From Candidatus Desulfaltia sp. (GTDB taxonomy: Bacteria > Desulfobacterota > Desulfobacteria > Desulfobacterales > ETH-SRB1), in the NCBI GenBank assembly GCA_030656555.1, contig JAUSPN010000015.1, positions 32,396 through 96,395 on the forward strand: 64,000 bases of DNA, in the 5' to 3' direction. Shown piece after piece: positions 1 through 64,000 of the stretch. The notes beneath the pieces are model-generated. The model was not told the origin of the DNA and did not search any database. It saw only the letters and a list, made by a program, of their open reading frames with translations. Each line of letters opens with the position of its first letter. The stretch's first letter is position 1. Position numbers and translations under genes: made by a program.

Positions 1-2
1 AT

Positions 3-539
3 ATGGGGAACTGGGAGCTTTTGTCGATTATTATTGCTATGGCCGGCTATCCGGTCAGTGTCTTGTACCGGCCACTTGATTTTTTTTTGCTGGATCGCTT
101 ATTTGGTATGATAAGAGGTCGTTTTGGCGCAGAATTGATTCCCAGTGCCCAATCTATGCGCAAGATTCTGCAAAGCCTGAAACATGGTAAAGTTGTTGGA
201 ATGTTAATAGATCAGAATGTTGATTGGCATGAAGGGGTTTTTGTCGATTTTTTTGGCCACAGGGCATGCACAAACAAAGGCATGGCGCTTTTGGCACGCA
301 GGACCGAGTCGCCTGTTGTCCCTGTTTTTTTAGTACGTGAAAAATCAGGATTCAGGGCCGAATTTGGATCGGAAATTCCCTTAATAAAAACAGAAGACAT
401 TAGAAAAGATATTGAAGAAAACACCCAGCAGTATAACAGGATTGTAGAAGACTTTATCCGTCAATACCCTGACCAGTGGTTCTGGGTTCATCAACGATGG
501 AAAACAAAACCATACTGCCAATGGCCTAAGGAAATTTAG
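3..539 (+). CDS. Lysophospholipid / lipid A acyltransferase (LpxL/HtrB-like), 5' end probably outside the window
   Basis: Protein MGNWELLSIIIAMAGYPVSVLYRPLDF...MLIDQNVDWHEGVFVDFFGHRACTNKGMALLARRT...FIRQYPDQWFWVHQRWKT matches the family pattern of lauroyl acyltransferases; begins at the window edge. Confidence 0.85.
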   Translation: MGNWELLSIIIAMAGYPVSVLYRPLDFFLLDRLFGMIRGRFGAELIPSAQSMRKILQSLKHGKVVGMLIDQNVDWHEGVFVDFFGHRACTNKGMALLARRTESPVVPVFLVREKSGFRAEFGSEIPLIKTEDIRKDIEENTQQYNRIVEDFIRQYPDQWFWVHQRWKTKPYCQWPKEI

Positions 540-574
540 CCACAGACCCACACAGACAAACACAGACAGGATAG

Positions 575-811
575 TATGGTAAAAAGTGCCTAAAGTGAGC
601 TAAAGTATATTAAAGTGCCTAAAGTTAAGGAATGCGCCTTCGGCGCTGCTAATTTTAACTTTTTTACCATACAACTTTGCTCACTTTGTTTCCGGCTGAA
701 GTTATAATCAAGCCCTGAAGATATATAACACGCCGAAGGCGTACCACAACTTTAGGCATTTTAGGCACTTTAGCTCACTTTAGGCACTTATGTACGCACC
801 GAAGGTGCGCC
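575..811. repeat. Hairpin-rich dispersed repeat built from AAAGTGCCTAAAGTGAGCT units (copy 1)
   Basis: aaagtgcctaaagtgagctaaag ... ctttaggcactttagctcactttaggcac in inverted orientation, plus nested gcgccttcggcgc-type hairpins; related sequence at 53164-53283. Confidence 0.75.
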
Positions 812-836
812 AACTTGAAATAAGAAACCTTTAAAT

Positions 837-1862
837 TTGAGCAATATCAAACAGCTCCTTATCCGTTCCACAAACTGGATTGGCGATGCAGTCATGACCA
901 CGCCTGCTGTCCGGGCAATCAGAAAAAACTTTCCTCATGCCGAAATAAGCATATTAACCAGGCCATGGGTTGCTCCTGTGTTTGAAAGCAGCCCTTATAT
1001 TGATAATATGCTAATTTATGATGATTTTGGAAAGCACAAAGGCCTTTCCGGGAAGCTGCGGCTTGCAAGGGAATTGAAACAATACGGTTTTGATGCGGCA
1101 ATCCTGCTGCAAAACGCCTTTGAAGCCGCCCTTATTGCATTTTTTGCCGGCATTCCATGTAGAATCGGGTACAATACAGATGCCAGAAGTTTTTTATTGA
1201 CCCACTCTGTTTCCTGTACGCCTCGAATCAAGAAGATGCATCAAACCGGATATTACTTAGACATTCTCCACGGGATAGGTCTTGACACAGACGGCCCTGG
1301 GCTGGATCTTGTTGTAGCTAAGAAATATCAAAAGAGCGCCGCGGAAATTTTGGAAGAACATGGCATATCAAGGGCAGATAGATTGGTCGGGATCAACCCG
1401 AGCGCCACCTTTGGTCCCGCCAAACAGTGGTTTCCGGAACGTTACGCTGCTTTATCTGATAAAATACAAGAAGTTTTTGGGGCCGGCATACTTCTTTTTG
1501 GAGGTCCGGGAGACAGAGAACTGGGTTTAAGAATTTCACAGAAGATGCAGCATCCACCGGTTGATCTTTGTGGAAAAACAGATCTTGGAGAAGCAATAGC
1601 CTTGATTAAAGAATGCGATCTTTTTATTACGAACGATTCCGGCTTGATGCATGTAGCAGCAGCGCTCGATGTGCCATTGATCGCTATTTTTGGCTCCACA
1701 AATCCTGTAACTACAGGGCCGCAGAGTCAAAGAAGCAAAATTGTGCGCGTTCCAATCAAATGCAGCCCCTGCCTGAAACCAGAATGTCCTGAAGGTCATC
1801 TAAAATGCATGGATCAGATAGACGTTGAGATGGTTTTTGATGTTGCGAAGGAAATTTTGTGA
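837..1862 (+). CDS. waaF: Lipopolysaccharide heptosyltransferase II (GT9)
   Basis: IKQLLIRSTNWIGDAVMTTPAVRAIRKNFPHAEISILTRPW...GINPSATFGPAKQWFPERYAAL...NDSGLMHVAAALDVPLIAIFGSTNPVTTGP; TTG start. Confidence 0.92.
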   Translation: MSNIKQLLIRSTNWIGDAVMTTPAVRAIRKNFPHAEISILTRPWVAPVFESSPYIDNMLIYDDFGKHKGLSGKLRLARELKQYGFDAAILLQNAFEAALIAFFAGIPCRIGYNTDARSFLLTHSVSCTPRIKKMHQTGYYLDILHGIGLDTDGPGLDLVVAKKYQKSAAEILEEHGISRADRLVGINPSATFGPAKQWFPERYAALSDKIQEVFGAGILLFGGPGDRELGLRISQKMQHPPVDLCGKTDLGEAIALIKECDLFITNDSGLMHVAAALDVPLIAIFGSTNPVTTGPQSQRSKIVRVPIKCSPCLKPECPEGHLKCMDQIDVEMVFDVAKEIL

Positions 1863-1977
1863 GCTATATTTACCGCAGAGCCGCTGAGAACGCAAAGAAA
1901 TTTATTTTTTTAAATTGTCGTGAGAGGCGACAATTTAAAAACTAAGCTGTCTAATTTAATATAATATGAAACCCTCC

Positions 1978-2042
1978 AAAACTATCGATATTTGTCATTT
2001 CGACCGAAGGGAAAAATCTTAACAGACTTGAATTATTAAGAT
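1978..2042. repeat. Dispersed repeat, partial copy (TGTCATTTCGACC...AGAAATCTTAACAGACTTGAA)
   Basis: aaaactatcgatatttgtcatttcgaccgaagggaaaaatcttaacagacttgaattattaagat nearly identical to 5275-5339. Confidence 0.75.
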
Positions 2043-2195
2043 AATATTCGATCTTCTGGTATTATTAATTATCGCAAAGCGATTGAGAACATTTCTTTTC
2101 TGCCCTCTCAGCAGAAAAGAAATAATATTTCCCCTCCGCGACCTCTGCGTCTTGAGCGAAGCGGGCGGTGAAAAAATAAAAGTAATGGGGATTCT

Positions 2196-3281
2196 GTGAA
2201 CATACTCATTGTAAAATTGAGCGCAATCGGTGATGTGATCCATACCCTTCCTGCTCTGAATGCCGTTAGAAAAAAGTATCCTGACGCACATATTACATGG
2301 CTTGTGGAAGAAGCGGCATACAGCATTATCAAAGGGCACAAAGCGCTTGACAGAATAATTGTTTCAAAAAGAAAGACATGGCTGAAAGGGCTTGCCGGGC
2401 ATTCCTGCCTTAAAAATATAAGAGAGGCCTGCGGTTTTATTAAGGAGCTGCTGGATACCAGATACGACATAATACTCGATTTTCAGTCTCTGCTTAAAAG
2501 CGGGGTTTTAATAGAGCTGGCCAGGGGAGGGCGGAAAATCGGCTTTGACAAAGGCATGCAGCACCAGGAACACAGCTATATATTCTTAAATGAACGTATT
2601 AAGCCGGTTGATATGGATGTTCACGCTCTGATCAGGGGAATGATGCTTTTAGAATCTATAGGGATTCATTCTCGTGAAGCTGTATTTAATGTTCCGATTT
2701 CAGACCAGGACCACAATACTGCAGATGATCTGCTGATGCGCTGCGGTATAAAAACGCCCAAGCTGCTTGTTGCAATAAATCCAATGGCAAAATGGGAAAC
2801 AAAGCTCTGGGATAATCTGAAATTTTCAAACCTTGCAGACAGGCTGATTAAACAGGCAAATGCCGATGTAATTTTTACGGGAAGCCATGAAGATAGCGAA
2901 GCAATCGAGGATATTATTTCAAACATGAAAGCCGGAGCTGCCAATCTTGCCGGCAAGACAGACCTGAAAACACTGGCCGCACTTTATGAAAAAGCATCTA
3001 TTGTTGTTTCGACCGACACAGGACCCATGCATCTGGCCGCAGCTATTGGAACGCCTGTTGTGGCCCTTTTCGGACCTACAGCGCCGTGGAGAACCGGTCC
3101 GTTTGGGCCTGGTCATACAATTATCAGGGCAGATCTGGAATGCGGCCCCTGTTTTAAAAGACAGTGCAAAACAATTGACTGCATGAAACAGATCACTGTT
3201 GATCAGGTTTTTGACGCAGCAATGTCTGTAATATTTACCACAGAGATCACGAAAAACACAATTCAGGCAGATAGGCTATAG
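2196..3281 (+). CDS. waaC: Lipopolysaccharide heptosyltransferase I (GT9)
   Basis: NILIVKLSAIGDVIHTLPALNAVRKKYPDAHITWLVEEAA...STDTGPMHLAAAIGTPVVALFGPTAPWRTGPFG; GTG start. Confidence 0.9.
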   Translation: MNILIVKLSAIGDVIHTLPALNAVRKKYPDAHITWLVEEAAYSIIKGHKALDRIIVSKRKTWLKGLAGHSCLKNIREACGFIKELLDTRYDIILDFQSLLKSGVLIELARGGRKIGFDKGMQHQEHSYIFLNERIKPVDMDVHALIRGMMLLESIGIHSREAVFNVPISDQDHNTADDLLMRCGIKTPKLLVAINPMAKWETKLWDNLKFSNLADRLIKQANADVIFTGSHEDSEAIEDIISNMKAGAANLAGKTDLKTLAALYEKASIVVSTDTGPMHLAAAIGTPVVALFGPTAPWRTGPFGPGHTIIRADLECGPCFKRQCKTIDCMKQITVDQVFDAAMSVIFTTEITKNTIQADRL

Positions 3282-3397
3282 GCTGTTAGTTTTTTGTAAC
3301 CTAAATGCCTTCAGCCTACAGCCTAAACAACCTGAGTAGATAGCCTTAAGCCTAAACAACCAGAATAATTACAGAGAGCATTCTTTTAAAAAACAAC

Positions 3398-3424
3398 TTG
3401 ACTCATAACGTTATGCGTTATAAT
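3398..3424 (+). promoter_or_regulatory. Putative higBA promoter/operator: TTGACT, then palindrome CATAACGTTATG in the spacer, then TATAAT
   Basis: ttgactCATAACGTTATGcgttataat; 12-bp perfect palindrome between -35-like and -10-like boxes (15-nt spacer) 11 nt upstream of the higB ATG. Confidence 0.55.
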
Positions 3425-3435
3425 ATGATGTTGCG

Positions 3436-3717
3436 ATGATAGAAAGTTTCAAATGCAAAGAAACGGAAAAGATTTTTGATAGGCAGTTTTCTAAAAAACT
3501 ACCGACAAATATTCAGCAGATTGCGTTTCGGAAGCTCAGGATGTTGAATCGGAGCTCAACGGTTCAAGATTTAAGAGTTCCACCTGCAAATCGGTTTGAA
3601 GCTCTATCTGGAAAAAGAAAAGGACAGCACAGTATCCGTATTAATGATCAATGGAGGATCTGTTTTAAATGGCAAGATGGAAATGCATACAATGTTGAGA
3701 TTGTTGATTATCATTGA
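3436..3717 (+). CDS. higB: HigB/RelE-type toxin
   Basis: MIESFKCKETEKIFDRQFSKKLPTNIQQIAFRKLRML...GKRKGQHSIRINDQWRICFKW...VEIVDYH; directly followed by a HigA-type antitoxin. Confidence 0.9.
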   Translation: MIESFKCKETEKIFDRQFSKKLPTNIQQIAFRKLRMLNRSSTVQDLRVPPANRFEALSGKRKGQHSIRINDQWRICFKWQDGNAYNVEIVDYH

Positions 3718-3726
3718 GGTGATATA

Positions 3727-4023
3727 ATGAGAAAAATACCAGCGGTACATCCGGGCGAGATTATGTTTGAGGAATTTCTCAAACCGATGAACATCAGTCA
3801 GAATCAACTTGGCAGAGACCTTGGCGTTTCTCCTCGCAGAATCAACGAGATCATTCATGGGAGAAGAAGCGTCACGGCAGATACAGCTCTTCGCTTAGGT
3901 ATCTACTTCGGAAATTCCCCTTCCTTCTGGCTTGGTCTACAGATGGACTATGATCTCGATATTGCCGAGGATACCCTCTCCGAGAAAATTCATAAGGAAG
4001 TTCGTCAATTGGCTGTTGCCTGA
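3727..4023 (+). CDS. higA: HigA-type antitoxin, XRE family
   Basis: MRKIPAVHPGEIMFEEFLKPMNISQNQLGRDLGVSPRRINEIIHGRRSVTADTALRLGIYFGNSPSFWLGLQMDYDL. Confidence 0.93.
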   Translation: MRKIPAVHPGEIMFEEFLKPMNISQNQLGRDLGVSPRRINEIIHGRRSVTADTALRLGIYFGNSPSFWLGLQMDYDLDIAEDTLSEKIHKEVRQLAVA

Positions 4024-4055
4024 GAGACTGCTGACAAAGCCTTTAAATCTCTGTA

Positions 4056-4116
4056 GATCAGGTTTTTGACGCAGCAATGCTTGCAATTCTTTTACCAAAG
4101 AGATCACGAAAAACAT
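4056..4116 (+). repeat. Degenerate duplication of the waaC 3' end
   Basis: gatcaggtttttgacgcagcaatg...agagatcacgaaaaaca matches 3201-3258 inside waaC. Confidence 0.85.
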
Positions 4117-4187
4117 AGAGAAAAAACGTGATTAATATTTTATTTTCTTCGTGCGCTTGTAAAAATAAAATGTGATTAATTTAAAAC

Positions 4188-4320
4188 TGATGGCGTCGTA
4201 AAAAGTTAAAAACACCCGCCCTTGTCATTCCCGCGAAGGCGGGAATCCAGTAATTACTTATAGTTACGCACGGTACTTTTGCACTGATTCCCAAAATCAG
4301 TACTTTTTACGAGTTCATCA
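4188..4320. repeat. MITE-like element with TIRs TGATGGCGTCGTAAAAAGT / ACTTTTTACGAGTTCATCA
   Basis: Imperfect terminal inverted repeats around an internal ATTCCCGCGAAGGCGGGAAT hairpin; isolated ends recur at ~36850, ~47300 and ~62973. Confidence 0.7.
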
Positions 4321-4343
4321 AAATTGTTCAGTTAGGATGTCGC

Positions 4344-5264
4344 ATGGACGTTTCTATTATAATTGTTAACTGGAATACTAAAAAACTTTTACTCGACTGT
4401 ATCCGCTCAATCCATGAGACTGTAAAAAATATATCATTTGGAATATGGCTGGTTGACAACGCATCCACAGATGGAAGCGTGGAGGCTGTTAAACAAAATT
4501 ATCCTGATGTAAAGATTATCCAAAACAAGAGAAATTTGGGTTTTGCCGCTGCCAACAATATTGCTCTGGAAAGGATGCGCGGCCAGTATGCTTTACTGCT
4601 AAATACAGACACGATTCTCACGAACGGAGCGGTTGAAAATCTTTTTGATTTTATGGAAAAAAATTCTGATGCAGGCATGGCATGCGGCCAACTGCTTAAT
4701 CAGGATGGATCAAAACAAAACTCTATTGCTAATTTTCCGTGCATACACTCTCTGATCTGCAATGAAAGCCTTCTGCAGATACTATTTCCAAAAAAATTTC
4801 CAGGGAAGAGAAGAGAATATAAAAAGCCTGTTGAGGTGGATTCATGTATCGGAGCCTGTTTGATGGTCAGAAAAAAGGCTATGGATGAGGTCGGACTGCT
4901 TGATAAAAGATATTTCTTTTTCTTTGAAGAAACTGATTGGGCATACAGGATGAAGCAGTCTGGATGGAAAATATATTTTGTTCCATCAGCGAAAATTTTT
5001 CATATCCAGGGGCAGACTGTAGGCCATAATGTTGTTTCCAGGGTAATGTTCTACAGATCACGTTATATCTATTTTAAAAAATGGCACAAGAATTCTTATC
5101 CGCTTATTTGCCTTATTATTTTTGTCAGGCTATTGATAAACACAATTTTGAGTCTGGCAGGGGTTGTTGCCACGATAGGCATGCATGCGGGCATAAGAAG
5201 GAAGTTGTCGGTTTATAGCAGGCTGATTTTATGGCATCTTGTTGGATGTCCTGAAGACAGATAG
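4344..5264 (+). CDS. Glycosyltransferase family 2
   Basis: MDVSIIIVNWNTKKLLLDCIRSIHETV...LVDNASTDGSVEAVK...NRNLGFAAANN-type motifs. Confidence 0.92.
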   Translation: MDVSIIIVNWNTKKLLLDCIRSIHETVKNISFGIWLVDNASTDGSVEAVKQNYPDVKIIQNKRNLGFAAANNIALERMRGQYALLLNTDTILTNGAVENLFDFMEKNSDAGMACGQLLNQDGSKQNSIANFPCIHSLICNESLLQILFPKKFPGKRREYKKPVEVDSCIGACLMVRKKAMDEVGLLDKRYFFFFEETDWAYRMKQSGWKIYFVPSAKIFHIQGQTVGHNVVSRVMFYRSRYIYFKKWHKNSYPLICLIIFVRLLINTILSLAGVVATIGMHAGIRRKLSVYSRLILWHLVGCPEDR

Positions 5265-5274
5265 AGACCTTTGC

Positions 5275-5369
5275 AAAACTATCGTTATTTGTCATTTCGA
5301 CCAAAGGGAGAAATCTTAACAGACTTGAATCATTAAGATTTCTCGTCGTTAATACTCCTCGAAATGACA
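5275..5369. repeat. Dispersed inverted repeat GTCATTTCGA...TCGAAATGAC
   Basis: 5' half near-identical to 1978-2042; inverted arms gtcatttcga / tcgaaatgac. Confidence 0.75.
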
Positions 5370-5432
5370 AAATTCAAAGGTTTCGCTCTGGCGGACTCGC
5401 AATGACATATTGTTTTGAAAACGATGCAATAG

Positions 5433-6551
5433 GTGTTAAATTTTATGTTCATAAAAGGAAATAAGTTAATATCAAAAGATATCCGCAACATTTTATTGAT
5501 CCAGCTCGGCGATATAGGCGACGTGGTGTGGGCTACACCCACTTTTCGTGCCGTAAAGGAAGCATATCCGCAGGCAGAGGTTTCCGTTCTCTTGAGAGAA
5601 AGTTTTGGATCGCTTTTAGAGGCAGATTCTCATATCCATAAGATTTTTGAAGTGAAGCGATATAATGGAAATTTTTTAAAAAAGGCGGGAAAACAATTAT
5701 CATTCATAAGGGAGTTGCGGAAGGAGCGCTTTGATCTGGTTTTTGATTTGCGTTCAGATGACAGAGGCGCTTATATGGCTCTTTTATCAGGCGCTAAAAT
5801 CAGGGCTGCCTTGTTTTATCGCGGCCTCAAATGGCGTAATTGCCTCTTTACACACCTCGCTGAACCGCTTGCCAGCAAAGAAATAATTCATGGCGCTACA
5901 GAGCAATCTCTTCGGATTGTAAGAGAATTCGGCATAGATACAAAAGATACCATCCCTAAACTCTGGGTTTATGAAAAAGTCAAAAAACGGGCAAGACAAC
6001 TCTTAGACGGCAATGACATAACGACTTCAGGCAGATTGATTACACTGAACCCCTTTTCCAGATGGCAGTACAAGGAATGGGGTTATGAAAAATGGGTACA
6101 GATCATTGACTGGTTATGGGAAGAATATGAAATCCCTACAGTGATTGTCGGAGCTATCGAAGAGAGGAAGAAATCAATTGATATAGTCAATAAATGTAAA
6201 GGACGAATTTATAACCTTACCGGCAGAACCAGCCTGGACGAACTGGCCGGAGTACTCAGCTTTAGCAGACTGCATATGGGCGTTGACAGTGCAGCTCCAC
6301 ACATTGCTGCGGCTGTAGGAACACCTACAATAACCATTTACGGTCCTTCCGACTGGAGAGATTGGGCACCTATAGGTGAAACACACAGCGTCATCACCCA
6401 GGATTACGATTGCGTTCCATGTCACCAGAAAGGGTGTGATAGCAGGGGGATAAGTAAATGTCTTGAAGAATTAACGGTTGACAAGGTAAAAAGGGTTATT
6501 CAAGGATTTTTGGACCACAATAGCAAGATATCTGTTAAATCAATCCCATGA
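5433..6551 (+). CDS. Glycosyltransferase family 9 (heptosyltransferase-like)
   Basis: RNILLIQLGDIGDVVWATPTFRAVKEAYPQAEVSVLLRESF...GVDSAAPHIAAAVGTPTITIYGPSDWRDWAP. Confidence 0.9.
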   Translation: MLNFMFIKGNKLISKDIRNILLIQLGDIGDVVWATPTFRAVKEAYPQAEVSVLLRESFGSLLEADSHIHKIFEVKRYNGNFLKKAGKQLSFIRELRKERFDLVFDLRSDDRGAYMALLSGAKIRAALFYRGLKWRNCLFTHLAEPLASKEIIHGATEQSLRIVREFGIDTKDTIPKLWVYEKVKKRARQLLDGNDITTSGRLITLNPFSRWQYKEWGYEKWVQIIDWLWEEYEIPTVIVGAIEERKKSIDIVNKCKGRIYNLTGRTSLDELAGVLSFSRLHMGVDSAAPHIAAAVGTPTITIYGPSDWRDWAPIGETHSVITQDYDCVPCHQKGCDSRGISKCLEELTVDKVKRVIQGFLDHNSKISVKSIP

Positions 6552-7491
6552 GCGTAAATATCTTTTCAAACCTCATTTCCCATGTATGTTCGGTATGAGC
6601 TCTCTGGACCCCTTTTTTTCTTATTGCTTCAGCTTTTTCGGGATTTGAAAGAAAATATCGAATTTTTACGACGAGATTATCAAAACTCGTGTATGTAATA
6701 ATTTCTTTGCCTATGTTATAAACCTTTTCGAGTTCGAGATTATGTTCGGTCAGATAAAGGCCACCACTCATTGTAATTTCAAAGTCCCTTCCCTTTAGAC
6801 AGTAAGTATCCTGGTGTCCAGCCACTCCACTAAAACCGAGATTGATTTTACTTTTCGAATACATACGTATCATATCTTCCGTGGAAAGAGGTCCATTTTG
6901 CCAGCCATATCCAAAAGCTTCCACGTGAATGCCGCGATCTTTCAGAGCCTGAATAATGGTCGGTCGATTCCCATAACATTGACCGACGAATGACACATCA
7001 ATAGTTTTTTCTAAATTGTACGGCTTATGAATTTCAGGATTTGCACCTTCGGGAAGATAGATAGGTAACGCTCCTTCAACGCAGTATTTTTTCAGAGCAT
7101 CTTGCGTGCTTGTCCAGCAGAAATCAAAATATCGGCAGATATTTTTCATTCCAATGGGTTGCCCCTTTTTTGTCTTTCCGATGAATGTTTCCTTATCGTT
7201 CAGAGATAGATTGACTGTGGGAACACCAAATGAACTCAATTTATGAATTGTATCCGGAGATACAAGCTCCCCTGACAAATAGGTAAAAACGACATCTGTT
7301 GAATCCTCTTGAACCCACTGCTTTACTCGACTGACAAGGTCTTTATTCATTCTTGCTTTTATGGATTTATGCCATTCTTTTCCATGATGGTTGAATTGTT
7401 CGAACCAATCATAATGCCGAACTTGACCGAATTTTTCGAGGGATGGCTTCAGCGATTCATTTTCCCAGTTATAATGATGGTAAATCGCCAA
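6535..7491 (-). CDS. Glycosyltransferase, CgeB-like (likely N-terminally extended and frameshifted, see findings)
   Basis: ILAIYHHYNWENESLKPSLEKFGQVRHYDW...SFVGQCYGNRPTIIQALKDRGIHVEAFGYGW...KINLGFSGV...GRDFEITMSGGLYLTEHNLELEKVYNIGKEIITY. Confidence 0.85.
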   Translation of the reverse strand: MAIYHHYNWENESLKPSLEKFGQVRHYDWFEQFNHHGKEWHKSIKARMNKDLVSRVKQWVQEDSTDVVFTYLSGELVSPDTIHKLSSFGVPTVNLSLNDKETFIGKTKKGQPIGMKNICRYFDFCWTSTQDALKKYCVEGALPIYLPEGANPEIHKPYNLEKTIDVSFVGQCYGNRPTIIQALKDRGIHVEAFGYGWQNGPLSTEDMIRMYSKSKINLGFSGVAGHQDTYCLKGRDFEITMSGGLYLTEHNLELEKVYNIGKEIITYTSFDNLVVKIRYFLSNPEKAEAIRKKGVQRAHTEHTWEMRFEKIFTLMGLI

Positions 7492-7520
7492 AATCTTTAA
7501 ATTTTGCTTTGGTGTGGGTT

Positions 7521-7688
7521 TCAGGCTGGGAAACTTGCGCCTAAAAGTCTTCCGGATTGTTTCTTCGTCCGGCAGGGAAGGTGAAGTGAATCGAATTTAG
7601 AGCTGTAGTAATGAAGTTCCCGTTTGAGTCTTCGTTTGTTTTTCCATGCCCTGAACAGGCGTCTGTATTTTTTAAGAGGATCGTTCAT
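7521..7688 (-). pseudogene. 55-aa ORF MNDPLKKYRRLFRAWKNKRRLKRELHYYSSKFDS..., probable frameshift-separated 5' part of the CgeB-like glycosyltransferase
   Basis: Start overlaps the stop of the upstream GT-D gene by 17 nt; the 6535-7491 frame stays open without ATG from 7596 and encodes FTSPSLPDEETIRKTFRRKFPSLKPTPKQNLKILAIYHHYN. Confidence 0.5.
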
Positions 7689-8631
7689 TTACTTTTTTGT
7701 CTTTGTGAATGGTGTATAACCTGGGCCCGTTCGATTTGTCTTCTCTGCCATTCATCATGTTCAGAACGTGTCCAGCATCAATGGCAGGTATTGAAAATTT
7801 TGTGGCGACATCAACACAAACTAAAAGTGAGCCGATTCCAGCACCCACCAGACAAAGATCTGTATTGGAAGGTATTTGGTTTAATGTTTTTTCTTTTATA
7901 GATCCCCACTTGGTTGCCATATAGGAGTCAGGGATTTCAGTAAAGGTGATATTCGGATAGCTGGAAAGTCTCTCAAACCATTTTATACAGGAATTTATAT
8001 TACATTCGGAGTTTATGATGCAGATTTTTCTGCCGTCAACAAGGCTGGCGAAACTTTTCGAGGTAAGATATGCATAGACGACATAAAATGGCAGATAGTT
8101 ATCCCTGTTTAATTCGATGTTGCTATTGAATAGAAACTCGACGAATTTTGATGCCGAATTATCACCTTTAGGCTTGCGCAGAAATGAGAAGAACCCCTTC
8201 TTTTCATGCTGCGTATTTCCAGGATAAATCAGGGGAGTAATCTTTCCAGATTCGGCTAAAACTTTCAGTACTTCGATATGCAGCGGCATCGATTTTTTTA
8301 TGGCTTCAACAGATTCTGCCTGCTGGTAAAGACCATTACAGCCCAGGTCATTTTCATAAAAGGCGCATTCACCGTCGGCAAAACGGACAACCGGGGCTGC
8401 CTTCCTTAAAGATATACCCTGCTCGATGAAATCATGTAAGATATTAAAGTATTGATTGCCGTTTGATATGTCTCGATGAAAGAGACATGTTTCCTGCTCG
8501 ATCATTTCAGGAACATTGATTTTGAGGATCGGTATATTATCTATTTCGTTTAAGATAAGTTTTTCGAATCGGAATGTTTGGCTATAAATTAAACTATTAA
8601 GACAATCTGCTTTTTTCATAAAATATTTCAA
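7672..8631 (-). CDS. GT-D fold (DUF1792-like) putative glycosyltransferase
   Basis: APVVRFADGECAFYENDLGCNGLYQQAESVEAIKKSM...GAGIGSLLVCVDVATKFSIPAIDAGHVLNMM; resembles the RFGDGE-type GT-D motif. Confidence 0.6.
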   Translation of the reverse strand: MKYFMKKADCLNSLIYSQTFRFEKLILNEIDNIPILKINVPEMIEQETCLFHRDISNGNQYFNILHDFIEQGISLRKAAPVVRFADGECAFYENDLGCNGLYQQAESVEAIKKSMPLHIEVLKVLAESGKITPLIYPGNTQHEKKGFFSFLRKPKGDNSASKFVEFLFNSNIELNRDNYLPFYVVYAYLTSKSFASLVDGRKICIINSECNINSCIKWFERLSSYPNITFTEIPDSYMATKWGSIKEKTLNQIPSNTDLCLVGAGIGSLLVCVDVATKFSIPAIDAGHVLNMMNGREDKSNGPRLYTIHKDKKVNERSS

Positions 8632-9493
8632 ACTTTAAAGTGTTTTTTTTGCCAAAAACAGCGAAACTTGTGCCAGAGTACCGTTTTGCGATTAATCGAG
8701 AAAATAAACTGATTACAGGAATCTGTTTCAGTGTATTTTTAATGTATTCTGAGTGATAATCCTTCGTGCTAATGCTTTTGAATCCATGTTTTGCCAACAT
8801 GGATTCTAATGTATATGGCGTAAAGTGATAGAGGTGATAAGGTAATTGCCATCCCTGCCATTCAGCCCACGTTTTTTGCGCATCTGTCCCCTCATAATTA
8901 GGTACGTCAATAACCAAAAGGCCATCCGGCTTTAACCACCCTCTAATTTTTTTGAGATAATCTCGAGGATTTGTGGTGTGTTCTAAAAAGTGCCACATGG
9001 TAATTACGTCAATTGAGGCATTTTCAAAATCGATTTTGTCGACAGAACCTATCTTGACAGGAATTTTCAACTCATTAATTATATATGATGCTGCATCATC
9101 AGAAATATCAACACCTTCAACATCGTATCCGAATAGTCGACAGGTATGAAGAAAATACCCCCTGCCGCATCCAATATCAATAACCCGCCCCCCTTTTTTA
9201 TATTTCCGAAAAAATTTGACCCTATGATCTTCTTGTGAAATACGTCGCTTCATTTCAGTAGAGTCTATTTTTAGTCCTTGATCATACTGGTCGTTAAAAT
9301 AACTGCTTTGGTACAGTTGTTTCAATTCTTCCTGATCAGGTCGAGGGTCGAGAAAACCTAGTCCACAATTAACGCATTTGAAGGCAGTCCAATCTCCCTT
9401 TCGAATCAGAACAGATCGATTTGGACTGTTGCATAGAATGCAATTTGAAGGGGCTGATTCCATAATTTTCCTACCTTGGTAATTGATGGACAA
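8597..9493 (-). CDS. Class I SAM-dependent methyltransferase with N-terminal zinc-ribbon-like motif
   Basis: CILCNSPNRSVLIRKGDWTAFKCVNCGLGFLDPRP...GGRVIDIGCGRGYFLHTCRLFGYDVEGVDIS...ITMWHFLEHTTNPRDYL. Confidence 0.92.
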   Translation of the reverse strand: MSINYQGRKIMESAPSNCILCNSPNRSVLIRKGDWTAFKCVNCGLGFLDPRPDQEELKQLYQSSYFNDQYDQGLKIDSTEMKRRISQEDHRVKFFRKYKKGGRVIDIGCGRGYFLHTCRLFGYDVEGVDISDDAASYIINELKIPVKIGSVDKIDFENASIDVITMWHFLEHTTNPRDYLKKIRGWLKPDGLLVIDVPNYEGTDAQKTWAEWQGWQLPYHLYHFTPYTLESMLAKHGFKSISTKDYHSEYIKNTLKQIPVISLFSRLIAKRYSGTSFAVFGKKNTLKFEIFYEKSRLS

Positions 9494-10382
9494 AGTTTTT
9501 TATTGTATGATAAATAACCTGATATTTAATCAGTTTTTCCTTCGCCCTTGCCTTGTCTTTCATAAAAGGAATCGTTAGGTTTAGAGTTGCTATCCTCCAG
9601 CAGGCTTTTACTAAATGTGCTCTGCTGATTTTAGTGATTGTTTCAGGAAGATAATGCTTTTTATAGAAGACATATTCTGCAAGAATTTTTTTTCTCCATG
9701 TATCTGACGATGCGAAGTTTCGTTCAGTCCGTCCTCCTAAGTGAACGACCACAGCAGAATCATTGTACCCAATCTCATATCCTAATTTTCTGATCCTTAG
9801 GCACAGATCCTGATCCTCGCCGTAGAGAAAGAATTTTTCATCAAACCCTCCGATTTTCTTTATTATTTCTGAACGTGCTATCATGCTTGCACCAAGAACA
9901 CATGCTATTTTGCCTGGTAGGTCCGATAATTCGTTTGTTGTATATTTCTGACCGGGATACTTATAAGATACCGACCACTGCAATGTCCCGTCAGGATTGA
10001 TAATTTTTGTGCCGGCAAGACCGACACGAGGATTTGCATCTATAAACGATATGGCCTCGTTGAATGTATCTGACATTACTTCGGTATCTGGATTGAGGAA
10101 AAAGATATACTTACCTTTACATCGCGGCAACATCTGGTTATTAGCTGAAGCAAATCCCCTGTTTTCCGTATTGGCTATAAGATGGACCGACGGGAATTTG
10201 TCTTTTATAAAATCTGAGCTTCCATCTGATGATGCATTATCAACAACAAATACTTCCTTGGCAATATTGTCCGGTACAAGAACAGATTTGAGACAATTTC
10301 CAAGCAGGTCCGCAATATTATAGGATACAACTATAACGGACAGATCCGGTTGTTCTCTTTTAAATTTTGCTGTATTTTCCAT
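9471..10382 (-). CDS. Glycosyltransferase family 2 (rhamnosyltransferase-like)
   Basis: DLSVIVVSYNIADLLGNCLKSVL...VDNASSDGSSDFIKDKFPSVHLIANTENRGFASANN. Confidence 0.92.
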   Translation of the reverse strand: MENTAKFKREQPDLSVIVVSYNIADLLGNCLKSVLVPDNIAKEVFVVDNASSDGSSDFIKDKFPSVHLIANTENRGFASANNQMLPRCKGKYIFFLNPDTEVMSDTFNEAISFIDANPRVGLAGTKIINPDGTLQWSVSYKYPGQKYTTNELSDLPGKIACVLGASMIARSEIIKKIGGFDEKFFLYGEDQDLCLRIRKLGYEIGYNDSAVVVHLGGRTERNFASSDTWRKKILAEYVFYKKHYLPETITKISRAHLVKACWRIATLNLTIPFMKDKARAKEKLIKYQVIYHTIKNFVHQLPR

Positions 10383-10455
10383 GTACTAAATCAAATTGTT
10401 ATCACACAATATTCTTATAATTAATTTTAAAGTTACGGATAACATAAAGATTTTA

Positions 10456-11214
10456 CTACTTTTTCCACGCCCACAACATGCCTACGGGCCAACGACGGGT
10501 GGTGAAACCTTGCTCATTAAGGTATGTCTCCAGGGACTCAATGTTTTGCTTGGGTTCAATCCCGCCGTGAACCTCCATTGCTATTTGATCAATCCTGGAC
10601 AGGCATTCCAGCGGGCAACCATAAATAATATCATATTCGGCACCCTCACAGTCCATTTTTAATAGGTCGCATCTTTCTATGCTGTGTTCTCGAAATATAT
10701 CAGAAAGCGTAATTGAGGGTACCTGAATAATTTTATTGTGTCTGTGAGTTTTTTGAAAAATCGTGGCGCTCGTTGTAAAGCTATCATCAGGATTAAACAT
10801 TATCTCAACAGTGCCTGAATGCCCGGCAACGGCTTTTTGAAAACACTCCATACTGCAATCTGCATTCAACCCCCTATTTCGCGCCAATTGCTTAAAGTTA
10901 GAAGGTATTGGTTCATAAGCCAATATCTTTGAACAATTAAAACGGGAGGCCGCAAAAAGTGTGAAGAAACCTGCGTTGGCGCCGATATCTATAATGTTTG
11001 AATTATCAGGGACATGTAATTCAAGCCCATCCATATAGCATTCATCCATAAAAATCTCTTTAAATGTTTGAAGAAGTCTTTGTGGAACTTCAACAAGTAT
11101 TTCCCTTCTCGTTCTAAACAAGACAGGATCAGCATTACAAACCCCAAACTTAATCGCCAAATATAGCCACCAGTTTGATAGATTCTTTATAAGGTTGAAA
11201 TATCTCATCTTCAA
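10456..11214 (-). CDS. FkbM family methyltransferase
   Basis: NSNIIDIGANAGFFTLFAASRFNCSKILAYEPIPSNFKQLARN...CDLLKMDCEGAEYDII. Confidence 0.9.
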   Translation of the reverse strand: MKMRYFNLIKNLSNWWLYLAIKFGVCNADPVLFRTRREILVEVPQRLLQTFKEIFMDECYMDGLELHVPDNSNIIDIGANAGFFTLFAASRFNCSKILAYEPIPSNFKQLARNRGLNADCSMECFQKAVAGHSGTVEIMFNPDDSFTTSATIFQKTHRHNKIIQVPSITLSDIFREHSIERCDLLKMDCEGAEYDIIYGCPLECLSRIDQIAMEVHGGIEPKQNIESLETYLNEQGFTTRRWPVGMLWAWKK

Positions 11215-11236
11215 GTATGCCTTAGCCTCAAAGGAT

Positions 11237-12373
11237 TTATTTTTGCAGCATTTTCTCGTAAATGTCCTCTACGCTTTTTGCTACAACATCCCAGTTGTTA
11301 TTAATCGCCGTATTGTAGGCTTCCTTTGCCATCGTGATTCTGATTTTGCTGTCTAACATAAAGCCTATTTTCTCGCAAATTATATCGGCAGTGTTCGTGT
11401 CCTCAATTACGAATCCGTTTATTCCTTCTTTGATAACATCCTTTGCGCCTACATTGCTGCTGATTATTACAGGCAGGGATGCCGCCATGGCTTCAAGGAC
11501 TGTTATGCCGAAGGTATCAAATCTTGAAAGCATCATAAAAATGTCGCTTGCCAGATAGATTTTTTCGAGATTTTCTTTATGGACCCCGGCAAAGATGACA
11601 TTGTCTTTTATGCCGGTCTTTTGTGCAAGGTTGCTGTATTTTTTGTAATCCCCTTTGCCGACGACAAGCAATTTGATATTTTGAGAAGGATAAGACGCCT
11701 TTGCCTTTCCTACAGCGTCAATAACATAATCAAGCCCTTTGATTTCAAAATTCATGGAAACAAATAGAATCACGATATCAGAAGATTCGATCTTAAATTG
11801 CTCTCTTATCTCTTTGCGAGAATCCTGCCGATCAAAGCCTTGGAGCCTGTCGATATCAACACCGGGATGGATGACCTGAAGCTTTTCGGGTTTTATCTCG
11901 TATTCTTGAAGAAATTTTTCCTTTGTAAGACTGGAAACCGGAAGAAATGTTTTGCATCTTGTATTGTTGACGAGGCATTTTTCAACACAGCATGTTGCGC
12001 GATCAAGCAGACTCATGGATTTCTTGCGCACTTCATGCACCCATATCCGATGGGGGATTCCATGCATGGTGAATATGTCTGCATCGAAGATTCGGTCATG
12101 GGTGTGAATCAGGTCGAAATTCATTTTTGAGATTTTCCGATTAGCAAACCAGGCAAAGCTGATCGTTGTAAGGAATCTCGGGAATCTGATTATGGGAACC
12201 TTATGAAATGTGATTCGGTCTGAATCTGACTGCCATTTGTTTGTAAATACATGAAACTCATATTTTTCGTTAAGACACAGGCGCTTGGTCATCTCATAAG
12301 CAAACTTTTCCGCTCCACCGATAAGGCCATAATTCGGGATTACCACGGCTATCTTTTTTAGTGTTTTATTCAC
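11237..12373 (-). CDS. Glycosyltransferase family 4 (WaaG-like)
   Basis: VVIPNYGLIGGAEKFAYEMTKRL...VIHPGVDIDRL...SRFDTFGITVLEAMAASLPVIIS. Confidence 0.9.
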   Translation of the reverse strand: MNKTLKKIAVVIPNYGLIGGAEKFAYEMTKRLCLNEKYEFHVFTNKWQSDSDRITFHKVPIIRFPRFLTTISFAWFANRKISKMNFDLIHTHDRIFDADIFTMHGIPHRIWVHEVRKKSMSLLDRATCCVEKCLVNNTRCKTFLPVSSLTKEKFLQEYEIKPEKLQVIHPGVDIDRLQGFDRQDSRKEIREQFKIESSDIVILFVSMNFEIKGLDYVIDAVGKAKASYPSQNIKLLVVGKGDYKKYSNLAQKTGIKDNVIFAGVHKENLEKIYLASDIFMMLSRFDTFGITVLEAMAASLPVIISSNVGAKDVIKEGINGFVIEDTNTADIICEKIGFMLDSKIRITMAKEAYNTAINNNWDVVAKSVEDIYEKMLQK

Positions 12374-12385
12374 TTAAAGGGTTTC

Positions 12386-13099
12386 TCAGAAAGACTTTTT
12401 TTTAAACCAAAAACAACCACACCAATATACTTCTTGGTCAGCCATTTCTTTAGTTGCGTGTCGGATCAAACCACCTTTTTTATTATCCTCTGTGATCAAG
12501 CTAAATTCTTTCAGTGCAAGCTCTGCAAAATAATCTGCAATCTGATCATAAGAATATATCCGATGGGCGTTGAACATTATTTTAGATTTGCCTATGGGCA
12601 CCGCAAATATCAACGATCCACCGACTGCCAATACCCGCTTAAGCTCAGAAATAGCTTTCATGTCCCCATCTGGATCAAGAATATCGCCATAACGTCCCAA
12701 TCCTATATGTTCTACAACATGCATACATGAGAGGGACTCAACGCTGTCATTTTCAAACGGTAAATTTAGCAAGTCAGCCGACTCGCAAGACAGGTTGTTA
12801 AGATCCAGATTTACCCGTCGATACTCATAAAACTTCACTGGAATAAATGCAGAAACAATAGTACAAAAAGACAGCGATGAAGAAATATCTATATGAATCT
12901 CAGGTCTAACTTGACTGAGGATGCGAGCAGCCCATGCAGGATGGTAAGTATAGTGTGGTTCAATGTTATGTTGAGGTATTTTTTCGTTCAAGCATGGATA
13001 ACGATCTTTCCATCGAAAATTAAAGCGCTGTTTTGATTTTCTTGATAATTTTTTAAAATTTAAATAATCACAAATAAAATCAATATATTTTAAATCCAT
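12386..13099 (-). CDS. DUF268-like methyltransferase-fold protein
   Basis: HPAWAARILSQVRPEIHIDISSSLSFCTIVSAFIPVKFYEYRRVNLDLNNLSCESADLLNLPFENDSVESLSCMHVVEHIGLGRYGDILDPDGD. Confidence 0.8.
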   Translation of the reverse strand: MDLKYIDFICDYLNFKKLSRKSKQRFNFRWKDRYPCLNEKIPQHNIEPHYTYHPAWAARILSQVRPEIHIDISSSLSFCTIVSAFIPVKFYEYRRVNLDLNNLSCESADLLNLPFENDSVESLSCMHVVEHIGLGRYGDILDPDGDMKAISELKRVLAVGGSLIFAVPIGKSKIMFNAHRIYSYDQIADYFAELALKEFSLITEDNKKGGLIRHATKEMADQEVYWCGCFWFKKKSF

Positions 13100-13118
13100 A
13101 TTTACTCGTTTTTTATTT

Positions 13119-14375
13119 TCAGAGAGGGTCAGCTTTGTTTAGCCGCCACAAAATGGTCATCATAGCAAATGATGTATATAAAACAACTTCCGGCACATGA
13201 CTAAAAAACGGTTCAAAATTTCCTATGACAATGACCACCACAAACACAGCTGCAACACACCTTCCCCATCTTTTAATAAAATCATCTTTCCCATTCCTTA
13301 TACAGTCCCAGCACATCTTAAAAGATATAAATAATATATAGACAAATAATGCAAGACCAACAAGACCTGTCCTCACTGCGATACTGGGCAGCATTGAATG
13401 GGGGTCGTTGTGGATAGAGCTTTGTCTGTATTTTTCAGGGACTTTTTTATTGTATTCCTCAAGATTAATATGCTTTCCATTTTTATAAGTTTCCATTCCA
13501 AAACCTATGCCGATTATCGGGAAATCCTTTATAATTTCAAACGTCATATAATTTATATCAAATCGTAAGCTGGTAATTGGATTAACATGAATAAAACGGT
13601 TTTTAAGAGGGGTCATAGCGATAGCAATTAATATTATCCCCAGACAGGCAATTAGGATTTTTTTATTTTTGAAACATAATATAATAACTGATAGGAACAG
13701 GGCCAGCACGGTGCTGCGGGCCTGTGTCAAAACGCTTAAAATACATAGTGGGAATAAGGATATAAAGGAGATTGTTTTTACGTATAAATTACTTGCTGTA
13801 ATTATATGGTGTAGAGAAAAAATTGCGGCAGTCACGGTAATATAACCGACCCAATTAACCGGTATTTCCGGAAGGCCTGTTACAAGCTTTGCAGAAAAAC
13901 TATTGCCCAGCATGAAATAAAAATAATATATTTCTCCTATTGAAAATATAGTGGCGGAGATAATTATAACCCATGAAAGGCCAATAAGTCGTTTCCTGGA
14001 ATTAAAAGAATTGATTAAAATATAATAAAATACAATATATTTTAGCAGATGCGCACGAAAATCATGGATACTGTTTCCTTTATCAAGCGCAAAGAAAAGG
14101 CCGATGAATGCCCATGCGACAAAAAGCATAAACGGAAAAGTAAGTGGTGACTTGAAGGAAAAGTCAATCTTTTTAACACAGATTAAAATCAGGACAATAA
14201 AGATAGACCCATAAAAACAAATTTCTTTGATAGCCGTTGTGTGTGGAAAAGGAACAAAAAACAGAAAAATGCCCATTAATACAGGGACACTCAGGCTTAA
14301 GATCTTGAAGATTTTTTCTTTTATGCTTTGTTCGCCAAATTGCGGCACTGTGTCTGTAGTTGTATTTATTTCCAT
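13119..14375 (-). CDS. O-antigen ligase / polymerase family membrane protein
   Basis: Multiple hydrophobic segments; FDINYMTFEIIKDFPIIGIGFGMETYKNGKH...SSIHNDPHSMLPSIAVRTGLVGLALF, an O-antigen ligase-type region. Confidence 0.85.
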   Translation of the reverse strand: MEINTTTDTVPQFGEQSIKEKIFKILSLSVPVLMGIFLFFVPFPHTTAIKEICFYGSIFIVLILICVKKIDFSFKSPLTFPFMLFVAWAFIGLFFALDKGNSIHDFRAHLLKYIVFYYILINSFNSRKRLIGLSWVIIISATIFSIGEIYYFYFMLGNSFSAKLVTGLPEIPVNWVGYITVTAAIFSLHHIITASNLYVKTISFISLFPLCILSVLTQARSTVLALFLSVIILCFKNKKILIACLGIILIAIAMTPLKNRFIHVNPITSLRFDINYMTFEIIKDFPIIGIGFGMETYKNGKHINLEEYNKKVPEKYRQSSIHNDPHSMLPSIAVRTGLVGLALFVYILFISFKMCWDCIRNGKDDFIKRWGRCVAAVFVVVIVIGNFEPFFSHVPEVVLYTSFAMMTILWRLNKADPL

Positions 14376-14447
14376 GTTATTTGTAGATAATCTCCCTGTA
14401 TTCCCCCTTTAAAAGAGTAGCAGGGGATTAGCATTTTTGCTGAAGTA

Positions 14448-15839
14448 TTACACATTTTTCTGTCCAAGCTGGATCAGAAAAATCGGAACCGGAAGCAGGG
14501 ATATTGATTGGCTGTTTTCAATATTTTGTTTTGTGATAACATCCAGATGATCCTTTTTAGAGCTTATTTTTGTAAACCATTGAAACTCTGCTGCCGAGAC
14601 CTTTTCCTGATATTTAACCTCGAAAAATTTCAGCTCGCTGCCCTTTTTGGCAATGAAATCGATTTCTTTCTGTCCCTGCCAGTAAAAACAATTCTTATAA
14701 TATCGAAAAATATGCATTCCCACGACCGATTCCACTAATTTTGATTCATTTGCAGGATCGTTTAAAAATCTTTGGCATTCTGTGAAAAAATTGTCTCCTA
14801 TCCCGCTGTTTTTCCCTGAAAAACAATGAAAAATCAAAGGGTCCTGAAAATAGAGTTTCTTATTCTTTCTGTACATCGGCAATTTTTTTGACAAATCGAT
14901 GAACTGAACAGACCGTAAAACATACATTCTTTCCAGAATCTCAACATATTCCTGTACTGTGGCATGGGAGGCTATTCCGGATTCTCTGCTAAGGCTGTAC
15001 CAGCTAATTCCGGTAGATATATGCGCCAGTATCCTGGACATTATCTGGTAAAGATTCCGCTCTAACTTACCCGTACGTCCTATGTCCCCTTCAACCCGGC
15101 TTAAGTAAAGCTGGTACACATAGGAAGAAATATGTCCTCTGGAAAAAAAAAGGTTTACTGAAAGAGGAAAGCCGCCAGTTATCAGATATTCTTTAAAACG
15201 GCGCAAAAGAAGGTCCTTGTGATATATAAGACTGTCGATATCTGTTAATTCAATCCTGGGTTCGATCAAACTTATAAATTCGACAAATGTCATAGGCAAC
15301 TGTTCAAAATCGATTTTAGAAACCTTCCCTCTTCGACCCGGCATCCGCTCTGCCCCTTTACGAATATCAAGCAAGTTTGAACCGGTAAGCAGGAGAGTTA
15401 CATTTTTAAGTTTTCCTTCATCTGCCAGCGCCTTTACTCCTCGCTGCCACTTTCGCACGAATGATATCTCATCGAGAAAAATATAGAGGCGCTGTGGATT
15501 TTCAGGCCTTATATTGCGAAGATAGCAGTCAATCAATTCATAAAGCTGATTAAAATCTTCAATCCTGTCGAGTGAAAAATAGAAAACATGCTTTCTTGGT
15601 ATCCGTAATTCAAGTAAAAGTCTGCGAATAAGCAGCTTCATGGTTGTACTTTTTCCAATTTGCCGTGGCCCACGAAGCGTCAAAATTGAATCTATATCCT
15701 CGGGATACTCAAACATGAGAGGGGGGATATACCGATAGCTTTCCCGTTCGTAGTCTGCTATCTTTTCATCCTCCAGTATCAGTTCTTCTCGAAACCACCA
15801 TGGGTTATGCTGCTGTAAAAGCTGAAACGAAATTTCCAT
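14448..15839 (-). CDS. AAA+ ATP-binding protein with DUF4143
   Basis: LTLRGPRQIGKSTTMKLLIRRLL...RLYIFLDEISFVRKWQRGVKALADEG...LTGSNLLD...YWQGQKEIDFIAKKGSELKFFEVKYQEK. Confidence 0.88.
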   Translation of the reverse strand: MEISFQLLQQHNPWWFREELILEDEKIADYERESYRYIPPLMFEYPEDIDSILTLRGPRQIGKSTTMKLLIRRLLLELRIPRKHVFYFSLDRIEDFNQLYELIDCYLRNIRPENPQRLYIFLDEISFVRKWQRGVKALADEGKLKNVTLLLTGSNLLDIRKGAERMPGRRGKVSKIDFEQLPMTFVEFISLIEPRIELTDIDSLIYHKDLLLRRFKEYLITGGFPLSVNLFFSRGHISSYVYQLYLSRVEGDIGRTGKLERNLYQIMSRILAHISTGISWYSLSRESGIASHATVQEYVEILERMYVLRSVQFIDLSKKLPMYRKNKKLYFQDPLIFHCFSGKNSGIGDNFFTECQRFLNDPANESKLVESVVGMHIFRYYKNCFYWQGQKEIDFIAKKGSELKFFEVKYQEKVSAAEFQWFTKISSKKDHLDVITKQNIENSQSISLLPVPIFLIQLGQKNV

Positions 15840-15950
15840 GAACCACCTGACATGTATTTGTTATATACATAATTTATAGCAGATATTGTATTTGGTAGAT
15901 ACAATACTTTTGTATAAAAATAAAGAAAAAATTTGGTTTAAAAAATAGAA

Positions 15951-16931
15951 TTAAAATTTATATCCATTCGGATGCTTTCTGTGCCATTCCCAGGCTGAGG
16001 CGACGATATCTTTTAGTTTTGTGTATTTTGGTTTCCAGCCCAGTTCCTGATGAGCCAGATCTGAAGAGGCTATAAGAACCGCAGGATCTCCCGGCCTGCG
16101 TGGCGCAAATTCATAAGGGACCTTTCTGCCGGTTACCAGCTCTATGGTTTTGACTACTTCCAGGTTTGAAAATCCCTGCCCATTTCCCAGGTTATATTTG
16201 CCGTTGGGATGTTTATCCAGATTTTCCAGCGCCTGGATGTGAGCCTGGAACAGATCCAGAACATGTATATAATCCCTGATGCATGTGCCGTCTTTTGTCG
16301 GATAATCGTTGCCGAATATCTGCAGCTTTTCACGCTGTGCAAGCAGAACCTGGATAGTTACCGGAATGAGAAGGGTTACATGACGTTTTGCATCGCCAAA
16401 TCTTTTGCTTGCACCTGCAGCATTGAAGTATCGCAGGGAATTGAATTTGAGGCCGTAGGCCTTATGGTACCAGTCCAGAATCTTTTCAAACATCAGCTTG
16501 GATTCTCCGTAAGGATTAATCGGCGACTGAGGATGTTTCTCATCTACCGGGATATACCGGGGTTCGCCAAAAGTAGCGGCGGTGGAGGAAAAGATTATAC
16601 GGTTGCAGTCAGCCTCGCGCATGGCATCCAGAAGTCTAATCCCGTTTGCCACATTATTGTTGAAAAACTGACCCGGATCAGTCATGGAAGATTCAACTCT
16701 GGTATCAGCCGCGAAATGGATTACCGCATCAATAGAGTGCTTCTGAAAAATCGTCCTCAACAAAGACTGATTCCCAAAATCCCCTTCATAGAAGATAGCC
16801 TCAGGAAGCACCGCTTCACGGTGTCCTTCCTGTAAATTGTCTATTACTACTACCTTATGCCCCTGGAGCAAAAACTCTTCAACACAAACAGAGCCGATAT
16901 AGCCGGCTCCTCCTGTAACCAGTAGCGCCAT
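15951..16931 (-). CDS. galE: UDP-glucose 4-epimerase
   Basis: MALLVTGGAGYIGSVCVEEFLLQGHKVVVIDNLQEGHREAV...INPYGESKLMFEKIL...RYFNAAGA...CIRDYIHVLDL. Confidence 0.95.
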   Translation of the reverse strand: MALLVTGGAGYIGSVCVEEFLLQGHKVVVIDNLQEGHREAVLPEAIFYEGDFGNQSLLRTIFQKHSIDAVIHFAADTRVESSMTDPGQFFNNNVANGIRLLDAMREADCNRIIFSSTAATFGEPRYIPVDEKHPQSPINPYGESKLMFEKILDWYHKAYGLKFNSLRYFNAAGASKRFGDAKRHVTLLIPVTIQVLLAQREKLQIFGNDYPTKDGTCIRDYIHVLDLFQAHIQALENLDKHPNGKYNLGNGQGFSNLEVVKTIELVTGRKVPYEFAPRRPGDPAVLIASSDLAHQELGWKPKYTKLKDIVASAWEWHRKHPNGYKF

Positions 16932-17000
16932 AGTGTTTATCCTTTATTTTTTGTCTTGTGTGTCTTGCTTCTGGTCTGTCAACTGACAGGCATTTTTCAT

Positions 17001-17090
17001 TCATGTGGAAATTCCTAACTTAGGCAGGATATACAGCTGTAAAAGGAACCAGATTCCTACTATGGCCAGCAAAATAATTGCTTGTTTCAT
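17001..17090 (-). CDS. 29-aa single-pass membrane microprotein MKQAIILLAIVGIWFLLQLYILPKLGIST
   Basis: Clear ribosome-binding site (ggagaaaaaaATG), one hydrophobic segment, between the HD gene and galE on the same strand; below the ORF-track cutoff. Confidence 0.6.
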   Translation of the reverse strand: MKQAIILLAIVGIWFLLQLYILPKLGIST

Positions 17091-17106
17091 TTTTTTCTCC
17101 TTATTT

Positions 17107-17913
17107 TTAATGCTTTATGGAGCTTAAAGTTTTTCCTGAGCATTTTAGCACATGATCACGTGCCTGGTTTATTGCCCCTTTCACCTCTTTTGATTGAGGC
17201 AGTGTTGACGCAAGCTGCTCTAAATACTTGTGGCTTTGAAGGGCCTGGAATGAGGGAACAAAATTCAGATCAAATGCCCAGCCTATCAAAAGCAGTTTAA
17301 AGTCGTTTAATGTTTTCAAATCATTTATTCTTACAGATTTGCATTCTTTCAAGGTCTGCAAAACCTGGGGCGAACATACAGGTTCATCGGCAAGGCCAAG
17401 TTCGATGGTCGAATTTGGATTCTTTTCCCGGTCATTGTAGTAATCAATAAAAACCTTCCATATATCAAGTTTGTCAGCATCTCTGATAAGCCGTATAAAA
17501 AACAGGGTTTTTTCATTTTCTGCCTCTGGAAGAACAGCGGCGTTATGATATGCAACAGTTTTTGCGATCAGCCTTTTTTCATATTTTGAAAACATACGCA
17601 AAATTTTATGTATTCCTATCTGTTGTAATCCCAGCCTGGCATGGTTTTTAGAATTCATATCATTGAATGTGCCGTATACGGCATACTGTTTAAACCTTCC
17701 GATGTCATGCAGTAAAGCCATTGTTTCCGCCAGCAGCAGCTCCTGCTCTGAAATATCCAGCGCTTTGCCTAACATGACAATATTGTCGCACACACGTTTT
17801 GTATGTTCTTCTTTTAACCTGATAGCGCGGTTATATTCTGAATCAGCGGTGTAGTAACCAGACACATAATCGGCAAACCAGGTTTTTAAATATGTTAGAT
17901 CGCTGTTTTTCAT
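17107..17913 (-). CDS. HD domain-containing phosphohydrolase
   Basis: NRAIRLKEEHTKRVCDNIVML...LAETMALLHDIGRFKQYAVYGTFNDMNSKNHARLG. Confidence 0.88.
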   Translation of the reverse strand: MKNSDLTYLKTWFADYVSGYYTADSEYNRAIRLKEEHTKRVCDNIVMLGKALDISEQELLLAETMALLHDIGRFKQYAVYGTFNDMNSKNHARLGLQQIGIHKILRMFSKYEKRLIAKTVAYHNAAVLPEAENEKTLFFIRLIRDADKLDIWKVFIDYYNDREKNPNSTIELGLADEPVCSPQVLQTLKECKSVRINDLKTLNDFKLLLIGWAFDLNFVPSFQALQSHKYLEQLASTLPQSKEVKGAINQARDHVLKCSGKTLSSIKH

Positions 17914-18404
17914 AAGTACTTTTTTTCTATAAAATCGACCAGGCTATCTATCTCTTCCAATCCGAACTTAGGCACTTTCAAGTCTATGTTTGAATCTGTA
18001 ACAAAGGCTATGAGATTATTATCTTCCCCGCAAAGAGGTTTTTTGTGGGTTGATGAACGGAAGATTTCTATTTTAGGTTTGTTTTCCCTTTTATAACCTT
18101 CGACTATAATGATGTCCATGTCATGGAAGTATCCCTCAAGACATTCTAAAGATTCGGAGTCAGCATCCTTTACCATGGCGATTTTGCCAGGCGAGGCTAC
18201 AATTACCATGTCTGCTCCGGCTTCCTTATGCCGCCAGCTGTCTTTACCTTTTTGATTAATATCAAATCCATGATATGCGTGTTTGACTGTGCCAATTTTA
18301 TACCCACGGCTTTTTAATTCAGGAATTATCTTTTCTATTAGTGTGGTTTTGCCCGATCCAGACTTTCCTACGATTAATATAATTGGTGGCATGAGATTAA
18401 TCAC
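17910..18404 (-). CDS. mobB: Molybdopterin-guanine dinucleotide biosynthesis protein B
   Basis: PIILIVGKSGSGKTTLIEKIIPELKSRGYKIGTVKHAYHGFDINQKGKDSWRHKEAGADMVIVASPGKIAM...IIVEGYKRE. Confidence 0.93.
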   Translation of the reverse strand: MINLMPPIILIVGKSGSGKTTLIEKIIPELKSRGYKIGTVKHAYHGFDINQKGKDSWRHKEAGADMVIVASPGKIAMVKDADSESLECLEGYFHDMDIIIVEGYKRENKPKIEIFRSSTHKKPLCGEDNNLIAFVTDSNIDLKVPKFGLEEIDSLVDFIEKKYL

Positions 18405-18455
18405 TTTTTATATTTTTATACGCTAACTGAGCATTGGCTCAATTAGCATAATAGT

Positions 18456-20102
18456 TTAATTTGAAAGTGTTAGAAGACTCAAGTAATATTTTATAAGGGA
18501 AATCTGTTCCATGTATTCGGAATCCGGCCCTGTTTCAAGGATTGCCTCTATGAGGTGTTCAGATATTTGTTTTGCTGTTTTGATTTCTCCATAATCTGTG
18601 AGTTTTCGGAAAAAATAATCATAAACAGATGCCCGGGCCGAAATATCGCTGTTGAAAAATCCGGTCGCAGCTTTACCCCAGTCCTTTTGGTCAATCAAAT
18701 ACCTTATTGCCAGGTCCTGAAACATCAACTCATCATAATTGTTTTTATAATCTATTGAAAACGGCAAAATATCGTTAATATAAGCTTTGAGTTTTAACGG
18801 ACTTTCAGGGCAGCAATAATAATATGGCTCAAGGTACCCTTCCGATTTTCTTCCATATAAATGAACACTATTTTCCTGTTTGTCAACAAAACGACAAAGA
18901 GGTGTATTCTGGTAAATTCTGCCGCCTATTGTATATTCATATCGCCTTAAAAGATCCGGCGAAAACCTTATCATCTGTTCAATTGTATGGTCAATTGTCT
19001 CATAAGTTTCTCCAGGAAGACCGAAAACAAGATTTATCGTGCAATCAATGTTGAATTGACGGCATAATTCAAGGGTCTGGATTATATCATTTTGGCGATA
19101 TGATGTTCGATTTGTCTTCAAAACACTGTCTGCAAAGCTGTCACAGGTAAGCACAACGGAAAAGCCGGCCTGGGCTAAAAGCTCTGCGAATTCATCATCA
19201 AAGGGCCTGGGCAAAAATTGAGAAGAAAATCGAAAATGTTCATGCAAACCGGATTTGATTATTTTCCTGACCAGAGTAGAACAATGTTTCAGGTCCGGTA
19301 TATTAAACTCCGTGTCTGTAAAAAAAATATTTTTAATTCCATCATGCTTTTCGGATATCTCTTTTAACTCACAAATAACGTCGTTATGGTCCCTGAAAAT
19401 AAAGCTTCTGCCTTCGATAAGAGGCTCAACGCAGTAAGAGCAGTTCTGGTTGCATCCCCGTTTTGTCTGTATGGGCAGACCTGCAGTTTCATAAGCATAA
19501 TTGAATTTACTTTCTCTTTCAATAATTCTGCCGGCTTTCCTGAAGGCGTACGGCTGTTTCTGATTTATCTTATAACCATCCTGGCATTGAAATATCATGT
19601 TGGGGATTTTGGATATTTTGTCGTCATCAGGAAATGCTTCAAGAAATTGACGCACAGCCTCTTCGCCTTCTCCGACCACACCGTATCGAATTCCCAGCAT
19701 TTTCAGGATTGCCGCAGGAGATATTGTAAAAGCGCCCCCTCCGGCAATTATAGGCACCCCGGGTTTTTGCTTTTTTATAATATCAACTATCTGTTTTATA
19801 CCCGGCAGAAAATAAAAAGTCCTGTACCCGTTGCCCTCATGATTTCCATACTTTTCGCAGGCCATGCAGGTGTCTATGTTCCGGAGCCCCAACCCTATCA
19901 GGTCGGGATTTTCGCGCTTTAAAATCCCTGTCAGATTAATTTCAGGATCGGTTTCTGGAAGAAAAGGGAAGTCAATGGTTACATCATAAGAATGCCGGCG
20001 AAGATAATCAGCAATAATGTCCAACCCAAACGGGTATATCTGTTTTACAAGATAGTATCTGTCGGTATATAAGAGCAAAACTTTTTTAGGTTTGAACCGC
20101 AT
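18456..20102 (-). CDS. B12-binding-domain radical SAM protein
   Basis: YPFGLDIIADYLRRHSYDVTID...PIIAGGGAFTISP...GLPIQTKRGCNQNCSYCVEPLIEGRSF...FGLPGETYETIDHTI. Confidence 0.9.
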   Translation of the reverse strand: MRFKPKKVLLLYTDRYYLVKQIYPFGLDIIADYLRRHSYDVTIDFPFLPETDPEINLTGILKRENPDLIGLGLRNIDTCMACEKYGNHEGNGYRTFYFLPGIKQIVDIIKKQKPGVPIIAGGGAFTISPAAILKMLGIRYGVVGEGEEAVRQFLEAFPDDDKISKIPNMIFQCQDGYKINQKQPYAFRKAGRIIERESKFNYAYETAGLPIQTKRGCNQNCSYCVEPLIEGRSFIFRDHNDVICELKEISEKHDGIKNIFFTDTEFNIPDLKHCSTLVRKIIKSGLHEHFRFSSQFLPRPFDDEFAELLAQAGFSVVLTCDSFADSVLKTNRTSYRQNDIIQTLELCRQFNIDCTINLVFGLPGETYETIDHTIEQMIRFSPDLLRRYEYTIGGRIYQNTPLCRFVDKQENSVHLYGRKSEGYLEPYYYCCPESPLKLKAYINDILPFSIDYKNNYDELMFQDLAIRYLIDQKDWGKAATGFFNSDISARASVYDYFFRKLTDYGEIKTAKQISEHLIEAILETGPDSEYMEQISLIKYYLSLLTLSN

Positions 20103-20397
20103 TTTTCAAAGGCCTATTGTCGCCAAAGCACAATAAATATTGATAGATATTGACTGTAAGCGCAATATCAAGTGTAATTATAAAATGCAATATTATTTCT
20201 TGGCCCGAAAAGTAGCGATGAAAAAATATGATGGATTTTTCTGCGCTTATCAAATATGTTGACAGGCGCAAATGAACGTTGAAATTGGAAATTTGGCCTT
20301 CATGCTTTTGTGTTGTTCTTCCCAATTTCAAGCCATGAACGGCTATAAATTTATTTTGGCTATTACCGGCTTTAACAAATAAAAAGGGTGCGAAACT

Positions 20398-20520
20398 TGA
20401 ACTGCAACAGCAAGCGCATTCCTCGCAGCTTGCTGCGGGGTTAGCGAGCGAATCAAAAAATTGACAGAATTCCTTACAGTCGAAGATTCCTCGCAGCTTG
20501 CTGCGGGGTTCTTCAATTAA
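20398..20520 (+). repeat. Palindromic element GAACYGCAAMAGCRAGCGCATTCC...TTCAATTMA (copy 1, 23 bp upstream of polA ATG)
   Basis: ttgaactgcaacagcaagcgcattcctcgcagcttgctgcggggttagcgagcgaatc...cttacagtcgaagattcctcgcagcttgctgcggggttcttcaattaa; aligns over its full length with 27567-27690. Confidence 0.9.
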
Positions 20521-20543
20521 TTTTATCCTGCAAAGTAACTGCC

Positions 20544-23225
20544 ATGAATAAAGAAAAAACATTATATTTGATAGACGGGAGCGCATATATTTATCGTGCT
20601 TATCATGCAATCCAAAGCCTTACAAACTCGAAAGGTTTGCCTACAAACGCTGTTTTTGGATTTACCAGGACTCTTTTAAAGCTGATCGAAGATCGGGCGC
20701 CGGAATATGTGGCAATGTTTTTTGACGCAAAGGGGCCGACTTTCAGACATAAGATATATAAAGAATACAAGGCTAACCGCCCTTTGATGCCGGATGACCT
20801 GTCGGTTCAGATTCCATATATAAAAGATATAACAAAGGGATTCAATATACAGGCTATCGAGATGTCCGGATATGAAGCAGACGATCTCATCGGCACCATT
20901 TCAACAAATGCCGAGAAAGCCGGATTCCATGTGGTCATGGTTACAGGGGATAAGGATTTTATGCAGCTTGTGACCGATAAAGCTACTATATGGGATCCCA
21001 TGAAGGACAAGATAATAGATGCGGAGGTTATACAGGAAACCTTTGGAGTAGAACCTTTGCAGATAGTTGATGTAATGGGTTTGACCGGCGATGCAGCGGA
21101 TAACATTCCGGGTGTGCCGGGTATCGGCCCCAAAACTGCTATTGATCTGATCAAAACATATCAAAACATGGAGCTTTTATATGCACGGATTGATACTGTA
21201 AAAAAGAAAAAACTGCATGAAAATCTTGTCAAATACAAAGACCAGGCCTTTTTGAGCAGAAAGCTTGTGACAATTAATACAAGTGTGCCTTTATCATTTA
21301 ACCCGGAAGAGTTTAAATCCAAAACTCCTGATAATAATATTCTTTCCAGGCTGTTTAAAGACTTGGAATTCAGGCAGTTGCAGCAGGCCTTCCCTCCGGA
21401 GAGCGATCTTTCCAAAAAAAAATACAGGACAATTTTCAGCATTGACGAGATTTCCGATCTTGTCAATAATCTTGAGGGGGCAGGGCTGTTTGCCCTGGAT
21501 ACAGAGACTACATCTGTAGATCCCATGCGGGCCGGGCTTGTAGGGCTGTCATTTTCAAGCAAGCCTGATGAGGCATTTTACATCCCATGCAGCCATGATT
21601 ATCCAGGCGTTCCTGAGCAGCCGGACATTACAGCTGTTTTAAACTTGCTGAAACATGTTCTTGAAAACTCGGACATTAAAAAGATCGGCCAGAATATCAA
21701 ATACGACTGGATAGTTCTTGCACGTCATGGAATAAACCTTGCCGGAGTGATGTTTGATACAATGCTGGCCTCATATCTTCTCAATCCTTCAAAACGCGCA
21801 CATAATCTTGACCAGATAGCTCTTGATTTTCTTGATCACAGGACAATTACATATAAGGATGTTACCGGCGGCAAAGGCAGGAATGGGTTTTGTTTTTCCC
21901 ATGTTCCTATAGAAAAGGCAGGGCCGTATGCGTGCGAAGACGCAGATATTACATTGATGGCTTACAATAAACTGATGCCCATGCTTAAAAACGAAGGCTT
22001 TATAGAGCTTTTTGAAAAGGTGGAGATGCCCCTTGTTTCTGTTTTGATGAAAATGGAAATGACGGGAATCGGCATAGACAAAGAAAAGCTTAGCCTGCTT
22101 TCAAAATTGTTTGAGCATCAGCTTGAAGATCTTAAAGACAGAATTTTTGCCATTGCAGGAGAAGAGTTCAATATAAACTCGTCGCAGCAGCTTGGCCTGA
22201 TTCTTTTTGAAAAACTCGGGTTGCCGGTTCAGAAAAAAACTAAAAAAAAGACAGGCTATTCAACAGATGTCGATGTGTTAACGACCCTTGCCGAACAGCA
22301 TGAGCTTCCGGTTATTATTTTAAGATACCGCAGCCTGTCCAAGCTAAAGTCAACATATACCGATGCTTTGCTTGGGCTCATTCACCCGGAGACAGGACGT
22401 ATCCATACGTCATTCAACCAGATGGTTACAGCCACAGGCCGTCTCAGCAGTTCTGATCCGAATCTTCAAAATATTCCTGTCCGCACCGATGAAGGCCGGG
22501 AAATCCGCAAAGCATTTATCCCGAGAAAAGGATGGTTGATTCTTTCAGCCGATTACTCGCAGATAGAGCTGCGCATTCTGGCACATTATTCAAATGATCA
22601 AATACTGATAAAGGCTTTTCAGGATGATGAGGATATTCATATACGTACGGCAGCCGAAGTGTTTCAGGTTTTCCCTTCTTTTATTACTCCTGAGTTAAGG
22701 CAGCAGGCCAAGGTTATAAATTTTGGCATTGTGTACGGTATGAGTTCTTACGGTCTTTCCAAAGAGCTTGGCATAAGCCGGAAGATGGCGACAACTTATA
22801 TAGAAAACTATTTTGCAAGATACAAAGGCGTTAAGCAATTTGTTGACCGGACAATAAAAGAAGCAAAACAAACAAAGAAAACAGCTACTTTGCTCGGTCG
22901 CATCCGTCTTCTACCTGATATAAACAGCCCAAACAAAAACGTACGCGAATTTGCCGAGAGAACGGCTGTTAATACTCCCATTCAGGGAACAGCCGCAGAT
23001 CTTATAAAGGTGGCGATGATAAATGTGGGCTTTGCATTAAGGGATAGAAATCTTAAGTCTGCAATGCTTCTTTCCGTGCATGATGAAATCGTTTTTGAAG
23101 TTCCTCCTGATGAAATAGATTTACTTCAGGGACTCGTTAAAAATATCATGGAAGGGGTTTGGGACCTTAAGGTGCCGTTAAAAGTAAACATAGCGTCCGG
23201 TATTAACTGGGCGGAAGCGCATTGA
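20544..23225 (+). CDS. polA: DNA polymerase I
   Basis: 5'-3' exonuclease (YLIDGSAYIYRAYHAIQ), 3'-5' exonuclease (FALDTETTSVDPM) and polymerase motifs (SADYSQIELRILAHYS, QAKVINFGIVYGMSSYGL, LSVHDEIVFEVP). Confidence 0.98.
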   Translation: MNKEKTLYLIDGSAYIYRAYHAIQSLTNSKGLPTNAVFGFTRTLLKLIEDRAPEYVAMFFDAKGPTFRHKIYKEYKANRPLMPDDLSVQIPYIKDITKGFNIQAIEMSGYEADDLIGTISTNAEKAGFHVVMVTGDKDFMQLVTDKATIWDPMKDKIIDAEVIQETFGVEPLQIVDVMGLTGDAADNIPGVPGIGPKTAIDLIKTYQNMELLYARIDTVKKKKLHENLVKYKDQAFLSRKLVTINTSVPLSFNPEEFKSKTPDNNILSRLFKDLEFRQLQQAFPPESDLSKKKYRTIFSIDEISDLVNNLEGAGLFALDTETTSVDPMRAGLVGLSFSSKPDEAFYIPCSHDYPGVPEQPDITAVLNLLKHVLENSDIKKIGQNIKYDWIVLARHGINLAGVMFDTMLASYLLNPSKRAHNLDQIALDFLDHRTITYKDVTGGKGRNGFCFSHVPIEKAGPYACEDADITLMAYNKLMPMLKNEGFIELFEKVEMPLVSVLMKMEMTGIGIDKEKLSLLSKLFEHQLEDLKDRIFAIAGEEFNINSSQQLGLILFEKLGLPVQKKTKKKTGYSTDVDVLTTLAEQHELPVIILRYRSLSKLKSTYTDALLGLIHPETGRIHTSFNQMVTATGRLSSSDPNLQNIPVRTDEGREIRKAFIPRKGWLILSADYSQIELRILAHYSNDQILIKAFQDDEDIHIRTAAEVFQVFPSFITPELRQQAKVINFGIVYGMSSYGLSKELGISRKMATTYIENYFARYKGVKQFVDRTIKEAKQTKKTATLLGRIRLLPDINSPNKNVREFAERTAVNTPIQGTAADLIKVAMINVGFALRDRNLKSAMLLSVHDEIVFEVPPDEIDLLQGLVKNIMEGVWDLKVPLKVNIASGINWAEAH

Positions 23226-23287
23226 GACCTCTAAGCCTTTACTCCGGAAGCCATCTTATGTCCGAATTTCTCGAATCGTACCTTTTG

Positions 23288-23734
23288 TTAGACCTGTTTT
23301 TTCAATTGGTCAGCAACCGATTGATTCAGTAATTTTTGGGCATCTATGAGCATTTTGTATTTTGATTCAATTTTTTCCAAATTTTTCGACAAAACCGCCT
23401 TCAATAAATCTCCCTCCATTTCAGCAACATCGATTCTTTCATAATAGTCCATAGTCTCTTTGAGATGGGCGATAACGATCTTGCCTGTCAGGACTGGGTG
23501 ATTGTTCGTAACATTTGCATCCTCAAATCTTGTTCCATGTTCAAGCTCAACTTCTAAACCTTTTCGGAAAGCCTCAAGGGGAATATTCATTCCCTGGGTA
23601 TTCACAATATTAAGAATCGTGGAGGCTTCTTTTCCTGAAATTATTGGATCAGTGATTTCAGACCAGTCACGCAAGCCAATTTCGTTGCAGACTCTTTTTA
23701 CTTCATCAACAGTTACATACTCCGGCAGTTTCAT
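23288..23734 (-). CDS. DUF5661 family protein
   Basis: FRKGLEVELEHGTRFEDANVTNNHPVLTGKIVIAHLKETMDYYERI resembles the DUF5661 signature. Confidence 0.75.
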   Translation of the reverse strand: MKLPEYVTVDEVKRVCNEIGLRDWSEITDPIISGKEASTILNIVNTQGMNIPLEAFRKGLEVELEHGTRFEDANVTNNHPVLTGKIVIAHLKETMDYYERIDVAEMEGDLLKAVLSKNLEKIESKYKMLIDAQKLLNQSVADQLKKQV

Positions 23735-23840
23735 GATTTTCTCCTTTTATGATTGATCTCGTAAAAGAGATCAGGTTGTATGTTTTGTTAAGACAAGGCA
23801 TACCTTCTAAGAAAACAAACAAAAATAAAACAGAAGAGGT

Positions 23841-24113
23841 GTGCTCATGAGACTGAAGGATTATGGCAGAAATCAGAAAAAACGTAAAGAGCATATTCAT
23901 CAAAACAGACTTCTACTGGCTGGAGTGGATGTGAGCAAGGCAAAGCATGATGCTTTTTCCCTGCCTTTCCCCTTGACAAACAAGGCCGATTCTCCTATAA
24001 TTTTCATGCTGAAAGATAGGTCTTATCAGCAAGGTATGAACAAGAGACAGACAAGCCTTATGGAACCTATGCGAAGGTCTCTTGGGGGTAGTTTGGATTG
24101 TAGAATAAATTAA
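23841..24113 (+). pseudogene. Truncated IS110-family transposase N-terminus
   Basis: NRLLLAGVDVSKAKHDAFSLPF resembles the IS110 DEDD N-terminal motif; ORF loses similarity after ~60 aa and ends. Confidence 0.6.
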
Positions 24114-24128
24114 AGGGAGGGAAAAAAG

Positions 24129-24448
24129 ATGTTAAAAAAAATTTTGGTCTGCACAGATGGCTCAGAGGATTCCAGGAAGGCAGTCTTATATGCTTCTGCC
24201 TTTTCCAAGGCATTAAAATTCCCATGACTATTTTGAATGTAATTCTAACGGGCGAAACGCTTGTGGGAATGATTTTTCCTTTTACCGAAGAGATAAAACC
24301 TGCTGATGAAAATGCAAAGAGAGAAGGTGAAAGAATACTGCAAGAATCAAGATCCGTAGCAGAGGCTGAAGGTGCAATATGCGATACCAAGGTTGTCGCT
24401 GGAACGCAAGTTTCCAAGGCGGTTGCGGGATATGCTGTACGAGGGTGA
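24129..24448 (+). pseudogene. Universal stress protein fragment, frameshifted and 3'-truncated
   Basis: Frame 1 MLKKILVCTDGSEDSRKAVLYASAFSKALKFP*, continued in another frame as MTILNVILTGETLVGM...EGERILQESRSVAEAEGAICDTKVVAGTQVSKAVAGYAVRG*. Confidence 0.75.
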
Positions 24449-24854
24449 CCATTGCTGGCTCCTTCCCCTTCAACTCGAGGTTGTATTGGCCGCCAATGCC
24501 GCCTACCTCATAGATGGTCAGAGGTGCTTCCACTCCCTTGGGTAGGATCTCCCTTCTCTTGTCGATCCGGATAACCTCACCGGCTTCCTGCCTGGCGGAT
24601 TCGGAAATAAGAATCTGCCCGCCGACAGTATAGGACTCTATGCGGTTCGTCATGTTTACACCGCTTCCCACTACACCAAACTTGGCTCGTTCCTCAGAAC
24701 CAATGTTACCAACCACCACTTCGGCAGTATTTATGCCTATACCCATCTCCAGTTCAGGTAAACTCTTGCGCACATTCTCTTCGTTAACCAGCACCATTGC
24801 ATTTTGCTCTTGACAGTAAATAAGAGGATTAATCTTATCTGCCGAACCCGGCAT
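24447..24854 (-). pseudogene. Adenylate/guanylate cyclase catalytic-domain 3' fragment (ORF 24282-24854 reads through into antisense USP sequence)
   Basis: LPELEMGIGINTAEVVVGNIGSEERAKFGVVGSGVNMTNRIESYTVGGQILISESARQEAGEV; N-terminal half of the domain is missing. Confidence 0.75.
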
Positions 24855-25109
24855 GTGGCGCGGCGGCTTTTTGCCGCCGCTAACAATTGTAGAATGTTAG
24901 AATAAATGAATAAGAAACGCAGGTGAATTTTCAGATTGCCTTGACAAATAGAGAAAGATTATCGGATTAAATGAGCCTCTTTTCAGGGGCTTTTTTATTG
25001 AGAAAAAGGGCGGCTGAGTTTTGACGGAACCTACCGCCCTTTCACAAAAAGAGGATCAAGGAATGGTCCTCAATAACCGATATAATTGATAATCTTTTTT
25101 GCTGCTAAA

Positions 25110-25259
25110 CTCAAGGATATTTTTATAAAAGGCCGTGATTATCCGTGGCCCAGGCCTGACAGGTGTCCGCGCTGCAATAGCTGTAAATTGTGGGGGCATG
25201 GTTTTGTTACTGCTCTGTTTGACGGAACCCCGCAGTTAGCTTCAAGGGCTTGGTTATGA
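25110..25259 (+). pseudogene. Zinc-ribbon transposase N-terminal fragment (DUF6431-like)
   Basis: Reading frame KDIFIKGRDYPWPRPDRCPRCNSCKLWGHGFVTALFDGTPQLASRAWL*; truncated. Confidence 0.45.
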
Positions 25260-25264
25260 ATTCC

Positions 25265-25609
25265 TCATCCGAAAAAGCAACCGTGTGTATCAGCATCGAT
25301 TTCTGCCACCAGCTCCTCAAGACTTTGGGACGAATCAAGTGGGACATACTTGTGCCATTTCATATCTGCCCTTTGCCAGAAAAGCCTCCAGTGGTTTTTG
25401 CTCCTGATGAATTTGAGTTTGGCAAAGGGTGCCCAAGTTTCTTCAGATGGATTATTCCATCGAGGCCTGACTTCAAATATGATTACGTCCTGATTTTGAA
25501 TCCTATATTCACATCGCAATTTATCTTTGATATGCTCAGGCGATCTTTTCTGACAAAGCGTCCCGACCAGCTTTCTTATTTTGTGTGTCTCTATTTCGGT
25601 AAACGCCAC
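25265..25609 (-). CDS. DUF3024 family protein
   Basis: MAFTEIETHKIRKLVGTLCQKRSPEHIKDKLRCEYRIQNQDVIIFEVRPRWNNPSEETWAPFAKLKFIRSKNHWRLFWQRADMKWHKYVP. Confidence 0.75.
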   Translation of the reverse strand: MAFTEIETHKIRKLVGTLCQKRSPEHIKDKLRCEYRIQNQDVIIFEVRPRWNNPSEETWAPFAKLKFIRSKNHWRLFWQRADMKWHKYVPLDSSQSLEELVAEIDADTHGCFFG

Positions 25610-25756
25610 TTTCTCTTCCCTTGGTTCATAACGTTGTTATTATTTCATAATGCATATAACGCCGGTATCCGTAAATCCCTTTGTATACAGCAATATTATC
25701 GAACATATTGCGCTAACATGTGCTAACAGCTATGAGTTCAAATTTGTCACTGGATA

Positions 25757-26092
25757 TCAAGCAGATAGATATTTCTCAAGAGCTTCAGTTATTACAGTAT
25801 TAAGAGTGATTCCTTTGGCTTTAGCTAATAAAGCTGCTTCGCGATGAAGATCACTCCCTGTTCGAACATTAAAGCTACCTTTAAACGGTTTTTCAGGGAT
25901 TGTTCCTTCTTTGGAGCAAATGTCTAGATAATCATCTACCGCATCTTCAAATGCCTCGCGTAAACTGTCAACATTACTGCCTTCATAGCTAATAAGGCTG
26001 CGAATAAATTCTATCTTCCCATGAAAAATTCGATCCTCATCGCTATAATGAACTGAACCATAATATCCTTTGTAAGCAATCATATCTTTCAT
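25757..26092 (-). CDS. hicB: HicB-family antitoxin
   Basis: MIAYKGYYGSVHYSDEDRIFHGKIEFIRSLISYEGSNVDSLREAFEDAVDDYLDIC...KPFKGSFNVRTGSDLHREAALLAKAKGITLNTVITEALEKYL. Confidence 0.92.
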   Translation of the reverse strand: MKDMIAYKGYYGSVHYSDEDRIFHGKIEFIRSLISYEGSNVDSLREAFEDAVDDYLDICSKEGTIPEKPFKGSFNVRTGSDLHREAALLAKAKGITLNTVITEALEKYLSA

Positions 26093-26346
26093 AACATCCC
26101 CTCCTTTTTAAGAAGTTCAAGGATATCATCAATAATATACATTTTGACAATGTTATTAGGGTGAGGTTTATGCAAAGTAATGGTAGCAGCTGTAGGATGA
26201 ATAAAACGTCTTCGGGAGCCGCCTGTCTTACCAGACTTCGCTTGTTTGTACCCAAGCGATTTTAAAAGTACCGAAAGCTCATCCCATGTAAAGTCCTTTG
26301 GACGTTGCTGCAATCTTAATAATAACTTATTCTTGCGACTCATAAA
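26089..26346 (-). CDS. hicA: HicA-family toxin (start set to MSRKNKLL)
   Basis: MSRKNKLLLRLQQRPKDFTWDELSVLLKSLGYKQAKSGKTGGSRRRFIHPTAATITLHKPHPNNIVKMYIIDDILELLKKEGML; overlaps hicB by 4 nt. Confidence 0.85.
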   Translation of the reverse strand, partial: FMSRKNKLLLRLQQRPKDFTWDELSVLLKSLGYKQAKSGKTGGSRRRFIHPTAATITLHKPHPNNIVKMYIIDDILELLKKEGML

Positions 26347-26414
26347 CAACCTCTTAAGGAATAACTTATGATATTTAGACAAGAAAAGCAACTGTTTTTA
26401 GTTGCGAAACAATA

Positions 26415-26981
26415 TTAATCTGCATCATACTCTTTTCCGACCTTGAATGCATCGGCGACAAACTCTCCGATGCGGTAGTATCCGCGGATGCCAGGAGAAT
26501 AAATAAGGGGGTCGATCTTTTGGGGATCGGGCTTTCCATCGGTTGTGCAATCATCAGCGATGTATGTTTCAGCAATTTCACCGATTACAAGGGTATGACT
26601 TCCCAGATCAAGATAATGAATAACTTTGCATTCAAGATTTAACGGACATTCCTGAATCAAAGGCGCTGTTTTCAGTTTCCCGTAGAATGTCTTAAAGATT
26701 TGGGACTTGTCTTTATTGTTACCAGAACAAAGACCGCAATAATCAACTTTTTTGACCAGATCAGAGGAAGGAACATTAATTGAGAAGGTTTCGTTTTTTT
26801 TAACACCTGTCAGGGTATAACGGCTTTTCTGAAGAGCGACAGAGATTGCGGGTGGCTTGTGTGATGCAATACTGCACCATGCTGCTACCATATAGTTGGG
26901 TTTGTCATTTACGCTGGCGCCGACTAAAACTGCAGGCATTGGAAAAAGCAATGTCTGCGGACCAAGTTTGATCTTTTCCAT
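26415..26981 (-). CDS. Flavin reductase family protein (FMN-binding)
   Basis: LLFPMPAVLVGASVNDKPNYMVAAWCSIASHKPPAISVALQKSRYTLTGVKKNETFSINVPSSDLVKKVDYCGLCSG. Confidence 0.9.
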   Translation of the reverse strand: MEKIKLGPQTLLFPMPAVLVGASVNDKPNYMVAAWCSIASHKPPAISVALQKSRYTLTGVKKNETFSINVPSSDLVKKVDYCGLCSGNNKDKSQIFKTFYGKLKTAPLIQECPLNLECKVIHYLDLGSHTLVIGEIAETYIADDCTTDGKPDPQKIDPLIYSPGIRGYYRIGEFVADAFKVGKEYDAD

Positions 26982-27238
26982 TTTATTTTCTCCTTATGAA
27001 GATAATTTTAGACATTTTATAGGTTTTCTGGAGTCTTTTCCATAAAATCACAAGGATAACAGCATATATTTTGTAAACAATTTTCTCATCAAAGTCAATA
27101 AACCGGTATTATTTCATTCTGCCTTAAAAAATTCTGTTGTTTTTGGTTTGACCAATAACGCATGAAACACATAATATGCATTTTGATGTTGTAAAAAGGT
27201 GGGAATGAGGTGCGGAACTTAAACTTGGAGTATATATA

Positions 27239-30200
27239 ATGTCGATTCAGCTATATTTCAGTAACAGGCTTGAGAATCTGGCTGAAAAGTTTGCGTCAAC
27301 AGTTGATCTGGAAAATCAACACAAAAAAGATGTATTTAACGCCCCGCTTGTAATTGTTCCCAATGCCAATCTTGTTAAGTGGCTGCAGCTTATGCTGGCG
27401 CGAAAACGGTCTGTTTGCATGAATATGGATTTTCAGTTTTTAGAGGCAGGTCTGTGGGGTTTGTTAGCTGACCTGGATGACGAAAAATTAAATCCAAAGC
27501 TGCTTAATAATGACTGTTTGCGGATGTTGCTGCTTTACGCGCTGCAAAATCTCGATGAAAACAAAATTGAACCGCAAAAGCGAGCGCATTCCCTGCAGCT
27601 TGCTGCTGGGTTAGCGAGCGAATCTAAAAATGGCAAACTTCCTTACGGTCGAAGATCCGCCGCAGCAAGCTGCGTGGAACTTCAATTCAAACCGATAAAC
27701 CACTATCTCCTTGATCCTGATAATATTAAAAGGCCGGATTACGCCGCAAGGCTCTGGCAGCTTTCAGAAAAATTTGCCGGTTTGTTCCAGGAATATGAAT
27801 TTCATCGCTGGGACATGATTCAGAAATGGCGTCAGAATAAAATTCCGCTTCAAGGCATGGAACTGTGCCAGCAAAAGTTATATCTGCTGGCAGATGAATT
27901 GCGGAATAAACTTTTCCATAATTCCGGAACCCTCTATCTCTCAATAATGGAATATGCAGACAGAGTTCTTGCCGGGGAAAGTGAAGAAAAAACAGTTGCC
28001 GGTAATGCAAAAGATTTTGTGCATTTTTTCGGGCTGTCCCAGATTTCCCCTTTCCATCTTCAGCTTATCGGGCGGCTGAGCAGATATTATGAGATATTTA
28101 TATATGCCTTTAATCCATCCCGTGAGTTCTGGGAAGATATCAAAACCCCCCAGGAAAAAAGATGGATTGAAAAAAAAGGAGTAAAAAAACTTCAAATCAC
28201 CCATGCAGAGCTGCACCAGGGGGAGCTTTCAGGCCATGATGATTCAGGCCGGGATGATAATGAGCTTTTATCGTTATGGGGAAAACCGGGGCGGGAAAGC
28301 ATCCGGCTTTTATGTGAGCTGACAGATTATGATTTTAATGCCTGCTTTGCAAAAGAAAAAGCCCCTGCAACGGTGCTGCAGAGAATCCAAAGCGATATCC
28401 TGACCCTTCCTTCTGAAAAAGCCGGGCTAAAGCAGGACAGGTCTTTGCAAATTGTCGCCTGTCCCGGCATATACAGGGAAGTTGAGACAGTATATAACAG
28501 CATCTTATATAACCTTGAGCAGGATAACCGGTTGCAGTTAACCGACATCGCAATCCTTGTGCCGGACATATCAAAATACAAGTTTGTTTTTGATTCTGTT
28601 TTTAATCGATCTCCAAAATCTATCTCATATAATCTTGTTGATTCACATGCTGATATAGAAAGCATATTCGGCCGCGGGGTTTTGTCGATCTTTGATTTTG
28701 CAACAGGAAGATTTTCACGCAAAGAGGTTTTTGATCTGATTTTGAATCCCTGTTTTATGAGTAAGTGGAAGATAGGACTTGAGGAAATAAGGATGTGGGC
28801 ATGCTGGGCTCACGAATTAAACATATTTCATGACTTTGACCAAATATCAAAAAAGAAAAAAGGTTATTGTGAAAGCCCTTATTACACATGGAAACAGGGG
28901 CTCCAGAGACTGCGCCTGTCAAGAATTATGTCAAATCCTGCGGAATCGGAAAGAGATGTTTCAGACAGCTTTAAACACTTTCAGGACATTGTTCCATATT
29001 TTGATTTAAACTCAGGCAATGTTGATCTAATGGAAAAATTCTGCATTGTAATTGAAAAGCTGCATAATGTTGCTCTTAACTTGAATGATGCCATGCTGTC
29101 GGGGAAGGAGTGGAAGAGCCGGTTTTTAGAAGCATGTGATGAGCTGCTGGATATACCTTCGGATTTTGCAGGAGAAACAAAAGTTAAACATTCTCTTATT
29201 AATGCGCTGGACAACCTGCAATTTTATGATGCTGTTAGTAAAGATGATAAAGACTCAAAGCTTGATATAGAGGTAATTAAAGAATTTATTAAATCCAGCT
29301 TAAGCTCAATATCAGGAGGTTATGGCGATTATTTGACCGGCGGGGTTACAATCTCCGCAATGCAGCCGATGCGCCCCATACCTTTTAAGATAGTTTATGT
29401 ATTGGGGATGGAAGAAGGCTCATTCCCAGGAAAAGCGGAAAGCTCATCACTGGATCTCAGGCTGCTTAAAAGGCGGATAGGCGATATCAGCCTGCCGGAA
29501 CGCAATTGTTATATTTTCCTTGAAATGCTGCTTTCCACACGTGACAAGCTGTATATCAGCTATATTTCAAAGGATCTGCAAAAGGACCGCATTCTTCAGC
29601 CATGCTCGGTGGTCAATCAATTACGCAGGCATGTTGAGAGTAAAATCTTGCCGGACGCACAGGTGTTTCAGGTTGCGGAAATTCCTTTAAAAGGCAGCAG
29701 TAACAGATACCTTGACAAAGAGAGTATAAATGACTGCTTTGATGTGATGGTGAACTATTCAATGGCTGACAGGATAGCGTATTACAGGGAAAATAATTTA
29801 TGGGATAAGGTTAAGGAAAAGGCTTTAAAAAATGACTTAAACAATGTTGCGGCATTTTATCCTGATCTTAAACATGAGATCGAGGCTGCTGAAGATGAGG
29901 ACATAACTCCTGAAAAAATTACTTTAAAACAGTTGAAAAGCTATTTGCTTGATCCGGTAAACCAGAGCGTGAAACTGCATCTTGGTATTTTTGATGAAGA
30001 AAAAGACATAGAGGAAATTGCCGTCAGGGAAGATGAACCTTTTTATTCGGAATTTCCAATAGATTATAATTTAAAAGTTGAGACATTAAATTTGTGGGTG
30101 GATTCAATGTTTTCTGTTAAAAACATAAAGCAGGGGACACAAAAACCGGAAGATCTTTTTGAAAATGTTTATGATAATTTTCAGCGTCAAAGCAAAACAC

Positions 30201-30979
30201 CGGAAGGGCTGTTTGCTTTAATAGATAAAAGCGAGCTTGGAAATGATGTATCTTTAAGATGCGCGACCCTGTCACCGGTTCTAAAGCAGATGGAGTCTGC
30301 AAAGAATCTGTACGGATCTGTTATTATTGGAGACCAGCTTGATAATTACAACGCTCGGGCAAACAGACTTTGCGTTAAGCATTTTAAGCCGCTTGCAATG
30401 ACGATTAACCGTATAAACAAAGCGGATGAAATTATTTCCCGCGCACTTGAACTTCACGGCCAGATTCCGTGGACGTGGAAGGACCAGGATAATGGATGGC
30501 ATTCGCTGATATTGACTGGAGCGGAAAACAGGCCGAAAAAAGATCCGGATAAATATGTTCTACAGCCGCTTTTATTTTACATGTGCTGCATGGCAGGTCA
30601 GGAAACCTCGGATTGGATAGGAAACAGCAGCATAACTTTTCACATCGCATATAAAGAGGATATTAAAACCTGGTCATATCAAATCAGCAAAAAAAGCTGT
30701 ATAAATTACCTTGAGCAGCTACTGGCCGATTATCTCAGCCAGAAGGATCTAAAATGGCTGCCGTTTAAATCTGCGACTTCAGGAGATGTCAAGCCTCATA
30801 CAATCATGGAAGATAAGATTACCGAGGACATTAAAACAGATTTTCAAATTCAGCTTGCAGAGGCACTTTCAAAGGATGACGCTGATCTAATCAAACTTGC
30901 AAAACCAGAAATTCCATCAGATGCCTTTGACAAGGCAAGGCAGCGCTTTAAAATCTTTTTTAACAACATCGACAGGTAA
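27239..30979 (+). CDS. recC: Exodeoxyribonuclease V gamma subunit RecC, containing an in-frame palindromic-repeat insertion
   Basis: IQLYFSNRLENLAEKFA...APLVIVPNANLVKWLQLMLARKRSVCMNMDFQFLEAGLW...GGVTISAMQPMRPIPFKIVYVLGMEEGSFPG; upstream of recB and recD. Confidence 0.95.
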   Translation: MSIQLYFSNRLENLAEKFASTVDLENQHKKDVFNAPLVIVPNANLVKWLQLMLARKRSVCMNMDFQFLEAGLWGLLADLDDEKLNPKLLNNDCLRMLLLYALQNLDENKIEPQKRAHSLQLAAGLASESKNGKLPYGRRSAAASCVELQFKPINHYLLDPDNIKRPDYAARLWQLSEKFAGLFQEYEFHRWDMIQKWRQNKIPLQGMELCQQKLYLLADELRNKLFHNSGTLYLSIMEYADRVLAGESEEKTVAGNAKDFVHFFGLSQISPFHLQLIGRLSRYYEIFIYAFNPSREFWEDIKTPQEKRWIEKKGVKKLQITHAELHQGELSGHDDSGRDDNELLSLWGKPGRESIRLLCELTDYDFNACFAKEKAPATVLQRIQSDILTLPSEKAGLKQDRSLQIVACPGIYREVETVYNSILYNLEQDNRLQLTDIAILVPDISKYKFVFDSVFNRSPKSISYNLVDSHADIESIFGRGVLSIFDFATGRFSRKEVFDLILNPCFMSKWKIGLEEIRMWACWAHELNIFHDFDQISKKKKGYCESPYYTWKQGLQRLRLSRIMSNPAESERDVSDSFKHFQDIVPYFDLNSGNVDLMEKFCIVIEKLHNVALNLNDAMLSGKEWKSRFLEACDELLDIPSDFAGETKVKHSLINALDNLQFYDAVSKDDKDSKLDIEVIKEFIKSSLSSISGGYGDYLTGGVTISAMQPMRPIPFKIVYVLGMEEGSFPGKAESSSLDLRLLKRRIGDISLPERNCYIFLEMLLSTRDKLYISYISKDLQKDRILQPCSVVNQLRRHVESKILPDAQVFQVAEIPLKGSSNRYLDKESINDCFDVMVNYSMADRIAYYRENNLWDKVKEKALKNDLNNVAAFYPDLKHEIEAAEDEDITPEKITLKQLKSYLLDPVNQSVKLHLGIFDEEKDIEEIAVREDEPFYSEFPIDYNLKVETLNLWVDSMFSVKNIKQGTQKPEDLFENVYDNFQRQSKTPEGLFALIDKSELGNDVSLRCATLSPVLKQMESAKNLYGSVIIGDQLDNYNARANRLCVKHFKPLAMTINRINKADEIISRALELHGQIPWTWKDQDNGWHSLILTGAENRPKKDPDKYVLQPLLFYMCCMAGQETSDWIGNSSITFHIAYKEDIKTWSYQISKKSCINYLEQLLADYLSQKDLKWLPFKSATSGDVKPHTIMEDKITEDIKTDFQIQLAEALSKDDADLIKLAKPEIPSDAFDKARQRFKIFFNNIDR
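27567..27690 (+). repeat. Palindromic element inside recC (copy 2, in frame)
   Basis: ttgaaccgcaaaagcgagcgcattccctgcagcttgctgctgggttagcgagcgaatctaaaaatggcaaacttccttacggtcgaagatccgccgcagcaagctgcgtggaacttcaattcaa; aligns to 20398-20520. Confidence 0.9.
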
Positions 30980-30983
30980 CTGA

Positions 30984-33900
30984 ATGCCTTTACAAACCGT
31001 TCATGACTGCAAACAGGTTGACCTTAAAAAGCACGGGCTTATAGAAGCGTCCGCCGGCACAGGCAAGACCTATATAATTGAGAATCTGGTGGTGCGGCTT
31101 TTAAAAGAAGACAGCGAGATCGCCCTGGAAAATATTCTTCTGGTTACCTTTACGGAAAAAGCTACATGTGAATTAAAGATCCGCATACGTGAGAAAATTG
31201 AAAAGGAATTAAAAGACGCGGATGATCCCGGTGTTGCTAAAAGGTTAAGAGATTCACTGGATGCATTTGATAAAGCAGCCATCTTTACGATTCACGGTTT
31301 TTGCCGGACTGTTTTAAGCGATTTTGCCTTTGAAAACAGCGTTCTTTTTAAAAGCGAACTAATCAATGACACACCTGTTTTTGAAACAAAGCTCAAGGAG
31401 CAGATGCGAAAAGCCTGGCCTGAAAAATATGGAGAAGATTTGCCTGAAATTCTGGAGGGCTCGGGTTTTAGTTCAAAAAAGGAAGGGGGAAAGTTTACCG
31501 ATACAGTGCTTGCGATAGCCGGAAAAACATTTCGCAAAAATGCGGGCGATCTGCTTTTGCCGGATATAAGAGGCAAAAGTTTTAAGCAGATTCAAAATGA
31601 AATAAAGGGGCTGGTTATAGAGTTAAAAACCCTGACAGGCACGCAGCAATGTTTTTCAGGGCAATTTGAAAAATTAAACATAAATGCTTCAACAAAAAAA
31701 TCTTTACTAAATAAAATAGTAACTCCTCTTGAAAATTATCTGAGCAGTATTGATGACAAAAATATTGATATTGCCGGCCTGCAAACGCTGATTTCTCAAA
31801 TTCAAGGCGCAAAATCCAGCGAAAGACAAGGCATTCAATGCCTTGTCTTGGACAAATGGTTAAAAGTTGGTGCTAACCCGGAAGTTTGTCCCAATTTGCA
31901 GGATATAGTTTCCGTATTGCAAAAAATAGAAGAAACCTCGGCCATTTTAAAACAGATTCTTGCGATTGAAACAATCCATCAGCTTCAAAAAGAGGTAAGC
32001 CGGACAAAGGCGGAAAAAGGCTGGATCAGTTTTGATGATATGATTAACCTTGTTGAACAGGCCCTGTATAATGATGATTCAGCCCATTTGCTCAAAATGC
32101 TCAGACATAAATATAAAGTTGCATTTGTTGATGAATTCCAGGACACGGATACTGTTCAATGGAAGATTTTCAGGAAAATATTCTTAGAAAGTCAAAATCC
32201 GGACACCAAAGTAAATCCCGGAAACAGCCTGTTTCTTGTCGGCGATCCAAAACAGGCTATCTATTCATTTCGCGGGGCAGATGTTTTTGCCTATCTGGAT
32301 GCGAAAAACGAAATAGAAGAATTGTCAAAACACCAGAAAGCCAATTTATATTCTTTGGATATAAACTGGCGCTCACAGCCTGAACTAATCAATGCGTTTA
32401 ACAGCCTGTTTGGCAGAAAGGAATGGTTTAAGCCCGGAAACCAGGCAGGCAAATTTGATATATGTTATCAGGATGCGACTTATCCGGCGGAAAAGGACAA
32501 CCTGACATTATTAAGTTCAGACGAGTCTAAGCGCGGTGTGCTGAACATCGTGGATTTCAGCGATGCATTATCTCATCTCAGCCTTGCCAGAGTGCAACTT
32601 GCAAAGTTTATTGCCGAAGAAATCCAGCATCTAATTGGCTACGGCAATATCAAACTGATTCAAAAAGGGAAAGAAGAAAAGAGGCTTGGTTTTGGCGATA
32701 TCTGCATCCTTGTTCGCGCTAAATCAGATGTGCCTTTAATAGAAACAGAGCTTTCCAGCCTTGCAATCCCATATACATATTATAAAAAACCCGGTCTTTT
32801 CCAATCTGATGAAGCCTTTTATTTAAGCATGATTTTTCACGCAATCCTGAATCCTGCGAGCAGCACGGATGTAAAAAGGGCGTTTTTAACCCCTTTTTTT
32901 GAATTTAAACCGGCTGATTTGAATGCTTATGAAAAGTTGCCTCATTCGCATCCATTAAAACAAATGCTTTTCAAATGGAATGAATATGCCTTGTCACGCG
33001 ATTTAAGTCTTCTTTTCCAGTCACTGATTAATGATTCAGGTTTGCTTTTTCGCGAGGCTGAAAAAGTTTCCTGGGAAAGGGAGTACACAAATTACCGGCA
33101 AATATTTGAGTATCTGGAACAAACAGCCTATCTGAAAAATATGGATTTCAGGCAGCTGACCTCGTTACTTGATGGTTACAGAAAAGATACGGTTCGCGCT
33201 GATGAGGATGCTGATATTCATCAAATTGAAACCGAGGAGGAAAAGGTCCGGATAATGACCATGCATGTCAGCAAGGGGCTTCAATTTCCAATAGTTTTTG
33301 TTGCCGGTGGATTGACTCAAAGATCTGCTGGTTCTGATAATTGTTATATATATCACAAGATCGTGGAAGAAAATGACCTGCCTAAGGCAATTAAGACAAT
33401 CGATCTTTTAATTCAAAAAGGACAAAGCGGGGAGAAAAAACATCTTCTTGAAAAAACAGATGAAGACAAACGTCTTTATTATGTTGCTTCCACCAGGGCT
33501 GAGCATAAACTTTATCTGCCATATTATCCGAACCCTAAAAAACATCAATGGGTTGGGCCGGTATGCAGCCTGCTTTCTCCTGCCATAGAAAAGGCTTTCC
33601 CCAAAAATGATGAAAATAAAAATATTTTATGGCTTACGCCGGATGATCATTGTTTCGCAGATGATAAAATAAAGCCGGATAATCAACGATATCTTTCTGA
33701 AACACAGATAAAAGATCAAGCAGATCTTTTTCCTCACACAAGAAATTACAGGCATAAAAAAATCAGGCTGGAGTCTTTTACAAGTCTGCACGATAAAGTT
33801 TCCAACATGGATAAAGGAGGCGAGCAAACAACAGGGTTTCAACTTGCAGATGAAAAATCCAAAGAGGATGATGAAAGCTTTGGTTTGCAAAAAATAGATA

Positions 33901-34637
33901 TTGCGCCTGCCGACATAATACCTGATGAAATGCCCGGCGGAACCGAGATAGGGTCTATGTTTCATAACATATTAGAGAATATTGATTTTACGCATGCTGT
34001 TAAAAAAATGGACTTGGCGCAGGATAAAGTTCGCTCTTTGCTGGATGATCCTGAAACCGGAGATATTATTTTGAAACAGATGGATATGTACCGCGTAGAG
34101 GAGCGCTGGGCATATAACATCTGCCGGATTATAAAAAATACCCTTACAACTCCCATAAGCATTGTTGGCGATCAATTTATTCTTGGCAGGATCGGGAAAG
34201 CGGATCGGCTTCATGAAGTGGAGTTTATCTATCCTTTTGCGCTGCCAGATGGTAAGGATGAAACAATTCCTGATTGCGCGGCTGAAAACGGGTTTATAAG
34301 AGGCTCTGTGGACATGGTTTTCCGGTACAATAATAAATTTTATATAGCGGACTGGAAATCAAACTATCTTGAAAACGGCTATGACCAGGATTCCATGGCA
34401 ATTAACATGAACAGCGTGGGTTATGATCTCCAATACAAGTTATACACCATTGCAGTTTTGCGCTGGCTAAAGCAAAGCTTAAGCAACAGATTTGATCCTG
34501 TAAAAGATTTTGGCGGAATATTTTATTTTTATTTGCGTGGCATGGGAACAGGAAAAGGCAATGGTATCTTTTACATTCCTGCGGCTCAATTAGGAGATTT
34601 GGAAAGGATGGAAGAGGAAGTTGTAAAAGATGTATGA
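30984..34637 (+). CDS. recB: Exodeoxyribonuclease V beta subunit RecB
   Basis: GLIEASAGTGKTYIIENLVVRLL...FVDEFQDTDTVQWKIF...LVGDPKQAIYSFRGADVFAYL...GSVDMVFRYNNKFYIADWKSNYL. Confidence 0.96.
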   Translation: MPLQTVHDCKQVDLKKHGLIEASAGTGKTYIIENLVVRLLKEDSEIALENILLVTFTEKATCELKIRIREKIEKELKDADDPGVAKRLRDSLDAFDKAAIFTIHGFCRTVLSDFAFENSVLFKSELINDTPVFETKLKEQMRKAWPEKYGEDLPEILEGSGFSSKKEGGKFTDTVLAIAGKTFRKNAGDLLLPDIRGKSFKQIQNEIKGLVIELKTLTGTQQCFSGQFEKLNINASTKKSLLNKIVTPLENYLSSIDDKNIDIAGLQTLISQIQGAKSSERQGIQCLVLDKWLKVGANPEVCPNLQDIVSVLQKIEETSAILKQILAIETIHQLQKEVSRTKAEKGWISFDDMINLVEQALYNDDSAHLLKMLRHKYKVAFVDEFQDTDTVQWKIFRKIFLESQNPDTKVNPGNSLFLVGDPKQAIYSFRGADVFAYLDAKNEIEELSKHQKANLYSLDINWRSQPELINAFNSLFGRKEWFKPGNQAGKFDICYQDATYPAEKDNLTLLSSDESKRGVLNIVDFSDALSHLSLARVQLAKFIAEEIQHLIGYGNIKLIQKGKEEKRLGFGDICILVRAKSDVPLIETELSSLAIPYTYYKKPGLFQSDEAFYLSMIFHAILNPASSTDVKRAFLTPFFEFKPADLNAYEKLPHSHPLKQMLFKWNEYALSRDLSLLFQSLINDSGLLFREAEKVSWEREYTNYRQIFEYLEQTAYLKNMDFRQLTSLLDGYRKDTVRADEDADIHQIETEEEKVRIMTMHVSKGLQFPIVFVAGGLTQRSAGSDNCYIYHKIVEENDLPKAIKTIDLLIQKGQSGEKKHLLEKTDEDKRLYYVASTRAEHKLYLPYYPNPKKHQWVGPVCSLLSPAIEKAFPKNDENKNILWLTPDDHCFADDKIKPDNQRYLSETQIKDQADLFPHTRNYRHKKIRLESFTSLHDKVSNMDKGGEQTTGFQLADEKSKEDDESFGLQKIDIAPADIIPDEMPGGTEIGSMFHNILENIDFTHAVKKMDLAQDKVRSLLDDPETGDIILKQMDMYRVEERWAYNICRIIKNTLTTPISIVGDQFILGRIGKADRLHEVEFIYPFALPDGKDETIPDCAAENGFIRGSVDMVFRYNNKFYIADWKSNYLENGYDQDSMAINMNSVGYDLQYKLYTIAVLRWLKQSLSNRFDPVKDFGGIFYFYLRGMGTGKGNGIFYIPAAQLGDLERMEEEVVKDV

Positions 34638-36513
34638 ATCTTTTGACGATAGTGAGCTTTCTGCGCTTGATTTCATGACCATCAGAGATCTTTGCGAATT
34701 AGGCGGTTATCAAAACGACTTGCCTCTTTCTGCGGTTTTGACGGCCATGTTTTCTGCTTTACAGGAGGGCAGTCTCTGCCTGAATATAGATAAAGATTCT
34801 TTGTCTGATAAACTGCAACTCTTTATGGAAAGCAAAAAAGCAAAACAGATTTCCGCTCAATTTTTATCCAATTTTGCAGAAAACAGATATAATAATCTCA
34901 TTGCAAAAAACATTGATACCTACCTGCCACTTATTTCACATGAGTCCAAAGAGAAAAAACTTCTTTATTTCCAAAAGTTCTTTTTTCATGAAACCAGACT
35001 TAAGCACAGGCTCAAGGCTTTTTTGCAGGCAGATGAACCCTGTAAATTATCCGGCGAAAAGGAAAATGAGATTTTAAAGGAGATATTCTCCGACAACCAT
35101 GCCATCCGTATTTCAAAACAAGGAGCGCCGGTTGAAAAGGATCAAGACCAGGTTAAAGCTCTGAGGCTTGCGCTTGGCTCACAGTTTGCCATTATATCAG
35201 GTGGACCTGGAACCGGTAAAACCTCTGTTATGGTGAATATTCTTCGCTGCTTTGTGCGCGCTGGAATCAAACCGGAACAAATCATACTGGCTGCTCCGAC
35301 CGGCAGGGCGGCGCAAAGGATGACTGAAGCAATTCACACCCAGATTAATTCCATCAAAAATCCATGTGCCGAGGATATTGAACTGTTAAATCTTACAGGG
35401 AGCACGCTGCACAGAATATTGCGATATAAAACCAGTTCTCATGACTTCCATTACAGGGATACAAATCCCTTGCCCGCATCGGTTGTTATTGTCGATGAAG
35501 TTTCGATGGTAGATGTCGTGATGATGGAAAGATTTTTGCGCGCAATAGATCCCGCAAAAACAAGGCTTGTTTTATTAGGAGATAAAGATCAGCTTCCTTC
35601 GGTTGAGGCTGGAGCGGTTTTTGCGGAAATGATTCCTGACGAAACAGAAGAAAATATATTCAAAGACCGGTTAGTAGTTTTAAAAAAGGTTTATCGATCA
35701 GGCGCCAATCTTCTGCATTTGGCAAAACAGATCAACCAGGGCAAATGCCCTGAATACGCGCCGGTTTCTCTTGATTCCGCCTTGTTACTTAAAGAGGATA
35801 GCTGGGCGTTTGTTTTGCCGGACGACAATATAAACAAATGGAAGAAACAGCTCAGGCTGTGGGTTGAGCATCATTATTCAGGCAGGAAAAATAAAGATAA
35901 TAAATCATATAAAGAATTGATCCTTGAAGCTGGTAAGCTTGATGCTGATAGTCTTGCATCTTCAGATGATGAGCAGAATATTCTTGATCAGATTTTCAGC
36001 AAAATTGAAAAGGCAAGGATTTTAACTCTTTTGCGTAAAGGGATTTATGGTTGCTCCTGGATAAACAGCATAATAGCTCAATATTTGAGTTTTGAGCTGG
36101 AGCCTCTGACAAAAATGCGTAATAATATTTTCAGCGGCGCTGTTATCATGATCACTCAAAACGATTATTCAAAAAAACTTTTTAACGGAGATGTCGGCGT
36201 TATAATTAAAAATGTTGATGGGAATTACAGGGTGTTTTTTAAACAATTCGGCTCCTATATCTTTTTTGATATAGATTTTTTGTTGAAATGGGAACCAGGC
36301 TTTGCCGTGACAGTGCACAAAAGTCAGGGGACGGAATTTGATGATGTGCTGCTTGTGCTGCCGGATAATGAAAGCCACAGGTTGTTGACCAGGGAGATAA
36401 TATATACCGGCATTACCAGAGCAAAGAAAAGGGTGATTTTATATGGCATTGAGCCGGCATTTAAAAGCGCTTTGCAAAGAAAAATTGAACGGGAATCAGG
36501 TTTGACATGGTAA
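34630..36513 (+). CDS. recD: Exodeoxyribonuclease V alpha subunit RecD
   Basis: LGSQFAIISGGPGTGKTSVMVNILRCFV...VVIVDEVSMVDVVMMERFL...GFAVTVHKSQGTEFDDVLLVLP...YTGITRAKKRVILYG. Confidence 0.96.
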   Translation: MYESFDDSELSALDFMTIRDLCELGGYQNDLPLSAVLTAMFSALQEGSLCLNIDKDSLSDKLQLFMESKKAKQISAQFLSNFAENRYNNLIAKNIDTYLPLISHESKEKKLLYFQKFFFHETRLKHRLKAFLQADEPCKLSGEKENEILKEIFSDNHAIRISKQGAPVEKDQDQVKALRLALGSQFAIISGGPGTGKTSVMVNILRCFVRAGIKPEQIILAAPTGRAAQRMTEAIHTQINSIKNPCAEDIELLNLTGSTLHRILRYKTSSHDFHYRDTNPLPASVVIVDEVSMVDVVMMERFLRAIDPAKTRLVLLGDKDQLPSVEAGAVFAEMIPDETEENIFKDRLVVLKKVYRSGANLLHLAKQINQGKCPEYAPVSLDSALLLKEDSWAFVLPDDNINKWKKQLRLWVEHHYSGRKNKDNKSYKELILEAGKLDADSLASSDDEQNILDQIFSKIEKARILTLLRKGIYGCSWINSIIAQYLSFELEPLTKMRNNIFSGAVIMITQNDYSKKLFNGDVGVIIKNVDGNYRVFFKQFGSYIFFDIDFLLKWEPGFAVTVHKSQGTEFDDVLLVLPDNESHRLLTREIIYTGITRAKKRVILYGIEPAFKSALQRKIERESGLTW

Positions 36514-36523
36514 TGGCAAATTT

Positions 36524-36700
36524 TTACTTGTCTTTACCGGGTTCCACTTTTTCCTGGTCATTAACGGTTTCTTTGATCGCGCAATAAATGGTTTTAAAAA
36601 TTTCATGAAAGCCGGATGGAGAGATTCTTCCCGCTTCTACGAATTTGACAACTATTTCCTTGGATGCCCTTAGAATTTGTTCATCAATTGAAGAGCTCAT
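36524..36700 (-). CDS. Small conserved-looking protein MSSSIDEQILRASKEIVVKFVEAGRISPSGFHEIFKTIYCAIKETVNDQEKVEPGKDK (58 aa)
   Basis: Intact ORF convergent to recD; below the ORF-track length cutoff. Confidence 0.6.
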   Translation of the reverse strand: MSSSIDEQILRASKEIVVKFVEAGRISPSGFHEIFKTIYCAIKETVNDQEKVEPGKDK

Positions 36701-36879
36701 GTTAAATATCCTTTTGTTGTTGATTTTTTATCAATAATATTAGTTTGTTAGCAGAAAGGATTATTTGTGTCAAGCTATTTGATGGCCGGTTGTTTGATGG
36801 CCGGTCTCATAGTCTGATTGACAGCAGGCATTATATTTTCTATTAATATTGATGAATTCGTAAAAAGTCCCTTTAACCT

Positions 36880-36957
36880 GTCATTTCGAGTGGAACGAGA
36901 AATCTTTATTCTGCAACCTATTGAAAAGACAAAATTTCTCCCTGCGGTCGAAATGAC
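36880..36957. repeat. Dispersed inverted repeat GTCATTTCGA...TCGAAATGAC (third site)
   Basis: gtcatttcgagtggaacgagaaatctttattctgcaacctattgaaaagacaaaatttctccctgcggtcgaaatgac. Confidence 0.65.
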
Positions 36958-37009
36958 ACATAGCACCTAACGATTAACACGTTTCGTATCATAATGAGGT
37001 ACTTGCAAT

Positions 37010-37417
37010 ATGCCGAAAAAACAAGTCAGTTATAAGACAGACAAGCCGGATATAGTGAAAACAGATATCCTGACCGCTATGGAGTATAAATATAAGGGGC
37101 AAAGGGATATTGATATTGTAATAAAACAACCTGAGTTCACGTCGGTATGCCCCATGACAGGTCTTCCTGACTTTGGATCCATAACAATTAAATATAGGCC
37201 GGATATAAAGATTGTTGAATTAAAGTCGCTAAAGTTTTATATATTACAATTCAGGAATGTTGGTATCTTCTATGAACATTTGGTCAACCATATTCTAAAT
37301 GATTTAGTTGAGTTGCTTGATCCAAAGAGCATGGAGGTTTCAGGAGATTTTACAGCGCGGGGCGGGATTACTACCACGGTTACCGCAATATACGAGAGGA
37401 AAAATGAGAATCCATAA
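37010..37417 (+). CDS. queF: NADPH-dependent 7-cyano-7-deazaguanine reductase
   Basis: PEFTSVCPMTGLPDFGSITIKYRPDIKIVELKSLKFYILQFRNVGIFYEHLVNHILNDLVE. Confidence 0.95.
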   Translation: MPKKQVSYKTDKPDIVKTDILTAMEYKYKGQRDIDIVIKQPEFTSVCPMTGLPDFGSITIKYRPDIKIVELKSLKFYILQFRNVGIFYEHLVNHILNDLVELLDPKSMEVSGDFTARGGITTTVTAIYERKNENP

Positions 37418-38348
37418 TACATATATTCGAGTTGTTTTTGCCGTCATCCTTTTTTTGTTTTCAATATTTATGATTGCCGGATGTTCCACATGTTCGTCTA
37501 TTAAAAAGAGCACAAAGAAGATAGTCCGGGATATAACGGCTGTAGATGATATGAAAAAAAAGGTCGCAATTTCTTTTTTCGCAAACAATACTTCTTGCAC
37601 CGATCAAAACCTTGAAGAATTATTTCAGAAAAATCTTGCTGAAACCATAAACAGGGCATGCCCCGATATCTTGCTCATAAAGCCCGGGGATGCCGAATGC
37701 CCTGATTTTTTAACCAGGCCTTTATCGCTGGAAACAGGCCGTCTTGACAATCTTGCTCTGGCAAAGGCAGGCCGGCGGCTCGGTCTGAATGCGATTATAG
37801 CCGGAGCTTTTATAGATATAAAGGTTTATAAAGAAAAACAGGGGTTCCTGTGGATGAAAGATGACCGGAATTTTCTGCGGGTGATTATAAGTTGTGAGGT
37901 TTACGATGTTGAAACAGGCGCAGAAATTCTTGACGAGAGCTTTGATTATGAAGTCGGGATTGATGAAACAGAGTTTGTGTCAATAAAAGCAAAACAGACA
38001 AAAGATACAATCGAGCTAAAGAATGCTCTGGCACATATTGCAGAAGCCATGGGTGAAAAGATTTGCGATACTGTAGGCATTTTGCCCTGGAAAGGATATG
38101 TTGTTTCAATAGCAAATGATAAAATTATAATTTCTTCCGGAAAAAGAGCCGGGCTTTTACACGGCGACATGCTCGAAGTTTATGAGAGCGGAAAGATAAT
38201 TCAGGGGAAAGACGGCTTGAGGTTTTTTCTGCCCGGGCTCAAAACCGGCGAGATCAAGATAACAGATGTTTATCCTGACAAGGCCCACGCCGTACTGGTT
38301 ACAGGAGATGCAATAAAAGCCGGCAGTTCGGTTAAAATAAAACAATAA
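37404..38348 (+). CDS. Putative lipoprotein, predicted envelope protein
   Basis: Start taken at MRIHNTYIRVVFAVILFLFSIFMIAGCSTCSS (lipobox-like IAGC); the ORF-track start at 37308 overlaps queF and is unlikely. Confidence 0.75.
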   Translation: MRIHNTYIRVVFAVILFLFSIFMIAGCSTCSSIKKSTKKIVRDITAVDDMKKKVAISFFANNTSCTDQNLEELFQKNLAETINRACPDILLIKPGDAECPDFLTRPLSLETGRLDNLALAKAGRRLGLNAIIAGAFIDIKVYKEKQGFLWMKDDRNFLRVIISCEVYDVETGAEILDESFDYEVGIDETEFVSIKAKQTKDTIELKNALAHIAEAMGEKICDTVGILPWKGYVVSIANDKIIISSGKRAGLLHGDMLEVYESGKIIQGKDGLRFFLPGLKTGEIKITDVYPDKAHAVLVTGDAIKAGSSVKIKQ

Positions 38349-38349
38349 T

Positions 38350-39357
38350 TTAAGCAGTTACCCTGTACACCATAATAGGTTTATCAACACCTTTGATTTT
38401 TACAGTCGGCAGAGTTTCGACATTGATCTGCTCAGTAATTTTATGATCAGATATCTTCTGAAATGTGGTTTCGTCTATAAGAATCTCTCCTTCTTTAGCT
38501 ATACTTTGCAGTCGTGATGCAATATTAACGGCCATTCCTATAGAGGTAAATTCTTTTTTTCTCAATGAACCCAACACTCCGGAAAAGACCTTTCCCGTTG
38601 CTATCCCGATTCCTATTCCCAGTTTCAAGCCTTTTTTTTGACTAAGCTCCCTGTTGATCTCCATTGCTTTTTTTTGCATTGCGATGGCGGATTTAACAGC
38701 GCTGGCGGTATCATCGCTGTGCATTACAGGCGAACCGAATATTACCATGATGCCGTCTCCTATATGCTTGTCAACAGTTCCTTTAAACTGATAAGCTATC
38801 TCTCCCATTGGTGTAAAATAACGGTTGTTCAAAAATGCCACAACCTCTTCAGGCGATATTTCCTGTGACATTTTGGTGAATCCCCGGATATCTGAGAACA
38901 GGATCGACACCTCATGAAATGTTGGTTTTAGATCGCCTTGTGTGTCCTTAAGCTCATTGTAAACCTGTTCGGACACAAACTGTTTCAGGCGCTTTCGCAT
39001 CGAGATATCACGAATATTGGCTCTTAGTTCAATGTTGTCAAAAGGCTTTGTCAAAAACCCGTCGATTCTCTGATTTGTTGCCATGATTGCCGCTTCCATA
39101 GTGGCATAACCGGTTAGAATAATACGCGTTATCTCCGGGTTTATTGTGGCTATGCCGGCAAGGGTTTCAAGGCCGTTTAACCCGGGCATCTTGTAATCCG
39201 ATATTACGGTTGCAACATCAAAAATATTTTTTCTGATAAAGTCTATACCCCCTTTACCATTATCTGCCGTATAGATATCGTAAGGTTCTTTCTTAAGAGC
39301 GCGAACTACCGAGCGTCGAACACCTTCTTCATCATCAATAAAAAGTAATCCGTTCAT
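38350..39357 (-). CDS. Response regulator receiver fused to adenylate/guanylate cyclase domain
   Basis: LLFIDDEEGVRRSVVRALKKEPYDIYTA...VISDYKMPGLNGLETL...FHEVSILFSDIRGFTKMSQEISPEEVVAFLNNRY...GDGIMVIFGSP. Confidence 0.93.
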   Translation of the reverse strand: MNGLLFIDDEEGVRRSVVRALKKEPYDIYTADNGKGGIDFIRKNIFDVATVISDYKMPGLNGLETLAGIATINPEITRIILTGYATMEAAIMATNQRIDGFLTKPFDNIELRANIRDISMRKRLKQFVSEQVYNELKDTQGDLKPTFHEVSILFSDIRGFTKMSQEISPEEVVAFLNNRYFTPMGEIAYQFKGTVDKHIGDGIMVIFGSPVMHSDDTASAVKSAIAMQKKAMEINRELSQKKGLKLGIGIGIATGKVFSGVLGSLRKKEFTSIGMAVNIASRLQSIAKEGEILIDETTFQKISDHKITEQINVETLPTVKIKGVDKPIMVYRVTA

Positions 39358-40331
39358 ATCTCTTTCTCCTGTTGCAATAATTCCATATATGCCTTGATTA
39401 ATTCTATTGTTTCATTTTCAGACGAAGTCCGCTTTATTGATTCACGGAATTTACTGCTAAAACGCAAGCCTTTAGCAAACCATCCAAGACGGCCGCGCAT
39501 CATCCTGCACGCTGCTGTTTCTCCAAAACATTGAATAGACATTTTGCAATATCTTATCATGGTTTCAAAGCGATGTGTAATATCTATCGGCAACACATCA
39601 TCGCCCTTGGCAAAAGCCATGATCTGAGAAAAAATCCATGGATTCCCGATCGCTGCTCTTCCAATCATAATGGCATCGCAGCCGGTAATCCTTTGCATTT
39701 TTATAGCATCCTGTGCTGTAATAATATCTCCGTTTCCAATAACAGGTATGGTGACCGCACTTTTTATCGCTGTAATTATTGACCAGTCTGCTTTGCCGCT
39801 GAATCCCTGGGAGGCTGTGCGTGGATGAACGGCAATTGCGTCCACACCGCATTCCTGAGCTATTTTTGACAGCATTAAGGCCTGCTCGCCTGATCTATCC
39901 CATCCGGTTCTGATTTTTATTGTAAGCGGGATATTGACGGCTTCTCTAACAGCCTTGATAAGGGCTTCGGCAATGTCGAGCCTTTGCATCAGTGCAACTC
40001 CGGCGCCTGTTTTAACCACCTTTTTTACCGCGCAACCAAAGTTGATGTCAACCAAATCCGCTCCACAAGATTCAACTATCTGAGCTGCTTCAGCCATTAC
40101 GTCGGGATCTGAACCAAATATCTGAACAGACAAAGGTTTTTCCTGGGGCAGGCTTTCGAGCATTTGCTTGGTTTTTTTTGATTCACGGACAAGTCCGTTA
40201 GCGCTTATCATTTCGGTGCAGACAAGCGCGCAGCCCGCTTCTTTGGCGAGAATCCTGAAAGGCAGGCTGGTAATTCCTGCAAGAGGGGCTAATATTGTAA
40301 TATTGTCAAGAGTGAGAGAGCCGATTTTCAT
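39354..40331 (-). CDS. dusB: tRNA-dihydrouridine synthase (DusB-like)
   Basis: LAPLAGITSLPFRILAKEAGCALVCTEMISANGLV...VDINFGCAVKKVVKTGAGVALMQ...KIRTGWD...GCDAIMIGRAAIGNPWIF. Confidence 0.93.
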   Translation of the reverse strand: MKIGSLTLDNITILAPLAGITSLPFRILAKEAGCALVCTEMISANGLVRESKKTKQMLESLPQEKPLSVQIFGSDPDVMAEAAQIVESCGADLVDINFGCAVKKVVKTGAGVALMQRLDIAEALIKAVREAVNIPLTIKIRTGWDRSGEQALMLSKIAQECGVDAIAVHPRTASQGFSGKADWSIITAIKSAVTIPVIGNGDIITAQDAIKMQRITGCDAIMIGRAAIGNPWIFSQIMAFAKGDDVLPIDITHRFETMIRYCKMSIQCFGETAACRMMRGRLGWFAKGLRFSSKFRESIKRTSSENETIELIKAYMELLQQEKEI

Positions 40332-40366
40332 TTTTTATGAGCTTGTGAAAGTATAGGTTACTAAAA

Positions 40367-41236
40367 TTACGAAACAGAGCATGGATTAGCATAACAGAAA
40401 AGACAGTTATGATAACATGGATGAAGGTTGTATGATCCTATATCAACAGAGACCATGCACTTGCATCCCTGGTTTTTTCTCTGGCCCGAATCCTTTCTAA
40501 AGGAAAGTTTTCCACCGTATATTTTTACCATAAGATCGTTTGGTATGCATGAACTTTGTTTAATGCCGGAATTTGCCGGCAACATATTCATCAATTCCTT
40601 TTCACAGCAGGTATATATATTAATCTTTTTTACGGCAAGCTCCCTTTCAATTTTTAAAATAATTCCTTTTTTCTTTTCAACAGGCGGATGGATAAAGGAG
40701 AAACCTGGAATTAATGCAACCCTTTTGCGAATTTTCTGGTAATCATCCATAAAGCTTACTATGCATCTTTTTATACCGCTTTCTGATGCTTTTTTTGTAA
40801 TTATTGCGAGATCATGCAGATTGTCTTTTATGCCTCCATTGTTTGTCTTATAAAAACATATTGGATCAAACCTCCAGTTTATACATCTTGCCCCAAAATT
40901 GCCGCAGAGATATTCAAGCTGCTTTAAGCGTTTCTTTAAAGGGGGCACATTAGGCTCAAGCATGGGCGAATCCGAATTGATGGTAAAATTAAAAAAGAGA
41001 TTAAACCCCATTTCTATAAGCTTTTCACCGAATTTGCCCTCTATAAAGGGACCAAAATTCTTTGACCAGAATACAATGGTGTGAACTATGTCCGGCGTTG
41101 CAGGAGTTACCGATACATGCTTGTTGTATGGATTTATAACTTCAAAGTATTTGTTTTGAATCTGCTCCATAAACCAGCGCATGTAGAAGGCTGGAATGTC
41201 TGTTCTGCGGGAAGCGGAAATTACTATTTTCTTCAT
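40367..41236 (-). CDS. DUF1848 domain-containing protein
   Basis: KKIVISASRRTDIPAFYMRWFMEQIQNKYFEVINPYNKHVSVTPATPDIVHTIVFWSKNFGPF...HNCLFCYANP. Confidence 0.9.
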   Translation of the reverse strand: MKKIVISASRRTDIPAFYMRWFMEQIQNKYFEVINPYNKHVSVTPATPDIVHTIVFWSKNFGPFIEGKFGEKLIEMGFNLFFNFTINSDSPMLEPNVPPLKKRLKQLEYLCGNFGARCINWRFDPICFYKTNNGGIKDNLHDLAIITKKASESGIKRCIVSFMDDYQKIRKRVALIPGFSFIHPPVEKKKGIILKIERELAVKKINIYTCCEKELMNMLPANSGIKQSSCIPNDLMVKIYGGKLSFRKDSGQRKNQGCKCMVSVDIGSYNLHPCYHNCLFCYANPCSVS

Positions 41237-41556
41237 TCCTTCTTTCGATTTTTCAGTAATATTAACTTTCCCTTTTTTGAGCTCTTGGGTTTTTCTTCAT
41301 GCAGGTCGGGTTTTTCAGCGATTTTCGGGCATTCTATCGGCTCCAAACGTACTTTTCTTCCATCCATTGTAAATTCTTCACCATTAATATATGAATCTTT
41401 TAAAATCCATGTGACAGACTGAAGGGGTATCTGGAGGATAAGCAGCTTTACATGATACCAGTTTTGTTTTATATCTGGTAATATTCCCTCTATTCTTGCA
41501 AAGGTAAGCGGTGCGCCTTCCGAATATATAAGCACAATATCTTTTTCTGTTGCCAT
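41233..41556 (-). CDS. Hypothetical protein, overlapping start of DUF1848 gene
   Basis: MATEKDIVLIYSEGAPLTFARIEGILPDIKQNWYHVKLLILQIPLQSVTWILKDSYINGEEFTMDGRKVRLEPIE; 4-nt overlap suggests co-translation. Confidence 0.65.
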   Translation of the reverse strand: MATEKDIVLIYSEGAPLTFARIEGILPDIKQNWYHVKLLILQIPLQSVTWILKDSYINGEEFTMDGRKVRLEPIECPKIAEKPDLHEEKPKSSKKGKLILLKNRKKE

Positions 41557-41583
41557 TTTAATTGTTTATCCTTATTTATTCTG

Positions 41584-41640
41584 ATGAACCTCAAAAGCGA
41601 GCGCATTCCCCGCTGCTTGCGGCGAGGAGCTTCAATTCAT
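41584..41640 (+). repeat. Palindromic element, short copy (copy 3)
   Basis: tgaacctcaaaagcgagcgcattccccgctgcttgcggcgaggagcttcaattcat; shares both ends with 27567-27690 but lacks the middle. Confidence 0.85.
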
Positions 41641-41735
41641 CGGGTGTTAAGCGTAAAGTTTCAAGTTTAGTAACAATTTGTGAAATCATTTCTTTTTTAT
41701 TCAAGATATACTCTTAAAGCAAGGATTTTTATATT

Positions 41736-42311
41736 ATGATGGTTCTCGGTTTACAGGGAAGCCCACGGGAAAAAGGGAACACAGCCTTTCTGCTGTCTGC
41801 TTTTATGCGCGAAGCAAAAAAACTTGGTGCTCAGACACATGTTATTGAAGTGGACAAAAAAAACATTATCCCTTGCAGAGAATATACTGTGTGTTCAAAA
41901 AAGGGATTTTGTCCTATTGATGACGACATGAAGAATGAAATATATCCACTGCTGTGTAAAGCGGACGTTATTGTAGTCGCTACGCCGATATTTTTTTACC
42001 ATACCACTGCTCAGCTTAAGGCGCTCATCGATAGATGCCAGGTCTTTTGGGCAAGAAAATATTTGCTGAAACTAAGTGACCCGGACCCAAAATTCAGGCG
42101 CGGGTTTTTGTTAGCACTTGGAGCTTCAAAGGGAGAAAAGCTATTTGACGGAGTACATCTGACTGTAAAATATTTTTTTGATGCTGTTGGAGCCAGCTAT
42201 TATGGAAGTCTCACATACAGGCAGATATCGAATCCAGGAGATATGGAAAAACATCCAACAGTCCTCAAAGACGTAAAAAAGGCTGTCAGCGCTCTTTTGC
42301 AACCGTTTTAA
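41736..42311 (+). CDS. Flavodoxin-like NAD(P)H-dependent oxidoreductase
   Basis: MMVLGLQGSPREKGNTAFLLSAFMREAKKLGAQTHVIEVDKKNIIPCREYTVCSKKGFCPIDDDM...VVATPIFFYHTTAQLKALIDR. Confidence 0.9.
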   Translation: MMVLGLQGSPREKGNTAFLLSAFMREAKKLGAQTHVIEVDKKNIIPCREYTVCSKKGFCPIDDDMKNEIYPLLCKADVIVVATPIFFYHTTAQLKALIDRCQVFWARKYLLKLSDPDPKFRRGFLLALGASKGEKLFDGVHLTVKYFFDAVGASYYGSLTYRQISNPGDMEKHPTVLKDVKKAVSALLQPF

Positions 42312-42327
42312 AAAACAACAGGGGTTA

Positions 42328-43026
42328 TTACTTATCGTTTTTAATAATTTTGTCCGGTTCAATATTCATCTTGCTTGTAATTGCTTTGGCTTTACGCTCT
42401 TTTGCGAGCTGGGATGGCGATGCGGGTAAACTTTTTACCCTTGGCAGGGCAATTCCATATTTCATATCAAGTATGCGGAGTATGATGGTAACCGTCATTG
42501 CGCAAAAAAGCCGCATACCCTCGCTCAATCCAAGCATCCCTGTAATAACGAAACAGGCGCCACCGATCAGAGCTGCTGATGCATAAAAATCTGATTTAAG
42601 AATAGCCGGTATTTCCCGAACGAGCATGTCTCTAATCACGCCGCCGCCTGCGGCGGTTATCGCAGCCATTATGATTATGCTTACTGTGCCCAAACCACAG
42701 GCCGTTGCTTTGGCTGCACCTATGGCTGCAAACACCCCCAGCCCGATAGCATCCGCAGCCATCACACAATCCCATCGCGGCGCAATTTTTCTGGATCCAA
42801 TAAACACAAGCAGCCCGCCCAGAAAACATATCAACAGGTATGTCTCATCCTGAAATGCTACCGGTGGCGTGCTTCCAAGCAGCGTGTCTCTCACAATTCC
42901 ACCGCCAACCCCTGTGGCTACTGACAGTACCAGTACGCCGAGAAGGTCGAGTTCGTGTTTGACAGCTCGAAAAGCCCCCGATATTGCAAATGCAAATGTA
43001 CCAAAAATATCCAGAATAGTTATCAT
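42328..43026 (-). CDS. Trimeric intracellular cation channel family protein (YicG/UPF0126-like)
   Basis: DIFGTFAFAISGAFRAVKHELDLLGVLVLSVATGVGGGIVRDTLLGSTPPVAF...AAGGGVIRDMLVREIPAIL. Confidence 0.93.
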   Translation of the reverse strand: MITILDIFGTFAFAISGAFRAVKHELDLLGVLVLSVATGVGGGIVRDTLLGSTPPVAFQDETYLLICFLGGLLVFIGSRKIAPRWDCVMAADAIGLGVFAAIGAAKATACGLGTVSIIIMAAITAAGGGVIRDMLVREIPAILKSDFYASAALIGGACFVITGMLGLSEGMRLFCAMTVTIILRILDMKYGIALPRVKSLPASPSQLAKERKAKAITSKMNIEPDKIIKNDK

Positions 43027-43112
43027 TTTTTTAAATTATCATGAACTTATAATCAAAGGCAAGGGCATTATCATAAGACCGACTGTACCTGTTGCGAGAT
43101 TGAACCAATATT

Positions 43113-43967
43113 TTATATATATTCGAGGAGTTGGATCAGATCGGTTATTACAATATCTGGAGATAATGTTTTGCATTCCGCAACATCTTTTCTGAGCCTT
43201 AAAGATCTTGTATCTCCTGCAAAAAGGGCTGTGTTAAATCCAGCCTTTTTTGCAGGGTAAATATCGTTTAACATATCATTGCCTATGTAAACGGCTGAGT
43301 TAGCAGGAACATTTAAGCGTTTAAGCTTTTCAAGCGCTGATTGGAACATAAATGGCGATGGTTTTGCGTGTCCGGATTTATATGAAAAGAAGGTTAGATC
43401 AGGATGAAAGCCGAGCTTTTCCATGTTTGAATCCAAGAGCCAGTCGAATAGACAGGGTGTATAGAACTGAGCATTAGAAATAATGCCGAGTAGTACTTGT
43501 GCTTTTTTGCATGCGGAAAGCATCTCTTTAAGATTCGGCATTGGATATACAGGATTTACGATCATTTCAAACATAGCCGCAAATTTTCTGACTGTGACCG
43601 GGTTATTATTTTTTAGAATGCTCATCCAAATGCGGTCTATCTCGACTTCCGGGAAGTCAACCCCCTGTTTTTTTAGTTTTACGTGGTTTTTTTCAATAGC
43701 TGAGAAAAGATCATTCAAAACAGCTTTAGGGGTTTTTCTTATTTTGAATTCAATCAGCAATTGTTTCAGTTTGTATGTTTCTATGTATGCTTCCGAGGCC
43801 TTTCCCTTTGCTATGCTGATGTCGCCGGATCCGCTGATAAATAGTGTGCCGTAAACATCAAAAATCATGCATTTGATCTTTTTTTTTAAATTTCCGCTTT
43901 GGCAAAGTGTGGTTGGAACAGGGGAAAGAGGAACTATATATTGTGATATAAACTCATTATTGAACAT
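43113..43967 (-). CDS. HAD-family hydrolase
   Basis: KKKIKCMIFDVYGTLFISGSGD...LLGIISNAQFYTP...SYKSGHAKPSPFMFQSALEKL...VYIGNDMLNDIYPAKKAGFNTALFAGD. Confidence 0.88.
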   Translation of the reverse strand: MFNNEFISQYIVPLSPVPTTLCQSGNLKKKIKCMIFDVYGTLFISGSGDISIAKGKASEAYIETYKLKQLLIEFKIRKTPKAVLNDLFSAIEKNHVKLKKQGVDFPEVEIDRIWMSILKNNNPVTVRKFAAMFEMIVNPVYPMPNLKEMLSACKKAQVLLGIISNAQFYTPCLFDWLLDSNMEKLGFHPDLTFFSYKSGHAKPSPFMFQSALEKLKRLNVPANSAVYIGNDMLNDIYPAKKAGFNTALFAGDTRSLRLRKDVAECKTLSPDIVITDLIQLLEYI

Positions 43968-45399
43968 AATTGCCCCATTTAAGAAGGCTGAATTTTTGCA
44001 AATTCAAAAATTCTGAAAGGAGAATCTTTTTATCTATCCTTTGTATAACCGAATTTTTGCATACGTTTGAGTAAATCTCAAAAAGCTTTTTCTTATATAT
44101 TGTATTATTATAATTACTGAGCACGGCTTTCATATTGTTTTGTATCAAGTCCTCTTGATTTTTTATTGCTCCTATATATGAAAGATACGGATTAAGGGAC
44201 CTCAGCCTGTTTGCATTCTTTTTATCCGAGAGCACACAGGAGATTATCTGCTTTTGAAATGCTTCGTCCAGCAACCCAAAATCAATATTATTATTTTTTG
44301 TTATTGCAGAGAAACCAGTTTCAATATTTTTATTATCAATTTTGTAATTAAACAAAGAGCAGGTTTTTAAAACAGATGCCATCCATTTTTCGTAAAGATC
44401 TTTTTTGTTAATCCATTTTACAGGAACAAGGAGTTTTGTATAGAGATGATCAAGATTAATTCCGTTTTGTTTGAAATCATAACATATATCCGGAAGCTTT
44501 CTTCCGCAAAGTATTTTTTTAGCTGTCCATGGTTCAAGAAATGAAAAACCGAATCCTTCTGTTATGCTTGTTGTAATAAGAAATTTTGCAGAAAACACAA
44601 GCTGTTTGAAGTCATATTTTAATCCAGCCTCAAACATTATATTGAGCCTGTTTTCTTTTACAAAATCTTTCCATCCATTATGGCTTATAATATCAATCTG
44701 GCTGTTTGGCGGTTGAGTTATGAAAAGAGCCTCATGATTTTTGAAAAACAAAGATAAAAGAATCGCTTCGCCGATATTTTTCCTTCTAATGGCGCGAATC
44801 GGATATAGAACAAAGTTTGTAGTAACATCCCCCCTTATCCCCCCTCGAGACGGGAATGGTGGGGGCGTTAGTTCGAAAGGTTTTATTGTGTTGAAAATCT
44901 TATGCAGACCTTTCTTTTTTAAACCTACTTTAAGCAGCATATCGTAATCGCGAGAATTTATTACCCCGTAATGGCAGTCGGACACATATTCATCCTCATC
45001 AAAGTATGATAATGGACGGCCGTCTTCTGCAAAATCATGAATTTGCAAAAAAAGCCTGATTCCCCTTTTTTGCAGTTCGTGTAAAATTTTTAAAAAAATT
45101 TTATTTTTGGCAAGCAAGGGATTATGAATATGCAGAATGTCGCATCCCTGTTCCCACTTTGAATGGATTGCCTTGATTATTAATTCTGCGACCTTTTTGG
45201 GATTAAATGTTTTTTGGGATGACCTGCCGTAATAAGCAAGCCCAGGGATATGTTTTATATCAGCAGGGAAGGGGGAATCAGGAAGTTCTCCCGTAAGAAC
45301 AAGAATCTCACAATCGTTTTTTACAGCTTCAATTTGTTGCTTTAATACAGTTGTTACCCCGCCGGTTTTAAGATGATAATGAGCAAAGGCTATCTTCAT
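43957..45399 (-). CDS. Glycosyltransferase, GT-B/GT4-like
   Basis: MKIAFAHYHLKTGGVTTVLKQQIEAV...DILHIHNPLLAKNKIFLKILHELQKRGIRLFLQIHDFAEDGRP...ITTSITEGFGFSFLEPWTAKKILCGRKLPD. Confidence 0.8.
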   Translation of the reverse strand: MKIAFAHYHLKTGGVTTVLKQQIEAVKNDCEILVLTGELPDSPFPADIKHIPGLAYYGRSSQKTFNPKKVAELIIKAIHSKWEQGCDILHIHNPLLAKNKIFLKILHELQKRGIRLFLQIHDFAEDGRPLSYFDEDEYVSDCHYGVINSRDYDMLLKVGLKKKGLHKIFNTIKPFELTPPPFPSRGGIRGDVTTNFVLYPIRAIRRKNIGEAILLSLFFKNHEALFITQPPNSQIDIISHNGWKDFVKENRLNIMFEAGLKYDFKQLVFSAKFLITTSITEGFGFSFLEPWTAKKILCGRKLPDICYDFKQNGINLDHLYTKLLVPVKWINKKDLYEKWMASVLKTCSLFNYKIDNKNIETGFSAITKNNNIDFGLLDEAFQKQIISCVLSDKKNANRLRSLNPYLSYIGAIKNQEDLIQNNMKAVLSNYNNTIYKKKLFEIYSNVCKNSVIQRIDKKILLSEFLNLQKFSLLKWGNYVQ

Positions 45400-45400
45400 T

Positions 45401-47269
45401 TTATAAGGCCATCATTGCGGGTATATTATCCTTATTCTTTTGCGTAATTGTTATTATTATGTTTTCTTTAAAAGAGGCATAGATGTCTCTCAACCGTTTC
45501 CTTTGCTCTTCAACGCATGGGGGAATCGAAGCCAAATTTTCTTCATGATACGGCTTCATTTTGGCGATATCAAGGCAAATATCCATTCCCTGTTCAAGAT
45601 TGTTTTTAAACTCATACAGTCTTTTTATTTCGACATGGGTGCAGGCGCTATTAGTTGCCAGTTTTTCAAAATAATCCACATACATCACTATCTCGGCGGC
45701 AAACATGTGGGGCCGTTTTAATGGAACCAGTGATGGGCATCTTCCGTAAATATGATCTACCATCTCTTTAAGCGAGTATAATCTGTTGTACCAGGCAATA
45801 TTTGGCCCGGGACATATTGACTGAGGCGAGTTTTTTTCATCGGCGATTCCTAAAGCAATAAGTGCTCCATTTCCAAGATGATCGCAGAGACATGTTTTTT
45901 CAACAACTTTCCCGCTTAGCTGTTCCTTTTCCTTGTCAGAAATATCCATATTCGCTATTTCTTCCAGCTTTATTTTCTGATACTGCTTGGAGGCAAGACA
46001 AATCGGCTTTTTGGTAAACTCGGTATTGGATACAAGAAAACCCTTGGCGCACCGGGAGCCCGGAGTGTCCTTTGCGATCATTTTATTTGTGTGGATTTCG
46101 GATCCGCATTTGCGTATATTATTGAAAGGGACGCCAATTGGTGAGACGTCGCTCAGGTAGAGATCCTCTTTGCCGGCATGTCTTAGAAGCTCACGTGTGG
46201 ATGCATCCACGCAGGTGGCTTCAGGAACCAGCAAAAAAGGGCTGGCCCAGCCTGTAAGATCCATCCCAAAATATTCTCTTAGCCTTAGGTCTTCTCCATG
46301 AATGCCGATTCCGCCCTGGAGGGTAATAACCGGCTTGGCGCTTAAAGCCTTTTCAGGATATTCCCAGCCCATTTTTTTGTAATATTTCTGTATCAGGGGC
46401 AGGAATTCTGCAGTGAGGCTATCACGTTTCTCTTTGAATTCCTTTAAAAGGCTGGGAAGTAAAAATCCGTTTGAAGGAAAGGCATGGCCTCCGCAATTAA
46501 GACCCGATTCAATTCGAAATTCATATACTTCCAAGCCTTTTTTTGCCAAAAACTTGCCCTGAATAAGGGCCGAGCGGAAATCACTGACCTTTAGAATTAT
46601 TTTCTTTTTGCTTTTACCTGTTTTATCTCTGTAAAACTCCTTGAAACAGGTCATATAATCGAACAAACGTTGATTAATGCCCGCGGAAAACACAATGGCT
46701 GACTCAAGGCTGCTGTTGGCATATCCTCTAAGCGCTGCTTTGGCATCGCTGAATTCATCAATAATTGGCTGAATATTATCATGAATATTATCATAATAAG
46801 CCCTGTCAAGTTTTACCATAATGTTGACGTCTATAGAGCCTGGCAGCATTCTACTTGTCAAATCTTTTGCCAAAAAATCTCTTTTAAGTCCCGCCTCCAT
46901 ATTTAGAAGTTTGTTATATTCGATTTTTAGCCGAGATTTATCAGGCAGAAGCTCAAAGTATTTTGTTTTATCATTTTTTTTAAAAAAAGGCTGTTTTTTG
47001 ATATTTTCCATTTTAATCTGGACTATTTTGCCGACTGTTTCAAGGTAGGCTGTAATCCGTTTTGCCCTTCCATCCTTTGTATTCTTAAGAATCCTGTGAT
47101 ACTGCATTGAATACATGTTGCAGTAATATTTTCTGATTTTTTCAAGTAAAATATCATCTACAAGAGAAATTACAGAGGTAATACCAAGCGGGGCAACACG
47201 GATAGGGGTGTCGACTGAGTGTCCTGTACCCATAACAGGGATATGAAATGTATGGTAATAATTTTGCAT
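45401..47269 (-). CDS. 622-aa conserved-looking Cys-rich protein of unknown function
   Basis: YHTFHIPVMGTGHSVDTPIRVAPLGITSVISLVDD...PVITLQGGIGIHGEDLRLREYFGMDLTGWASPFLLVPEATCVD...RKCGSEIHTNKMIAKDTPGSRCAKG...KTCLCDHLGNGALI; 1-nt gap to the downstream glycosyltransferase. Confidence 0.8.
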   Translation of the reverse strand: MQNYYHTFHIPVMGTGHSVDTPIRVAPLGITSVISLVDDILLEKIRKYYCNMYSMQYHRILKNTKDGRAKRITAYLETVGKIVQIKMENIKKQPFFKKNDKTKYFELLPDKSRLKIEYNKLLNMEAGLKRDFLAKDLTSRMLPGSIDVNIMVKLDRAYYDNIHDNIQPIIDEFSDAKAALRGYANSSLESAIVFSAGINQRLFDYMTCFKEFYRDKTGKSKKKIILKVSDFRSALIQGKFLAKKGLEVYEFRIESGLNCGGHAFPSNGFLLPSLLKEFKEKRDSLTAEFLPLIQKYYKKMGWEYPEKALSAKPVITLQGGIGIHGEDLRLREYFGMDLTGWASPFLLVPEATCVDASTRELLRHAGKEDLYLSDVSPIGVPFNNIRKCGSEIHTNKMIAKDTPGSRCAKGFLVSNTEFTKKPICLASKQYQKIKLEEIANMDISDKEKEQLSGKVVEKTCLCDHLGNGALIALGIADEKNSPQSICPGPNIAWYNRLYSLKEMVDHIYGRCPSLVPLKRPHMFAAEIVMYVDYFEKLATNSACTHVEIKRLYEFKNNLEQGMDICLDIAKMKPYHEENLASIPPCVEEQRKRLRDIYASFKENIIITITQKNKDNIPAMMAL

Positions 47270-47395
47270 ATATTATATGATCCTTGATAGCTTTGACTTT
47301 TTACGAGTTCATCAATATTTGAAATATATTACAAAAAAGTTAATTAAACTACAGTAATTTTTTTGGTTTTACAAAAGTTTTACATAAGCGGGCAT

Positions 47396-48343
47396 ATGTA
47401 TCAATCAAAGTGGTTTTTTCACCCCATCCTTATTTTAATGCTTTCTGTTGTGGCTCTGGCCATGTCCCTGTTTTTATATATTTACTGGTATATCGAGATA
47501 AGCGCCGGCTTAAAGAAGCTTGTGCTGGAGTTAAGTCTTGATCCCGAACAGGTCCTGGAATCTCAGACATGGGTGGTAATTATGGTGCTTTCGATACTTG
47601 TCGGGATTATCTTGATGGGGATATTTACTATTTTTGTCTATCATCATAAGACATTGCAACTTTACAGGACGCAGCATAACTTTATTAACAATTTTACTCA
47701 TGAACTGAAATCTCCTGTTACTTCTTTAAAACTCTATCTTGAAACATTTGAAAAGCATGAGTTGTCAAGGGAAGATCAGCTCAAATATATAGGTTATATG
47801 ATTCAGGATGTCAGCCGGCTTTTTGATAATATCAGCCTGATCTTAAATCTTTCCGGAATTGAGAGCAAGAGCTATGGAGGGAAGTTTGTGATATTGGATC
47901 TTGTTCAAACAATTGAGCAGTTTTGTAAAAACAACGTTCACCTTTTCAGGGGTTGTGAGGTCAAGATTCATAATCCTTTAGACCGGTCTTTTCTATATCG
48001 TATTAATCCGTCTTTATTTGAAATGCTTTTGATGAACCTTATTGCTAATGCTATCAAATATAACAGGTCTGAGCAATCAATGGTTGATATTTCATTTGCA
48101 ATTAATAAAGGCAAGTTGAATATCCGGTTTGAAGATAACGGTATTGGAATTGAAAAAAGAGAGCTCAAAAAGATTTTCAAAAAATTTTATCGGGTTGATA
48201 GATCGGATAATATATCGCCCAGAGGCAGTGGGCTTGGGCTATATCTGGTACAGAATATAGCCCACATTCATAAGGGAAAGGTAATTGCTGAAAGCAAAGG
48301 AATAGAAAAAGGATCGGCTTTTACCTTAATTTTGCCTTATTGA
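47396..48343 (+). CDS. Two-component sensor histidine kinase (start chosen at MYQSKWFF; ORF track begins 47363)
   Basis: HNFINNFTHELKSPVTSLKLYLETFEKH...LLMNLIANAIKYNR...RFEDNGIGIEKRELKKIFKKFYRVDRSDNISPRGSGLGLYLVQNI. Confidence 0.93.
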   Translation: MYQSKWFFHPILILMLSVVALAMSLFLYIYWYIEISAGLKKLVLELSLDPEQVLESQTWVVIMVLSILVGIILMGIFTIFVYHHKTLQLYRTQHNFINNFTHELKSPVTSLKLYLETFEKHELSREDQLKYIGYMIQDVSRLFDNISLILNLSGIESKSYGGKFVILDLVQTIEQFCKNNVHLFRGCEVKIHNPLDRSFLYRINPSLFEMLLMNLIANAIKYNRSEQSMVDISFAINKGKLNIRFEDNGIGIEKRELKKIFKKFYRVDRSDNISPRGSGLGLYLVQNIAHIHKGKVIAESKGIEKGSAFTLILPY

Positions 48344-48423
48344 ACCGCAAAAACGAGCGCATTCCCCGCTGCTTGTCGGAGCAAAGCGGAAATCCCGTCC
48401 CATCGGGGCTGCGGGGAATGCGA
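48340..48423 (+). repeat. Palindromic element, variant copy (copy 4) abutting the histidine kinase stop codon
   Basis: ttgaaccgcaaaaacgagcgcattccccgctgcttgtcgg...ggggctgcggggaatgcga; arms CGCATTCCCCGC / GCGGGGAATGCG. Confidence 0.85.
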
Positions 48424-48443
48424 TTTATCAGAGATTAGGGATT

Positions 48444-49175
48444 ATGAAAGATAGCGATAAAAAACGGATTCTGGTGATCGAAGATGAAGAGCATATAGCA
48501 GAGGGTTTGAAGTTAAACCTGTTGTTTCGCGGATATGATGTAAAAATAGCTTATGACGGGGTTTCAGGCTTGCAAGAATGGAAAAGGTGGATGCCCGCCC
48601 TGATTATTTTAGATATAATGCTGCCGGATATTGACGGGCTATCCGTGCTTCAAAATATTCGTCTTGAGGATGAGCGGATTCCGATTTTGATTCTGTCGGC
48701 CAAAGGGTCCCCTGATGATAAGATAAAGGGGTTTTCTTATGGTGTGGATGATTATCTTTCAAAGCCGTTCAACCTTGAGGAATTTTTGATGCGGGTAGAG
48801 CGTCTTTTAGTCAGGGCGTCATGGCATCGTGGCGGCGAGGATATAAGCAAAACCGATTTTTCTATCTCAATGCAGACTTATAATCTTGGCGGTAACCGGA
48901 TCAATTTTGAAACATCAATCGCTTATTGTAACTGCGGCAAGGTTAAGCTGACAGAGCAGGAGATAAAGCTTTTAAAACTTTTTATAGCCAACAAAGGAAA
49001 ACCTCTTTCAAGAGGCAGGTTGCTGGAAATAGGGTGGGGATACGCCAGAGGCACTACAACCAGGACTGTGGACAATTTTATTGTGCGGTTTCGAAAATAT
49101 TTTGAGGACGATCCAAAGAAGCCTGTATATTTTAAGAGTCTTAGGTCAATAGGATATGTTTTTAATCAAGATTGA
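48444..49175 (+). CDS. OmpR/PhoB-type response regulator
   Basis: KRILVIEDEEHIAEGLKLNLLFRGYDVKIAYDGVSGL...ALIILDIMLPDIDGLSVLQ...RTVDNFIVRFRKYFEDDPKKPVYFKSLRSIGYVF. Confidence 0.95.
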   Translation: MKDSDKKRILVIEDEEHIAEGLKLNLLFRGYDVKIAYDGVSGLQEWKRWMPALIILDIMLPDIDGLSVLQNIRLEDERIPILILSAKGSPDDKIKGFSYGVDDYLSKPFNLEEFLMRVERLLVRASWHRGGEDISKTDFSISMQTYNLGGNRINFETSIAYCNCGKVKLTEQEIKLLKLFIANKGKPLSRGRLLEIGWGYARGTTTRTVDNFIVRFRKYFEDDPKKPVYFKSLRSIGYVFNQD

Positions 49176-49227
49176 GCTTGCGACTTTCCTGCTTGATTTA
49201 ATCGGCAATAATGATATGTGAATTATT

Positions 49228-49686
49228 ATGATTCGAAAAGCGAAAATAAATGATATAAAAACTATCTACCGGCTTCTTAATGAATATGGAAGAAAAGGAG
49301 AACTTCTTCCCCGGCCTTTAAGTGAACTTTATGATCATCTCAGGGATTTTTCGGTATACGTGGATGATCAGGAAAATAAAGTTCTGGGTTGCTGTGCTTT
49401 GCAATTTTGTTGGGAGGACTTGGCGGAAATACGATCATTAGCTGTTTATCCTGAGCACACCGGTAAAAATATCGGCTCAATCCTCACCGAAGCAGCCCTT
49501 TCCGAGGCAAAATCATATAATATAAAAAAGGTGTTTACTCTTACTTACCGGCCTGAATTTTTTAAGAGATACGGTTTTGTAGAAATAGACAGATCAAAAC
49601 TTCCGCTTAAAATCTGGGGGGACTGCCTGCTGTGCATTAAGTTTCCGGATTGCGATGAAATAGCAATGATGAAGGATATAAACTAA
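49228..49686 (+). CDS. GNAT family N-acetyltransferase (ArgA-like)
   Basis: MIRKAKINDIKTIYRLLNEYGRKGELLPRPLSELYDHLRDF...AEIRSLAVYPEHTGKNIGSILTEAALSEAKSYNIKKVFTLTYRPEFFKRYGF. Confidence 0.9.
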   Translation: MIRKAKINDIKTIYRLLNEYGRKGELLPRPLSELYDHLRDFSVYVDDQENKVLGCCALQFCWEDLAEIRSLAVYPEHTGKNIGSILTEAALSEAKSYNIKKVFTLTYRPEFFKRYGFVEIDRSKLPLKIWGDCLLCIKFPDCDEIAMMKDIN

Positions 49687-49809
49687 CGGCAAAATAAAAA
49701 GCTTCAAATTCAAGACGCGCAAATCCTGAGGAATGAGACGTACGTTTAGTACGCCGCAGTGACGAAGGGTGCAGCGCAACACAGAAGTTGGACTTTTTAT
49801 GAAGCCGTT
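49685..49809. repeat. MITE-like element with TIRs AACGGCnnnATAAAAAG / CTTTTTATGAAGCCGTT and core GTACGTTTAGTACG
   Basis: aacggcaaaataaaaagct ... gacgtacgtttagtacgccgcagtgacgaagggtgcagcgcaacac ... actttttatgaagccgtt. Confidence 0.65.
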
Positions 49810-49811
49810 AA

Positions 49812-50897
49812 CTATGAATAGATAATATTTAACGATAGCGGAGGATACTTCCACACACCGGGTTTTGGAAGTATATGCTGTCCTCCGATCGTGAGCATAT
49901 AAAAATCAGGGACAAGTTCTCTTAGCTTGCCGTCATCAGGCGGTTTTGCGTTGTTTGTAAACGAATAGGCGGTCTGGAAAATAAATACGCCATCTTTTTT
50001 GTTTCTGGAAACCATATAATTTTTTTTGAAAGTCTGCAGCGCAAGATTATTATCCGCTGCAGTTTGTTTCATCTCTTCCTCTGAGAGCTTCATCAGTACC
50101 GATTTAGATGTTCCTCTTTCAGAAATGCGTATAAGAGTTCTTGATTCACTGCTCCCTGCGTACACGGTTGAAATACATGGGAGCTTTTTCAAATACTGAG
50201 ACGCTACAATAGCTGCTGTTCTTCTTCCTCCGGACATTACAGGGAGTCCATAATATTCGAAAAACTTTTTCTGTATATCTTCAGCGTATTTATCCCCTTT
50301 TTCATACAGGTCTTTTGATATATATCGAAGACTTTGTGCAAGATCTTCTGCTGCTTGAGCAATAGGCCAGTCTATTTTAACATGAAAGTGGGAAAGATCA
50401 TACTGGTCTCTGGCCTTGCTGGCCGGATTTCTTTGAATAAGAAGGGCATAATCAACTGGAAGAAGAACACTTAAAAAATCAAAAAAACGGACTGACTCTA
50501 ACTGTTTTTGGTTTCTGTCAAACTTTTCTGAAAGAGGAAGGGTTTTGGAGAGAACCAAATTAGCCTTTGTGGTTTTGTTAATGTCAAGGAATCTAATATA
50601 TTTTTTATTGCTTGCAGGTAGTGTATCCTCAATAAAAATTACAAGAAAGGTATTCTGGCATTCGTATTCAATGGCTGGTATGCGAGCGCGTGGTTTGAGC
50701 TCCCGTTTTTCAACAAAGGGATAAGAGAGTTTTTTGTTGGTAAAATTTGTATAGGAATCTATTAAAGCATATTGGATCATTAATTGATCCAGCTCATCTC
50801 TCAAAAGCTTGTAATATGAGCGCCTTAATTTGTTCGCTTGGCTAAGTTCCTCTCTTACGCTCCAAAATGCAATCTTTTTCCCCACTGTGCTAATCAA
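49812..50897 (-). CDS. Hypothetical protein, 361 aa, no family recognised
   Basis: Long intact ORF MISTVGKKIAFWSVREELSQANKLRRSYYKLLRDELDQLMIQYALIDSYTNF...; no motif I can name. Confidence 0.7.
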   Translation of the reverse strand: MISTVGKKIAFWSVREELSQANKLRRSYYKLLRDELDQLMIQYALIDSYTNFTNKKLSYPFVEKRELKPRARIPAIEYECQNTFLVIFIEDTLPASNKKYIRFLDINKTTKANLVLSKTLPLSEKFDRNQKQLESVRFFDFLSVLLPVDYALLIQRNPASKARDQYDLSHFHVKIDWPIAQAAEDLAQSLRYISKDLYEKGDKYAEDIQKKFFEYYGLPVMSGGRRTAAIVASQYLKKLPCISTVYAGSSESRTLIRISERGTSKSVLMKLSEEEMKQTAADNNLALQTFKKNYMVSRNKKDGVFIFQTAYSFTNNAKPPDDGKLRELVPDFYMLTIGGQHILPKPGVWKYPPLSLNIIYS

Positions 50898-50999
50898 TTT
50901 TCAAGCTCCGTTATATATTTATTGTTAGCAACCATTATTATTAGTTTGCTTTGCTCACAAATTTAATTATCATCATCTATTCCAGCCGTCAATATTCGA

Positions 51000-51707
51000 T
51001 TATTTATTGTTAAACTTTTCCACCCACTGATAAAGAGTTTCTCTGTGCCTGTATGCAAAGAGGGTAATAACAATGCTTAAGCCAAGGACAAGAGCGAACA
51101 GCTTATAATTTTGTTCGTAAATTGATGCCCCCTGAAGGCTTAGTATAAATGTTCCAGGCATGCGTCCTATGCAGGCAATAATAATGAAAACCTTGGCAGG
51201 GATAGAACTTAAGCCTAAGAAAAAGCAAAAATAGTCTTTTGGAAAGCCTGGAAAAACAAATAAAATAAAAGAAACAAAAATTCCCTGGTGTTTAAAAATG
51301 GTGTCGAATTTGTTTAAATAAACGCTTGGGATAAGCTTCCTGATATAATGTTTTCCCAGAAAGCGGCCGATAGCAAAATTGATCAACGATCCCACAGCCA
51401 GAGCTAAACTGGAATACAAGAAACCTTTGGTTGCTCCGAACAGATATCCTCCGATAAAGCCGGTAGCTTCGCCGGGCACAGGAGCAAAGAGCACCTGGAG
51501 CGTCTGAATGATCATAAAAACTACAGGCGCCGCCATGCCGAATGATGTGATAAATGTTTTAACCTTTTCTCTGTCAATAAAAAAATTATAACATTGCATA
51601 ACACTTTCCCACAATTGCATTCTGTAGAAATAACCAGGTAATGCAAAGGCGAGTAAAATTATAAGTATTAAAGCAATATGTTTGCCGGAAAAAGATTTTA
51701 GATTCAT
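51000..51707 (-). CDS. TVP38/TMEM64 family membrane protein
   Basis: APVVFMIIQTLQVLFAPVPGEATGFIGGYLFGATKGFLYSSLALAVGSLINFAIGRFLGKHYIRKLIP...FPGFPKDYFCFFLGLSSIPAKVFIIIACIGRMPGTF. Confidence 0.92.
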   Translation of the reverse strand: MNLKSFSGKHIALILIILLAFALPGYFYRMQLWESVMQCYNFFIDREKVKTFITSFGMAAPVVFMIIQTLQVLFAPVPGEATGFIGGYLFGATKGFLYSSLALAVGSLINFAIGRFLGKHYIRKLIPSVYLNKFDTIFKHQGIFVSFILFVFPGFPKDYFCFFLGLSSIPAKVFIIIACIGRMPGTFILSLQGASIYEQNYKLFALVLGLSIVITLFAYRHRETLYQWVEKFNNK

Positions 51708-51923
51708 TAGAGTTATAACCCCAATCGGGTTAAAAACCGATTGGGAGAGATCTGGTATTGGTTTTTTGGTAAAAAATTATCATGATAATGAAGCGTAAAG
51801 TAACTAAAATTGTGGAATTCTGTCAATATTATATAAAAAACAGAGCAAGTGATACCTTAATTTTAGGCACTTTAAACTTTAATACACTTGTAACTTTTCC
51901 GGTTTGTTCGGGACAGGTTGTTA

Positions 51924-53120
51924 CTAATCTGTTTTCTTTTCACAATCTTCCAGAGCGGCTACTGCAGGCAATGTCTTTCCCTCTAACATAGTGAGAAATG
52001 CCCCTCCACCTGTTGAAATATATGTTATCATGTCAGTTGCCATTTCTTTATGTATGGCGACATCTGTATCGCCGCCGCCCACAATAGTGAGGGCATAGCA
52101 GTTGGCTACACTGTGAACCATGGCAAGTGTGCCTCTACTGAAAGAGTCGATTTCAAACACACCCATGGGGCCGTTCCAAATTACTGTTTTTGCGTCATGA
52201 AGAACTTCAGAAAAGAGCAAAGAGGTTGCAGGGCCTATGTCCATAGCCATCCAGTTTTCAGGGATCTCTTGTATAGGCACTATCTTAGTTTGCGCTTTTG
52301 GATGAAAGCGTCTTGCTACTACGGCATCAACCGGAAGATAGAACTTAATTTTGCGTTTAGCAGCTTTTTTCATTATTGCTCCGGCTGCTCCTACAAGATC
52401 TTCTTCGATTTTCGATTTCCCAACATCATAACCTTTGCTTTTCAAAAAGGTGTTTGCCATGGCTCCGCCGACGATAAACTTATCAACGTAATCCAGCATA
52501 TTATCTAATGCCATAAGCTTGTCAGATACTTTTGCACCCCCTATGATTGCGACAACAGGGCGTTTCGGAGTCGCCATTATCTTTGAAAAATAACCGATCT
52601 CTTTTTGAAGCAGGAAGCCGGCAACACAGACAGGCGCATATTTTGTAATGGCCACGACAGAAGCGTTGATACGATGTGATACGGCAAAAGCATTATTTAC
52701 ATATATATCGCAAAGCGACGCAAGCTCTTTGGCAAATTCGTCGTTATTTTTCTGTTCTTCTTGATGGAATCGTAAGTTTTCGAGAAGAAGAACATCGCCT
52801 GCTTTCATAGCTGATATAAGCGATTTTACATCAGGCCCTATACAGTCGTTTGCCATCTTCACGTTTTTTCCAAGCAGTCTGCCAAGCCGTTTTGCTACTG
52901 GTTTAAGGCTTAGTTCAGGCGATTTCTTTCCTTTTGGTCTGCCCATGTGTGAAGCTATGATCAGCTTTGCCTGATTGTCCAGGGCATATCTTAATGTAGG
53001 AAGAACAGCCCGAATTCTGGTGTCGTCTATAATATTCTGCAGGTTATCCATAGGAACATTAAAATCGACTCTGATAAAAACCTTTTTGTTTATAATATCT
53101 ATGTCTTTAATTGATCTCAT
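51924..53120 (-). CDS. pgk: Phosphoglycerate kinase
   Basis: [26 protein letters not shown]...[30 protein letters not shown]...[15 protein letters not shown]-type...[16 protein letters not shown]...[24 protein letters not shown]. Confidence 0.97.
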
Positions 53121-53163
53121 TATATACTCCTGAAAGTGTTATTTGTAATATCAAAAAAGTTAC

Positions 53164-53283
53164 GAGTGCCTAAAGTGAACTAAAGTGCCTAAAGTTAATG
53201 AGTCGCTACGCTCCATCTTTTTATATAAAATTGGCAGAATTCTTTAACTTTAGTTCACTTTAGGCACTTTAGCTCACTTCAAA
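53164..53283. repeat. Hairpin repeat of AAAGTGCCTAAAGTGAACT units (copy 2)
   Basis: gagtgcctaaagtgaactaaagtgcctaaagttaa...ttaactttagttcactttaggcactttagctcactt; same unit as 575-811. Confidence 0.8.
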
Positions 53284-53566
53284 CTTTTTCTGTTTTTGCG
53301 CTTTTCTCCTTTATCCTACGGTTTAACACTTTTTTTTGGGACCATCTACCTAAAAAACCTATCATGCCCGACTCATATGCCCTGTCTACCAACTCTTCAC
53401 GGACTTTGAGCCCTCCCAATTCCTTCATGGCTGATCTCAGGCATTCTGTTTTATGGGGACACTCAAGGCAAGCCTCCGGAGTGGTTCTCAGGCCATCATC
53501 TGCTTTTGGAAAAACAACTTCAATAATTCCAAAACAGGATGGATATTCAGTCTTTTTATCTTTCAT
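53279..53566 (-). CDS. Hypothetical Cys-containing protein, overlaps radC
   Basis: PSCFGIIEVVFPKADDGLRTTPEACLECPHKTECLRSAMKELGGLKVREELVDRAYESGMIGFLGRWSQKK; CxxCxxxxxC motif; 4-nt overlap with radC stop. Confidence 0.7.
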   Translation of the reverse strand: MKDKKTEYPSCFGIIEVVFPKADDGLRTTPEACLECPHKTECLRSAMKELGGLKVREELVDRAYESGMIGFLGRWSQKKVLNRRIKEKSAKTEKV

Positions 53567-54291
53567 TTTCCTTTATTTATTGTTTCAAACTCACGATTCA
53601 TTCCAGCAATATATCCCTGGTCCGCAAAGCTGAAATAGTTGTTATTTCCTATTACCAAATGTTCATGAACGGTTATTCCCATTGTTTTGCATGCAAAAAC
53701 AAGCTGCTTGGTTATGGAGATGTCTTCTGCGGATGGTTCTGGATCCCCGGAAGGATGGTTATGGGCAAAAATGAGTGCCGCAGCGTGCTGATTTAGGGCT
53801 TCCTGGACAACCTCCCTTGGGTAAACAGAACTGGCGGTTAATGTGCCTTGAAAGAGTGTTTCGATTGCAATAACATTATTTTTTGCATCTAAAAAAATTA
53901 CCTTAAAATTCTCCCTGCTTTTTCCCTTCATGCTGTGGTATAGATATTCAAATAATTCTTTTGAGTTGTTAAGAGGTTTTTTTTCCATTAATTTCTTTTT
54001 CAGATACCTGTCGGCAACATCCTTTATCAGTTTCAACCCGATTAAATTTTTAGGGCCTATGCCATCAATCATGCAAAGCTCTGCAGTGGATGCCTCAAGT
54101 ACTTTATGAAGAGTCTTAAACCTTTTTAAAGCGGCTTTAGCGGTTTCTTTACAGTCCTTTTGTGGAGTGGCAAGGGTGAGAAGAAGCTCAATCACCTCGT
54201 AGTCATGAAACCCGGACAGGCCTGAAGCAAGAAATTTGTCCCGCAATCTTTGCCTGTGTCCTATTCCTTTATAAGAGTTAGTGACCGTCAT
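53563..54291 (-). CDS. radC: RadC family protein (JAB/MPN domain)
   Basis: GIGHRQRLRDKFLASGLSGFHDYEVIELLLTLATPQKDCKETAKAAL...HAAALIFAHNHPSGDPEPSAEDISITKQLV. Confidence 0.95.
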   Translation of the reverse strand: MTVTNSYKGIGHRQRLRDKFLASGLSGFHDYEVIELLLTLATPQKDCKETAKAALKRFKTLHKVLEASTAELCMIDGIGPKNLIGLKLIKDVADRYLKKKLMEKKPLNNSKELFEYLYHSMKGKSRENFKVIFLDAKNNVIAIETLFQGTLTASSVYPREVVQEALNQHAAALIFAHNHPSGDPEPSAEDISITKQLVFACKTMGITVHEHLVIGNNNYFSFADQGYIAGMNREFETINKGK

Positions 54292-54330
54292 CTACTTAAA
54301 AATTACCTCAATTGCCTCTGACCTCTTTGG

Positions 54331-54475
54331 ATTGATGATTTATGATTGATGATTGATGGAATCGTTTCGCTCTATCTTTTCAATCGGCAATCATCAATCG
54401 ACAATCATCAATCCTTGCCCTGACTTCCGACCTCTGATCCCTGACCTCTGACCTCCGACTTCTGATTTCTGCTCT
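54331..54475. repeat. Period-7 repeats: (ATTGATG)x4, inverted (CAATCAT)x5, then (CTGACCT)x8
   Basis: Exact 7-nt phasing read directly: 54331-54358, 54381-54415 and 54420-54475. Confidence 0.9.
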
Positions 54476-54483
54476 CGTTGTGT

Positions 54484-55515
54484 CTATAATTCATCCAGCT
54501 CATGCTTAAGGTCACGAGTCATTAACTTGCGCAACGCCTCTTTGGGAGAGGCATCGTCATAAAGTATATGGTAGATCTCGTGAGAAATCGGCATTTCAAC
54601 GCCGATCTTGCGAGACAGGTTGTAAACAGATTTGGCTGTTTTAATTCCTTCGGCAACCATGCGCATTTCAGACAGGATATCCTGCAACCTCTTTCCCTCG
54701 CCTAACTGCTTGCCCACAGTATAATTACGGCTTAACTTGCCGGTACAGGTCAGGATCAGGTCTCCAACGCCGGCTAAGCCGGTGAATGTGCGTGGGTTTG
54801 CCCCGAGCTTTAAGCCAAGACGCCTGATTTCCGTAAGACCTCTGGTAATCAGGGCTGCCCTGGTATTCAGGCCAAAACCGAGTCCATCGATCATTCCTGA
54901 GGCAATGGCAATTACATTCTTGATGGAACCGCCTAATTCCACCCCGATAATATCATTGTTTGTGTATACTCTAAAAAGAGGTGTGGCAAAAACGTGCTGT
55001 ACAAAGGAGGCTGTCTTTTTGTTCTTTGATGCTACAGCGACCAAGGTTGGAACGTTTGAAGCAACTTCACGGGCAAAACTGGGGCCGGAAAGGGCTGCAA
55101 TATGTTTCTCAGGAATTTTTAGAAGTGTTTCTTTAAGCACGCCGGACATGGTTAAATGGGTTTTGTTTTCAATCCCTTTTGAGGCGGAAACTATGATGGT
55201 ATCCTTTGAAACATATCCGGCAATTTTATGTGATGTTTCCCTCATAAAGTGAGACGGCACAACAATAACCACCAGGTCTTTGTCTGATACAACTCGAGAC
55301 AGATCGTTTGACGGGCATATGTTTGAAGAAAGGGAAATACCGGGAAGAAACAGCCTGTTTTCTTTTAACTCCTTAATTTGTTTAATTACTTCAGCTTCAA
55401 ACACCCACAGGTCAATATTAAAACCTTTCCGGCCAAGAAGGTTGGCCAAAGCTGTTCCCCAGCTTCCACCTCCAACGACACCGATTTTTGTGGAACTTAC
55501 ATCTATATTATTCAT
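54484..55515 (-). CDS. gpsA: Glycerol-3-phosphate dehydrogenase [NAD(P)+]
   Basis: [30 protein letters not shown]...[20 protein letters not shown]...[18 protein letters not shown]...[24 protein letters not shown]. Confidence 0.97.
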
Positions 55516-57958
55516 CGAATTGTATTACCTTTTCCTCTTCCTTTTCAGCAAGCCCGGCAGCTCCTATGACCCTTTCCCCAGGATTAATATCTATAAGCTT
55601 TACGCCCTGGGTGTTTCGACTGATGATCGAAATTCCTTTTATGGGCATGCGTATAATCTTGCCGGTGTTAGCCATGAGCATAAGATCGCTATCCTCTTCT
55701 ACAAGAAGCATTGCAACTACGAGCCCATTCCGCTTACTTGTTTTGATAGTAATTACGCCTTTGCCGCCACGTTTTTGAACGGGATATTCATCGATGGATG
55801 TTCTTTTTCCATACCCGTTTTCTGTGGCTGTAAACAATGTCTGGCCATGGCTCAAGACTTCCATGCCGACTATATGGTCGCCGGTAGCCAGCTTCAGTCC
55901 ATGCACCCCACCTGCAACACGGCCTGTCGGACGAACATCAGATTCATGGAAACGTATTGATTTGCCCGTAGCAGAGCCCAAAAAAACATTCATTGTTCCA
56001 TCTGTTATCCTTGTTCCTATCAACTCATCATCTAAGGCAAGTTTCAAGGCTATGATACCTCCTGCCCTGGGATGGCTGTAAGACATAAGATCGGTCTTTT
56101 TTACAAGCCCGTTTTTTGTGGCCATAATAACATGATAGCCTGGTTCAAATGACGGTACGTCAAGCACTGCTGTAAGCTTTTCATCATTTGCGAAATTAAG
56201 AAAATTAACGATTGCTTTGCCGCGGCTCAAACGACCTGCCTGAGGGATATCATATACTTTGCGCCAGTAAACCTTTCCAAGATTTGTAAAAAAAAGAAAT
56301 GTGTGGTGAGTGGAAGCTACAAAGAGATGTTTGACGAAATCTTCATCTTTTATTCCCATAGCTGTCTTTCCTTTACCGCCCCGCCGCTGGCTTTGATAAA
56401 GGGTAATCGGATTCCGTTTTATATAACCGCTATTGGATATGGTGACGACCATATCCTCTTCAACAATCATGTCCTCTATTGTAATCTCCTTTGTAGCTTC
56501 CAGTATTTCAGTGCGGCGAGGATCTCCGAATTCGTTTTGTATCTCGGAAAGTTCCTCTTTGATGATTTGTTCTACTATTTTTTCACTGGCGAGTATTTCT
56601 TTGAATCTTGAGATAGCTTGTAAAACATTCTTGTATTCTTCTAATATTTTTTCGCGTTCAAGACCTGTAAGCCTTTGCAGGCGCATATCCAGTATTGCCT
56701 GAGCCTGGATTGCGCTTAAGTTAAATTTTTGAATCAGACCCGTCTTTGCATCAACAGGGGATCTTGATTTTCTAATAAGTGAAACAACATCATCAAGATT
56801 ATCAAGGGCGATTTTCAAGCCCTCAAGTATATGAGCGCGCTCCTGAGCCTTTTTCAGATCATAACTGGTCCGCCTGATAATTATGGTTTTGCGGTGGCTA
56901 ATAAAATGTTTAAGGATTTCCTTAAAAGATAGAAGTCGCGGCTGGTTGTTTACAATAGCAAGAAGTATAATGCCAAAGGTGTTTTCTATCTGTGTGTGCT
57001 TATAAAGCTGATTAATCACCACCCCTGCAACCTGATCCTTCTTAAGGTTGATAGCGATCCGCATTCCCTCTCTGTCGGATTCATCCCTTACATATCTTAT
57101 CCCTTCTATTTGCTTGTGCCTTATCATTTCGGCAATCTTTTCAACAAGTCTGGCTTTGTTAACCTGATAAGGGAGTTCTGTAATTATTATGGTTTCGCTT
57201 TGTGTTCTTTTGTCTTTTTCGATTTGAATTCTTGCTCTCACACGGATTATACCGCGCCCGGTTTTATATGCGTTAAATATACCGTTTGTTCCGTGAATAA
57301 TGCCGCCTGTAGGAAAGTCGGGTCCGGGCACCAATTTTATAAGGTCCTGACATGAAATTGCATTATTGTCTATTATCGCATTTATTGCCGTAATTATTTC
57401 AGAAAGATTATGCGGCGGAATATTGGTTGCCATACCGACCGCTATGCCGGAAGAACCATTGATCAAAAGATTAGGAAGCTTAGCAGGAAGCACTGAAGGC
57501 TCATTCAAGGATTCATCATAATTCGCGACCCAGTCAACTGTTTCTTTGTCCAGATCCTCCAGCATTTGATGCGCCAGGCGCATCATTCTGATCTCTGTGT
57601 ATCTCATTGCGGCAGGAGAATCCCCGTCAACAGAGCCAAAATTTCCCTGGCCGTTTATAAGGGGATACCTTAAAGAAAAATTCTGCGCCATCCTTACAAT
57701 TGTGTCATAGACAGCAGTATCGCCATGAGGATGGTATTTGCCGATAACATCTCCTACAATGCGGGCAGACTTTTTATAAGGTTTATTCCAGTCGTTTTTG
57801 AGCTCACGCATTGCATATAGCACGCGTCGGTGGACAGGTTTCAGGCCGTCACGCACATCCGGCAAAGCCCTTCCTATGATTACGCTCATGGCATAATCGA
57901 GATAAGATTTTTTCATCTCCTTTTCAATGCTGATTTCCGACGTTTTCCCTGTATGCAT
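55508..57958 (-). CDS. gyrA: DNA gyrase subunit A
   Basis: [36 protein letters not shown]...[49 protein letters not shown]...QRRGGKGKT. Confidence 0.98.
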
Positions 57959-59043
57959 TATGTCAATTCCTTTGGCCCAAGCATTTTCCGGTAGCTGGCA
58001 TTATAAATATCGGTCAGGGTCAAAAACGCGGTTATAACAAGCGGACCGTATATAATGCCAAGAATTCCAAACAGCTTAAGTCCTCCGATTATAGAAAAGA
58101 ATACAAGAAGTGTATGCATTTTAACGCGCCGGCCCACTATTTTTGGCTTTAAGATATATTCAACGGTGACTGAAAGGATTATATAAAAAACAACAAAGAA
58201 AATAGCTGCTGCGATCTGCCCTTTTAAAAAAAGATATATAGCCGCGGGTATAAATACGGCCCCGATTCCTACTATAGGAAGAAATGCAAGCAGAGCCATT
58301 ATCACACCCCACAGAAAAGGGGACTTTAAACCAAACAGCATAAAAACTGTTCCACCCAAGACTCCCTGGATCAAACCACCAAGGCCGTTGCCGATCAGAA
58401 TGGCTCCAGCCATATCCTTAAACTTTTGAATTAATTTTTCGTCCTGTTCTTTTGGAAACGGGGAAAGGTCTGTAATAAAAGAAATCAGCCTGCTGCCGTC
58501 AATTAAAAGAAAATAGACAACAAGAAGCATGAGAAATATGTTTACAAAAAATGCAAGTGTGTTCGAGGCGATTGATCTGGCCTGCTCGTAAAGAAAAAGG
58601 CCGACAATTTTACCAAGTTCTGAAACAGCCTTGTTTAAAGTTTCCCCAGTGAATTCAATATTGAAATGTGTAAGCACAAGGTTTGCTTTTTCAAGAAAAA
58701 CACTGTTTGAAATAAGATTTTTTATCTGGTCATTTAATAATGCACCCTTTGCGGTTATATAAAGGTCATGCGCATCTTTTGATAATATGCCAACAAAAAA
58801 TCCTATTGGAACAAGCACGACAAAAAATATTAGAGTGCAGGTTAAAAAGGAGGCAAAAGGGGGATTTATTTTATCTTTTACATTTATTAAATTAAAAACA
58901 GGACTGAAAATGCCTGTTATAACAGAGGCAAGAACAATTATCGATATAAATGGCCATATAAGCCATGTGAGCATTGCAATTGAAAGGATAAAAAGGCTCA
59001 AAAAAAACCAAAAAATGATATTTCGAGAATTACCATCTCGCAT
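57958..59043 (-). CDS. AI-2E family transporter
   Basis: Multi-pass protein; [60 protein letters not shown]...[42 protein letters not shown]. Confidence 0.93.
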
Positions 59044-59240
59044 AGTATCTCCAAGAACAAAATCAATAAGTACTAATAATTTACCGCTTGGAATAAAATT
59101 TCGATCCGGAAACGGCCCGTTCGGGCATGTTTGGTGGAAAATAGCGCGCAGACAGATACAACGCGCAGGCAGACGCAGGCAGTAAGATTTTTATCCCTTG
59201 CCGCTGGCCTCAAGATCCGGGATTTTTCGAACGCCCCGCT

Positions 59241-59396
59241 TTACTTGCTGATAATGCCGAAAGCTACTAATAAAAGAAGGATTTCATATATGAAAACAGG
59301 GGCATAATTTCCAAAAATAGCGTAAACAATACCTCCGCCAACAATTGCCGGTACAGCACAAAAAACTAAAATCCCCAACTTCCTGCTGATGTCCAT
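59241..59396 (-). CDS. Small two-TM protein (51 aa)
   Basis: MDISRKLGILVFCAVPAIVGGGIVYAIFGNYAPVFIYEILLLLVAFGIISK with upstream ggagg; start moved inward from ORF-track 59450. Confidence 0.6.
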   Translation of the reverse strand: MDISRKLGILVFCAVPAIVGGGIVYAIFGNYAPVFIYEILLLLVAFGIISK

Positions 59397-59589
59397 TTTT
59401 ATAATCCTCCGGTAACCTTTTATATAAAGACGATTTTTCTTACCTTCCAACTGTTGATGAACTCATAAAAAATTAATTTATAACAATAACTGATAATTAA
59501 GTAAAGAAAAAAACAGATAATTTGACACAAATCTTTAATGTTGATAGTTGATGGTTTAATCCAAATTGTAAACTGTAACAGAAAGCAAC

Positions 59590-60900
59590 ATGGGAACGCT
59601 TATGACAGACATTTTGCTGGTTTTTATTGTTTTACTTTCCCTTGTTTTATTAGTCTTTTTTTTGGCGCTTATTAAGCGCAAATCAATTGACGGTTTTAAA
59701 AAAATTGCGACCGACATAGATGCCCTGGGCAATGTCTATAATAATACCGAGCGGATGGTAAAGGATGAGATCGCAAGAAACAGGGAAGAAAGCAGCGCAA
59801 ACGCCAAACAGGCTCGTGAAGAACTAAGCGGAGCATTAAAGGATTCCGGCGATTCTTTGCTAAAAAGGATGACCGAAAATGCCGGCATGCAGAAAGATCA
59901 GCTTGATTCCTTTTCAAGACTGCTACGCGATATGACTAAAATCAATGAAGAAAAGTTCGATGCGATGCGCACAACCATAGATAGCCGCATAAGGGAGCTG
60001 CAGGAGGATAACAGTAAGAAATTAGAACAGATGCGGGCTGTTGTTGATGAAAAGCTTCAGCTAACCCTGGAAACACGTATAGGAGAGTCGTTTAAACAGG
60101 TAAGTGAACGCTTAGAGCGGGTGTATAAAGGCCTTGGAGAAATGAGAAGCCTGGCCGCAGGAGTGGGAGATCTTAAGAAGGTTTTGACAAATGTGAAAAC
60201 TCGCGGCACATGGGGCGAAATTCAGCTTGGCAATATTCTCGAACAGATTTTAACGCCGGATCAGTATGAAGTTAATGTGGCGACCAAAAAGAACAGTGAT
60301 GACAGAGTAGAGTTTGCCATTAAATTGCCGGGCAGAGGGGTTGATAAAGAACAGATAGTTTGGTTGCCGATTGACTCTAAATTCCCGCAGGAAGATTACC
60401 AGCGTCTCCTTGATGCCCAGGAGGAGGCTGATAAAGAGCTGGTAGAAAGATCAAGTAAAAATCTTGAAATGTGTATTAAGGCCGAAGCAAAGAAAATTAA
60501 GGAAAAGTATCTGGATCCTCCCAACACAACCGATTTTGGCATTATGTTTTTGCCGGTGGAGGGGTTGTATGCAGAGGTGCTGCGCATGCCTGGTCTGTTC
60601 GATTTTTTGCAGCGTGAATACCGAATTAATGTTACCGGCCCGACAACCCTTGCAGCATTGCTTAACAGTCTGCAGATGGGTTTTAAAACACTTGCGATTG
60701 AGAGGCGTTCCAGTGAAGTCTGGGAACTTTTAGGCAGAGTTAAGACAGAGTTTGATAAATTTGGCAGCATGCTGGATAAAACAAAAAAGAAGCTTCAGGA
60801 AGCCGCCAACACTATAGACCAGGCAGAGCTACGCACCAGGGTCATTAAAAGCAAACTCAAAAAGGTACAGGAAATACCGATGGATGATTCATTACTATAA
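59590..60900 (+). CDS. rmuC: DNA recombination protein RmuC
   Basis: VYKGLGEMRSLAAGVGDLKKVLTNVKTRGTWGEIQLGNILEQILTPDQYEVNVATK...GPTTLAALLNSLQMGFKTLAIERRSSEVWELLGRVKTEFDKFG. Confidence 0.95.
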   Translation: MGTLMTDILLVFIVLLSLVLLVFFLALIKRKSIDGFKKIATDIDALGNVYNNTERMVKDEIARNREESSANAKQAREELSGALKDSGDSLLKRMTENAGMQKDQLDSFSRLLRDMTKINEEKFDAMRTTIDSRIRELQEDNSKKLEQMRAVVDEKLQLTLETRIGESFKQVSERLERVYKGLGEMRSLAAGVGDLKKVLTNVKTRGTWGEIQLGNILEQILTPDQYEVNVATKKNSDDRVEFAIKLPGRGVDKEQIVWLPIDSKFPQEDYQRLLDAQEEADKELVERSSKNLEMCIKAEAKKIKEKYLDPPNTTDFGIMFLPVEGLYAEVLRMPGLFDFLQREYRINVTGPTTLAALLNSLQMGFKTLAIERRSSEVWELLGRVKTEFDKFGSMLDKTKKKLQEAANTIDQAELRTRVIKSKLKKVQEIPMDDSLL

Positions 60901-60995
60901 ACAGATTATGATGGTTTTGTGAAAAGTTTAATTTTGTTTGTTCCGTGACCAATGCTTAAGTTTATGCTCAATAATTTATATTACAGGTAATTATT

Positions 60996-61163
60996 TTGAA
61001 TCAATTTAATATCTTTGTAATCAGGACAATACTTGGTCTTATTTTTGCGGTTATTTTAACGCGGTTTTTTTATGCCCAAACCGATGTTTTCCATGTAGCC
61101 GGTCTTGCTGTTTTTCTGGTCGGGATAGCATATCTTCTGGATTATATGCGAAACAGAAAATGA
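60996..61163 (+). CDS. Small membrane protein LNQFNIFVIRTILGLIFAVILTRFFYAQTDVFHVAGLAVFLVGIAYLLDYMRNRK (55 aa, TTG start)
   Basis: Open frame with TTG start and two hydrophobic segments; below the ORF-track cutoff. Confidence 0.55.
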   Translation: MNQFNIFVIRTILGLIFAVILTRFFYAQTDVFHVAGLAVFLVGIAYLLDYMRNRK

Positions 61164-61973
61164 CTATAAGTTATACATATCTGGCCTTCTGTTTGGAAGG
61201 AAAAAATGCATCCTGTTATTTCGTACCCTGGCGAGGTCATCAGCCTTTAAATCCCCGATCATTATACCCTCCCTGTCGCTTATCCTTTTCTTTATAATCT
61301 TGCCGCACGGACCGATTATTACTGAGACACCGGGGAAAGTAAGCCCTTTGCCATTTTTACCTGTCTGGTTACATGCAATAATAAAAAGGCTGTTATCATA
61401 AGCCCTTGCAGGAAGATGCCGCATCCACGACATGAATTTTTTGTCCGGAGTTCCTCTTGGAGATGCATGTGGAATGAAGATTAGTTCTGCTCCATTTATA
61501 GCCATATGTTCGGAAAGCCCTGGAAAATGCGCATCATAACAAAGCTGAATTCCAAATTTTACTCCTTTTGTCTCAAACAGTGGAATTTTGCTGCCCGGAG
61601 TAAAAAAAGCGCTTTCAGGGGGAGCTATATGCAGCTTTCGATATATACCTGAAACGCTGTCAGGCGTAATAACCAGGTGGCTTGCAAATATCCGGCCGGT
61701 TACATCTTTTTCAGCCATACCTGCAAGAATAACAATTTTTTCCTCTCCGGCTAAACGCAAAAGGTCTTGTATTGCCCTGCCTGAAACAGGCTCTGCTATC
61801 TCATTAATATCCTTATCTATACAGTACCCTGTAACATTCATTTCAGGGAAACAGATTATTTCGGCGTCTTTCTTCTTTGCTTCCTTTATCCACCTGGCCA
61901 TGCGGTCGATATTATGCTCGGTCTTGTTAACAGGCGAATTGAAAACAGCAACAGCAACCCTTATATCTTTCAT
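61164..61973 (-). CDS. Carbon-nitrogen hydrolase (nitrilase superfamily)
   Basis: RVAVAVFNSPVNKTEHNIDRMARWIKEAKKKDAEIICFPEMNVTGY...YRKLHIAPPE...FGIQLCYDAHFPGLSEHMAINGAELIFIPHASP. Confidence 0.93.
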   Translation of the reverse strand: MKDIRVAVAVFNSPVNKTEHNIDRMARWIKEAKKKDAEIICFPEMNVTGYCIDKDINEIAEPVSGRAIQDLLRLAGEEKIVILAGMAEKDVTGRIFASHLVITPDSVSGIYRKLHIAPPESAFFTPGSKIPLFETKGVKFGIQLCYDAHFPGLSEHMAINGAELIFIPHASPRGTPDKKFMSWMRHLPARAYDNSLFIIACNQTGKNGKGLTFPGVSVIIGPCGKIIKKRISDREGIMIGDLKADDLARVRNNRMHFFLPNRRPDMYNL

Positions 61974-61993
61974 TGTTTATTCCCTACAACATT

Positions 61994-62449
61994 CTATAGA
62001 TCAAAGTGAGCCTTTATCTTAAAAACCTTTGTTGCAGGCATATTGATAATATCTGTTATTCCTGTTTTGTCGGAGATATTTTTAAGGTTTTTTTCTATTT
62101 CCTTCATGGATGGAGCAATAAAGGTAAACCATATATTATACTTGTTGTTCCGTTTATAATTATGAGTTACTCCAGGATGGCTGTTTACTTCTTTAGCAAA
62201 GAATTCAATTTTATTTTTCGGCACCTTTGCTGCGCAGAGAGTGCTGACAAATCCTAATTTTTCAGGGACGAAATTACCCCCTATCCGCCTGATAAGCCCT
62301 TTTTTCTTCAACACGGCAAGTCGCTTTAAAATATCATCTTCGGAAAGACCCAGATCATTTGCTACGGCAAGATAGGGGCGGGGGGTTATCGGAAAGTCGG
62401 ACTGTATCCTGTTTAGAATTTCCCTGTCTATGTCATCCATTGAAGACAT
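61994..62449 (-). CDS. ahbA: AsnC/Lrp-fold siroheme decarboxylase subunit (AhbA/AhbB family)
   Basis: MDDIDREILNRIQSDFPITPRPYLAVANDLGLSEDDILKRLAVLKKKGLIRRIGGNFVPEKLGFVSTLCAAKVPKNKIEFFAKEVNSHPGVTHNYKRNNKYNIWFTFIAPS; A versus B assignment is tentative. Confidence 0.75.
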   Translation of the reverse strand: MSSMDDIDREILNRIQSDFPITPRPYLAVANDLGLSEDDILKRLAVLKKKGLIRRIGGNFVPEKLGFVSTLCAAKVPKNKIEFFAKEVNSHPGVTHNYKRNNKYNIWFTFIAPSMKEIEKNLKNISDKTGITDIINMPATKVFKIKAHFDL

Positions 62450-62465
62450 GATTGTTTTTACCTTA

Positions 62466-62505
62466 ATAAAAAAAGCCCCGCATAATATGCAGGGCTTTTT
62501 TAGTT
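62466..62505 (-). terminator. Rho-independent terminator downstream of dsrC
   Basis: aaaaaaagccccgcataatatgcagggctttttta: GC-rich stem flanked by A/T runs. Confidence 0.85.
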
Positions 62506-62539
62506 AAAAATGTGTTAAACAGGCCATTGATTTCTTGGC

Positions 62540-62857
62540 TTAGACGCATCCTGTAGGTTTTGGAAGACCGGCCATCTTACATGCTCCTTTGCCGGGCCCT
62601 GACGGATAAAGTTCATATATATGTTTCAGTTTGAAGCCTGTAACTTTAGATAGTATCCGAACCATTGGAGCAATTCCGTTTTTCTCATAATACTCGCGAA
62701 GCACTGTGATCATCGCACGATGCTCCTCAGTAAGCTCCTCAATACCCTCTGTTGTTTTAACATACTGTACCCACTCCTCACTCCAGTTCGCATACGAATC
62801 AATAAAACCATCTTCATCCGTAACAAAAGTTTTACCCATGAATTGAATTTCTGGCAT
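62540..62857 (-). CDS. dsrC: DsrC/TusE family sulfur-relay protein
   Basis: MPEIQFMGKTFVTDEDGFIDSYANWSEEWVQYVKTTEGIEELTEEHRAMITVLREYYEKNGIAPMVRILSKVTGFKLKHIYELYPSGPGKGACKMAGLPKPTGCV; both C-terminal-arm cysteines present. Confidence 0.95.
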   Translation of the reverse strand: MPEIQFMGKTFVTDEDGFIDSYANWSEEWVQYVKTTEGIEELTEEHRAMITVLREYYEKNGIAPMVRILSKVTGFKLKHIYELYPSGPGKGACKMAGLPKPTGCV

Positions 62858-62999
62858 TTAAAAATCCCCCTTTTTTTTTTAAAAAATATTATGGCTTCCC
62901 GCCCTTTAATTATATGTTTATTTATCAATTTTTTATATATTATCAATTAATAAATGTCAATATTAAAAAACAATGAACTCGTAAAAAGTTTAGTCTATC

Positions 63000-63845
63000 T
63001 CAATATTCTTTTGGCATGCCGTTTAGCTCTGCCAGCGTAAAAACCGGCCCGTCTTTGCATACGAATTCTTTTCCAATATTGCACCTGCCGCAAATTCCGA
63101 TGCCGCACTTCATACGCATTTCAAGAGACATTATTATGTGATCATGGGCGTAGCCAAGCTTGTCTAATACCGGCTGGGTAAACTTGATCATGATCGGCGG
63201 GCCGCAAACAATGGCGTATGTGTCTGCAGTGGCGGGAGGCATTTTCTGCTCGGTGATTGTTGGTACAAATCCTACATTGTATTTCCAGCCCGGATCATCT
63301 GTGTTGTCCACGGTAATATGCATATTAATATCATCACGAGTTTCCCACGCGGCAAGTTCATCCCTGTAAAGGAGCATTCCTGGAGATCGTGCGCCGTATA
63401 TAACATGAATCTCTTTAAACTTCGATCTGTTGGGCGGATCGAGCATATAAACAATAGATGAACGGAGTGTAGTAAAGGCAAAACCACCACCGATGATCAC
63501 AACATTTTTTCCTTCAAGTATATTCCAGGGATAACTCTTGCCGAAAGGACCGCGCAACCCCATAATATCGCCGGCTTTCATGGAATGAAGACAGCTCGTA
63601 ACCAGACCGACTTTATTGATTGTAAAGGTTACATATCCTTTCTCCGTAGGCGAAGATGCAATACCTATGGGCGCTTCACCCTTTCCTGCAACGGAAAGCT
63701 CGGCAAACTGACCCGACTTATAAGAAAACTTCTCTTCATCACCCTGGTTTATAAAAACCAGCCTGAATGTCTTGAGATTTTTGTCTTCGGTTTCGGTTAT
63801 TATCTCGTCTATACGAACAGGATATGGCAAATACGGATTTTGCAT
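63000..63845 (-). CDS. FAD/NAD(P)-binding electron transfer subunit (hydrogenase/sulfite reductase gamma-like, 2Fe-2S C-terminus)
   Basis: YKSGQFAELSVAGKGEAPIGIASSPTEKGYVTFTINKVGLVTSCLHSMKAGDIMGLRGPFGKSYPW...VIIGGGFAFTTLRSS...MRMKCGIGICGRCNIGKEFVCKDGPVFTLAEL. Confidence 0.9.
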   Translation of the reverse strand: MQNPYLPYPVRIDEIITETEDKNLKTFRLVFINQGDEEKFSYKSGQFAELSVAGKGEAPIGIASSPTEKGYVTFTINKVGLVTSCLHSMKAGDIMGLRGPFGKSYPWNILEGKNVVIIGGGFAFTTLRSSIVYMLDPPNRSKFKEIHVIYGARSPGMLLYRDELAAWETRDDINMHITVDNTDDPGWKYNVGFVPTITEQKMPPATADTYAIVCGPPIMIKFTQPVLDKLGYAHDHIIMSLEMRMKCGIGICGRCNIGKEFVCKDGPVFTLAELNGMPKEY

Positions 63846-63985
63846 TATAGATTCCTTAACTTTAGTCCATTATAAAAACCCTTGCCCTCAGGGCAAGGTC
63901 AGAGTTCATTGGCTTTGCCTTTTGAACGACCCATTGTTACATCCAGACCTGAGTTGTCCCAACAGCATCAGGAAAGGAGTAACAA

Positions 63986-64000
63986 ATGAGTCGTTTTCGA
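63986..64000 (+). other. Possible start of a + strand gene truncated by the window (ATGAGTCGTTTTCGA, MSRFR)
   Basis: Strong ribosome-binding site aggaaaggagtaacaaATG at the extreme right edge. Confidence 0.4.

Follow-up and report, generated by a model that had tools for sequence, protein, structure and literature searches.

Rickettsia palindromic elements (RPEs; RPE-1 and others, Ogata 2000, 2002) are the closest described counterparts of the repeat reported here, as described in PMC10969869, PMC3767692 and PMC3733652. Rickettsia and Wolbachia provide the best-known examples of long protein-coding palindromes; many insertions there occur in more than one species, which obscures how such elements land and are tolerated. 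The element in recC of the present genome resembles RPEs in being a palindromic, hairpin-forming repeat of 100–150 bp that occurs in spacers as well as in frame in unrelated genes and is open in the host frame. The initial annotation of this DNA had drawn the analogy with RPEs, and the analogy holds for the mode of action, in frame and in both genes and spacers, but not for family membership, the two families being different.

The window, by which we mean the whole stretch of 64,000 nucleotides analysed, contains recC together with recB and recD. The identity of RecC was supported by Pfam (PF04257, E 3.8e-49), by a match to Escherichia coli RecC in the PDB (1w36_C, E 1.1e-51) and by NCBIfam (TIGR01450, E 3e-112, under the curated cut-off, as expected of a divergent member). 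The features of the locus are as follows.

27239 to 30979, + strand: recC (exodeoxyribonuclease V gamma), 1246 residues, ORF unbroken with the insert included
30984 to 34637: recB, directly 3' of recC, ORF intact
34630 to 36513: recD, after recB, ORF intact
27567 to 27571, + strand: target TTGAA abutting the 5' side of the insert, with GAA as the Glu codon of residue 111
27572 to 27685, + strand: element inserted in recC, 114 bp, 38 codons, residues 112–149, PQKRAHSLQLAAGLASESKNGKLPYGRRSAAASCVELQ, without counterpart in the RecC DNA of eight relatives
27587 to 27614, + strand: left palindrome of the recC element, CATTCCCTGCAGCTTGCTGCTGGGTTAG
27654 to 27683, + strand: right palindrome of the recC element, GATCCGCCGCAGCAAGCTGCGTGGAACTTC, with its loop inverted relative to most family members

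An insertion of about 40 residues at positions 110–151 had been proposed; the insertion was confirmed, with its net size and position corrected to the 38 codons listed above. The insert site lies between the parts of RecC that align to E. coli RecC residues 96 and 108. An AlphaFold prediction of RecC residues 1–420, made from the single sequence without an alignment, reached a pLDDT of 35 and was unusable for surface placement. RNA folding of the recC copy gave −46.7 kcal/mol (z −3.8), and the inverted loop of its right palindrome enables the two palindromes to pair as one long mRNA hairpin. The same inversion (GCAA for TTGC) was observed in the ftsX copy of a relative (G009), as if the hairpin loop of the element were able to flip.

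RecC is present in 17 of 17 genomes of the family, and it could be aligned throughout in eight relatives, six of the same genus and two of a sister genus. Hereafter G000 denotes the genome of the window, G009–G016 denote relatives, and C with a number denotes a contig. All eight relatives lack exactly this segment and have colinear flanks, matching residues 1–111 and 148–1245 from adjoining DNA. Comparison of the aligned recC DNA revealed AAAATTGA(A/G)TTCAAACC in most relatives, whereas the window reads AAAATTGAA[114 bp]TTCAAACC. The closest relative, G012, has a RecC that is 95% identical on both sides of the insert site, and the recC insertion was found in one species only. No orthologue carrying the segment was found among the relatives, nor is the similarity between copies confined to low-complexity sequence. 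The eight empty orthologous sites, together with the dispersed family described below, support the proposal in the initial annotation that a mobile palindromic element put an in-frame segment into recC.

The whole genome (2.73 Mb in 107 contigs) was searched for further copies. BLAST and pattern searches combined, which may miss old degenerate copies, yielded 103 family sites, about 94% of them outside genes. BLAST with the recC stretch scored some 40 copies, the best non-self match having an E value of 2.4e-40 and 89% identity over 121 bp. No other copy found is less than 11% diverged from the recC copy, whose peptide has drifted. Patterns for the left and right ends of the element matched at 79 and 47 places, respectively, compared with 0 and 2 for reversed control patterns, and these counts exclude chance and low complexity as explanations. 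The first 39 nt of the recC stretch recur at 20398, 41585 and 48341 of the window. Family members in the window include the following.

20397 to 20520, + strand: intergenic copy upstream of polA, TGA subfamily
41584 to 41635, + strand: one-hairpin 47-bp form, intergenic
48339 to 48425, + strand: shortened copy enclosing a smaller repeat, located where a histidine-kinase-like ORF (47363–48343) has its stop codon

At the last of these, the TGA stop of the histidine-kinase-like ORF is furnished by the TTGAA target. The end-to-end alignment of a recC stretch of about 124 bp with the copy upstream of polA (20397–20520) was correct as annotated, in sequence and in coordinates. It had further been noted that the polA copy carries a TGA where the recC copy stays open. 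This difference is real but does not reflect a loss of TGA from the recC copy, as the family comprises two core subfamilies, GGCAAA (open in the recC frame) and TTGACAG (with TGA). Copies of the open version are common among intergenic sites; the open frame in recC was inherited from its subfamily and thus provides no evidence of repair by selection. Both ends could be delimited in 68 copies. Half of these are long, mostly 114 or 115 bp; the other 34 are short, 21 of them being exactly 47 bp with one hairpin. TGAA precedes 66 of the 68, in 51 of these cases as TTGAA. The element is delimited, according to the empty sites, by CCGC... and ...TTCAA, with a dispersed, two-hairpin long form and nested smaller repeats in some loops. 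Overall, the genome-wide search suggested in the annotation returned a dispersed palindromic family that is mostly intergenic, with a minority of copies in frame in genes.

Six copies of this genome lie in frame in genes, namely recC, a gene for an uncharacterised conserved protein (C3), truA, an amidohydrolase gene, mutL and cysS. The amidohydrolase copy is in reverse orientation and belongs to the TGA subfamily, and the mutL and cysS copies are short relics. The C3 host (C3:39785) had been considered an adenylate cyclase; this was rejected, with no Pfam or NCBIfam match, and the protein is called uncharacterised. In-frame hosts in relatives include an RNase R/II-type protein, RecB, FtsX, LpxK and a PUFA-synthase-like protein in G009, a nitrilase-type protein and a TIGR03960 radical SAM protein in G011, and TrpE, RimP, FlhF and TruA in G012. 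Including these close relatives, about a dozen conserved genes besides recC carry in-frame copies, and orthologues of the interrupted genes are contiguous in other genomes. Two frames, in G000:C91 (lytic transglycosylase-like) and G009:C7, were left out of the genic counts, the element there being N-terminal and probably before the start codon.

DNA alignment resolved exact empty sites for fifteen genic sites, comprising thirteen long insertions and two short relics. The thirteen long insertions span four separately assembled genomes, counting once the TruA site that G000 and G012 have in common; TruA of G012 contains the same insertion as that of G000 plus 24 further nested bp. Nine of the thirteen are exactly 114 bp long and the others measure 90 to 138 bp, all being divisible by three and free of stops. 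Nearly all long genic inserts sit 3' of (T/C)TGAA, with no target duplication longer than 2 bp. One of these empty sites lies in the window.

34282 to 34286, + strand: uninterrupted CTGAA in recB, at which recB of G009 has an in-frame 114-bp insertion

Two further sites were observed in relatives. The 33-bp cysS relic occurs in G000, G012 and G009 and is absent from G014. Judged by RecC, G014 is a closer relative of G000 than G009; this distribution could reflect a precise loss, recombination or an insertion in parallel. On G012:C338, a reverse copy of the TGA subfamily stands in frame directly before Walker A of an NtrC-like regulator (TVLI[..]QGESGTGKE), where its tolerance is hard to imagine and it would hardly be neutral, a case that counts against the passenger reading given below.

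In the window, 89% of TTGAA/TTCAA sites are genic, compared with 6 of the 103 copies in the genome, indicating that harmful insertions have been purged or avoided. Among the other 97 copies, no clear case of a gene split by a frame-breaking copy was found. All 12 long sense-strand genic inserts are in phase with GAA as a Glu codon, a phase that applies to 37% of all genic targets and to 73% of sense-strand ones. Divisibility by three is partly built into the genic set, since genic copies were found via open frames; of the 63 delimited non-genic copies, 20 are divisible by three and 9 of these are also open. The sense peptide of the element is hydrophilic, and the frame on the reverse strand encodes more hydrophobic residues; this may be a reason for the rarity of reverse insertions in genes.

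The repeat family was detected in 29 of 58 relatives and is strongest in the same genus. An exact 26-mer of the element recurs in at least 112 stretches in GTDB genomes, and the matches listed come almost all from Desulfobacterales or Deltaproteobacteria MAGs, whereas RPEs belong to Rickettsia and Wolbachia. G009 is Candidatus Desulfaltia bathyphila, a member of the same genus: a record for this organism includes the identical ftsX locus in full. Searches in other families of the order revealed no long in-gene frame comparable to these, and literature searches returned no report of this repeat family in Desulfobacterota.

Analysis of substitutions in recC outside the insert gave a dN/dS of 0.128 between G000 and G012. 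The G000 branch has 44 synonymous and 24 nonsynonymous changes, a ratio like that of the sister G012 (63 and 33), so that no relaxation of recC is visible, and in the 60 flanking codons on each side of the insert only 2 of 14 differences from G012 are nonsynonymous. RecC outside the insert stays under purifying selection, part of which may predate the insertion. We consider it very probable that a mobile palindrome sits in recC as a tolerated in-frame passenger. An element of about 114 bp with two GC-rich palindromes, small, mobile and presumably non-autonomous, entered recC just 3' of TTGAA in the N-terminal domain of RecC. The insert would owe its retention to a length that is a multiple of three, to the lack of stops in the GAA = Glu phase and to the hydrophilic peptide that it encodes. 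Most likely, RecC is translated through the insert, which would form a 38-residue passenger segment in a protein whose function is under selection, and the effect on RecC would be nearly neutral. The low dN/dS, the location of the site at an alignment gap and the drifted copy fit such a passenger.

Four other readings of the insert were weighed. The segment could have been co-opted to alter RecBCD activity, in line with the mutator or recombination effect that PMC3733652 speculates on for REP-tagged repair genes. Copies in recC, recB and mutL within this genus are consistent with this, as is the tagging of recBCD genes by unrelated palindromes in other phyla (PMC3733652), but copies in the genus are scattered over unrelated functions and the recC insertion is confined to one species, and we regard co-option as improbable. 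An early pseudogene, in which the insertion inactivated recC, is quite improbable: the folding of a conserved domain could suffer from 38 additional residues, and the copy and its peptide have drifted, but the ORF is whole, dN/dS is low, with the same branch ratio as in the sister lineage, the flanking differences from G012 are mostly synonymous, and the recB and recD ORFs are intact. The insert might also be absent from the RecC protein, with the ribosome bypassing the hairpin or the RNA being cut and rejoined. Mobile bypassing elements exist in some yeast mitochondria, and the folding of the recC copy as one long hairpin would suit this reading. Bypass, however, needs neither an open frame nor a length divisible by three, and 15 of 15 genic inserts have both (a comparison weakened by their discovery via open frames); with no clear gene split by a frame-breaking copy found, bypass or splicing appears very improbable. 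A repeat misjoined into recC during assembly is hardly credible, even in a draft genome of 107 contigs in which repeats break assemblies, given that both flanks belong to the same gene, that thirteen long insertions share the target across four separately assembled genomes and that the recC copy differs by at least 11% from every other copy found.

For the tolerated in-frame passenger, a protein acting in trans would have mobilised the element. For this step alone, the mover could plausibly, though far from certainly, be a Y1 HUH transposase of the IS200/IS605 type. This guess draws on the left-edge target pentamer, the lack of a duplication beyond 2 bp and the hairpins near both ends, a combination shared with non-autonomous elements derived from IS200/IS605, which have a short fixed left-edge target. 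The target (T/C)TGAA matches the IS200/IS605 rule of insertion 3' of 4–5 nt; the borders also allow an AA duplication. Among the Y1 transposase loci examined, no gene bordered by the element and no full-length element with the same ends were found; only one locus has a full-length copy, acquired by insertion. In G009, a Y1-transposase gene is flanked by the two arms of an inverted repeat; one arm is interrupted by a copy, and the second holds the site in uninterrupted form with the same border. A DDE-type transposase producing a 2-bp AA duplication competes only with the Y1 guess and seems rather unlikely. The AA duplication is compatible with the insert borders, but the bases before AA (TG, mostly TTG) are conserved in empty sites too, suggesting a recognised target more than a duplication. 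In addition, DDE-type MITEs have terminal inverted repeats of 15–30 bp and a target duplication, whereas the terminal inverted repeats of the element are only about 5 bp and the duplication is at most 2 bp.

Other repeats were seen in passing. A second, unrelated G-rich repeat (LTPPPFPSRGGIRGDV; 44821–44871, − strand) lies in frame in a glycosyltransferase-like ORF (43957–45399); it is present in G013, occurs as three units in G011 and is absent from G009, G012, G014, G015 and G016. The lpxK gene of this genome (G000:C78, about 30600–30710, just upstream of the window) contains an 84-bp in-frame insert of this second repeat type (LTPPPGPPPSKGRVWEGVKKGNSYT), which is absent from G010, G012 and G014; lpxK of G009 has the recC-type element elsewhere. 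In an ATP-grasp ORF on G010:C26, the element peptide occurs together with a third repeat peptide (CHCEERSDVAILSPKDCFAIARNDA). The window also has three other families of dispersed repeats, TTTGTCATTTCGACCGAAGGG (1977–2042, 5274–5339 and 36931–36962), AAGTGAGCTAAAGTGCCTAAAGT (593–788 and 53165–53279) and ACTTTTTACGAGTTCATCAATATT (4302, 36845, 47296 and 62962). We tentatively propose that several unrelated palindromic families (the present one, the TPPPFPSRGG type and the CEERSD type) repeatedly enter conserved Desulfobacterales genes in frame and persist there, perhaps with a precise loss now and then, of which cysS may be an example. If so, protein-coding selfish palindromes would be a general, still active supply of new protein segments in free-living Desulfobacterales.

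Comparison with known systems brings out shared and differing features. Unlike RPEs, it resides in free-living Desulfobacterota and ends in TTGAA/TTCAA. Rickettsia genes share RPE-1 to RPE-3 at similar sites, according to PMC3767692, whereas the insertions here are mostly species-specific with clean empty sites. Neither element peptide has a match in NCBIfam, with no known element domain, and the element has no match in Rfam. Like the GTAG- and CGTC-tagged REPs, including intragenic ones (PMC3733652), the element is palindromic and dispersed, with single and paired hairpins and some copies in frame. REP hosts include recBCD and tRNA pseudouridine synthase genes (PMC3733652), and the element is hosted by recB, recC and truA; that unrelated palindromes would have recBCD and pseudouridine synthase genes as common hosts is notable. 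Unlike REPs, the element has no GTAG or CGTC tetranucleotide at its ends, and its long form measures 114 bp rather than the 20–40 bp of REP units. In contrast to GTAG REPs and REPtrons, no linked RAYT gene was found at the Y1 loci examined. The string 'desulf' is nowhere mentioned in PMC3733652. The element also resembles MITEs with coding frames (PMC10969869), which are small, non-autonomous and able to fuse in frame with host genes. Insertion of this kind is already known from RPEs and from REPs inside genes, with recBCD and pseudouridine synthase genes among the hosts (PMC3733652, PMC3767692, PMC10969869). What is new, as far as the literature searched shows, is the repeat family, its free-living Desulfobacterota lineage and the large number of clean empty sites. 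For thirteen long insertions in conserved genes, including recC and recB of one complex, both interrupted and uninterrupted species are available, and the empty sites reveal the exact borders, target and reading phase, making tolerance and mobilisation testable in free-living bacteria.
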